Shown: piece by piece, positions 1-38,539 of the stretch
How the letters are laid out: the number at the start of each line of letters is the position of its first letter
How positions within the stretch are numbered: position 1 is the first letter of the stretch
Assembly (NCBI GenBank): GCA_029881725.1
Contig: JAOUMB010000025.1
Location: forward strand, 1 to 38,539
DNA length: 38,539 bases
DNA from: Nitrospirota bacterium
GTDB lineage: Bacteria > Nitrospirota > JACRHL01
Direction of reading: 5' to 3'
The notes under the pieces: generated by a model
What the model was told of the DNA's origin: nothing
Seen by the model: only the letters and a program-made list of their open reading frames with translations
Databases searched by the model: none
Translations under genes and position numbers: made by a program

Positions 1-1
1 G

Positions 2-166
2 GTCATACCGGTCTCCTTCTCGGGTTACAGTCAGCGCTTCGACAACGCCTTCTATAACCCGCCAGGGGCCGGTATGGCCACTTCCTCTATCCGTGGCCAA
101 CTGTCAGGTGAATACCGTCACAGCACACTAAACATTTGCTTAACTTGTCATCTATTCGAAACGTGA
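2..166 (+). CDS. possible 3' end of an upstream gene (partial)
   Basis: An open frame enters from the left edge and stops at TGA 164-166. Its 54 codons are rich in Ser, Gly, Tyr, Phe and Asn in an alternating pattern (for example the stretch YSQRFDNAFYNPPGAG), which resembles the strands and turns of an outer-membrane beta-barrel. The end, with two Cys and no terminal aromatic residue, is not typical of a barrel, so the true end may differ. The other two forward frames are also open for much of this stretch. No function can be assigned, and a promoter for the next gene overlaps its stop. Confidence 0.25.
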   Translation, partial: VIPVSFSGYSQRFDNAFYNPPGAGMATSSIRGQLSGEYRHSTLNICLTCHLFET

Positions 167-172
167 TATAAA
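145..172 (+). promoter_or_regulatory. sigma70-type promoter of the PhnD-like/kinase/receiver cassette
   Basis: TTGTCA (145-150) and TATAAA (167-172), each 5/6 to consensus, are separated by 16 bases. Transcription would start near 179, giving a leader of about 55 bases before the TTG start at 234. No terminator-like hairpin separates it from the preceding frame. Confidence 0.55.
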
Positions 173-233
173 GGTCAGGAGGGAGTCTGACAAACGTCAC
201 CGCGCGGGTGCGTCACAGGCAGGAGGGTGTGCA

Positions 234-1139
234 TTGGGCCGATCTGCTCAGTGCGGGGTGGGATTCCGCGTTTTTGTTATCCTGTTGTTTCTGGCCGGAT
301 GCCGCTCGGAAGGCCGGGGTGTGCCCGCACCCGAGTTGTTGCGCGTGGGAATATTGCCGGACCAGAGCGCGCAGGTGCTCACAGCCCGCTACAAGCCTCT
401 GATCGAGCACCTGTCGAAAACCGTCGGCATCCCGTTCCGGTACGTCCCTTGCGACAGTTACGATCAGTTGCTGGAAAAAATTGCCCACGGGGACATTGAT
501 CTGGCGTATCTGGGCGGTGTCACTTACGTGAAGGCCAGCCAGCAGGCCACCCTGAAACCGCTGGTCATGCGCCTTCGCGACACCCGTTTTACCAGCTATT
601 TTCTGGTGCGCGCCAGCCACCCGGCCCAATCCCTGCGTGACCTGCAAGGGCAGCGATTGGCCTTCGGCGCGGAACTTTCCACCTCCGGCCACTACATGCC
701 CCGCCATTTCCTGGAGCAGGAGGGAATTGCGCCGGAATCGTTTTTCGGAACCATTTCCTTCACCGGCACCCACGACGCCACCGCGCTGACGGTGGCAAAC
801 GGCCAGGCGGATGTGGGTGCCGCAAACGCGACGATTATCGACCAGATGCGGCGCGACGGCCGCATCCCGGAGGGAGCAATGCGCGTATTGTGGGAAACAC
901 CGCCCTATGCGGATTACGTGTGGGCCATACGCGCGGACCTGCCGCCGGAAGTCATCAACCGCACCCGTGACGCATTCCTGATGCTCGACGCGTCCCAGTC
1001 CGCCCACCGCCGGGTGTTGGAACCAATGGCCGCACAGGTGTTCCTGCCCGCCCGCAATGAGGACTTTGCTGCCCTGGCCGACATGATTTCCCACACGGAG
1101 CAATCAACCCGGACACACCCGGCGGGAGCACTCGAATGA
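234..1139 (+). CDS. PhnD-like periplasmic solute-binding lipoprotein (sensor component)
   Basis: This is a 301-residue periplasmic binding protein of the PhnD/phosphate-phosphonate family. The start is TTG at 234, set by AGGAGG at 221-226 with a 7-base spacer. The first 23 residues form a lipoprotein signal with lipobox L-A-G-C (Cys23), so the protein should be membrane-anchored on the periplasmic side. The family pattern is visible: a VGILPDQ strand early, the YVPCDSYDQLLEKIAHGDIDLAYLGG-type region near residues 65-90, and a second lobe with ADVGAANATIID near 190. Its stop overlaps the kinase start as ATGA. No ABC permease or ATPase gene lies nearby, so I infer it presents a ligand to the kinase rather than feeding a transporter. 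The ligand is unknown. PhnD-like domains are known as sensory inputs of kinases such as TtrS. Confidence 0.85.
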   Translation: MGRSAQCGVGFRVFVILLFLAGCRSEGRGVPAPELLRVGILPDQSAQVLTARYKPLIEHLSKTVGIPFRYVPCDSYDQLLEKIAHGDIDLAYLGGVTYVKASQQATLKPLVMRLRDTRFTSYFLVRASHPAQSLRDLQGQRLAFGAELSTSGHYMPRHFLEQEGIAPESFFGTISFTGTHDATALTVANGQADVGAANATIIDQMRRDGRIPEGAMRVLWETPPYADYVWAIRADLPPEVINRTRDAFLMLDASQSAHRRVLEPMAAQVFLPARNEDFAALADMISHTEQSTRTHPAGALE

Positions 1140-4100
1140 TCCCCTCCATCCAACGGCTGACCGGCAGCATTCGCCGGCTGATCCTGCTGCTGGCCGCCAC
1201 CATCCTGCTGTCCAACCTGGCCGTTGGCGCCTATGAGATGTGGGACGACAACCGGGAACACGCGGCACAGGAGGCCATACGCACCTACCACCTGAGCTCC
1301 ACCGTGCACGCCGAAGAGCTTATGGGCCGCCTGATGGGAATCCGGCTGGCGCTTGGCACCATGGGATCGCCGCAAACGCCTCCCGATACCGACTCCGCAC
1401 GCCGTGAAATCCGCGCTCTCCTGTACAACACGCAGGAACACCTGACGCAACTCACGGCTTTGCACCGGGCTTCCCCAAATCCCGCATTCGACGGCACCCT
1501 GGAGCGGATCGAACAGGCCTCCCGGACCCTGAACGCAGCATGGGCGGAAATAGAGCAGGGTGGCCCCTCCGCCCCGTTCCGGGATCATGTGGCCGCCCTG
1601 GAAACCCGGCTGCGGCAGTTGGAGCGCCTGCACTCCACCGAATTTCAGGCGGACCAGCAGCGCCTGGCGGACGTTTCCCGGAGCCAGGATCGGCTGTTGA
1701 TGACGTTGCTGCTCCTGTTGGTGGGAGGCGCGGGAGCCACCACTATCATGGTGCTGCGCGCGGTCAGCCGGCTGGTGGCCCGGCAATCCACCACCGAGTC
1801 CGCGCTGGTGGAGGAAGAGGCCCGCTACCGCTCGGTGGCCGAGACCATGAGCGACGCCCTGGTGATCGCCAGTGAGGACGGTCACATTCGCTCGTGCAAC
1901 CCCGCCACCGCCACCCTGTTCGGCTACGCTCCGGAAGAACTGCCGGGCATGAACGTGACCATGCTGATGCCGGAAGAAATGGCGGTACAGCACACGGCCG
2001 CATTGAAACACTTTCTGGAAACCGGAGAGGCCCGGGTGATAGGCAGCACGCGCGAGGCGGAGGGACAACGCCGGGACGGCAGCCGCTTTCCACTGGAAAT
2101 CAACCTGGGCCAGACCCAGGTGAAAGGCGTGCGCTACTTCACCGCCATCCTGCGCGACATCAGTGCCCGCAAGGAAGCGGAAAAACACCTGAAAGACAGC
2201 GAGCGGAAACTGCGCCGCGCCCATCAGATGTCCCGCCTCGGCCACTGGGAATGGGATCTGGACAGCGGCATCCTCACCTGGTCGGACGAAACCTTCCACA
2301 TCTTCGGACTCCGTCCCGGGTCCTGGGCGCCAACCTTCGACGGTTTCCACAACACCGTCCACCCGGACGACGTGGACCGGCTGGATTCGGCCCTGAGCGC
2401 AGCCCTGGAGCAGGGAGCCCCCTACGACCTGAAATTCCGCATCATGTGGCCGGATCAGTCGGTACGTCATGTGCACGCCGTGGGAGAAGGAACCCGCCAC
2501 CCCGAGACCGGCGCCGTGACCGGCATGAGCGGCACCATCCTCGATATCAGCGACACCATGCAGGTGCTGGAGGCGTTGGAGGAGACCACCGCCGAACTGG
2601 CCAAGGCCCAGCGCATCGCCGGCGTGGGCCACTGGGTGTGGGACATCCCCACTGGAGGCCTGTTCTGGTCCGACCAGTGTTATCGCATCGTCGGCTACGA
2701 GCCGGGCGCGGTTACCCCCAGCTACGAATTGTTCCTCGCCTCCGTGCATCCGGATGACAAAGAAAAGGTCATTCAGGCCATCGAATTCGCCCTCACCAAC
2801 CACACCACTTACAGCGTGGAGCATCGGGTGATGGCCAGCGATGGCAGCATCCACCACGTCCGGGAGCAAGGCGAGGCCACCTATCACCCGACGACCGGAG
2901 CCCCGCTCAAAATGCTGGGTACCGCCCTGGACATCACCGAACGGGTGCACGCCGAACAGGCTATCCGCGACAGCCAGGCCACCATGCTTCAGGCCCAGAA
3001 AGTGGGCCGCATCGGCCACTGGGTGCTGGACCTGGAAACCGGATCCGCCGCCTGTTCGGACGAAACCATGCGCATCCTCGGCCTGCCGCCGCAGGAATCC
3101 AACGTGCCACTGGAGAAAATTTTAGGTGAACTCGTCCTCCCGGAGTATCGGGACAGGCACCGGGCCATGATTCAGCAAGCCATCGAAACCGGCGGCACCT
3201 TCTCGGACCCGCACCGCATCCGCCGACCGGACGGCGAGGTGCGCTGGGCCCACGTGGCAGGCGAAGCGGTGTGCGATCCGCACACCGGACTCCCCCTGCG
3301 GCTGGTGGGCATTCTCCAGGACATTCACGAACAGAAGATGGTGGAACAGGCATTGGAGGAGAGCCGCACCGGACTCGATCGGGCCCAGCAACTGGCCCAC
3401 GTGGGCCACTGGGAGTGGAGCCCTGATAGCGGACAGGTGGCCTTCTCCTCCGAAATTATTCGTATCCTGGGGGAGGATACGGAAACCTACGCCCCCACCT
3501 ACGACGCATTCATGCAGGCCGTCCACCCGGAGGACCGCCAGCGGGTGGAACGGTGCACCCGCGTCACCGCCCGCACCGGCAAGCCACACGACACGGAATA
3601 CCGCATCGTACAGCCCACGGGTCGGCAGCGAATCGTGCACAGTGTGGGAGAGCGGGTGGCGGCAAACGAGGGGGAACCGGCCCGGGTGATCTGCGCCCTG
3701 CACGACGTTACCGCGCAACGCGAATCTGAACATGCCATCCGCCGCCTGAATGCCGAGCTGGAGCAGCGCGTGGTGGAGCGTACCCGCGATTTGGAACGGG
3801 AAAAAAGCCGAGTGGAAAACTATCTGGCCCTGGCTGGCACCATTTTCGTGGCACTCGACACGGAAGGCCGTATCACCCTGATCAACCGCAAGGGGTGTGA
3901 ACTACTGGGAAGGGCCGAGGAAGATTTGTTGGGCGAAGACTGGTTCGACACGGCCCTGCCACCTGAATCCGCCGATGCGGTGCGCGCCTTTTTTGTTGAT
4001 GCCATGAATGGAAATTCAGTGGTTCCCGTGTCATTTGAAAATGAAATCGGCATACCCGGCGGCCCCCGGCACACCATCGCCTGGCAAAACACAGAGCTGC

Positions 4101-5338
4101 TTGATGACGACGGGGTCCTTATCGGCACCCTCAGTTCGGGCCTGGACATTACCGATCGGAGAGCGGCTGAGGAGGCCCTGCACGCCCTGCACCGGCAAAC
4201 CGACCTGATCCTGTCCACCGTTGCCGAGGGCATCTACGGGCTGAACCCGGATGGCATCACCACCTTCGCCAACCCGGCTGCCGCGCACCTCACAGGATGG
4301 ACAGTGGAGGAACTGGCCGGCAGGTCCCAGCACGACACCATTCATCATTCCCATGCGGACGGCAGTCCTTACGATCGCGCCGACTGCCCCATCTTCAGGA
4401 GCATTCGCGAGGGCACCACGTGTCATGTGACGGATGAGGTATTCTGGCGCAAGGACGGCACCTCCTTTCCGGTGGAATACACGGTGACCCCCATTCTTGA
4501 TGACAGCGCGGTTTCCGGTGCGGTGGTCACCTTCCGGGACGTGACCGAGCGCAGGCGGGCCGAGGCCGAACTGCGCAGTGCCCAGCGCATGCAGGCGCTG
4601 GGCAACCTGGCCGGGGGCATCGCCCACAGCCTCAACAATCTGCTGTTGCCCATCGGCACCCTGAGCCAGATTACCCGTGATGAACTGGAGCCCGAGGACG
4701 AATCCTGGCAAAACCTGGACCGGGTGATGCAGGCCAGCAAACGGGCCGCCGACCTCACCAACCGGATCCTCACCTTCAGCCGCTATGACGAGCCGCGCAT
4801 GGAAATGATCGACCTGCCCGCCCTGATTTCGGACACCCTGGAATTGATCCGCCGCACCACCCCCTCCAGCATCCGGATCTACGCCAACATTGACCGGGAC
4901 GCGGGCATCACCCTGGCCGACGCCGGACAGTTGGAAAGCGTGGTGATGAACCTCGTTTCCAATTCCGTGGACGCGCTGGCGGACCAGCCGGGCGACATCG
5001 TCGTGTCGGTCACCCACGGCGACCCGGATGACAACGGCTTTGCGGATGGATCGGTGAACATCTCGATAACTGATACCGGCCCGGGGATCCCGGAAAAAAT
5101 CCGCGAGCGGGTATTCGACCCGTTCTTCACCACCAAGCCCGTGGGCAAGGGGACCGGCCTCGGTCTGGCCATGGCCCACGGCATCGTTACCCGGCATGGC
5201 GGCATCATCACCATTGCCGAAAATAACGGCGGAGCGTCGATTCGCATCCGCCTGCCGCGCGCTGCGGCCACAACCGCCGACGCACGGCAAACTCAAAAAA
5301 AGGAAAGCCACCCTCATGGCACGCATACTGATCATTGA
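1136..5338 (+). CDS. multi-PAS membrane sensor histidine kinase
   Basis: A 1400-residue hybrid-length sensor kinase without its own receiver. Membrane segments lie at about residues 14-33 and 185-207 and bracket a periplasmic domain of roughly 150 residues. The cytoplasmic part has seven PAS modules, beginning near 225, 362, 488, 618, 748, 892 and 1023. Modules two to five are PAS_3-like repeats that each open with an AQ-x-GHW-x-W signature. A coiled coil (ELEQRVVERTRDLEREKSR) follows module five. The dimerisation box GGIAHSLNNLL carries phospho-acceptor His1164. The ATPase domain has an N box (NLVSNSVDAL), DTGPGIP, FDPFFTTK and GKGTGLGLA, so it should be active. The box type matches NtrB-like kinases, though these usually read AHDFNN. 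It overlaps the lipoprotein gene by 4 bases and the receiver gene by 23 bases, which suggests one signalling unit. Confidence 0.92.
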   Translation: MIPSIQRLTGSIRRLILLLAATILLSNLAVGAYEMWDDNREHAAQEAIRTYHLSSTVHAEELMGRLMGIRLALGTMGSPQTPPDTDSARREIRALLYNTQEHLTQLTALHRASPNPAFDGTLERIEQASRTLNAAWAEIEQGGPSAPFRDHVAALETRLRQLERLHSTEFQADQQRLADVSRSQDRLLMTLLLLLVGGAGATTIMVLRAVSRLVARQSTTESALVEEEARYRSVAETMSDALVIASEDGHIRSCNPATATLFGYAPEELPGMNVTMLMPEEMAVQHTAALKHFLETGEARVIGSTREAEGQRRDGSRFPLEINLGQTQVKGVRYFTAILRDISARKEAEKHLKDSERKLRRAHQMSRLGHWEWDLDSGILTWSDETFHIFGLRPGSWAPTFDGFHNTVHPDDVDRLDSALSAALEQGAPYDLKFRIMWPDQSVRHVHAVGEGTRHPETGAVTGMSGTILDISDTMQVLEALEETTAELAKAQRIAGVGHWVWDIPTGGLFWSDQCYRIVGYEPGAVTPSYELFLASVHPDDKEKVIQAIEFALTNHTTYSVEHRVMASDGSIHHVREQGEATYHPTTGAPLKMLGTALDITERVHAEQAIRDSQATMLQAQKVGRIGHWVLDLETGSAACSDETMRILGLPPQESNVPLEKILGELVLPEYRDRHRAMIQQAIETGGTFSDPHRIRRPDGEVRWAHVAGEAVCDPHTGLPLRLVGILQDIHEQKMVEQALEESRTGLDRAQQLAHVGHWEWSPDSGQVAFSSEIIRILGEDTETYAPTYDAFMQAVHPEDRQRVERCTRVTARTGKPHDTEYRIVQPTGRQRIVHSVGERVAANEGEPARVICALHDVTAQRESEHAIRRLNAELEQRVVERTRDLEREKSRVENYLALAGTIFVALDTEGRITLINRKGCELLGRAEEDLLGEDWFDTALPPESADAVRAFFVDAMNGNSVVPVSFENEIGIPGGPRHTIAWQNTELLDDDGVLIGTLSSGLDITDRRAAEEALHALHRQTDLILSTVAEGIYGLNPDGITTFANPAAAHLTGWTVEELAGRSQHDTIHHSHADGSPYDRADCPIFRSIREGTTCHVTDEVFWRKDGTSFPVEYTVTPILDDSAVSGAVVTFRDVTERRRAEAELRSAQRMQALGNLAGGIAHSLNNLLLPIGTLSQITRDELEPEDESWQNLDRVMQASKRAADLTNRILTFSRYDEPRMEMIDLPALISDTLELIRRTTPSSIRIYANIDRDAGITLADAGQLESVVMNLVSNSVDALADQPGDIVVSVTHGDPDDNGFADGSVNISITDTGPGIPEKIRERVFDPFFTTKPVGKGTGLGLAMAHGIVTRHGGIITIAENNGGASIRIRLPRAAATTADARQTQKKESHPHGTHTDH

Positions 5339-5687
5339 CGACGAGGAACTGGCCCGTTACGCGGTTCGAAAAATCCTGACCGGCGCGGGGCATGACGTGA
5401 CGGAAGCCGAAAACGGCAGCAACGGCCTCGAATTGCAACGGAAGACCCCCTTCGATCTGGTGATTACCGACATCGTGATGCCCGAAAAAGAGGGCATCGA
5501 AACCATCATGGATCTGAAGAAGGAATTTCCCGATACCCCCATCGTGGCGATTTCCGGCGGCGGACGGCTGGGACCCACCGATTACCTGAACATGAGCAGC
5601 CAACTGGGCGCCCGCCAGACCCTGGCCAAGCCCTTCTCCCGCGACGACCTGCTGTCCGCCGTGGACACCTGCCTGGCCGCCGCGTGA
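5316..5687 (+). CDS. stand-alone response-regulator receiver domain
   Basis: A 123-residue CheY-type receiver with no output domain. The ATG at 5316 is chosen because the fold starts directly with ARILIIDDEE and an AAGGAAAG ribosome site lies just upstream; a longer open frame to 5196 only shadows the kinase. Acidic pocket residues Asp8 and Asp9, phospho-acceptor Asp52 (ITDIVMP), Ser in VAISGGG and Lys in LAKPFS are all present. It overlaps the last 23 bases of the kinase gene, so the kinase is its likely phosphate donor. Output must come from protein-protein contact or a further relay, since no DNA-binding or enzymatic domain is present. The stop lies within a 10-bp palindrome, GTGACGTCAC (5684-5693). 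Confidence 0.92.
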   Translation: MARILIIDDEELARYAVRKILTGAGHDVTEAENGSNGLELQRKTPFDLVITDIVMPEKEGIETIMDLKKEFPDTPIVAISGGGRLGPTDYLNMSSQLGARQTLAKPFSRDDLLSAVDTCLAAA

Positions 5688-5724
5688 CGTCACTGCACTA
5701 ACCGGCTGCATGGGCGGGGCTATA

Positions 5725-7227
5725 ATGCACCCGCCCATGCACGCCCCAACCCTCCATGCAACCGGCGTCTTTCGGCACGCCCTCGCCCCCTGGGTGCTGG
5801 CGTGTGCCCTGCTGTCCGGCACCGCCCATGCCAGCCCGCTGCTGCCGGTGGAGCACCCGGCCCACCAGCAACTGGCCGCATGGGCGGCCCGCGGCCTGCT
5901 GCCCGCAACGGCTACCCGCCCGCTCACATGGGCCCATCTGGAGCGGATGCTGGAGGCGGCCACCCCGTCCACCCCGGCGGACCGGACGCAAATCGACCGA
6001 CTGCGCGGCGAAGCCCGTCTGCACCGCCCCGGACGTCGCTACCTGGAAATGTCCCTGATCGGCGCGTTTACCGAGGGGGGACCATTCGCCTACCCCCCCC
6101 CGCCGCTCCCCGCCAACGGGGGTGGCCCTTTTCCCGCGACTGGTGGCCGGGCGTTTGCGGAGCGATGGGGCGCGGAGGTGGGGGCCCGCCTGGAACAGAC
6201 CGGAAACCGCCTCACCGCCGTGGTCGCCCCGCACCGCATGCTGGGGCATGGGGAAGGGGGGCATCCGCTGCTTCAGGAGGGGTATCTGGCGGCCAACGCG
6301 GGTCCCCTGTGGCTGGCTGCCGGGCACCAGCCGATCGTATGGGGGCCGGGGCCGGACGGCGGGTTTTTGCTGTCCACCAACGCGGCGCCGTTACCGGCCC
6401 TGCGGGTGCGGAGCGACGAACTCCACCGTTTTTCCGGAAAGGCCTCCTGGCTGGGCCGCGGCGGGTTCGACCTGTTTTTCGCCCGTCTGGAGGGGAACCG
6501 CGCCATCCCCCACCCGGTGCTGGCCGGACTGCGCCTGGACTGGGCTCCCGGCCACCGGCTTGCCATCGGCCTGTCCCGCACGGTGATGGCGGGCGGACGC
6601 GGGCACTCCCTGTCCGGCTCCGATGTATGGCGCATCATCACCGGGAGCAATCAACGGGCGGGCGTCGATACCAGCAATTCCATTGCCGGATTCGACGTTG
6701 CGCTTATCCTCCCCGCCGGTGGCCACCGGGGGGTTCGCCTGTATACGGAGTACGCGGGAGAGGATGAGTCCAACGCCTGGCCCACCAAACCGGCGATTCG
6801 CGGCGGACTGCTGCTGGCGGGACTGGGGCCGGAGGCAAACCACTCCCTGCACGCCGAACTGGCCGCAACCGACGTCTTTTACGACGCCCCCCCAAGCGGC
6901 GTTTGGTACCGGCACAGCCTCTATTCTTCCGGGTATACCTTCCGGGGGCGCATCATCGGCGACCCCATCGGGCCGAAGGGCCGGCGGTCCACCCTGGCCT
7001 GGCGGCGCTTCGGTACACGCAATGACCTGAACCTGTCCATGCGCATAGGGACCAGCACGTCTTCACCCGCCACCGGATATCGGCAGGTGCAGGCCAACTG
7101 GCGCCGTGCGGTGGCTCCCGGAGCCTGGTGGGAGGTGGCTCTGGGGACCGGCACCCGATGCACCGGCGCTGACCCGCATTGGGAACATCTGGTGATGTTC
7201 CGGTTGCAATTGGCCGCGCCGGGCTGA
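5725..7227 (+). CDS. wzi: capsule assembly Wzi family outer-membrane protein
   Basis: About 500 residues with a signal peptide ending near SGTAHA-SP, followed by a helical N-terminal part (QLAAWAARGLLP) and a predicted beta-barrel. Family marks include AGHQPIVWGPGPDGGFLL, the SGSDVWRIITGSNQRAGVD region and WYRHSLYSSGYTFRGRIIG near the end. Wzi is a lectin-like barrel that holds group 1 capsule at the cell surface. In-frame ATGs occur at 5710, 5725 and 5737; none has a good ribosome site. A TATAAT hexamer (5721-5726) overlaps the middle one, so the start is uncertain. A run of nine C (6093-6101) inside the gene could slip. The next two + strand genes are also polysaccharide-related, but polymerase, flippase and export genes are absent here. 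Confidence 0.8.
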   Translation: MHPPMHAPTLHATGVFRHALAPWVLACALLSGTAHASPLLPVEHPAHQQLAAWAARGLLPATATRPLTWAHLERMLEAATPSTPADRTQIDRLRGEARLHRPGRRYLEMSLIGAFTEGGPFAYPPPPLPANGGGPFPATGGRAFAERWGAEVGARLEQTGNRLTAVVAPHRMLGHGEGGHPLLQEGYLAANAGPLWLAAGHQPIVWGPGPDGGFLLSTNAAPLPALRVRSDELHRFSGKASWLGRGGFDLFFARLEGNRAIPHPVLAGLRLDWAPGHRLAIGLSRTVMAGGRGHSLSGSDVWRIITGSNQRAGVDTSNSIAGFDVALILPAGGHRGVRLYTEYAGEDESNAWPTKPAIRGGLLLAGLGPEANHSLHAELAATDVFYDAPPSGVWYRHSLYSSGYTFRGRIIGDPIGPKGRRSTLAWRRFGTRNDLNLSMRIGTSTSSPATGYRQVQANWRRAVAPGAWWEVALGTGTRCTGADPHWEHLVMFRLQLAAPG

Positions 7228-7413
7228 ATTTTTTGGAACACGGGAGGGATTCGGTGGCCCCATCGCCACGGACCTGGTTGGACAAGCGGAGGCGGAACGG
7301 GCGAAAATGGCCCGGGCCGACCAAGGCCGGACATTACACCACCACCTACCCGAGCGTAGCGCCACACCCATGACAGCATTTTACCAACACGCACCGACAC
7401 CCGGAACCGGCAC

Positions 7414-9174
7414 ATGATCGTACTGGGCCTGAACGCTTACCATGCGGATGCCGCCGCAGCCCTGATCTCCAACGGCCGGGTGATCGCCGCAGCGGAGGAG
7501 GAGCGGTTCCGCCGCATCAAGCACTGGGCCGGGTTCCCCATCGAAGCCATTCGCTATTGTCTGGCGGAGGGGGGCATTCACCTGGACGACGTGGACTGCG
7601 TGGCCGTCAACAGCGACCCCAAGGCCAGTCTCGGAAGCAAGGTGAAATTCGCCATTGGCGGAAGCGCCACCCCGGCCATGATCCTGGACCGGCTCAGAAA
7701 CCGGGAACGGCGCGCCAGTGTGGAATCCGCCTTGGAGCGGGCGTTCCCGGAAGGAACCTTCCAGGGCATCGTTCAGCCGGTGGAGCACCATCTGTCCCAC
7801 CTGGCATCCGCCTTTTTCGTTTCGCCCTTCGAACGCGCGGCGGCGCTGTCACTGGATGGGTTCGGGGATTTCTCCAGTGGCGCCTGGGGGTTGGGAGAGG
7901 GCACCCGGATCGGAGTCGAGGGGCGGATATCCTTTCCCCACTCCCTCGGCGTTTTCTATCAGGCGCTGACCCAGTACCTGGGGTTTCCCGATTACGGGGA
8001 CGAATACAAGGTGATGGGACTCGCCCCCTACGGGGAGCCGACCTATCTGGACGAGATGCGCCGCATCGTGCATATCCGGGACGATGGAAGCTACGAACTG
8101 CAACTGAAGTATTTCCGCCACCACCGTGCAAGGGTTCCCTATGAGTGGGAAAATACCGAACCCCGCGTGGCCACGCTGTGGAGTACCGAACTGGAGGACC
8201 TGCTGGGTCCGGCCCGGGTTCAGGGGGCCCCGATTACCCCCCGCCATACGGATATTGCGCGGTCGATTCAGGCCATGTATGAGGAGGCGTTTTTCGCCCT
8301 GCTGAACAAGGTTCACCGGCGCTACGGGAGCGACCAACTGGTGCTGGCCGGGGGCTGCGCCATGAACTCGGTGGCCAATGGCAAAATCTACGCCCACACG
8401 CCATTCCGCAAGCTGTACATTCAGGCCTCCCCCGGCGACGCGGGAGGCGCCATCGGGGCCGCCCTGGCCGCCTGGCATTTGTCGGAGCCGGACGCCCCTC
8501 GCAGCCCGTTGAATACGGCCGCGCTGGGCCCGTCGTTCACCGACCGCGAGATCGGTCTGATCATCAAGGATTACTGGGACCGCCTGCGAGCCCGCGACTG
8601 TGCCGTGCGCAGCGCCGGAAGCGACGACGAACTGTGCAACCAGGTCGCCGACCACCTGGCCGTCGGAAAGGTGGTCGGATGGTTTCAGGGACGCATGGAA
8701 TGGGGGCCGCGCACCCTCGGTAATCGCTGCATCCTCGCCGACCCACGGCGGGAGGACATGAAGGATATCCTCAATGCGAAAATCAAACGGCGGGAATCGT
8801 TCCGGCCGTTTGCACCCTCCATTTTACGGGAGGCGGTGGCCGAGTGGTTCGAGGTGGATGACGACGTACCGTTCATGACCCATGTGTACGGAATCCGCGA
8901 GGAAAAGCATAAGGAAATTCCGGCGGTCACCCACGTGGACGGCACCGGGCGCCTGCACACCGTCACCCCCGAGGGCAACGCGCTTTTCCATCGGTTGATC
9001 CGCGCGTTCCGGGATCGCACCGGGGTGCCTATCCTGCTCAACACCTCGTTCAACGAAAACGAGCCGGTGGTGTGCCGTCCCCAGGAGGCCCTGGATTGCT
9101 TCCTGCGTACCAACATGGACCTGTTGGTGATGGGCCGGCACCTGATCGAACGCAAACCGGCGTATACCGAATAA
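7414..9174 (+). CDS. NodU/CmcH-type carbamoyltransferase
   Basis: A 586-residue O-carbamoyltransferase of the NodU/NolO/TobZ family, which moves a carbamoyl group from carbamoyl phosphate through an adenylate to a sugar or antibiotic hydroxyl. The N-terminal ASKHA-like half starts with LGLNAYHADAAAAL, has the metal-site HxxxH in EHHLSHLAS (His125, His129) and LSLDGFGD, then GDEYKVMGLAPYG and LAGGCAMN. The YrdC-like/C-terminal carbamoyltransferase half shows GRMEWGPRTLGNRCILADPR, the FRPFAPS motif and LLNTSFN. The start ATG at 7414 has only a weak GGAA site. Between wzi and wecA it most likely decorates a surface glycan. The acceptor cannot be read from sequence. A family relation to HypF C-terminal domains exists, but no hydrogenase gene is near. 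Confidence 0.9.
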   Translation: MIVLGLNAYHADAAAALISNGRVIAAAEEERFRRIKHWAGFPIEAIRYCLAEGGIHLDDVDCVAVNSDPKASLGSKVKFAIGGSATPAMILDRLRNRERRASVESALERAFPEGTFQGIVQPVEHHLSHLASAFFVSPFERAAALSLDGFGDFSSGAWGLGEGTRIGVEGRISFPHSLGVFYQALTQYLGFPDYGDEYKVMGLAPYGEPTYLDEMRRIVHIRDDGSYELQLKYFRHHRARVPYEWENTEPRVATLWSTELEDLLGPARVQGAPITPRHTDIARSIQAMYEEAFFALLNKVHRRYGSDQLVLAGGCAMNSVANGKIYAHTPFRKLYIQASPGDAGGAIGAALAAWHLSEPDAPRSPLNTAALGPSFTDREIGLIIKDYWDRLRARDCAVRSAGSDDELCNQVADHLAVGKVVGWFQGRMEWGPRTLGNRCILADPRREDMKDILNAKIKRRESFRPFAPSILREAVAEWFEVDDDVPFMTHVYGIREEKHKEIPAVTHVDGTGRLHTVTPEGNALFHRLIRAFRDRTGVPILLNTSFNENEPVVCRPQEALDCFLRTNMDLLVMGRHLIERKPAYTE

Positions 9175-9671
9175 CCCACCCGAAACCGCCCCCGTTGGCG
9201 CGTTTCGTCCACCGGATCTCCCCTCCGGCCTCCCATCGCCGCCATGGATGCCGCCAGCCCCGTTTCCAGGGGCCGACGCTGCCGCACAGGGTGTTCTGAA
9301 CGACATCTTCCGGCAAAGACCTGCCTTCCGGGGCCGGGCACGTGAAACCAAAAAATTCCCCCGATGAACTAATGCCCGGGAAAACGACGTCCGATACGAG
9401 GACTTGGAACTATGGCCACACCGGTCACCGCATGGAGGCGCGGCCCGGTTTGGCACCTGAATCCCGGGGGAAAGGCCCTCCGTAACACACGGAAACACGG
9501 GTCCATGCGGCATCCAACGCCGTCCCCGGAAGGGAAGAGCAAAGCATTGAATCTACACAGCGCGTGCATGAGTCGGGGAGCCATGGTAAAGTCCCTCCCG
9601 TTTGACGATCATGAAGAGGGTTTCGGGCATACTAAATTCCCGGTCCGCGCATCAGACATCTGGAGAGATGT
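9175..9671 (+). other. non-coding gap between carbamoyltransferase and wecA-like gene
   Basis: About 500 bases without a gene I can support. A TTGACG hexamer (9602-9607) is followed by CATACT (9628-9633), but the 20-base spacing makes it a poor promoter. An open frame from ATG 9412 ends in TGA overlapping the wecA ATG (9672-9675), yet its composition (many Pro, Arg, Gly and His, no fold signal) and missing ribosome site argue against a protein. No clear terminator follows the carbamoyltransferase gene. Confidence 0.5.
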
Positions 9672-10739
9672 ATGACGGACATACTGGTGGGCATGGGGAT
9701 TGCCACATTTATATCGCTGATGCTGACGCCCGCGGTGCGTGAGCTTGGAAAGCGCAGCGGGTTTCTGGACACGCCTCATCACCGCAAAATGCACCGGGAG
9801 CCGATTCCGCGCACCGGGGGCATTGCCATTTTCCTGGCCACCCTTTTTCCGCTCATTCTGATGCTGCCGCTTACCCGGGAAACTCAGGGTCTGTTTTGTG
9901 GACTGACCATCCTGGCGGTCCTTGGCATCGTGGACGACGCCCGCGGACTGAGCGCATCGACCAAAGCGCCGTTTCAGGCACTGGCCGCGTGGATGCTGGT
10001 CGTGTTTGGCGGCGTTAAAGTAATGTATCTGGACGTCCCCGGGGTCGACGTCTTGCACCTCCCGGAGTGGTTTTCCAACATTTTCACCATCCTGTGCGTG
10101 GTCGCGGTAATCAACGCGGTAAATCTGATCGACGGGTTGGACGGACTCGCGGGTGGCATCGCCAGCATCGTATTCGGCTCCGTACTGGTGCTTGCCGTGT
10201 CCATTGGGGCGACGTTCCTGGCGGTTACGTGCGCCATATTCCTGGGGGCGATTCTGGGTTTCCTGTGGTTCAACCGGCACCCGGCCACCGTGTTCATGGG
10301 CGACACCGGGAGCATGCTGCTGGGCCTGGCCATGGCCTACGTGACCATTAAGGTCGTATTCGTCCAGCCGCACAGCATTTCCACCTGGGTCCCGGTGAGT
10401 CTGCTGGCACTGCCGGTGTTCGACACCGTATGGGCCATCCTGCGCCGTCTGTTGCAGGGCAAGAGCCCCATGGCTCCCGATCGCTCCCACGTCCATCACC
10501 GGTTGGTACGAATCGGGTTTTCCCACGCTGGAGCGGTCCACACCCTGTGGGGGGTGGCCCTGCTGCTGTGCGTACAGGCGGTCCTCCTGGCCGGGAACGG
10601 ACAGGCGCTGGGCGCCCTCACGGTGACCACGGTCGCGGTGTTCTATCTGATGATCCGCTGGATGCAAACCAGCAGCCTGCGCACCGTGCGCGCACGCACC
10701 GTGCTGCGCGAGCGTCTGCGCCGCAACTCCGACCGCTGA
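9672..10739 (+). CDS. wecA: WecA/TagO-type undecaprenyl-phosphate glycosyl-1-phosphate transferase
   Basis: A 355-residue polytopic membrane enzyme of the MraY/WecA family. It transfers a sugar-1-phosphate, commonly GlcNAc-1-P, from a UDP-sugar to undecaprenyl phosphate and so starts O-antigen, enterobacterial antigen or capsule chains. Visible marks are [18 protein letters not shown] after the first helix, the Asp pair in VDDARGLS (residues 88-92), [12 protein letters not shown] (151-162), [11 protein letters not shown] (209-218) and the WecA-specific HVHHRL (273-278), which separates it from MraY. About ten hydrophobic segments are present. The ATG follows a GGAGAG ribosome site at 9662-9667. 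It ends tail-to-tail with hslV across 33 bases. Which sugar it uses is not known. Confidence 0.9.
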
Positions 10740-10772
10740 CCCCCCTTTCCCCGAACTCCGGCGCGAAAGAAT

Positions 10773-11333
10773 TCAGCCGTCCGCCGCGTCCAGCGTCTCC
10801 ACGCTCACCTGGGTGTTGGTATAGATACAGATTTCCCCGGCAATGGTAAGCGCCCGGGCCGCGATGCCGCCCGCATCCAGATCGGAATGCGCCACCAGCG
10901 CCCGGGCCGCGGCCAGTGCATAGGCACCCCCGGAACCGATGGCCACGATGCCGTCATCCGGCTCGATCACGTCGCCGGTACCGGACACCAGCAGCACGTG
11001 TTCCCGGTCCCCCACCGCCAGCAGGGCCTCCAGCCGCCGCAGCACCTTGTCGCTGCGCCAGTCCTTGGCCAGTTCCACCGCCCCCCGCACCAGGTTGCCC
11101 CGGTATTCCTCCAGTTTGCCCTCAAAGCGCTCGAACAGCGTGAACGCGTCCGCCGCCGCTCCGGCGAATCCGGCCACAACCTTTCCGTCATACAGCTTGC
11201 GGACCTTGACCGCGCGCCCTTTCATCACCGTTTCGCCCAAGGTCACCTGACCATCCCCGGCAATGGCGGTAACACCGTTATGGCGCAGGGCCAGCACGGT
11301 GGTGGCGTGAAACACGGGGGCCCGGTCATTCAT
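10773..11333 (-). CDS. hslV: HslV (ClpQ) threonine peptidase of the HslUV protease
   Basis: The 186-residue proteolytic subunit of the HslUV (ClpQY) ATP-dependent protease, a two-ring dodecamer in the cytoplasm. The chain starts with about ten residues before the Thr-Thr at 11-12, so a short propeptide must be removed to expose the catalytic Thr, as in alphaproteobacterial forms. [43 protein letters not shown]-like [10 protein letters not shown] and IYTNTQVS match the family along the whole length. The start codon overlaps the xerC stop (ATGA). It is the last gene of the operon: the HslU ATPase gene that normally follows is missing and the next gene is convergent. Confidence 0.96.
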
Positions 11334-12277
11334 GGCTTGCTCCTTGACGTGGCGCGCCCGCCCCGCCGCGCGCGTGGGTGGGCGGCCTCATAGGCGGCTG
11401 TCAGTTGCGCGGTGGATACGTGAGTGTAGCGCTGGGTGGTGGACAGTCCGGCATGGCCGAGCAGTTCCTGAATTGCCCGTAGATCCGCGCCGTTGTCCAG
11501 CAGATGGGTGGCAAAGGCGTGGCGCAGACCATGAGGGGTGGTGGGGGTGACAATGCCCGCCCCCTCCAGCCGCCGCGCCAGAATCCACGCCAGCCCGCGG
11601 GTGGTCAGACGGTCGCCGTCCCGATTCAGAAACAGGGGGGCCCGGTCCGGCTCCCTGCCCCCCCGGGCACGCCATGCGCTCCACAAGGGAAGATAGGCCG
11701 CCAGCGCCGTGCAGGCGGCGCTCCCCACCGGCACGATACGCTCCTTGCGGCCCTTGCCCAGCACCCGGATCAATCCTTCGGTCAGACGCAGATCCTGCTT
11801 GTCCAGCCCCACCAGTTCGGCGGCGCGAATACCGGCCCCATAGAGGGTTTCCAAAATCGCCCGGTCCCGGGCGGCCCGCCGGTCATCCCCGTCGGATACC
11901 GCCAGCAGCCGTTCCAGATCGTCTCGTCCGGGCAGACGCGGCAGGCGTTGGGGCTTTTTGGGCCCCTGCACCCGGCCACACGGATCCGCATGCACCTCCC
12001 CCCGCGCGCGCAGGTCGCGGAACAGGCCCCGCAACGCGGCCAGTTTGCGCCCCACGGACGCCGCAGCCAGCCCCTTGCGGGTAAGATCGGCCACAAAACC
12101 GCGCACCATGGCCGGGGTGACCTGGGCCGGGGCGGGGGAGACCCCTTCGGCCCGTTGCATAAAGGCGGAAAACTGGACCAGGTCGCGTCGGTAGCCGTCG
12201 ATGGTGTGGGGAGACATGCCGCGCCCGGTGAGCCGCGCCAGATACCCGTCTATGGCTGTGGAAAGCTGCTCCGCCAT
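11330..12277 (-). CDS. xerC: tyrosine recombinase XerC
   Basis: A 315-residue site-specific tyrosine recombinase that, with XerD, resolves chromosome dimers at dif. An N-terminal SAM-like core-binding domain (residues about 5-95) precedes the catalytic domain. All active residues are present: Arg151 (AGIRAAEL), Lys175 ([10 protein letters not shown]), His249 and Arg252 ([12 protein letters not shown]), His275 ([11 protein letters not shown]) and Tyr284 (QRYTHV). The ATG has a GGGAGGAG site 7-8 bases upstream. It overlaps trmFO by 28 bases and hslV by 4, so translation is probably coupled. In Firmicutes and many delta-like bacteria the same position between trmFO and hslV is held by xerC/codV, which supports a housekeeping XerC rather than a phage integrase. 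Confidence 0.95.
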
Positions 12278-13572
12278 GCGGCAAACTCCTCCCGTGCCCG
12301 CTCGATCACCGCCCGTCGCCGGTCGGCACGCTTGCGCGCCCGCACCGCCGGAGGCGGAAACAGACCAAAATTGACGTTCATCGGCTGATACCGCTCCGGG
12401 TCACCGTGGGACAGGTAGCGCAACAGGGCGCCGATGGCGCTACTCTCCGGCGGCGACAACGGCCCTTCCCCATGCAGATGCCGCGCGGCGTTACGGCCCG
12501 CCACCATGCCCATGGCGGTGCTCTCCAAATAGCCTTCCACGCCGGTCACCTGACCTGCCAGCCACACCCCGGGGCGCTCCTTAAGCATCAACCCGGGTCC
12601 CAGACAGCGGGGCGCATTCACATAGGTATTGCGGTGCACCGCCCCGAGCCGGAAGAACTCCGCATCCTCGAGACCCGGGATCATGCGAAACACCCGTTCC
12701 TGCTCCGGATAGGCCAGCTTGGTCTGAAAGCCCACCAGATTATAGTAATTTCGCCCCAGGTCTTCCTGACGCAATTGCACTGCCGCATAGGGCCAGCGGC
12801 CGGTTCTGGGGTCGGTCAGTCCCACCGGTTTCATGGGCCCATGGGCCAGAGTTTCCGGACCCCGTGCGGCGATGACTTCGATCGGCATGCACCCCTCGAA
12901 GTAGATCGCCTTTTCCTCGAAGGAGGCCGCCTCCACCGTACGCGCCGCCAACAAGGCGGCGACAAAGGCGTGGTACTCCCCATCGGTCATCGGGCAATTC
13001 AGATAATCCCCTTCGGCGTCCTCCCCCCGATCCCATCGCGAGGCACGAAACGCCACCGACATGTTTACCGAGTCCGCCGCCACAATGGGACTGATGGCGT
13101 CGTAAAAATAGAGGTCGGTCTCCCCGGTCGCCCCTTTCAGGGCCTCCGACAGGGCGGGTGCGGTCAGGGGGCCGGTGGCGATGATCGCCGGAGGTTTCGG
13201 CAGTTCGGTCACTTCCTCGCGCACCACCCGAATATTTGGATGGTGTTCAATGGCTTCGGTAACGGCCCGGGAAAATCGCTCCCGGTCCACCGCCAAGGCG
13301 CTTCCCGCCGGAACCCGGGCCGCGTCGGCGGCTTGCAGGATCAGGGAATCCAGCGCCCGCAACTCGGCCTTGAGCTGGCCAGCCGGGGTATCGGGCTGAT
13401 CGGTTTTCAGGGAATTCGAACAGACCAGCTCCGCCAGGCCATCGGTCTGGTGCGCCTCGGTGGAACGCACCGGACGCATTTCGAACAGGGTTACGGAAAG
13501 TCCCGCGCGGGCGGCCTGCCAAGCGGCCTCAGAGCCAGCCAGCCCCCCGCCGATCACGGTAAGGTCGGACAC
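12250..13572 (-). CDS. trmFO: TrmFO, folate/FAD-dependent tRNA (m5U54) methyltransferase
   Basis: A 440-residue flavoprotein that methylates U54 of the tRNA T-loop with methylene-tetrahydrofolate, the alternative to SAM-dependent TrmA. The N-terminal Rossmann motif is VIGGGLAGSEAAWQAA (residues 6-21), followed by LFEMRP, ELVCSNSLK and IATGPLT. The C-terminal region has the family's ESTAMGMVAGRNAARH and the MNVNFGLFPP strand. The start is GTG at 13572, placed directly after the topA stop codon (TAG-GTG), so translation is likely coupled to topA. Length and motifs match the family, with no sign of damage. Confidence 0.96.
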   Translation of the reverse strand: MSDLTVIGGGLAGSEAAWQAARAGLSVTLFEMRPVRSTEAHQTDGLAELVCSNSLKTDQPDTPAGQLKAELRALDSLILQAADAARVPAGSALAVDRERFSRAVTEAIEHHPNIRVVREEVTELPKPPAIIATGPLTAPALSEALKGATGETDLYFYDAISPIVAADSVNMSVAFRASRWDRGEDAEGDYLNCPMTDGEYHAFVAALLAARTVEAASFEEKAIYFEGCMPIEVIAARGPETLAHGPMKPVGLTDPRTGRWPYAAVQLRQEDLGRNYYNLVGFQTKLAYPEQERVFRMIPGLEDAEFFRLGAVHRNTYVNAPRCLGPGLMLKERPGVWLAGQVTGVEGYLESTAMGMVAGRNAARHLHGEGPLSPPESSAIGALLRYLSHGDPERYQPMNVNFGLFPPPAVRARKRADRRRAVIERAREEFAAWRSSFPQP

Positions 13573-15822
13573 CTAGGCGGCTTTCTTGGTAAAGCCGCAC
13601 CCTTTCACCGGGCACCCCACCCCACTCTTTTTTACCACCAGATAGGGACTGTCGCAGTCGGGGCACGGCTCACCCACCGGCTTGTCCCAGGAGGCAAAAT
13701 CACATTTCGGGTAGTTGCTGCACGAGAAGAACACCTTGCCCTTGCGGCTCTGCTTTTCCACCAGATCGCCGCCACACCCTTCGCGCGGGCAGGGAACACC
13801 AGTGGGAATGGGGCGCGTGGTACGGCAATCCGGATACCCGGTACAGGCCAGAAAGCGCCCGAAGCGGCCGGTTTTGATCGCCATCGGCTTGTTGCATTCG
13901 GGACACGGGGTATCCGACACCTCGTCCCGCACGATCTCGATGGTACCGTCCTCCGTCTCCCGGAACTCCTGAGTGCTCTTGCAGTCCGGATAGGTGGAGC
14001 AGGCCAGAAAGCGCCCGTGTTTGCCCCAGCGGATGACCATCTTCTGTCCGCATTTTTCACAGTCAATGTCGGTGGGAACCGTTTCGCGCTTGATGTTCCG
14101 CATCTGTTCCCGGGCGGCTTCCAGGTCCCTGGTAAACGGATCATAGAAATCCTGGACCGAAGTCTTCCAGTTCTTGTTCCCGTGCTCCACCTCGTCCAGA
14201 TCCGCTTCCATGCGGGCGGTGAATTCGGGACTAACGATATTCGGGAAGTGTTCCACCAGCAGGTCGTTGACCAGCACCCCCAGATCGGTTGGATGCAGGC
14301 GTGACTCCCTTTTCTCGACGTATTTACGATCCTGAACCGTGGTGATGATGGCGGCGTAGGTGGAAGGGCGCCCGATTCCGCGCTCTTCCAGTTCCTTGAT
14401 CAGGCTGGCCTCGTTGAACCGGGGTGGTGGCTGGGTGAAATGCTGCTTCGGGGTGAGCGCCGTGGCCTGCAACTCCTGGCCTTCCTCCAGCACGGGAAGA
14501 AGCCCGGACCGCACCGCCGCTTCCGCGTCCTCGTCCGCCTTGGTGGCCGGTTGCTCCTCGGGCACCTCTTCCCCATAGGCGCGGCGCCAGCCGGGGAATT
14601 TGAGCACCGAACCGGTGGCGCGGAAGGTGGCGCGGCCACAGGCCAGGTCCACTGCGGTGTCGTCAAACCGCGCCGGAGTCATCTGACAGGCCACAAAGCG
14701 CTCCCAGATCAATTTATAGAGCCGGTACTGCTCGCGGGTGAGTGCGCCGATCACCTGACCGGGGGTGCGGTTCACGTCGGTGGGACGGATCGCCTCGTGG
14801 GCATCCTGGGCCGAGGCCTTGGACTTGAACGCATTGGGTTTGGCAGGCAGATAGTCGTCGCCGAATTCGCTGGCAATAAAGGCGCGGGTGGCATCCACCG
14901 CGTCCGGGGAGATGCGCGTGGAGTCGGTACGCATATAGGTGATCAGACCGACCGGCCCCTCGGAACCCAGTTCCACACCTTCATACAGTTGCTGGGCCAA
15001 GGCCATGGTGCGCTTGGGGGTGAAGCCAAGGCGGCTGGAAGCCTGCTGCTGCAACTGGCTGGTAATGAACGGCGGCGCTGCGCTTTTTTTGCGCTCCTTG
15101 CGGGTGATCGTTTCCACCCGGTAGGGGGTTCCAGCCAGCTCTCCCACCACCGCCATGGTTTCTTTTTCGCGGGCCAGCCTGGCGGCCTTGCCCTCCAGCT
15201 TGCTCAGTTTGGCTTCGAAGGGGGGCGGACCCGCAAAGGCCGCGGTCACCGACCAGGACTCTTCCGGCACGAAAGCACGGATTTCGGCCTCCCGCTCGGC
15301 CACCAGCCGCACCGCCACGCTCTGCACCCGCCCGGCGGACAGGCCGCGCTTCACCTTTTCCCACAACAAGGGGCTCAGCCGGTAGCCCACGATCCGGTCC
15401 AGCACCCGTCGTGCCTGCTGGGCGTTGACCATGTCGTCGTCAATACGGGTTGGCTCCGCGATCCCCTTGAGAATAGCTTTTTTGGTGATCTCGTTGAAGC
15501 GCACCCGGAACAGCTTGCTCTTGTCCTTGATCTCGTCGGCAATATGCCACGCAATCGCCTCTCCTTCGCGATCAGGGTCGGTGGCCAGATAGACGTGTTC
15601 GGCGGTCTTGGCGGCGCTGCGGATTTCCGCCAGCACCTTGCCTTTTCCGTGGATGGGAATGTAGTGCGGGGTGAAGCCGTTCTCCAGATCGATGCCGATC
15701 TCGTCCTTGGGCAGATCCTTCACGTGCCCAACGCTTGACTTCACCACCCAGTCCTTGCCCAGGTACTTCTGGATGGTACGCGCCTTGGACGGCGACTCGA
15801 CGATTAGCAGTGATTTGGCCAT
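13573..15822 (-). CDS. topA: DNA topoisomerase I (type IA)
   Basis: A 749-residue type IA topoisomerase that relaxes negative supercoils. The Toprim domain opens with LIVESPSKARTIQKYLG and carries DPDREGEAIAWH (Asp82, Asp84, Glu86 region). The active-site Tyr is Tyr296 in GLITYMRTDSTRIS. The C-terminus holds four zinc-ribbon-like units beginning near residues 590, 635, 675 and 720, each with Cys pairs; the fourth ends the protein with CPVKGCGF. E. coli TopA is longer (865 residues). The gene lies 70 bases downstream of dprA and abuts trmFO with no gap. The ATG has only a weak ribosome site. The order dprA-topA-trmFO is widely conserved. Confidence 0.97.
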   Translation of the reverse strand: MAKSLLIVESPSKARTIQKYLGKDWVVKSSVGHVKDLPKDEIGIDLENGFTPHYIPIHGKGKVLAEIRSAAKTAEHVYLATDPDREGEAIAWHIADEIKDKSKLFRVRFNEITKKAILKGIAEPTRIDDDMVNAQQARRVLDRIVGYRLSPLLWEKVKRGLSAGRVQSVAVRLVAEREAEIRAFVPEESWSVTAAFAGPPPFEAKLSKLEGKAARLAREKETMAVVGELAGTPYRVETITRKERKKSAAPPFITSQLQQQASSRLGFTPKRTMALAQQLYEGVELGSEGPVGLITYMRTDSTRISPDAVDATRAFIASEFGDDYLPAKPNAFKSKASAQDAHEAIRPTDVNRTPGQVIGALTREQYRLYKLIWERFVACQMTPARFDDTAVDLACGRATFRATGSVLKFPGWRRAYGEEVPEEQPATKADEDAEAAVRSGLLPVLEEGQELQATALTPKQHFTQPPPRFNEASLIKELEERGIGRPSTYAAIITTVQDRKYVEKRESRLHPTDLGVLVNDLLVEHFPNIVSPEFTARMEADLDEVEHGNKNWKTSVQDFYDPFTRDLEAAREQMRNIKRETVPTDIDCEKCGQKMVIRWGKHGRFLACSTYPDCKSTQEFRETEDGTIEIVRDEVSDTPCPECNKPMAIKTGRFGRFLACTGYPDCRTTRPIPTGVPCPREGCGGDLVEKQSRKGKVFFSCSNYPKCDFASWDKPVGEPCPDCDSPYLVVKKSGVGCPVKGCGFTKKAA

Positions 15823-15892
15823 GCCCTACTTCTTAAACCAACCGCGACCAATGGGCAAGCATTGCCTGCCCAAAAAGCCATTGTCCCACCGA

Positions 15893-17014
15893 TTATCCGG
15901 ATGAGGGATGGCGAATATACCGGTTACCAGGCAATTTTTCCACCAAGCCGGTCAATTCCAAGGTCAGCAGTTCCGTCAGCAACGCCGCAACCGGCGCCCC
16001 CACGCGCTCCGCCAGATCGTCCACCGGCACCGGCACCGAGTCCAGATGACCCAGTATGCGCCGCTGAATCTCCGGCAGTCCGGCCAAGAATGCCTTCTCC
16101 GCACAGGCAGCCCGTCCGCCCGCTTCACCCGCCAGTTGGGGAAGCAGGTCGCCGATCACGTCAAGCGGCCCGGTCACCAGCGAGGCCCCTTCCTGAATCA
16201 GCCGGTTGGTGCCGTAGGCACCTGGCTGCCCCACATTGCCCGGCACCGCATAGACTTCGCGCCCTTGCTCCGCCGCCAGGCGCGCGGTAATCAGCGAGCC
16301 GCTGTTCTTCCGCGCCTCGACCACCACCACCCCCATGCAAAGGCCGCTGATAATACGGTTGCGGCGCGGGAAATTGTGCCCCACCGGGCGGGTACCCGGA
16401 GGGTACTCGCTGATAACCGCCCCCTTTTCCACCAGCGCGGAAAATAGATCCCGGTGCTCCGGCGGGTACGCCAGATCAAGGCCGGTACCCAGTACCGCCA
16501 CCGTGTTCCCCTCCGCTTCCAGGGTGGTGTGATGGGCATACCCATCCACCCCCAGCGCCATTCCCGACACCACGGTAATTCCGGCGTCCACAAATGCCCG
16601 ACAAAAATCGCCGGTAACCTGTTTTCCGTAGGAACTCATCCAGCGCGACCCGACCACCGCCACGGTGCGTCCGGCCCGGGCCAACCCGTCCCCCTTTACA
16701 TACAGCAACGACGGCGGATCGGCAATTTCCCGCAAACGCGCCGGGTACTCCGGGTGTTCCAGCGGGAGCATGCGCACGCCACTGGCAGCGGCCCAGTCCA
16801 TCAACCGTTTCCCATCCCTGGAAGGGCGCGCGGTGCCGATGACCCGGGCCAGGGCGGGAGAGACATCCCCCTCGCTGGACAACCGCTCGGCGCCCGCGGA
16901 CAGAACTGCGTCGGCGGTGCCAAAGCGCTCGACCAGCCGGGCATAGCCGGCCACCCCGATCCCCTTTAGGGAGGACAGGGTCAGTGATGCGGCCACGTCC
17001 ACCGGCCCGCTCAT
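15893..17014 (-). CDS. dprA: DprA/Smf DNA-processing protein
   Basis: A 373-residue DprA, which loads RecA on incoming single-stranded DNA in natural transformation. A helix-hairpin-helix-like N-terminus (LSSLKGIGVAGYARLVERFG) precedes the Rossmann-like domain with VAVVGSRWMSSYGK, VVSGMALGVDGYAHH, AVLGTGLDLAYPPEHR, ISEYPPGTRPVGHNFPRRNR and VYAVPGNVGQPGAYGTN, all hallmarks. The C-terminal 60 residues form the winged-helix DML1-like domain (VDDLAERVGAPVAALLTELLTLELTGLVE). GGAGG lies 7 bases before the ATG. The start overlaps the upstream kinase gene by 4 bases. Presence of dprA alone does not prove competence, because it is also kept in non-transformable bacteria. Confidence 0.95.
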   Translation of the reverse strand: MSGPVDVAASLTLSSLKGIGVAGYARLVERFGTADAVLSAGAERLSSEGDVSPALARVIGTARPSRDGKRLMDWAAASGVRMLPLEHPEYPARLREIADPPSLLYVKGDGLARAGRTVAVVGSRWMSSYGKQVTGDFCRAFVDAGITVVSGMALGVDGYAHHTTLEAEGNTVAVLGTGLDLAYPPEHRDLFSALVEKGAVISEYPPGTRPVGHNFPRRNRIISGLCMGVVVVEARKNSGSLITARLAAEQGREVYAVPGNVGQPGAYGTNRLIQEGASLVTGPLDVIGDLLPQLAGEAGGRAACAEKAFLAGLPEIQRRILGHLDSVPVPVDDLAERVGAPVAALLTELLTLELTGLVEKLPGNRYIRHPSSG

Positions 17015-18585
17015 CCGGCGGCCTCCGCCCCGGCTTCTTCCGGCAGCAACGCGCCCAGTGCGGCGGTCAGGCGTTCCGGTGCATCCCGCTCCGTATCCAG
17101 CAGCACCGCCCGTTCCCGCTCCGCAGGGGAAAGGTCCTGCACCGAGTGAAGCTGGGCGTCCAGAACCTGGGTGGTGGCATCCGACAGGTCTTGACCCGCT
17201 GCCTGCCGCTCGGTCACTCGCGCCGCCAGCACCCGCGGAGGCGCATGCAGTGCAAGGATGAAAAACGGCACCCCAAGGGTCTCCGCAACCTGGCGGGCGG
17301 CCTCCCGTTGTGCCTGCTTGAGGTAGGTGGCATCCAGTACCACCGGGAATCCGGCGGACAACGCCTGCCCGGCCAGATGATGGAGGCGGTCATAGGTGGC
17401 GGCGGTCTGCTCCGGCCCATACAACCCGGCATCCACCGCCTCGGGGTGAGCGCTCCGCCCGATTCCGGCCAACCGCTTTCGTTCCGCGTCCGAGCGGATT
17501 CGAATCGCCCCGAATGTCTCCACCAGAGCCGTGCTGTAACGGGTCTTTCCGGTGCCAGTCACCCCGTGCATGATGGCCAGCCACGGACGCCGCATACGGG
17601 TGTATCGTTCCGACAGGGCCACCCGCTCCCGGATGGTTGCCACCTGGTCCGCCGCGTTCGGCGAAAGGGCCGCCACCTTGGCCCGCACATAGGCCCGGTA
17701 AGACAGGTACAGCGGAAGCATGACAAGCCCCGCGTAGTCACCTGTGTCCTCCAGGTAACGGTTGATTAAGCGCGCACCCAGATCCGGACGTCCACGTGCG
17801 TCCAGGTCCATGCGCGTGAACGCCACTTCGGCCATTACGTCAGTGAAGCGGAACAGTCGGTTGAATTCGATGCAATCGAACAATACCGGCTCGTCCTCCA
17901 GCAGCACCACATTCTGCAAGTGGGCATCCCCGTGACATTCCCGCACAAACCCATCCGCAAGGCGCTGTTCGATGCACCCCCCCAAACGCTCCAGGGCCTC
18001 CTCGCTCCACGCCTTGAGACGCGCATACCGATCGGAGGGAATCCACTTCGGCACGAATCGCCCGGTCAGTTCGAAATTGGCCATTACCGCCGCCCGGACC
18101 TGGGGCTCCCCACCCACGCCGTCCTCCGGTCGCGCCCGTGTCGCCTCCCGGTGAAAGGCGGCCAACACGTCCGCCAGCCGGTCCACATGGCCGGCAGTCA
18201 CCAGGCCCGCCTCCAGCATCCGGTCCATTTGCGCGGACTGTGGAAATTCGCGCATGCGCACCGCATACTCAATCGGCTCACCATCCCCGGCCACAATCGG
18301 GGCCGCCGGGGTTCCGGTGATCGGCACCACATCCAGGTACAGGTCCGCCGCCAGCCTCCGGTTGAGGCGCACTTCCTCCTCGCAGCAGTGGCGCCGGGCG
18401 GCCAGGGAAGTGTAATCGAGAAACCCGAAGTCCACCGGCTTTTTGATTTTGTAGGCGAACTCGCCGGTCAGAAACACCAGCGAAATATGCGTCTCCAACA
18501 CCCGCACCGGCTCCCGCACCGGGTGCGCGTAGGCCGCTGGCCGGGCCAGCCCCTCCCGGAGCGGATGGGGGGTGGTGTCCGGCAT
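17011..18585 (-). CDS. APH-like kinase fused to a P-loop kinase (bifunctional APH/ATP-binding protein)
   Basis: A 524-residue two-domain protein. The N-terminal 310 residues look like an aminoglycoside-phosphotransferase-type kinase: THISLVFLTGEFAYKIKKPVDFGFLDY gives the nucleotide-binding Lys region, and ECHGDAHLQNVVLLEDEPVLFDCIEFN gives the catalytic HGD-x-H-x-x-N loop and DxIEF metal site. The C-terminal 180 residues are a P-loop small-molecule kinase with Walker A GVTGTGKTRYS (near residue 345) and VVLDATYLKQAQR. Proteins of this architecture are widespread and mostly uncharacterised; a role in antibiotic resistance should not be assumed. It sits 27 bases after the Hsp70 gene and overlaps dprA by 4 bases, so it is transcribed with both. 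No strong ribosome site is visible before the only ATG. Confidence 0.85.
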   Translation of the reverse strand: MPDTTPHPLREGLARPAAYAHPVREPVRVLETHISLVFLTGEFAYKIKKPVDFGFLDYTSLAARRHCCEEEVRLNRRLAADLYLDVVPITGTPAAPIVAGDGEPIEYAVRMREFPQSAQMDRMLEAGLVTAGHVDRLADVLAAFHREATRARPEDGVGGEPQVRAAVMANFELTGRFVPKWIPSDRYARLKAWSEEALERLGGCIEQRLADGFVRECHGDAHLQNVVLLEDEPVLFDCIEFNRLFRFTDVMAEVAFTRMDLDARGRPDLGARLINRYLEDTGDYAGLVMLPLYLSYRAYVRAKVAALSPNAADQVATIRERVALSERYTRMRRPWLAIMHGVTGTGKTRYSTALVETFGAIRIRSDAERKRLAGIGRSAHPEAVDAGLYGPEQTAATYDRLHHLAGQALSAGFPVVLDATYLKQAQREAARQVAETLGVPFFILALHAPPRVLAARVTERQAAGQDLSDATTQVLDAQLHSVQDLSPAERERAVLLDTERDAPERLTAALGALLPEEAGAEAAG

Positions 18586-18612
18586 GCCGTGAGATGGCGC
18601 ACAACCGTCCCG

Positions 18613-20127
18613 CTACAGGACGATCAGCTTCTTTCCCCGTCGGGCCGGACGCAACGCGGTAAGGTCACCAGAGAAGGCCACGTGCAGCTTGACCGGCTGG
18701 CGGTCCCCCTCCCAGGCGCTGATGGACAGGGCCCCCTGGGCGTCCACGTCGAATTTCACATGCAGGTCAGGATCCCCCTGGGGCACCCGCGGCAGCCCGT
18801 CCAGGCGCAGTTCCCCCAGCAGGGTAACGGCGCCATCCGCGTCCCGGCGCACGATGCGAAATACCACCTGGGACTGTTCGTCCTCCACCGTGGTGAACAC
18901 ATGCTCTCCGTCAGCGGGCAGGGCGGACCCGCGAGCCACCACCACCACCAGATGCCCCACGTCATCGGCCACCCCCAGATCGTAAGGAAGGTGCTCGTGC
19001 AGGGTGGGGAATTTGACCGGCTCGGACTGCTTTCCGGGAATGGTCATCTGGCCATACAGGGCGGCACCCACCGCCACCGCCTCGTCTGACCCCATCAACG
19101 GGTCGCTCTGGGCCACAACCGGCCCCAAACGCTCCATCATGCGTGCGCGGAAAGAGGGGATGGCGCTTGCGCCTCCTGAAAACACCACCCGCGAAATGCG
19201 GATGCCCCGCTCACGGGCATCATCCAACACCCCCTCCAGCAACCGGTCGGCCCGGTCCAGAAGCCCCTCCCACAGGGCCTCGGCGCCCTCCCGGGTCAGC
19301 TCCAGAGAGGTGCATTCCCGCCCCTCCAGCCAGGTATCGGGAATGCTCATGGTCACGTCGGTGTTGTAGGTCAGGGTCTCCTTGGCCCATCGGGACAGAT
19401 CCAGCAGGCGGAAGCGGAACTCCGGCAGGTCCGCCGGGTCAATGCCGGTTTCGTCCAAAATGTGGTGACACAGGTGATAGTACAGAACCCGGTCGAAATC
19501 CATGCCCCCCAGGTGGGCGTCTCCGGCCACCACGGGGACATCGATGATGTCGGCGGTGCAGGTGACCACCGACAGATCCAGGGTGGCGCCGCCAAGATCG
19601 ATGACCATGGTCGGCTCCCCGTCCCCAAGGCCCTTGTACAGGCTGCCCGCGTGGGGCATGCCGTAGGCCAGGGTGGCGGCCACCGGCTCGCTCACAATGG
19701 CGTGCAGTTTGACACCGGCCAGTTCCGCCACCTGATGCACCGCCGCCCGCTGGGCCACGTCGAAGTGGGCGGGTACCGCGATGGTCACAGGTCCCACCTG
19801 ATCGCCAAGGCGCTCCTCGGCGCGCTTGATCACCTTGCGCAGGATCAGGGAGCCAAGCTCCACCGCTGAGTACTCCCTGCCATGAAACAGAAAACTGCGC
19901 GGGCGTCCCATCCACCGCTTGCTCTGGATAGCGAGGTTTTCGGAACGCATGCCTGGATTCTGGAATGGGTCCTGACCGATCTGCACTACATTCGGGGTTT
20001 CGAAGTAGATCGTCGAGGGAATCAACGCGTTGCCGTCGCTACCGTAGAGCACACGCGGTTCGCCTCCGGCATCCACCCACGCGGCCACGGTGTTGGTGGT
20101 TCCCAGGTCAATACCGATCGGAGTCAT
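18613..20127 (-). CDS. short Hsp70-family chaperone without a lid domain
   Basis: About 504 residues. The ATPase domain is complete: IGIDLGTTNTVAAW at the start, MVIDLGGATLDLSVV (phosphate 2 region), GDAHLGGMDFD, and VFSGGASAIPSFRARM (adenosine site). The substrate-binding beta domain follows (ALPADGEHVFTTVEDEQSQV, LDGLPRVPQGDPDLHVKFDVDAQG). It stops about 20 residues later, so the alpha-helical lid of DnaK (640 residues) is missing, as in some HscC-like or accessory Hsp70s. The start is uncertain: ATG 20127 gives the usual beginning two residues before IGIDLG; ATG 20139 and GTG 20187 are in frame. No dnaJ or grpE is near. It leads the dprA-topA operon. Confidence 0.85.
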   Translation of the reverse strand: MTPIGIDLGTTNTVAAWVDAGGEPRVLYGSDGNALIPSTIYFETPNVVQIGQDPFQNPGMRSENLAIQSKRWMGRPRSFLFHGREYSAVELGSLILRKVIKRAEERLGDQVGPVTIAVPAHFDVAQRAAVHQVAELAGVKLHAIVSEPVAATLAYGMPHAGSLYKGLGDGEPTMVIDLGGATLDLSVVTCTADIIDVPVVAGDAHLGGMDFDRVLYYHLCHHILDETGIDPADLPEFRFRLLDLSRWAKETLTYNTDVTMSIPDTWLEGRECTSLELTREGAEALWEGLLDRADRLLEGVLDDARERGIRISRVVFSGGASAIPSFRARMMERLGPVVAQSDPLMGSDEAVAVGAALYGQMTIPGKQSEPVKFPTLHEHLPYDLGVADDVGHLVVVVARGSALPADGEHVFTTVEDEQSQVVFRIVRRDADGAVTLLGELRLDGLPRVPQGDPDLHVKFDVDAQGALSISAWEGDRQPVKLHVAFSGDLTALRPARRGKKLIVL

Positions 20128-20162
20128 GCCAAATCCCATATGGGCCGCCCGGTGGCCCGCGC

Positions 20163-20177
20163 CGTTCATTATGAACG
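20163..20177 (-). promoter_or_regulatory. 15-bp palindrome upstream of the Hsp70 gene
   Basis: CGTTCATTATGAACG is a perfect inverted repeat with 7-base arms around one central base. It lies about 36 bases before the preferred Hsp70 start and has the size of a dimeric repressor site. Its presence favours the downstream starts over GTG 20187, which would place it inside the coding region. No regulator can be named, and it does not match the CIRCE element. Confidence 0.35.
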
Positions 20178-20271
20178 CGGGAGACACCCCGGTTGGCGGC
20201 GAATGTTGAAAAAGCTCCAGTCTACCCGAAAATGCCGTTTTCCGGGACTGGCCGCCCGCGGACGGGGGGGT

Positions 20272-20321
20272 AAAAACGGGGACGGCCCCGCCCCGGATTT
20301 CTCGGTCCGGAACGGGGCCGT
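20272..20321 (-). terminator. intrinsic terminator after the tetraheme cytochrome gene
   Basis: On the - strand, arms ACGGCCCCG and CGGGGCCGT (20313-20321 with 20282-20290) enclose a second short CCGG/CCGG stem and are followed five bases later by TTTTT (20276-20272). It separates the respiratory operon from the Hsp70 operon. Confidence 0.7.
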
Positions 20322-20343
20322 TGCCATTTTGATCGACTGGCGG

Positions 20344-21243
20344 TTACTTGCTGGCCGTAGCGGCTTCCGGCTCCGGGTAACTGCTCAGGTAGTTCATGGG
20401 GATCGCTTCCTTCGCGTCGTCCTTGAAGGAGCTCACCAGCGTGGTCAACTGGTTGGCCTCCTCATCCGACAGGCGGAAGTTGGGCATGATGGTTCCCGGG
20501 GTGATCTTGGCCGGGTCGATGAAGTGTTCCCACTCCCACTGAAGCTTGGTGTGCTGACCTTCCACATGCTCAAAGTTGTGCACCAGATAGAAAGCCAATT
20601 CGGTCTTGCTTCCCCATCCGGACAACTCCGGGCCAGCGGTGCCCTTGGTGCGCATCTGCTTGGCGGTATGGCAGGCGCCACAGCCCTTGCGCTTGAACAG
20701 CTTGGCACCGGCCATCAGGGTTTCGGCCTCCGGGAACTCGGCCTTTTTGGCGTACAGATTCTGGTGGCATTTGGAGCAGGACGACTGGGCAAACGATCCA
20801 ACCAGCAGTTCCCGGTCCAGGTGGTGCACGTCACCATGGGTTTTCTCCACCTGCAACGCCTGCGGCTCCCCTTCATGGCACACTGTGCAGCCGTACTTGG
20901 CAAACGGATGCTGCACCATGTATCCGGTGCCCTTGTTCTCCTCGTCGAAGAAGTTCGGGTGGGTGGTGTACGGCTGGGGGGCGTCCTTGAACAGCGGGTT
21001 CCCGATGCCCTTGTGACAGGTCATGCAGCGATCCGCGCGGTTGTTCACCGTCGGCAGCCACACTTGATCGATCTTCAGTGGCGCACTGGCCAGCTTCGGG
21101 TCGCTCATCTTTTCGGCCAGCATCTCGTAGTAAGTGCGCTGGTACTCGTGCCATTCCGGGTTGGCGCTATGGTAGGCGTGGTACCCGAACAGCACCGCCA
21201 TGCTCACGCCGGCAAAGGCAAACAATACGTTCTTGATGTCCAT
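20344..21243 (-). CDS. membrane-anchored tetraheme cytochrome c of the b6-type complex
   Basis: 299 residues from ATG 21243, chosen because an uncleaved membrane anchor (NVLFAFAGVSMAVLFGY) begins at residue 4 and a GAGGGAGAGG purine tract lies upstream; an open frame to 21288 is longer but unlikely. Four CxxCH heme c sites are present: CMTCH, CTVCH, CSKCH and CGACH. The last one is followed by a mono-heme cytochrome c fold with a distal Met in GTIMPNFRLSDEEANQL. The protein is last in the Rieske-b6-subunit IV operon, 58 bases after subunit IV, so it most likely takes electrons from the Rieske centre in place of cytochrome c1 or f. It is not homologous to either by sight. A terminator follows. 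Confidence 0.85.
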   Translation of the reverse strand: MDIKNVLFAFAGVSMAVLFGYHAYHSANPEWHEYQRTYYEMLAEKMSDPKLASAPLKIDQVWLPTVNNRADRCMTCHKGIGNPLFKDAPQPYTTHPNFFDEENKGTGYMVQHPFAKYGCTVCHEGEPQALQVEKTHGDVHHLDRELLVGSFAQSSCSKCHQNLYAKKAEFPEAETLMAGAKLFKRKGCGACHTAKQMRTKGTAGPELSGWGSKTELAFYLVHNFEHVEGQHTKLQWEWEHFIDPAKITPGTIMPNFRLSDEEANQLTTLVSSFKDDAKEAIPMNYLSSYPEPEAATASK

Positions 21244-21301
21244 GGCTCTGACAGCCTCTCCCTCTTTCTGGAACCGTCTGGGGATCAATAACGCCGGGGC
21301 G

Positions 21302-22132
21302 TTATACCTTGAACCAGGGGGTCACCAGGAAATACTTGATGTTGAAGCCCAGGCGCAAAAACACCTTCACGGGTGAAATCCACAACAACGCCATCAGGCC
21401 CCATACCGTTACGTAGCGTGCGAACCCCAAGTTGCGCGAAAACTTGCGCCACAGGATCGCCGGCAGGACCATAAACACCGCAAAGTAGCCGATGGTCATG
21501 ATATAGGTCGACATGTTCGCCGCCGACACGCTCATGCCCCACCCCTCCAGGATCACGTTCATGTCGTTCAGGGTGGCGCCGGAAGACGGCTTATGCTGGT
21601 GCCAGTCATCCCACGGCCAGTACCAGGCCCAGTCCAGGCCACGGAAGAACACGCCGATGATGATGAACACCCACCACTGAACCCATCCGAACTGGAAGGT
21701 CCAGATAGCAAACGGCCGCTCCTTCCACGCCCAATACCCGACACCCTTTGGATTGATGTCCAGGTAGGGGATGGCGATCATTCCGACGACGATCAGGGAG
21801 GGCAGCACCATGCCCGCCAGCCACGGATCGAAGAACACCAGCAACTCCTGGAGACCCAGGAAGTACCACGGCGCCTTCATCGGGTTGGGGGTGGTGTCCG
21901 CGCTCGCCATATCTTCCAGCGGCGCGTGCTTGAAGGTACATACCCACAGCAGACCGGCCAGGAATACCAGAGCGGCGATCAGCTCGATATACAGCAGATG
22001 CGGCCAGACGAAGACAGTGTCTTCCGGCTGCTTCTTGGTCTGAAACCCCTGTCCCTTCACCAACTCCATGAGGGCGTAGGACTTCTTGGGGTTACGGGGA
22101 TAAATATTCTCCGTAGTGTTGCGTTCTGACAC
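21302..22132 (-). CDS. petD: cytochrome b/b6 C-terminal half (subunit IV-like)
   Basis: 276 residues carrying the quinol-oxidation-site half of cytochrome b as a separate chain. GTG at 22132 is preceded by AAGGAG with a 9-base spacer. Helices are visible at about residues 44-66, 107-127, 150-170, 207-229 and 240-262. The conserved Qo loop that reads PEWY in bc1 and b6f enzymes is TPNPMKAPWYFLGLQE here, so the acidic residue of that motif is replaced by Ala in the APWY reading. The chain is much longer than the 160-residue plant subunit IV because it keeps the extra C-terminal helices. It lies 44 bases behind the cytochrome b6 gene. Confidence 0.88.
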   Translation of the reverse strand: MSERNTTENIYPRNPKKSYALMELVKGQGFQTKKQPEDTVFVWPHLLYIELIAALVFLAGLLWVCTFKHAPLEDMASADTTPNPMKAPWYFLGLQELLVFFDPWLAGMVLPSLIVVGMIAIPYLDINPKGVGYWAWKERPFAIWTFQFGWVQWWVFIIIGVFFRGLDWAWYWPWDDWHQHKPSSGATLNDMNVILEGWGMSVSAANMSTYIMTIGYFAVFMVLPAILWRKFSRNLGFARYVTVWGLMALLWISPVKVFLRLGFNIKYFLVTPWFKV

Positions 22133-22176
22133 GGTGGATCGCTCCTTAAACGCTCAACTCACAAAACCGGTGCCGC

Positions 22177-22938
<762 letters not shown>

Positions 22939-23009
22939 AGCACTCTCTCCAACTAGCTCACACAGTGCCTTTCAAGGCGCCGGCATACCTGGAAAAACCA
23001 AGTCCCCGC

Positions 23010-23576
23010 TTACACGGAGATGTAAAACGGCTCCACCTTACGCCCTTCGGGCTCCACATACACCGCGATCCCCTCAATGGACTTGGGATCCGGGTCCTGC
23101 CGCACCGACGTATTCACCACGATCTGGCCATCCACCGGATCGATGGAAATGGCCGCCCGCCACAGGGTACGCGGCGCCGGGCCGCCCCGGACGTTACCGT
23201 TGGTATCGTAGATGCTGCCGTGACAGGGACAGCGGAACCGCTCCTGATCCGGAAACCAGTTGGGGGTACACCCCAGGTGGCGGCAGATGGAGACCAAGGC
23301 GTACATGCCCTTCTCCTCGCGCACCACCCAGAACTGGCCGATAGCCTTCCAGCGCACATCCACACCCAGGCCGTAATCCTTGGGAGGACCGATCTTGAAC
23401 GTGGTTGGCGGCTCGTAAAGAACCGTCGGCACATAGAATTTGAACGAGCCGAGGCCGACACCACCCATGGCCGCCAGGAAACCGCCCCAGCCGACCAGGG
23501 TGAAAAAGTCACGCCGGGTGACGGGCTCGTCGCCCGCCTTGCCGGAGTCTGCTTCAAAACCCCGCATATCCTTCAT
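23010..23576 (-). CDS. petC: Rieske iron-sulfur protein of the b6-type complex
   Basis: 188 residues. The ATG at 23576 is fixed by AGGAGG nine bases upstream, so upstream in-frame codons are not used. A twin-arginine export signal (Arg21-Arg22-Asp-Phe-Phe) leads into an uncleaved membrane anchor rich in Gly and Ala. The 2Fe-2S site is complete: ligands Cys98 and His100 (CRHLGC) and Cys116 and His119 (CPCHGS), with Cys103 and Cys118 forming the usual disulfide. Family knowledge: the cluster accepts one electron from quinol at the Qo site and moves to the cytochrome c acceptor. First gene of the operon, 71 bases before cytochrome b6. Confidence 0.95.
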   Translation of the reverse strand: MKDMRGFEADSGKAGDEPVTRRDFFTLVGWGGFLAAMGGVGLGSFKFYVPTVLYEPPTTFKIGPPKDYGLGVDVRWKAIGQFWVVREEKGMYALVSICRHLGCTPNWFPDQERFRCPCHGSIYDTNGNVRGGPAPRTLWRAAISIDPVDGQIVVNTSVRQDPDPKSIEGIAVYVEPEGRKVEPFYISV

Positions 23577-23690
23577 GGTACACGCACCTCCTGACCGGGT
23601 TCCCCACCCGGAAAGACGATTATCCCGCCTTCCCACACCCGGCGTTGCCGAAGCGGGTCAGCCCCTTCGGCGGTATGACTTGATTCTGGC

Positions 23691-23699
23691 ATCATACCA
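23691..23699 (-). promoter_or_regulatory. extended -10 promoter candidate for the Rieske/b6 operon
   Basis: TGGTATGAT on the - strand combines a TGn extension with a 5/6 TATAAT match and has no -35 at normal distance. The start would be near 23685, about 110 bases before the gene. A second candidate, TTGACG (23859-23854) with AATGAT (23835-23830) at 18 bases, lies further upstream. The rest of 23577-23901 holds a structured malQ 3' flank with CCCGGA/TCCGGG and GACGCCCC/GGGGCGTC pairs, and no supported gene. Confidence 0.35.
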
Positions 23700-23901
23700 C
23701 CGGACGACCCTGAAACTCATCAATCTGTACCTGCCCCACCGCGACCTTTCTTCACCAGTCCCTCCAGATGCGGCACACAACGCCACAGGACTGCCAAGCA
23801 AGTCGTCAGCAATGTCGGCAAGGGGGCATATCATTACCAAGGACGCCCCCCCGCGTCAACCCGGAGAGGATATTTCCGGGCAAGGGGCGTCACACCCCGC
23901 A

Positions 23902-25407
23902 TCAACCGGGGCACCTCCCATGGTGTACACACAGGGACCGCAGCCGCTCGGCGGGCGCTTCATCGAGTTGTTCCTGCAGCATCCGCCAGCCCCAGTTTCC
24001 CTCCGCCTCGCCCGGCCGGTTGAAGCGGGCAGACCCGTCCAGGCCAAGTACATCCTGCATCGGCAACAGACAGGTTTCCGCCACCGACCCCATGGCCGCC
24101 GCCGCCAGATCCCAATGAATTTCCGCCCCGTCGGAATGCAGGTAGCGGCAGGCAAAATCACGCACCGGCTGGGGCGCGTCCCGAAACCAGCCCAGCGTGG
24201 TGTTGTTGTCATGGGTGCCGGTGTAGACCACCATGTCCGGCGCGTGATGCTCCGGCAGGTGGGGATTTTCCGGGCCGGAATCAAACGCAAACTGCAATAC
24301 AGCCATGCCGGGCAGCCCGGCCCGGTGCCGGAGCGCGTGCACGTCCGGGGTGATCATCCCCAGGTCCTCGGCAATGAGGCGTCCGGCGGAACCGCTTGGC
24401 AAACCGGTTGCCAGCGCGTCGAACAGGTCCATCCCCGGCCCCGGCACCCACTCCCCGCCAATGGCATCAGAGGCGTCCGCCGGTACCTCCCAGCAGGCCG
24501 CAAACCCACGGAAGTGGTCCAGCCGCACGATATCCACCTCGCCCAGCACCGCGGCCATCCGGTCGATCCACCAATCGAAGCCCCGTTTGCGGTGGGCATC
24601 CCACTGGTAGAGGGGATTGCCCCATAACTGGCCGGTGGCGGAGAAATAGTCCGGCGGCACGCCGGCCACCACCGGGGGGCATCCCCGTTCGTCCAGCTTG
24701 AACAGATCCCGGTGGGCCCACACGTCAGCACTGTCCAGGGTGACGAAAATCGGCAAATCGCCGATGATTTTTACCCCCTTTCCATTGGCATAGGCGCGCA
24801 GCCGCCCCCACTGGCGGAAAAACAGGAACTGCCCGAAGCGCACCACCTCCATTTCGTCCGCCAGCTGCGCCGTCCACCGGGTCAGCGCCTGCGGCTCCCG
24901 ATCCCGCAACTCCTGCTCCCACTGGTACCAGGGGGACCCGTCCTGATGGGTCTTCAGGGCCACGAACAAAGCGTAGTCGTCCAGCCACCGGGCGGTATTT
25001 TTTAGAAAGTCGGCGTAATCCGCTTGCATTCCTGCCGAGGGACGGCTTCTGAAGCGGGCCAGGGCGGTGGCCACCATTCGTGAACTGGCCTGCGCCGCCC
25101 ACTGGTAGTCGGCCAGGGCCGGGTCCGCGTGGGGCGCGGCGGGGCACTCGGAAGGCTCCAGCAACCCCTCCGCCACCAGTTCATCGGCGGAAATGAGCAA
25201 CGGGGTTCCGGCAAAGGTCGAGCAGGAAGAATAGGGGGAATCGCCCATACCGGTAGGCACCAGCGGCAGAATCTGCCAGCGGCGCTGCCCGGCCCGTTCC
25301 AGGAAATCCACGAACCGGCGCGCGCCCGCGCCAAAGGCGCCGATGCCCGGGGACCCTGGCAGCGATGTGGGGTGCAGCAGAACGCCGCTCACTCGCCGAT
25401 CATCCAC
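23902..25407 (-). CDS. malQ: 4-alpha-glucanotransferase (amylomaltase)
   Basis: 501 residues, glycoside hydrolase family 77. It transfers alpha-1,4-glucan segments between maltodextrins, in maltose or glycogen metabolism. The start is GTG 25407 with GGAGG seven bases upstream, so the chain starts just before the family's SGVLLHPTSLPG; an ATG at 25506 would add 33 unrelated residues. Catalytic residues are visible: nucleophile Asp in VRLDHFRGF, acid/base Glu in LIAEDLG, and the third Asp in GTHDNNTT. GDLPIFVTLDSADVW and QLWGNPLYQWD also match the family. No other glycogen or maltose gene lies in the window. An extended -10 box TGGTACGAT (complement of 25459-25467) lies about 55 bases upstream. 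Confidence 0.95.
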   Translation of the reverse strand: MDDRRVSGVLLHPTSLPGSPGIGAFGAGARRFVDFLERAGQRRWQILPLVPTGMGDSPYSSCSTFAGTPLLISADELVAEGLLEPSECPAAPHADPALADYQWAAQASSRMVATALARFRSRPSAGMQADYADFLKNTARWLDDYALFVALKTHQDGSPWYQWEQELRDREPQALTRWTAQLADEMEVVRFGQFLFFRQWGRLRAYANGKGVKIIGDLPIFVTLDSADVWAHRDLFKLDERGCPPVVAGVPPDYFSATGQLWGNPLYQWDAHRKRGFDWWIDRMAAVLGEVDIVRLDHFRGFAACWEVPADASDAIGGEWVPGPGMDLFDALATGLPSGSAGRLIAEDLGMITPDVHALRHRAGLPGMAVLQFAFDSGPENPHLPEHHAPDMVVYTGTHDNNTTLGWFRDAPQPVRDFACRYLHSDGAEIHWDLAAAAMGSVAETCLLPMQDVLGLDGSARFNRPGEAEGNWGWRMLQEQLDEAPAERLRSLCVHHGRCPG

Positions 25408-25562
25408 CTCTCCACCTCCCTCCGGGTCACCCCTATCCGGTTTTGATTCCCACCCCTCATCGTACCAAACACCACCGCCAAGTGGGGGTGGAATATATCG
25501 CGGCATGGGCGTTCCGAGGGCATTTTTATTAGATGCGGACGGGGTGGAAAAAAAATAGCGCC

Positions 25563-25644
25563 TTGACCAACCACCGGAACCGGTCTTAGCATTTTCCGGC
25601 AGTGAACAGTTTTGGCGCTAACCGGTTGCCGGACCGGTTTTTTT
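25563..25644 (+). promoter_or_regulatory. leader with promoter candidate and terminator-like hairpin (possible attenuator)
   Basis: TTGACC (25563-25568) and TAGCAT (25587-25592) at 18 bases could start a + strand transcript near 25599. Arms AACCGGT (25620-25626) and ACCGGTT (25633-25639) with a 6-base loop run into seven T (25638-25644), which is a textbook intrinsic terminator. It lies about 90 bases before the small membrane-peptide gene, with no + strand gene upstream that it could serve. An extra AACCGGT copy at 25578-25584 could pair with the 3' arm instead, but it lies before the predicted start. The hairpin is plain in sequence; attenuation is inference. The rest of 25408-25731 shows no gene. 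Confidence 0.4.
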
Positions 25645-25731
25645 GGGGCCCGGACGGCATGTTCAACCGGGCCGCCACCGCGCGCAACGGACGGTGCGCA
25701 ATATGTGCATCAAATATCAACAGGAGTCATC

Positions 25732-25824
25732 ATGAAAAACCCGCTTGAATCCATTACCGGAACCATCGTTCTGGGGTTTGTCCTGACGGGAATTCTGTAT
25801 TTCGTCGTCAAGTCGGTGGCGTAA
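25732..25824 (+). CDS. 30-residue single-helix membrane peptide
   Basis: A short gene with an AGGAG ribosome site (25722-25726) correctly spaced before ATG 25732. The peptide starts MKNPLESITG, has one hydrophobic helix at about residues 9-27 and ends KSVA. Size, charge pattern and site strength look like a true small membrane protein, such as the accessory peptides of respiratory oxidases. It lies 49 bases before the PuuD-like gene on the same strand, so the two are probably cotranscribed and may interact. I do not recognise a named family. Confidence 0.6.
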   Translation: MKNPLESITGTIVLGFVLTGILYFVVKSVA

Positions 25825-25873
25825 CCCGCCGCCCCGGACACTTTCTTTTCGCACAGAACTCGGGAGCAACCCA

Positions 25874-26365
25874 ATGGAAGCTGCATTTTTCGCCCGCTGG
25901 GCACACTTTATGGCCGGCATCACCTGGATCGGCCTACTGTATTATTTCAACTTCGTTCAGGTTCCGGGCCTCGGCGCCGCCAAGGCCGACGGCACCGCCC
26001 CCGGCATCACCAAGCACATCGCCCCGCGCGCCCTGCTGTGGTTCCGCTGGGCCGCGGTGGTAACCTGGCTGTCCGGCGCCGCCATGCTCGGCCACATGGG
26101 CATTCTGGGCAAGGCATTCATGCTGCAGGGCAGCGCCGCGGTGATCGGGATGGGTGCCTGGCTGGGAACCATCATGCTGTTCAACGTGTGGGTACTGATC
26201 TGGCCGAACCAGCAGAAGGTGCTAGGCATGGTCGAGGCCTCCGATCAGCAGAAGGCCCGCGCCGCCCGTGTGGCGCTGCTGGCCAGCCGCACCAACACCA
26301 TGCTGTCGATTCCCATGCTGTTTTTCATGGCCGCCAGCATGCACGGACGCATGTTGTTCGCCTAG
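25874..26365 (+). CDS. PuuD-like (urate oxidase N-terminal family) membrane protein
   Basis: 163 residues with four predicted helices (about 8-30, 52-75, 83-110 and 135-155). Sequence such as FARWAHFMAGITWIGLLYYFNFVQVPGL and GAWLGTIMLFNVWVLIWPNQQKVLG fits the membrane part of PuuD-type proteins. True PuuD carries a C-terminal cytochrome c domain; this protein has none and no CxxCH, so urate oxidation is doubtful. His11 and the other buried polar residues could bind a heme b, but this is inference. An ACTCGGGAGCAACCC ribosome region precedes ATG 25874. A strong hairpin terminator follows it. Confidence 0.7.
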   Translation: MEAAFFARWAHFMAGITWIGLLYYFNFVQVPGLGAAKADGTAPGITKHIAPRALLWFRWAAVVTWLSGAAMLGHMGILGKAFMLQGSAAVIGMGAWLGTIMLFNVWVLIWPNQQKVLGMVEASDQQKARAARVALLASRTNTMLSIPMLFFMAASMHGRMLFA

Positions 26366-26374
26366 GACGCATAC

Positions 26375-26412
26375 CGGCGGCCTTCCCCTCCACGGGGAAG
26401 GCCGCCGTCTTT
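26375..26412 (+). terminator. bidirectional terminator between the PuuD-like and NFACT genes
   Basis: A perfect 14-bp stem, CGGCGGCCTTCCCC (26375-26388) and GGGGAAGGCCGCCG (26394-26407), with a 5-base loop, is followed by TCTTT. It lies between two convergent genes and could serve both, although the T tract is short. Confidence 0.75.
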
Positions 26413-26417
26413 GCCGC

Positions 26418-27884
26418 TCAGGCGCGCCGGGCCAGAACCCGGGCCACCAGCTCCGGATCCAGCCGCACCTGCAATACCTTTTCACCGGTAACCAGGGTCT
26501 GGCCTGGCTTGCCGCCCTTGGGACGGCGCACGTATTTGCGCGGAGTATAGATTACCTCCCCGCCCCCCTCCTGTTTCAGGCGGCTGAAGTGGGCCGCCAA
26601 CTGCGCCGCCTCCATCAGCGCCGCACCCGAATCCGCCCCCCGTCCATGCAGCACCACGTGCGCCCCCTGTACGTCCCGCGCGTGCAGCCACAGGTCTTTG
26701 CCGTTGGCCATGCGGAAGGTGAGCCGGTCATTTTCGGCACCGCTGCGCCCGACCCAGATCTGCCGCCCGTCCGATGCCATAAAGGTGCGCACGCCCGAGC
26801 CGCCCCCCCGCGACGGTTTTTCCGCCACCGGTGCGGCAGCCACGCCAACCCGCTCCAGCACCTCCCAGGGGACACCTCCCGCCGCCAGTTCATCGCGGGC
26901 CGCGGCCAGCCGGGCCACCTCCACCCGCGCCTCCGCAATGCGCCGGGTCAGCTGCGGCAGCCCCCGCCTGGCCTTCCGGACCCGTGCGAAGCGCACCGCG
27001 ATGTTCTCCTCCGGGGTCTTGTCCGGTGCCAGCGCAATCACCCGTTGCGGACAGCCGTCGGTAAACCAGTCGGTCACCGTCACCTGCGCCATGCCCCGCT
27101 TCAGCAGGTGCCGGTGACCGGACAGCAACTCCCCTTCGCGGCCAACCTCCTCCCACCCCTGCAACCGTGCAAGGTCCCCCTCCATATTGGCCAATCGCCG
27201 GGCCGTGCGCGCGCATTGCCGCTTCAGCCGGCGGGACACCTCGGTGCGGACCTCCTGCTCCGCGTGCGCCGCGATCCAGTGGGCGTAACAGGCTTCCAAC
27301 GCCGCCCCCTCCAGTGGCGAAGCGGATGACCCGAACGCACCGGCCTCCGTCTCCTCCGGCGCTTCCGGAGGCCGGTACGGTTGCCCGGTAACCAACCCTC
27401 GCGCCCCACCCGGTCCATACCAGGCCAGCACCCGACGGCGGTCGTCGAGTAACACCATGCGCCCCTGACGGAACAATTCCAGCACCAGCGTCGCCTGCCA
27501 CTCCGACTCCCCCTCCCCGTGCCGGGAAACCGTGACTTCCACCACCCGCCCGTTACCGGGAATAGAAACGGATACCAGCCGTGAAGGACGCATCAGGGAA
27601 CGGGCGCGCAGGGCAAATGGGCCGGGATCCGGGGGCGTCGGGGGCAGGTCCCCGGCCACGTGAAAACGGGCCAGTCCCGCCACCACCCCGGCCACCACAT
27701 CCACGTTGCGCCCCCGGTGACGCACCGTAAGCGCCAGGTGGTCCGGAAGCGGGCGCCGCACCTTCACTACCACGCCACCGGTGGCCAGACGGTTCACCGC
27801 ATCCACAGCACGGGCAATTTCGGCCACCGACATACCCCGCGGGGAATCCGGAAAAAGGTCGTTATTTTGATTGTCCACAGCCAT
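26418..27884 (-). CDS. rqcH: NFACT family protein (RqcH-like ribosome quality control factor)
   Basis: 488 residues, against roughly 550-580 in Bacillus RqcH. The NFACT-N domain (to about residue 210) contains VVVKVRRPLPDHLALTVRHRGR and a hydrophobic LVLELF-x-x-GRMVLLDD strand pair. A coiled-coil middle (residues about 215-350) and the NFACT-R domain follow, with SDGRQIWVGRSGAENDRLTF, KDLWLHARDVQGAHVVL and YTPRKYVRRPKGGKPGQ, which match the family closely. RqcH adds alanine tails to nascent chains on stalled 50S subunits. The Asp of the DR motif important in Bacillus (D97-R98) appears as Gly112-Arg113 in my alignment by eye. Starts ATG 27884 and ATG 27833 both lack a good ribosome site. Confidence 0.8.
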   Translation of the reverse strand: MAVDNQNNDLFPDSPRGMSVAEIARAVDAVNRLATGGVVVKVRRPLPDHLALTVRHRGRNVDVVAGVVAGLARFHVAGDLPPTPPDPGPFALRARSLMRPSRLVSVSIPGNGRVVEVTVSRHGEGESEWQATLVLELFRQGRMVLLDDRRRVLAWYGPGGARGLVTGQPYRPPEAPEETEAGAFGSSASPLEGAALEACYAHWIAAHAEQEVRTEVSRRLKRQCARTARRLANMEGDLARLQGWEEVGREGELLSGHRHLLKRGMAQVTVTDWFTDGCPQRVIALAPDKTPEENIAVRFARVRKARRGLPQLTRRIAEARVEVARLAAARDELAAGGVPWEVLERVGVAAAPVAEKPSRGGGSGVRTFMASDGRQIWVGRSGAENDRLTFRMANGKDLWLHARDVQGAHVVLHGRGADSGAALMEAAQLAAHFSRLKQEGGGEVIYTPRKYVRRPKGGKPGQTLVTGEKVLQVRLDPELVARVLARRA

Positions 27885-27888
27885 GTTG

Positions 27889-27900
27889 TTGCTTAAGCAA
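27889..27900 (-). promoter_or_regulatory. 12-bp palindrome at the NFACT gene start
   Basis: TTGCTTAAGCAA is a perfect palindrome ending five bases before ATG 27884, within the 231-base region between this gene and the divergent kinase genes. It could be an operator; if ATG 27833 is used it sits in the leader. The rest of 27885-28115 shows no convincing promoter and no supported gene. Confidence 0.25.
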
Positions 27901-28115
27901 ACGCCATTTTAAGCCGATATTCAGGGAAGCCGGGTGTGTCCGGCGGGAATATATGGAAACGGGCCATCCGCGACGACGGCCCCGGAGTAACAAAGCGAAG
28001 GATCGCGGTGGTTCCCTAAATCCGGCCTCATGATACCGGTCGCGAGGGACACGGAGATAGGGCCACCACCTCGTACCCCGGAAGCCATTCATTTTCAAGA
28101 TAGATCAAGAAACCC

Positions 28116-29642
28116 ATGACGCTGTTTGCCAGACTGACCACTTCCCTCACGATTTCCGCGGCTGCCGGAGCGACCGCCCTGATGTTGCTGACCTCGGGAC
28201 ACCTGCCGTTCGGGGTAGGTGGCCTGCTTGTGGCAGGGCTGCTGTTGGCCAGCACGGCGGGTCTGGCCCGCTGGGCGATCCGTCCGCTGCAACAGTACAT
28301 CCGCCCGCTCGGAAGACGCGCCACCGACCCGTGGCAGGACGTGCCCAACCGGGCCGGAGAGGCGTGGGAGCTGTTGATGGCCCACGTGCAACAGGGCTCC
28401 GGCCGGCCCCATTGGCCGGATGGGGGACTGCCGGGGAACCCGGTGCTGTCCTGCCTGTTCCGTGCCGCCACCGCCGATTCCCCCGGCCAGTCCCACGAGG
28501 TGTTCATGAGCCGCTTTTTCGCGGACTGGATCAGCGACGGCACCCTGCGCGCGGTGGCGCTGGTGCAGGGGCCCCGCCATTCGGTCTCCTTTTTGCCGCA
28601 CTGCCCTCCGGGCCAGCGCCCGCTGCATCGGGAGGATATTCCATCCGCGCTGCGCAAACTTCCCGCCACCGCCACCCGGCCACGGGTGGAGACCACCGGC
28701 AACGCCGTATGGGCGGCATTTCCCGTCGGTCCGGCCCCGGCCCATCCCGGCGCCCACGTGGGCGGTGGCGCCCGCAGCCTAATCGTGGCTTGGCCGCCGG
28801 AGCACCGCATCGACGTCCAGGAAATGGTGGGATTGGCCACCGCCGCGCGCTACATCGGCACCCGCGGCACGCCGCTCCATCATTCGCAACCCACCACCTC
28901 CAACGGCATCGAGCCACCCGATCTGCAGGCCAGCCTGCTCTCCTATCTGGGCAACCAGATGCACGACCTGGTGGGCGAGGTGGAGCAGTTCTGCACCGCC
29001 ATGCAGGACGCTGCCCGCCCGGATGCCGACGCGGTCCCACAGGCCCTGCTGGCCCGTGGCCGCCGGTTGCAGGAACGCTTTGGAGAAATTTTCCACGCGG
29101 TGGACGACGGCTGGCTTCCGGCCCGCGCCACCCCGTGCCCGATTCACGTCCCGTCCCTCATCGAGCAGGTGGCCCTGCCTTATGAGGATGCCTTGGAAAC
29201 CGGCCAGATCGGCCTGCGCTGTGACGCCCATGGCGCCGAGGACCCGGTAACCACCGACCCGGTGGCCCTGGCCGCCATCATGGACGTGCTGATTTCCAAC
29301 GCGGTGCGCTTCACCCCCGACCACGGCCGCATCGCCGTGCGGGTCTCCCGGCAAGGCCGGGACGGCCAACTGGTAATCGCCGTGCGCGACTCCGGCCCCG
29401 GCATCTCCGGTGAAAGCGTCGACCATCTGGGCGAACCGTTTTATCAGGGCCGGGAGCAGGCCTTCCGGCTGGAAACCGGCAAGGGGCTGGGGCTGGCTCT
29501 GGCCCAGCGGCTGGCCCACCGCATGGGCGGCACCCTGGACGCCGCCGGCTCCGACGGCAAAGGCAGCACCTTCGTCCTCCGTATTCCCCTCGCCACCCCG
29601 GCGCCCGCTATGCGCCCGGCGACCCTGGAACAGACGGTCTGA
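28116..29642 (+). CDS. membrane histidine kinase with intact ATPase and weak phospho-acceptor box
   Basis: 508 residues. Two N-terminal helices (about 9-27 and 31-53) with almost no periplasmic loop are followed by a GAF-like region (about 115-255) that is not clearly assigned. The dimerisation box reads YLGNQMHDLVGEVEQF; His283 lines up with the usual acceptor, but the following R-x-P-L of HisKA is missing. The ATPase domain is complete: ISNAVRF with Asn395, DSGPGIS with Asp425, and GKGLGLALAQRL. It is probably an active ATP-binding kinase with limited autophosphorylation. Its stop lies 4 bases before the next kinase gene, so the two are made together. No response regulator gene is adjacent. 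Confidence 0.85.
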   Translation: MTLFARLTTSLTISAAAGATALMLLTSGHLPFGVGGLLVAGLLLASTAGLARWAIRPLQQYIRPLGRRATDPWQDVPNRAGEAWELLMAHVQQGSGRPHWPDGGLPGNPVLSCLFRAATADSPGQSHEVFMSRFFADWISDGTLRAVALVQGPRHSVSFLPHCPPGQRPLHREDIPSALRKLPATATRPRVETTGNAVWAAFPVGPAPAHPGAHVGGGARSLIVAWPPEHRIDVQEMVGLATAARYIGTRGTPLHHSQPTTSNGIEPPDLQASLLSYLGNQMHDLVGEVEQFCTAMQDAARPDADAVPQALLARGRRLQERFGEIFHAVDDGWLPARATPCPIHVPSLIEQVALPYEDALETGQIGLRCDAHGAEDPVTTDPVALAAIMDVLISNAVRFTPDHGRIAVRVSRQGRDGQLVIAVRDSGPGISGESVDHLGEPFYQGREQAFRLETGKGLGLALAQRLAHRMGGTLDAAGSDGKGSTFVLRIPLATPAPAMRPATLEQTV

Positions 29643-29646
29643 GCCG

Positions 29647-30711
29647 ATGGATTTTCGCCCCCGGTTTCACATGCGCGGCCAACCGGGCCCGCCACCGGCC
29701 AGCATCCACGCGGAGGAAACCACCGCCCAGCGGTTGCAGGCGGTTCTTTCCGATGTAAGCGAGCGCTGCGGCGCGGACGCGGGGGTACTGCTGGGACACG
29801 AAGCGGACGGCTGGCGTCTGCTGGGGGTCAGCGGCGCGGCCACCCGCATGCGGGTCGGCAGCATGTTTTCCTTCGACCAGAACCCTTCTCTGTCCCCCAT
29901 CTTTGCAGATGAGCGCCCCCCGATGCCCACCGTGGAGCCGTTCATCGAAGCCCTGGGACCCATTGCGCTGGGGGATGCCATTCATTGCCCCATCGGCACC
30001 AGTGATGGACTGGCCGGCATGCTCTGCCTGTATACCGCCTGGAGCCGCCCGTTCCAGCCCGAGCGGGCGGATCTGGCCACGAAAGGGGCGGAACTGGTGG
30101 CCGCCCTGTTGGCCGAAACCGCTCTCCCCCCGTCCGGGGACGATCAGGATCCCACCTCCATCCTGTCCCTGGCGGTGTCGCTGCTGAACCACGACATGCG
30201 CTCACCCATTCATGCCATTCTCGGATTTTCCGAACTGCTGGCCACCCGCGACGGCGCCAGCCAGGACGAAATTCGCTATACCGCCACCATCCGCGAGGGG
30301 GGTGAACAGATGTCCCGGCAACTGGATCAGGTGGTGGGGTTGATGCGCCTGATCCTCGGCGAGACGCGCCCCGCGCCGGCCCCGACCCCGCTGGTCAGGG
30401 TGCTGGACGACCTGCCCTGCACCCAGGTTCCCAAACTGACCGTATTGTGGGATGCCGCGCTGGTGCGCACCGCGCTCATCGACCTGCTGGATTACACCGA
30501 AACCGCGGGCACCGGCCGCAATCTGACGGCTTCCTCCGGCGAGGGACGGGTATACCTGACCATCGGCCAGACGCCCCAAGCTCCGGAGCCGGTAGGGCTG
30601 GGTTTTCGAAGTGCCGGAGTGCAACGCGCCCGCCAGTTGATCGACCTGCACGGAGGCACCCTGCAATCCGATGCCAGCGGGTTCGGTTTCACCATCATCC
30701 TTCCGGTCTAG
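29647..30711 (+). CDS. GAF-domain histidine kinase with intact acceptor box and degenerate ATPase
   Basis: 354 residues from ATG 29647; longer in-frame openings only shadow the upstream gene. A GAF domain spans about 20-165 (RCGADAGVLLGHEADGWRLLGVSG, CPIGTSDGLAGMLCLYT). The HisKA box NHDMRSPIHAILGFSELL is textbook, with His182 as acceptor. The ATPase domain is damaged: the N-box Asn is replaced by Tyr283 (LLDYTET), the D-x-G-x-G loop is missing, and the GLGL loop is reduced to VGLGFRSAG; only the last strands (LIDLHGGTLQSDASGFGFTIILP) look normal. It should not bind ATP well, and may be phosphorylated by the preceding kinase. No membrane segment is present. Its stop shares the bases CTAG with the convergent fabH stop. 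Confidence 0.85.
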   Translation: MDFRPRFHMRGQPGPPPASIHAEETTAQRLQAVLSDVSERCGADAGVLLGHEADGWRLLGVSGAATRMRVGSMFSFDQNPSLSPIFADERPPMPTVEPFIEALGPIALGDAIHCPIGTSDGLAGMLCLYTAWSRPFQPERADLATKGAELVAALLAETALPPSGDDQDPTSILSLAVSLLNHDMRSPIHAILGFSELLATRDGASQDEIRYTATIREGGEQMSRQLDQVVGLMRLILGETRPAPAPTPLVRVLDDLPCTQVPKLTVLWDAALVRTALIDLLDYTETAGTGRNLTASSGEGRVYLTIGQTPQAPEPVGLGFRSAGVQRARQLIDLHGGTLQSDASGFGFTIILPV

Positions 30712-31736
30712 GGCAGCACCTCACCGCCCCGCCATTCCAGGCAGCATGCCCCCCAGGTAAGCCCCCCTCCAAAGGTCGCCAGAAGCGCCGTATCACCCGC
30801 TTGCAGCCTGCCTTCCGCCAGCGCGGCTCCAAGGGTGATGGGCAGGGAGGCGGAGGAGGTGTTTCCATACCGCTCCAGGGTGGTGCAGATGCGCTCCCGG
30901 GAAATCCCCAACCGCTTGGCCACCGCTTCCAGAATGCGTAGATTGGCCTGATGGAACACGAAACAGGCCACGTCGTCCATGCCGATCCCGCCCCGCTCCA
31001 GTTCCGCGCGCACGATTTCCGAAAAGCGGCTGACGGCGGTGCGGAACAGGGGGATTCCGTCCATTTTCAAGCTGTGCTCCCCGGCCGCCACCGTGGCGTG
31101 GGTAAGCGGCTTGCGGGAGCCCCCCGCGGGCATGTGCACATAGGCCCAGCGGCTGCCGTCGGTGCGCAGGGTGATCGGTCCCACCCGGCCGCCGGCCAGG
31201 GTACCGTGGGGGTCCGCATCCACCAGCGCGGCACCGGCGCCGTCTCCGAACAGAATTGCGGTGGACGGATCCCGCAGATCCAGAAAGCGGCTTTTTACGT
31301 CAGCGGAGATCACCAGCACCCGGCGTGCATCGCCGGTGCGAATCGCCGCCCGCGCCATGGACAGGGCGGCCAGAAATCCGGTGCAGGAGGCAAACACATC
31401 CATGGCCCCGCCACCCCGCAGACCCAGCGCGTGCTGAACCAGACAGGCGGTGGATGGAAACGCCATATCCGGCGAGGTGGTGGAGAGCAGCACCCGATCC
31501 ACCGTGGACGGATCAATCCCGGTTTCCTTGAACAGACGCTGGGCGGCCAGGGCCCCCAGGGTGGCGGTGGACTGTTCCGGCGGCGCCCAGCGGCGCGCAT
31601 GGATGCCGGTGCGGTGCACGATGTCGGCCACGTCAATGCCCAGCCGGGTCGCCAGCTCCTCGCTGGTGACCTCCGGATCCGGCACATACCACGCCGCCCA
31701 TCGCAATACCGCCCCGGGAGGCGTTACGCAATTCAT
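30708..31736 (-). CDS. fabH: beta-ketoacyl-ACP synthase III (FabH-like)
   Basis: 342 residues with the thiolase fold. The catalytic triad is complete: Cys118 in VFASCTGFLAAL, His262 in FHQANLRIL, and Asn292 in RYGNTSSASLP. GDGAGAALV and the closing FGGGLTWGA also match. FabH condenses acyl-CoA with malonyl-ACP to start type II fatty acid synthesis. The gene is not followed by fabD, fabG or acpP and not preceded by plsX, so it may be a second, specialised KAS III; this is not decidable here. The ATG at 31736 has no clear ribosome site. The region 31737-31830 before it contains two near-copies of AGCCGGT-x-AACCAG but no terminator with a T tract. Confidence 0.9.
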   Translation of the reverse strand: MNCVTPPGAVLRWAAWYVPDPEVTSEELATRLGIDVADIVHRTGIHARRWAPPEQSTATLGALAAQRLFKETGIDPSTVDRVLLSTTSPDMAFPSTACLVQHALGLRGGGAMDVFASCTGFLAALSMARAAIRTGDARRVLVISADVKSRFLDLRDPSTAILFGDGAGAALVDADPHGTLAGGRVGPITLRTDGSRWAYVHMPAGGSRKPLTHATVAAGEHSLKMDGIPLFRTAVSRFSEIVRAELERGGIGMDDVACFVFHQANLRILEAVAKRLGISRERICTTLERYGNTSSASLPITLGAALAEGRLQAGDTALLATFGGGLTWGACCLEWRGGEVLP

Positions 31737-31830
31737 GCGGGAATTTTAGGCGTCGGCGGGGAGCCGGTCAACCAGCAACAGAAAGCCGGTTAACCAGGGT
31801 CGGGCAGGTGCCATCGACCCCGGAGTGAAA

Positions 31831-32751
31831 TCAGACGCACACCTGCAGGGCGCGCTGAGAGGCCGTCAGACGCACGGCTTCCAACGGCTCGTCGATGACG
31901 GACTCCCACCGGTCGGTGCGCAGCAGAATCTCCTCCATCAACCGCGCATGCATGCCGTGCCCGGCCCGGTTGGCGATCAGGTGGCCCCACAGGGGACGCC
32001 CGAGCAGCGCCAGGTCGCCGACCAGATCCAGCACCTTGTGCCGCACCATCTCGTCGTCAAAACGCAATCCGCCCGGGTTCAGCACCCCCTCGTCACCCAC
32101 GGCCACCGCATTGTCCAGGGACGCGCCCCGGGCCAGTCCAGCGGACTGCATCCTGGCCACTTCGTGGGCAAAGCCGAAGGTACGCGCAGCGGCGATCTCC
32201 TTTTCGAAGGTTTCCGGGGTGACCTTCATGTGGAAGTGCTGACGACCGATGGCCAGGTGCTCAAAATCGATGGCGTAATCCACCTGCAGACCTGGCTGCA
32301 CGCTGGGGAGCAATTCAATCCACTTGTCTCCGTCGGCCACGCGGATCGGCTGGGTGATGCGGATCACCCGGCGGGCCTTCGGCTGCTCCACCAGGCCGGC
32401 CTGCAACAGCCCCTCCACAAAGGGGCGGGCGCTGCCATCCATGACCGGAACCTCGGGACCGTCGAGCCACAACTCGGCATTGTCCACTCCCAGTCCGGAC
32501 AGGGCGGCCAGCAGGTGTTCCACCGTGTGCAGGCGCAGATCGCCGGACCCCAGGGAGGTGGCATAGGAAGTGGTCTGGATGTTTGCGTGGTGGGCGTCGA
32601 TCACAACCGGCTCCGCGCCGGGGCGCCCGACCACGAAGCGCAGGCCGGCATCCACCGGCGCGGGACGCACCGACAGGGTGACCGACGCGCCGGTGTGCAG
32701 GCCGACTCCGGTAAAACGAGCTTCCTTGCTGACCGTGTTCTGATACGACAT
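31831..32751 (-). CDS. lpxC: UDP-3-O-acyl-N-acetylglucosamine deacetylase
   Basis: 306 residues. This is the committed zinc-dependent step of lipid A synthesis, so the cell has a Gram-negative outer membrane. The Zn ligands are His79 (VEHLLAAL), His238 and Asp242 (MVRHKVLDLVGDLAL); Glu78 and His265 (RAGHGMHA) fit the catalytic pair. The family start NTVSKEARFTGVGLHTG is intact. AAGGAGA lies 7 bases before the ATG. In many genomes lpxC follows ftsZ; here it stands alone, facing a DUF4388 gene. An extended -10 box TGGTATAAA lies about 130 bases upstream. Confidence 0.97.
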   Translation of the reverse strand: MSYQNTVSKEARFTGVGLHTGASVTLSVRPAPVDAGLRFVVGRPGAEPVVIDAHHANIQTTSYATSLGSGDLRLHTVEHLLAALSGLGVDNAELWLDGPEVPVMDGSARPFVEGLLQAGLVEQPKARRVIRITQPIRVADGDKWIELLPSVQPGLQVDYAIDFEHLAIGRQHFHMKVTPETFEKEIAAARTFGFAHEVARMQSAGLARGASLDNAVAVGDEGVLNPGGLRFDDEMVRHKVLDLVGDLALLGRPLWGHLIANRAGHGMHARLMEEILLRTDRWESVIDEPLEAVRLTASQRALQVCV

Positions 32752-33071
32752 CCCTGGTCTCCTTCCGCTGCCTCCGGCAGCCCGGAGCGGCCTGCGCTCC
32801 GAAAAATTTCACTGTACCGGCCTGTATTCACACCACCCACACGGGGTTGCGCCGGCCAGCAAGCGCACAATCAAGCAATCTTTATACCAATCGCGTTATT
32901 TGCCACATCACATTCATAACTGATTGTTTTTAAAGGGCGGTGTTGTGGCCGAATGGAACCGAAGGCACCGCACACCCCCGCCATTTCGGGACAATTCCAC
33001 CCGCACACCCCTCCGTGCGGGTGGAAAACACCCACCACCACCCGTTGACGATCCGACCCGGTAGGGCAATA
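32752..33071. promoter_or_regulatory. divergent control region between lpxC and the DUF4388 gene
   Basis: For lpxC (-), TGGTATAAA (complement of 32881-32889) is an extended -10 box. For the + strand gene, TTGACG (33045-33050) and AATAAT (33068-33073) are each 5/6 to consensus at 17 bases, so transcription would begin near 33080. Between them lies a perfect 12-base inverted repeat, TTCCACCCGCAC (32995-33006) with GTGCGGGTGGAA (33015-33026) around an 8-base loop, without a T tract on either strand. No gene is supported here. Confidence 0.5.
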
Positions 33072-33584
33072 ATGCCGTGGATGAGCGACGCACCCGAAAA
33101 TGAAATTGCCGACAGCGGCGAACTGGGCAACCTGCCCCTGACCTATATCCTCGAGCACTTCATCGAGAAAAAGGTTACCGGAACCCTCGCGGTCCACCAG
33201 GACGCGGTGGTGAAGGCCGTGTTCCTGCGCAAGGGCGAGGTGGTATTCGCCACCTCCACCTACAAGCAGGACCGTCTGGGGGAAGTATTGGTGCGTCAGG
33301 GCATCATCTCGGGGGAGGCGCATCTGGCCGCCACCCGATCCATGCAGCAGACCGGCAAGCGCGAAGGGGAAACCCTGGTCGACATGGGAGTATTGACCCC
33401 CAAACGGCTGTTCGAGGTGCTCAAGATTCAGGTGGAGGAGATCATCCTCTCCATCTTTCTTTGGGACAAGGGCAAGTACCAGTTCATGCCGGGGCGCATC
33501 CCCGGACACATCGTGCCGTTGCCGATCCGCATGGACCAACTCCTGCCGCGCGCCCTCGACATGCTGAGCGGCCACCGGCCGTAA
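33072..33584 (+). CDS. DUF4388 (PATAN-like) domain protein
   Basis: 170 residues. The DUF4388 domain begins near residue 15 with the pattern GNLPLTYILEHFIEKKVTGTLAVHQDAVVKAVFLRKGEVVFATS, which is typical of small signalling-associated modules. A second helical part (LGEVLVRQGII, LVDMGVLTPKRLFEVLKIQVEEIILSIFLWDKGKYQFMPG) continues the family architecture. DUF4388 proteins often act as adaptors in two-component or GTPase signalling, but no function is proven for this form. ATG 33072 has a weak AGGG site. If the promoter above it is real, ATG 33081 would be used on a nearly leaderless message. It ends convergent with the DUF2232 gene. Confidence 0.75.
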   Translation: MPWMSDAPENEIADSGELGNLPLTYILEHFIEKKVTGTLAVHQDAVVKAVFLRKGEVVFATSTYKQDRLGEVLVRQGIISGEAHLAATRSMQQTGKREGETLVDMGVLTPKRLFEVLKIQVEEIILSIFLWDKGKYQFMPGRIPGHIVPLPIRMDQLLPRALDMLSGHRP

Positions 33585-33630
33585 CGCCCCCTCGGTTTTT
33601 TTGGGTGGGCCGAACGGCCCCGGTGGCGCC

Positions 33631-34599
33631 TCAGCTTTCCGCCGGCGGTTCCTGCGGTGCGGGGGGAGGCATATTCTCCGGGCGCACCCGACGGGTGTCG
33701 GTCCGCATATCCAGCACCCCCAGTACGGTAAGCAGCAAAACCAGAACCGGCTGAATCAGCAGAACCGCATAAAATGCCACCTGCAGCGCCGGATGGATGT
33801 CGCGCTCCGCGAACTGCCAGGCCACCACCGCCCACCCCTGGAGCGCATACACCAGCACCAGTACCCCCAGCACGTTGCCCCCGACAACCAGCGCCTCCAG
33901 CGGAACCGAAATCCCCATCGCTCCCAGAGCGACCGGCACCCCCGCTGCAATCAGCACCCACACCCAGCCGTCCGGCAGGTACCACTCCAGCAGGGGCGGC
34001 AGATCCCCCACCACCGGATGGGGGTTCCGGGTAAAGAAGTTGCGCACGATCAACAGGGAGGCCGCGCCCAGCATGATGCCGGTCCACATGAACGTAATCG
34101 GCGCGAACAGGTACAGGGTGCGGGCGATTTCCGCCGCGTTTTCCCGCAGCATCGCTAACGCCGGGTCACCGGGCTTGACAGTCTGATACTGGGCGATAAT
34201 GCCGTCAACAAAGCCACCGCTCCACGCCTTCATGCCGCCGGGAACGGCGACCTCGAACGCCCCCAGGGTGGCCCCGGTCACCAGCACGGCAATGCCGCCC
34301 ACCACCAGTTCCGGCCGCCAGCGGAAGGCCATGCCGCGCGCAATCAGGAGGGCGGGCACCGCCGCCGAAACCAGAAAAGCGGCCGCCGACCCACCGCCGC
34401 CAAGCAGCCATTGGAAGGCCGCACCGGCCGCCACCGCCCCCAGCAGCACCGGTTCGCCACGCCGCAGGCACAGCACCGCGAGGGGGGCCGGGGCGAACAG
34501 CGCCAACGGCATCCCCACCGGCCACAGCACGCGCACGGCGGAAAACAGCAGCAGAGAAAGAAAAAGGGACGCGGCCGCTTCCAGCCACGTCCCTTGCAT
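33631..34599 (-). CDS. DUF2232 (YybS-like) polytopic membrane protein
   Basis: 322 residues with about eight hydrophobic segments, starting with a helix at residues 8-27 and ending in a Pro-rich tail. ARTLYLFAPITFMWTGIMLGAASLLIVRNFF and LLEWYLPDGWVWVLIAAGV fit DUF2232, and the location directly after rpsR is the family's classical position. Function is unknown; it is usually found between rpsR and rplI. Here rplI is missing: the next gene is convergent. It lies 32 bases behind rpsR. Ribosome region GGACAGGAA sits very close to the ATG. Confidence 0.8.
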   Translation of the reverse strand: MQGTWLEAAASLFLSLLLFSAVRVLWPVGMPLALFAPAPLAVLCLRRGEPVLLGAVAAGAAFQWLLGGGGSAAAFLVSAAVPALLIARGMAFRWRPELVVGGIAVLVTGATLGAFEVAVPGGMKAWSGGFVDGIIAQYQTVKPGDPALAMLRENAAEIARTLYLFAPITFMWTGIMLGAASLLIVRNFFTRNPHPVVGDLPPLLEWYLPDGWVWVLIAAGVPVALGAMGISVPLEALVVGGNVLGVLVLVYALQGWAVVAWQFAERDIHPALQVAFYAVLLIQPVLVLLLTVLGVLDMRTDTRRVRPENMPPPAPQEPPAES

Positions 34600-34631
34600 T
34601 TCCTGTCCGCCGGATGAAGAAACCGGCTCGC

Positions 34632-34862
34632 TCAGACCGGCAACTCCTTGAACGCGATCAGGGCGATGTTACGCGCCTGCTTGATCGCGGTGGTCAGCTG
34701 CCGCTGGTGCGGCGCGCAGGTTCCGGAAACCCGGCTGGGGATGATTTTGCCCCGCTCGGTGATGAAGCGGCGCACGGTCGCCACGTCCTTGTAGTCGATA
34801 TGCTCCACCTTGTCCACGCAAAAGCGGCATACCCGCTTGCGCATTGCACTTCCACGCATCAT
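34632..34862 (-). CDS. rpsR: 30S ribosomal protein S18
   Basis: 76 residues. [40 protein letters not shown] and [19 protein letters not shown] are the diagnostic S18 stretches. Cys12 and Cys15 make a CxxC pair; S18 proteins come with and without this zinc-type pair. ATG 34862 follows AGGAAA at a good distance; an internal ATG six codons later is possible. S18 pairs with S6, encoded by rpsF in the same operon, on the 30S platform. Confidence 0.97.
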
Positions 34863-34930
34863 GGCTGATTTTCCTATTCCTCGAAATTCGTTAAACGCTT
34901 AGAAACCCGGATCCCGGGACGCAGCACCCG

Positions 34931-35410
34931 CTAGAACGGGATGTCATCGTCGGTAAAGTCCGGCGGCCCGAAGTCGGACCCGCCTCCGTTACCCGCGCCA
35001 CCCATACCGCCCGGGGAACCCTGGGCAGCCGCATTACCGCCATAGGAACGACCCGAATCCTCACCGGCGGCCATGGTCTCCTGGCGACGGGGCATGAAGC
35101 GCACGCTCTGGGCCACCACCTCGTGCTTGCTGCGCTTGGTGCCGTCCTCGGCCTCCCAGCGGCGCTGGGACAGGCGTCCGTCGACAATCACGCCACCACC
35201 CCGGGTGAGGTACTGGCTGCACGACTCGGCCTGCTTGCCGAACACCACCACGTCCACGTAGCAGACGTCCTCGCGGGTTTCCTCGCCCTGCCGGTAGCGG
35301 TGGTTGATCGCCAGCGGCAGGGAAGCCACCGCGTTGCCGTTGGGGGTATAGCGGAGTTCCGGATCGCGCGTCAGGTTGCCGATCAGGATCACCTTGTTGA
35401 AGCTGGTCAT
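34931..35410 (-). CDS. ssb: single-stranded DNA-binding protein
   Basis: 159 residues with one OB fold (residues 1-110: SFNKVILIGNLTRDPELRYTPNG, WRTE-like YVDVVVFGKQAE, GGVIVDGRLSQRRWE). A Gly-rich flexible linker follows, and the acidic tip DDDIPF, which binds partner proteins, closes it. It coats single-stranded DNA as a tetramer. It lies between rpsF and rpsR, 3 bases after rpsF, the common rpsF-ssb-rpsR order. About 68 bases separate it from rpsR. Confidence 0.97.
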   Translation of the reverse strand: MTSFNKVILIGNLTRDPELRYTPNGNAVASLPLAINHRYRQGEETREDVCYVDVVVFGKQAESCSQYLTRGGGVIVDGRLSQRRWEAEDGTKRSKHEVVAQSVRFMPRRQETMAAGEDSGRSYGGNAAAQGSPGGMGGAGNGGGSDFGPPDFTDDDIPF

Positions 35411-35413
35411 CGC

Positions 35414-35821
35414 CTACTCTCCGGTTGCGGCGGCAGCGGGCTCTTTGTCGGCCGTGGGTTCGGCCTTGTCTTCGGTAGCCGCGGACGCCTTCGCCTCGGT
35501 TTCCCCGGCGCCCGAATTGGCGCCAGCGGTGGCCGGATCTTCCTTGAGCCGGATGGTCAGGAACTTGAGGTAGGCCTCGTCCAGGCGGAACAGACGCTCC
35601 ATCTCCGACAGCACCTCGGGGGTAGCCACGTAGCGGACCAGCTGATAGTTGCCCTTGGACTGCTTGGCGATGTCGTACGCCAGCCGCTTGTTACCCCAGT
35701 TCTCGCGGTAGTAGATGCGCCCGCCGTTATCGGTGATGCGTTTCTCCACCTCGCCCTTGGCGGTGTCGCCGCCCTCACCCGCTTCCGGGTGAATGATGTA
35801 CAGGGTTTCGTAGCAATGCAT
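35414..35821 (-). CDS. rpsF: 30S ribosomal protein S6 with acidic Ala-rich tail
   Basis: 135 residues from ATG 35821, fixed by AGGAGG about six bases upstream; a longer open frame to 35914 carries no S6 sequence. The S6 core covers residues 1-95 (CYETLYIIHPEA, GRIYYRENWGNKRLAYDIAKQSKGNYQLVRYVATPEVLSEMERLFRLDE). About 38 residues of Ala, Glu, Lys and Thr follow, ending ATGE. E. coli S6 also has a disordered tail, which RimK extends with glutamate. First gene of rpsF-ssb-rpsR-DUF2232. Confidence 0.97.
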   Translation of the reverse strand: MHCYETLYIIHPEAGEGGDTAKGEVEKRITDNGGRIYYRENWGNKRLAYDIAKQSKGNYQLVRYVATPEVLSEMERLFRLDEAYLKFLTIRLKEDPATAGANSGAGETEAKASAATEDKAEPTADKEPAAAATGE

Positions 35822-35845
35822 GCGCGCCTCCTGGTCTGTATGGCC

Positions 35846-35918
35846 CCGGCCGCGCAAGGCCGGAGCGAGGTTGATAAAAAAGGAAGCGTAGTATACGGAT
35901 TCTTTCCCAACCACGCAA
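35846..35918 (-). promoter_or_regulatory. rpsF operon promoter and leader hairpin
   Basis: On the - strand TATACT (35895-35890) is a 5/6 -10 box, with TTGCGT (35918-35913) 17 bases upstream as a poor -35. The start would be near 35883. The leader contains a perfect hairpin, CCGGCC-TTGCGC-GGCCGG (35863-35846), 25 bases before the start codon. S6:S18 complexes are known to bind a structured site in the rpsF leader of many bacteria; whether this hairpin is that site is inference. Confidence 0.4.
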
Positions 35919-35948
35919 TCGGAACCCCTCCCGGCATGCGGGTCGCCG

Positions 35949-35957
35949 TGGTATAAA
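35949..35957 (+). promoter_or_regulatory. extended -10 promoter of elbB
   Basis: TGGTATAAA on the + strand, 5/6 to TATAAT with the TGn extension, without a -35 at the usual distance. The predicted start near 35964 leaves a leader of about 50 bases. Confidence 0.45.
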
Positions 35958-36015
35958 AAACCGGAATGCCGGCGCGAGCCCGGCCCTTTGGCAACCGGAT
36001 CCAGGGAGGGAAAAC

Positions 36016-36675
36016 ATGAAAACCGTTGGTGTGGTGCTTTCCGGGTGCGGGGTGTATGACGGCACGGAGATTCACGAAGCGGTGATCACCCTGCTCGCGC
36101 TGGACCGGGCCGGCGCCCGCGCCGTGTGCATGGCTCCGGATGTGGATCAGACCCACGTCATCGACCACCGCACCGGCCAGGAGATGCCGGGCGCGCGCAA
36201 CGTGCTGGTGGAGGCGGCGCGCATCTGCCGGGGCGACATCCGCGACATCCGCGACGTAAAGTCCGCCGAACTGGATGCGCTGATCTTTCCCGGCGGCTTT
36301 GGCGCGGCCAAAAATCTGTCGTCTTTCGCCTTTCAGGGGGCGGATTGCACGGTGCATGGAGAGGTCACCCGGCTGACCCGGGACATCCATCAGGCCGGTA
36401 AGCCCATCGGCACCATGTGCATCGCCCCCGCGGTGGTGGCGCGCATCTTCGGCGGCGAGATCCGCCTCGACCTTACCGTGGGCTCCGACGCCGACGAGGC
36501 GGCCGTGGCCATTGGACGGATGGGCGGCCACCATGTGGACACACCGGTCACCGATATCGTGGTGGATGCCGCCAACAAGGTGGTTTCCACCCCTGCCTAC
36601 ATGTGCGCCCGCAGCATCTCCGAAGCGGCCACCGGCATCGAAAAACTGGTGGGCAGGGTGCTCGAGATGACATAA
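36016..36675 (+). CDS. elbB: ElbB-type glyoxalase (DJ-1/PfpI superfamily)
   Basis: 219 residues. The protein begins KTVGVVLSGCGVYDGTEIHEAV and has the FPGGFGAAKNLSSFA loop; the nucleophile elbow is TMCIAPAV with Cys135. These mark ElbB (also called isoprenoid biosynthesis protein with amidotransferase-like domain), shown in E. coli to act as a glyoxalase III-like enzyme. AGGGAGGG lies five bases before the ATG. It stands alone and ends at a shared terminator with dksA. Confidence 0.94.
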   Translation: MKTVGVVLSGCGVYDGTEIHEAVITLLALDRAGARAVCMAPDVDQTHVIDHRTGQEMPGARNVLVEAARICRGDIRDIRDVKSAELDALIFPGGFGAAKNLSSFAFQGADCTVHGEVTRLTRDIHQAGKPIGTMCIAPAVVARIFGGEIRLDLTVGSDADEAAVAIGRMGGHHVDTPVTDIVVDAANKVVSTPAYMCARSISEAATGIEKLVGRVLEMT

Positions 36676-36708
36676 AAAAGGCCCCCGGATCACCGGGGGC
36701 CTTTTTTT
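36674..36708 (+). terminator. bidirectional terminator between elbB and dksA
   Basis: A perfect 9-bp stem, GGCCCCCGG (36680-36688) with CCGGGGGCC (36693-36701), and a 4-base ATCA loop is flanked by six A on the left and seven T on the right, so it works for both convergent genes. Confidence 0.92.
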
Positions 36709-36732
36709 AAAAGCCGTAATCCGAAGGCGGCG

Positions 36733-37110
36733 TCAGGTGACGTCCATCGCCTCCTGGGCTTCCTGCTCAGTCTTGCACTCGATGCACAGGGTGGTTACCG
36801 GACGCGCCTTGAGGCGCTCCATAGCGATGTCCTCGCCGCATTCCTCGCAGGATCCGTAGTTGCCGTTGGCAATCCGCTCCAGGGCACCCTCGATCTTCAC
36901 CAGCAGCTTCTGCTCGCGGCCACGCATGCGGATGTTCAGGTTCTGGTCCTGCTCCGCGGTGGCCTGATCGCTCATGTCGGGAAAGTTCGTGCCTTCGGTG
37001 CCCATGGCGCCGGTGGTGATGATCTCCTCGGTCAGCGCCAGAATATCGTCGCGCTGCTTCTCGAGAATCTCACGAACCTCGCTAAAGTCTCTCGTTCCGC
37101 TTCCAGCCAT
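36733..37110 (-). CDS. dksA: DksA/TraR-family transcription factor
   Basis: 125 residues from ATG 37110 (GGGGTG eight bases upstream); ATG 37125 is possible, and longer openings are not protein-like. A coiled coil is followed by the tip motif DxxDxA (Asp45, Asp48, Ala50), which marks true DksA acting in the RNA polymerase secondary channel with ppGpp. The zinc finger has Cys88, Cys91, Cys109 and Cys112 (CEECGE and CIECK). It is shorter than E. coli DksA (151 residues). It is divergent from a tRNA cluster, a class of genes that DksA controls. Confidence 0.93.
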   Translation of the reverse strand: MAGSGTRDFSEVREILEKQRDDILALTEEIITTGAMGTEGTNFPDMSDQATAEQDQNLNIRMRGREQKLLVKIEGALERIANGNYGSCEECGEDIAMERLKARPVTTLCIECKTEQEAQEAMDVT

Positions 37111-37187
37111 TCCGAAACACCCCATAATGTGGCAATACATCACCGCCCTGAAACACAGGCGGCACCCGGCCAACTTCAGAACGCAGG

Positions 37188-37217
37188 ATGGTAATCCACA
37201 CCCCACCAAAAAGTCAA
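37188..37217 (-). promoter_or_regulatory. dksA promoter
   Basis: TTGACT (37217-37212) and TACCAT (37193-37188) are spaced by 18 bases on the - strand. The transcript would start near 37181 with a leader of about 70 bases. Confidence 0.5.
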
Positions 37218-37247
37218 CACCGGCCCCGGCATCCGGCACCAAATCCC

Positions 37248-37283
37248 TTGACAAGCCACCCCCTATTCCGTTAGAAATAACGG
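37248..37283 (+). promoter_or_regulatory. tRNA cluster promoter with palindrome over the -10 box
   Basis: TTGACA (37248-37253) is a perfect -35 and TAGAAA (37272-37277) lies 18 bases on. A perfect inverted repeat CCGTTA-GAAA-TAACGG (37268-37283) covers the -10 box and could be an operator. A GC-rich stretch (GGCCCTGCC) follows where the start should lie, which is the discriminator type of stringently controlled stable RNA promoters. The tRNA begins at 37308. Confidence 0.55.
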
Positions 37284-37307
37284 CCCTGCCGATAGGGGGG
37301 TTTGAAC

Positions 37308-37384
<77 letters not shown>

Positions 37385-37449
37385 CCCCTGCCCTTGCCGC
37401 CGGGGTTGGAGGGCCGGAAGGCCGGACCGCGGGCGAAGCACTTGAGTCT

Positions 37450-37526
37450 GCGCCTGTAGCTCAGATGGATAGAGCAGCGGCCTTCTAAGCCGCCGGTCAG
37501 AGGTTCGAATCCTCTCAGGCGCGCCA
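37450..37526 (+). tRNA. tRNA-Arg (anticodon TCT)
   Basis: 77 bases; acceptor GCGCCTG/CAGGCGC, anticodon loop CTTCTAA within a CGGC/GCCG stem, T-loop GTTCGAATC, encoded CCA. It reads the rare AGA/AGG codons of a GC-rich genome. Confidence 0.97.
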
Positions 37527-37574
37527 CCTCCCGCCACGGGAGACCGGCGAACGGCACGGAGGGAAATAATTTAT

Positions 37575-37651
37575 GGTGGGCGTAGCTCAGTTGGTAGAGC
37601 CCCGGATTGTGATTCCGGTGGTCGCGGGTTCAAGCCCCGTCGCTCACCCCA
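37575..37651 (+). tRNA. tRNA-His (anticodon GTG)
   Basis: Acceptor GTGGGCG/CGCTCAC with one G-T pair, anticodon loop TTGTGAT within CCGGA/TCCGG, T-loop GTTCAAGCC, encoded CCA. The extra G at 37575 gives the G-1 opposite C73 that marks tRNA-His. Confidence 0.97.
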
Positions 37652-37654
37652 TTA

Positions 37655-37696
37655 AACAAAAGGGGATCGCGAAACGCGCGGTCCCCTTTTGTTTTT
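37655..37696 (+). terminator. terminator of the tRNA cluster
   Basis: Arms AACAAAAGGGGA (37655-37666) and TCCCCTTTTGTT (37682-37693), with an inner CGCG-AAA-CGCG stem, run into TTTTT. Strong intrinsic terminator for the Pro-Arg-His transcript. Confidence 0.9.
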
Positions 37697-37804
37697 CCGT
37701 AAGTCCGCAATAAGTCCAACGGAAGGAATTCCGGCTCCTTCTGACATCCCTCTGGACTTCCCCCGATTCTGTAGACACCTTGATGCGTAGATGGGCGAAG
37801 CAAG

Positions 37805-37840
37805 AGGCCCCTGCTGGTTCACCCCGGACGGGGGCCTTTT
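37805..37840 (+). terminator. hairpin with short T tract
   Basis: AGGCCCC (37805-37811) pairs with GGGGCCT (37831-37837), followed by TTT, on the + strand. The loop holds the stop codon of the possible small - strand gene, so on that strand it may end its transcript, although the T tract there is poor. Confidence 0.4.
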
Positions 37841-37971
37841 CTGTGCCTCCCCTTCGCGCGCGCGTAGCGGTCAGGAAACCACGCTTCCGGCAAATAGTCC
37901 GTCTCCAGACTCATGCCCGGTCGGATCTTCACCTTCGCGATGGTCTTCACTATTTCAGGTTCCGCATTCAC
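37819..37971 (-). CDS. possible 50-residue basic protein
   Basis: GTG 37971 is preceded by GGGGAGA six bases upstream. The 50 codons give a chain with even composition: an acidic start (NAEPEIVKTIAKVKIRPGMS), an aromatic middle (LPEAWFPDRYARA) and a basic end (KGRHRKGPRPG). I do not recognise it. It lies in the 450 bases between the tRNA terminator and the ATPase gene, on the opposite strand to both. The rest of that stretch holds two copies of AAGTCC 37704-37719 and no clear promoter. Confidence 0.4.
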   Translation of the reverse strand: MNAEPEIVKTIAKVKIRPGMSLETDYLPEAWFPDRYARAKGRHRKGPRPG

Positions 37972-38102
37972 GTGCTCTCCCCTGTCGAATAGACGGGCGC
38001 CGTGCTACTCTGTCTGGCATCGATCTCAACAACTTGTTGTCGGGTATCAGATGGGGGCCGACTATAGAAGGCCTGTAGATCACGGGCCGGAGTGTTTCCA
38101 CG

Positions 38103-38539
38103 ATGGCGCAGGACCCCTTCCCATTTGCCGGTCATCTCGCGAAGTTGACAAGGCCAAAAGCAAAAAATGTGTTTCTGAGGGAATCTCTCTTCTCGCAGCT
38201 GGATTTGGCGGTGGATGGGTCTTCGGTTTGGATTAGCGGACCCGCCGGAATGGGCAAGACAACGCTTGTTTCCAGCTATCTGGAAAGCCGGAAGCGAAAC
38301 CACATCTGGTTCCGCCTGGATGAAGCGGACATTGACCCGGCGACGTTTTTCTACTACCTGCGGATTGCGGCCGAAAAGCAGTCCCCCGGACTGGCGAAGA
38401 GCCTTCCGTTGCTCACTCCGGAGTACCTGCCGGGACTGACCACCTTCGCTCGGCAATTCTTCCGGACGATGTTCGACCGCGCCCCCCCCCCCTTCCTGGT
38501 CGTCCTGGACGATTTTCAGAACCTGCCAGCGAACAGCAT
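38103..38539 (+). CDS. STAND/MalT-like AAA ATPase, N-terminal part (cut by window end)
   Basis: The first 145 codons of a longer gene that is open to the end of the window. ATG 38103 has GGAG ten bases upstream. After HLAKLTRPKAKNVFLRESLFSQLD comes Walker A GPAGMGKTT (residues 46-54), then a W-x-R-LDEAD-x-DPATFFYYLR region and Walker B FLVVLDDFQNL. This arrangement matches the N-terminus of MalT/LuxR-type or BTAD-containing STAND regulators, which sense small molecules and activate transcription. The C-terminal sensor and DNA-binding part cannot be seen. A run of eleven C (38482-38492) lies before Walker B. Base use is a little less GC-biased at third positions than in the core genes. Confidence 0.8.
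   Translation, partial: MAQDPFPFAGHLAKLTRPKAKNVFLRESLFSQLDLAVDGSSVWISGPAGMGKTTLVSSYLESRKRNHIWFRLDEADIDPATFFYYLRIAAEKQSPGLAKSLPLLTPEYLPGLTTFARQFFRTMFDRAPPPFLVVLDDFQNLPANS

Follow-up and report, generated by a model that had tools for sequence, protein, structure and literature searches.

Introduction

Histidine kinases that are divided between two proteins are already known. The adjacent genes Rv0600c and Rv0601c of M. tuberculosis, which lie beside a regulator, encode small, cut-apart domain proteins; one has the ATP-binding domain and the other has the acceptor His. The two proteins are said to cooperate with TcrA (PMC9274095). In Rhodobacter sphaeroides, CheA3 and CheA4 form a split CheA, in which catalysis and the acceptor reside on separate proteins and neither works alone (PMC3591291), and 3.66% of HisKA proteins have no detected HATPase (PMC3591291). 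Other proteins keep the frame of a kinase and serve a different function. ChpT from Caulobacter and Spo0B from Bacillus are dimeric histidine phosphotransferases (PMC3433190), while PhyT/PhyP from Sphingomonas and RetS from Pseudomonas are kinase relatives with a degenerate ATPase that act on another signalling protein (PMC5898713, PMC5992135). Our literature search for heterodimeric histidine kinases returned nothing beyond the systems compared here.

How does the present locus relate to these systems? It consists of two adjacent genes, hereafter called HK1 and HK2, in a 38,539-nucleotide stretch of DNA from a Nitrospirota bacterium (the window). The less usual feature is that two full-length GAF-DHp-CA proteins bear complementary dead halves. 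The HK1/HK2 pair resembles CheA3/CheA4 in the placement of catalysis and the acceptor on separate proteins. However, CheA3/CheA4 have the P1 (Hpt) and P3/P4/P5 domains and chemoreceptor input, whereas HK1 and HK2 are of the HisKA type, with DHp and CA frames. HK1 and HK2 gave no match to Hpt, H-kinase_dim, or CheW, while the three real CheAs of the same genome do match CheA domains. Accordingly, the parallel to CheA4/CheA3 drawn in the initial annotation holds as an analogy of function, but does not extend to the proteins themselves, as neither has the CheA P1 (Hpt), P3, or CheW domain. As far as descriptions can be compared, Rv0600c/Rv0601c are similar in that adjacent genes separate the ATP-binding domain from the acceptor His. 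In contrast to them, both domains are kept in HK1 and in HK2, the dead half being a different one in each; each protein also has an input domain, and no regulator is adjacent.

HK2 resembles ChpT and Spo0B, in that its acceptor His lies in a HisKA-like hairpin followed by a CA-derived domain without ATP motifs, but it differs from them in its GAF domain and its neighbour with an intact CA domain, and phosphotransfer by HK2 is putative. HK2 also shares an intact acceptor box and a degenerate ATPase domain with PhyT/PhyP and RetS; however, PhyT is of the HWE/HisKA_2 type with an HRxxN motif and belongs to the phyR locus, and RetS, a hybrid that carries receiver domains, targets another kinase, GacS. 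HisKA-type precedents are closer than CheA: Rv0600c/Rv0601c for the split kinase, and ChpT, PhyT, and RetS for a HisKA protein with a dead CA domain.

Organization of the locus

The two genes occupy the same strand and are arranged as follows.

26418-27884, minus strand: NFACT/RqcH-like gene, upstream of and divergent from HK1
28116-29642, plus strand: HK1, membrane-anchored sensor kinase half, 508 aa; catalytic side retained, acceptor gone
29643-29646, plus strand: spacer of 4 bases between the HK1 stop and the HK2 start
29647-30711, plus strand: HK2, soluble acceptor half, 354 aa
30708-31736, minus strand: fabH, convergent with HK2; the 3′ ends overlap by 4 bases

The open reading frames, the 4-base gap, and the residue numbers agree with the initial annotation of two adjacent histidine kinase genes. 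Hereafter, G000 denotes the genome of the window organism, and G001, G002, and G003 denote relatives in the same family; the locus was seen only in these four species. The intergenic gap is 4 bp in G000, 3 bp in G003, and 4 bp in G001, and these three genomes share the gene order malQ, Urate_ox_N-like gene, NFACT, HK1, HK2, fabH. As the initial annotation had observed, no response regulator is adjacent: a scan of the ORFs surrounding the pair in G000, G003, and G001 found none, and the closest one in the window (5196-5687) is about 22 kb from the pair.

HK2 retains the acceptor half

The features of HK2 are as follows.

29728-30105, plus strand: GAF domain (residues 28-153), weak Pfam match below the cut-off; absent from the G003 orthologue
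30175-30342, plus strand: HisKA domain, with His182 (30190-30192) in NHDMRSPIHAILGF
30367-30708, plus strand: degenerate CA domain (residues 241-354); N-box Asn replaced by Tyr283, DxGxG gone, lid deleted, HGGTL tail retained

Pfam identifies a canonical HisKA domain in HK2 (5e-8), with His182 inside the box NHDMRSP, consistent with the intact acceptor box described initially. The best PDB sequence match of this domain is the Caulobacter pseudokinase DivL (4q20, E 1.8e-6), which is also among the top fold matches of both HK1 and HK2. DivL has a Tyr where the acceptor His would be, in contrast to HK2, which retains the His. As confidence in the AlphaFold models of the two proteins is low (mean pLDDT 55 and 56), we use the fold matches as support only.

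Pfam finds no HATPase_c domain in HK2. Nevertheless, its C-terminal 114 residues match a profile of about 75 CA domains (hhalign probability 95.0, E 3.9e-8), as compared to 0.6 for the reversed-sequence control, which rules out an unrelated domain and shows that the C-terminus is a CA domain by descent from which the motifs were removed. The reported absences of the N-box Asn (Tyr283) and the D-x-G-x-G loop are both observed, and the lid is deleted as well. In the three HK2 orthologues, the N-box Asn is Tyr, His, and His, while all three lack the DxGxG loop and the ATP-lid segment; thus, none of them has ATP motifs. A frameshift or truncation as the origin of the motif loss is ruled out, because the identical deletion occurs within an open frame in three independent genomes. 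In the box HDxRS, the Asp is present, but Ser replaces the Thr/Asn of the HE/DxxN/T phosphatase motif in 3/3 orthologues; this motif, the criterion for a bifunctional split kinase (PMC3591291), is therefore absent from all three.

HK1 retains the catalytic half

HK1 comprises the following regions.

28122-28301, plus strand: N-terminal membrane hairpin, its two helices (about residues 3-62) joined by a very short external loop, based on the sequence and the AF2 helices 3-26 and 32-62
28434-28862, plus strand: GAF-like region (about residues 107-249), from the predicted topology only, without a Pfam match
28914-29102, plus strand: DHp helices 267-299 and 307-329; Asn280 (28953-28955) in the acceptor position, His283 (28962-28964) 3 residues downstream
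29256-29594, plus strand: CA domain (HATPase_c), with the N-box Asn395, D425-x-G-x-G, and GKGLGL

The ATP-binding domain is complete, as initially read: Asn395, Asp425 with its DxGxG loop, and the G-K-G-L-G-L stretch from residue 455 are all found, and Pfam matches HATPase_c (4.6e-24). In contrast to the catalytic side, HK1 has no Pfam match to HisKA, and its DHp region corresponds to no recognised HisKA-type family. Alignments of the DHp region alone were insignificant, and the register was taken solely from a profile of 49 DHp+CA kinase cores (G000 and G003), which HK1 matches with a probability of 99.9. In this profile, Asn280 falls at the acceptor His and His283 at the K/R of H-E-L-K/R-T-P, and so the register does not support His283 as the canonical acceptor. 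The residue at the acceptor position is Asn in G000, Leu in G003, Ala in G001, and Tyr in G002, where the Leu was read from the HK1 alignment, as the register obtained with the G003 sequence by itself was different and weak. The canonical acceptor His is thus missing from HK1 in 4/4 orthologues. The “poor acceptor box” of the initial annotation is indeed defective; however, with His283 out of the acceptor register, the canonical acceptor is better described as missing than as poor.

The HK1 and HK2 profiles can be aligned with each other across 232 columns (probability 92, as against 0.4 for the reversed control), and both proteins retain a co-linear DHp-CA frame. Their GAF regions have no significant mutual alignment.

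Genome-wide census of kinase domains

The genome of the window organism (2.96 Mb, 98% complete) contains 33 HisKA and 39 HATPase matches. HK2 is the sole HisKA protein of the 33 without a HATPase just downstream. Conversely, seven of the 39 HATPase matches lack a HisKA: HK1, three CheA, GyrB, MutL, and one STAS/RsbW-like protein. Thus, the one acceptor and the one HisKA-type catalytic domain that have no counterpart of their own in this genome lie next to each other, and the pairing of HK1 with HK2 is more than chance. Where might the phosphate go? Nine receiver matches above the cut-off have no HATPase within several kb (one each on contigs C3, C27, C61, and C90, two on C81, and three on C11), and many hybrid kinases are encoded in the genome.

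Complementary constraint on the two proteins

We used 20 reciprocal-best pairs of ordinary kinases from G000 and G003 as controls, and compared DHp with CA conservation. The DHp region is better conserved than the CA domain in 20/20 controls (DHp 66-97%, CA 55-83%, difference +2 to +31). HK1 reverses this order, with 51% for DHp versus 67% for CA (-16), and its DHp is less conserved than those of all 20 controls. The chief weakness of this comparison is that the HK1 DHp region was delimited by hand, at a length similar to that of the HisKA stretches of the controls. HK2 exaggerates the ordinary order, with 64% for DHp versus 37% for the CA-like region; the former is slightly under the control minimum of 66%, and the latter is below every control CA. 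Between these two species, therefore, constraint on the catalytic half of HK1 equals that on ordinary kinases, constraint on the acceptor half of HK2 comes close to it, and the remaining two halves drift.

States of the locus in the family

In G003, the same pair is present, and the CA domain of HK1 is intact. The G003 HK2 has 226 aa and lacks the GAF domain (L069:12558-13238), and thus the input domain of HK2 may be dispensable or replaceable. In G001, the pair is present, but the N-box Asn of HK1 is changed to Glu, and the DxGxG loop and the lid are gone, whereas HK2 keeps its acceptor box (NHDLRSP). In G002, the locus consists of NFACT, a single HK1, and fabH, without HK2 (L115, G002:C349). 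This HK1, at 699-2075, is an intact 458-aa ORF in which the acceptor, the N-box, and the DxGxG are all missing, and it stands as a complete pseudokinase in the place of the pair. The lesions are therefore conserved as a complementary pair in G000 and G003, but not throughout the family: the HK1 CA domain is dead in G001, and HK2 is absent from G002. No HK1 or HK2 homologues beyond the family were found in 396 genomes of the phylum, and a non-exhaustive pattern scan of the GTDB species genomes returned generic kinases only.

The family locus thus presents several states: full-length kinases that share the sites between them (G000, G003), a dead HK1 with an acceptor-only HK2 (G001), and a doubly dead HK1 alone (G002). 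If functional, these states of kinase decay would record how a split kinase turned into a sensor that signals without phosphorylation, a reading that we offer as tentative and somewhat unlikely. In the FabH tree, G000 joins G003 (91), but G001 joins G002 with only 66% support, which makes any direction of change among the states tentative.

A proposed mechanism and its alternatives

We propose that, in the window organism and G003, HK1 and HK2 constitute one histidine kinase spread across two proteins, whereas this does not apply to G001 or G002. We consider this proposal probable, if only just. The complementary motifs, the census, the constraint pattern, the loss of the HK1 acceptor, and the spacing and synteny support it. 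The mechanism would be as follows.

Assembly: HK1, anchored in the membrane by its hairpin, would receive input through its GAF-like region and supply the ATP-binding CA domain. HK2 is soluble, has a GAF input domain of its own, and would supply His182 in a canonical HisKA bundle, and we infer that it has lost ATP binding. HK1 would dimerise with HK2 via the DHp bundles.

Phosphotransfer: In this heteromer, HK1 would phosphorylate His182 of HK2 in trans. From phosphorylated HK2, the phosphate would go on to an unlinked response regulator.

If this is correct, then the locus encodes a HisKA-type kinase that is naturally split into two proteins with an input domain apiece, and phosphorylation would require complex formation as well as two signals. 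The model of such an arrangement in CheA3/CheA4 gives ultrasensitive or bistable responses; it requires, however, a strict phosphatase motif, which is absent from HK2. The pair would also be a compact example of complementary loss in adjacent kinases, with more decay in the sister genera. Three observations count against the split kinase, a locus that only four species carry. First, HK2 of G001 keeps its box although the CA motifs of HK1 are lost, so at least there HK2 is fed otherwise or works otherwise. Second, G002 has no HK2. Third, His283 of HK1 is conserved in G000 and G003, in the stretch of the HK1 DHp with the highest conservation, which makes self-phosphorylation conceivable. In view of G001 and G002, the “obligate hetero-kinase” of the initial annotation, in which HK1 phosphorylates HK2, fits the window organism and G003, with their complementary lesions and conserved halves, but not the family as a whole.

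The state of G001, with an acceptor box retained beside an HK1 without ATP motifs, leaves room for a different function of HK2, as a phosphotransferase or phosphatase like ChpT, Spo0B, or PhyT, derived from a kinase. His182 would then exchange phosphate with receivers charged by other kinases, and HK1 would be separate or a membrane anchor. HK2 has the layout of ChpT, in which a HisKA-like hairpin is joined to an atypical Bergerat domain without ATP binding (PMC3433190). Another parallel is PhyT/PhyP, a kinase relative in the membrane whose ATPase is degenerate (PMC5898713). The many hybrid kinases and about nine kinase-distant receiver ORFs could be connected by an HK2 of this kind. However, this alternative leaves HK1 unexplained: the only acceptor-less HisKA-type CA domain of the genome lies 4 bp upstream of HK2 and is under ordinary CA constraint. 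Moreover, Ser, instead of Thr/Asn, occupies the HE/DxxT/N phosphatase position of HK2 in all three orthologues. We regard this alternative as fairly unlikely.

Alternatively, the pair may be decaying, or may act independently of phosphorylation as sensors or scaffolds, with catalysis being lost. This is consistent with the HK1 of G001, which has neither the acceptor nor the ATP site, with the doubly dead 458-aa HK1 that stands alone in G002, and with the fast evolution of the HK1 DHp and the HK2 CA. In G000 and G003, however, the 67% of the HK1 CA is inside the ordinary range of 55-83%, and the 64% of the HK2 DHp is barely under the ordinary 66-97%; these values near the control ranges argue that both halves are still constrained, and make this explanation distinctly unlikely. 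Finally, self-phosphorylation of HK1 is conceivable, as His283 lies within the first DHp helix in the unusual box MHDLVGEV, is followed by an acidic residue, is common to G000 and G003 only, and is flanked by the best-conserved windows of the HK1 DHp (10/15), but a complete HK1 kinase with HK2 as an accessory is very unlikely, as the 49-core profile puts Asn280 at the acceptor position and His283 at the K/R position, and the HK1 DHp matches no HisKA-type family and is conserved less than in all 20 controls.

Other features of the window

Apart from the pair, the window encodes a large multi-PAS histidine kinase of 1400 aa (1136-5338), which follows a phosphonate-binding-type periplasmic protein (234-1139). 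The small receiver ORF at 5196-5687 overlaps the 3′ end of the multi-PAS kinase gene in another frame. At 17011-18585, an APH+AAA_33 kinase-like protein adjoins the gene for a short Hsp70/DnaK-like protein (18613-20187, minus strand; 524 aa), which scores far under the DnaK equivalog cut-offs and is also found in G003 (L069:1072-2589). At 25874-26365 on the plus strand, a 163-aa protein matches the C-terminal part only of Urate_ox_N (PF06181), and its position is conserved in G003 and G001. Between 20344 and 23636 on the minus strand, genes for a Rieske protein, a cytochrome b, an ExtQ-like protein, and a c-type cytochrome follow in series. The cytochrome b is ExtP-like, slightly under the NCBIfam cut-off, and the series constitutes a bc-type complex that resembles parts of the selenite/tellurite reduction operon and is partly conserved in G003 and G001.
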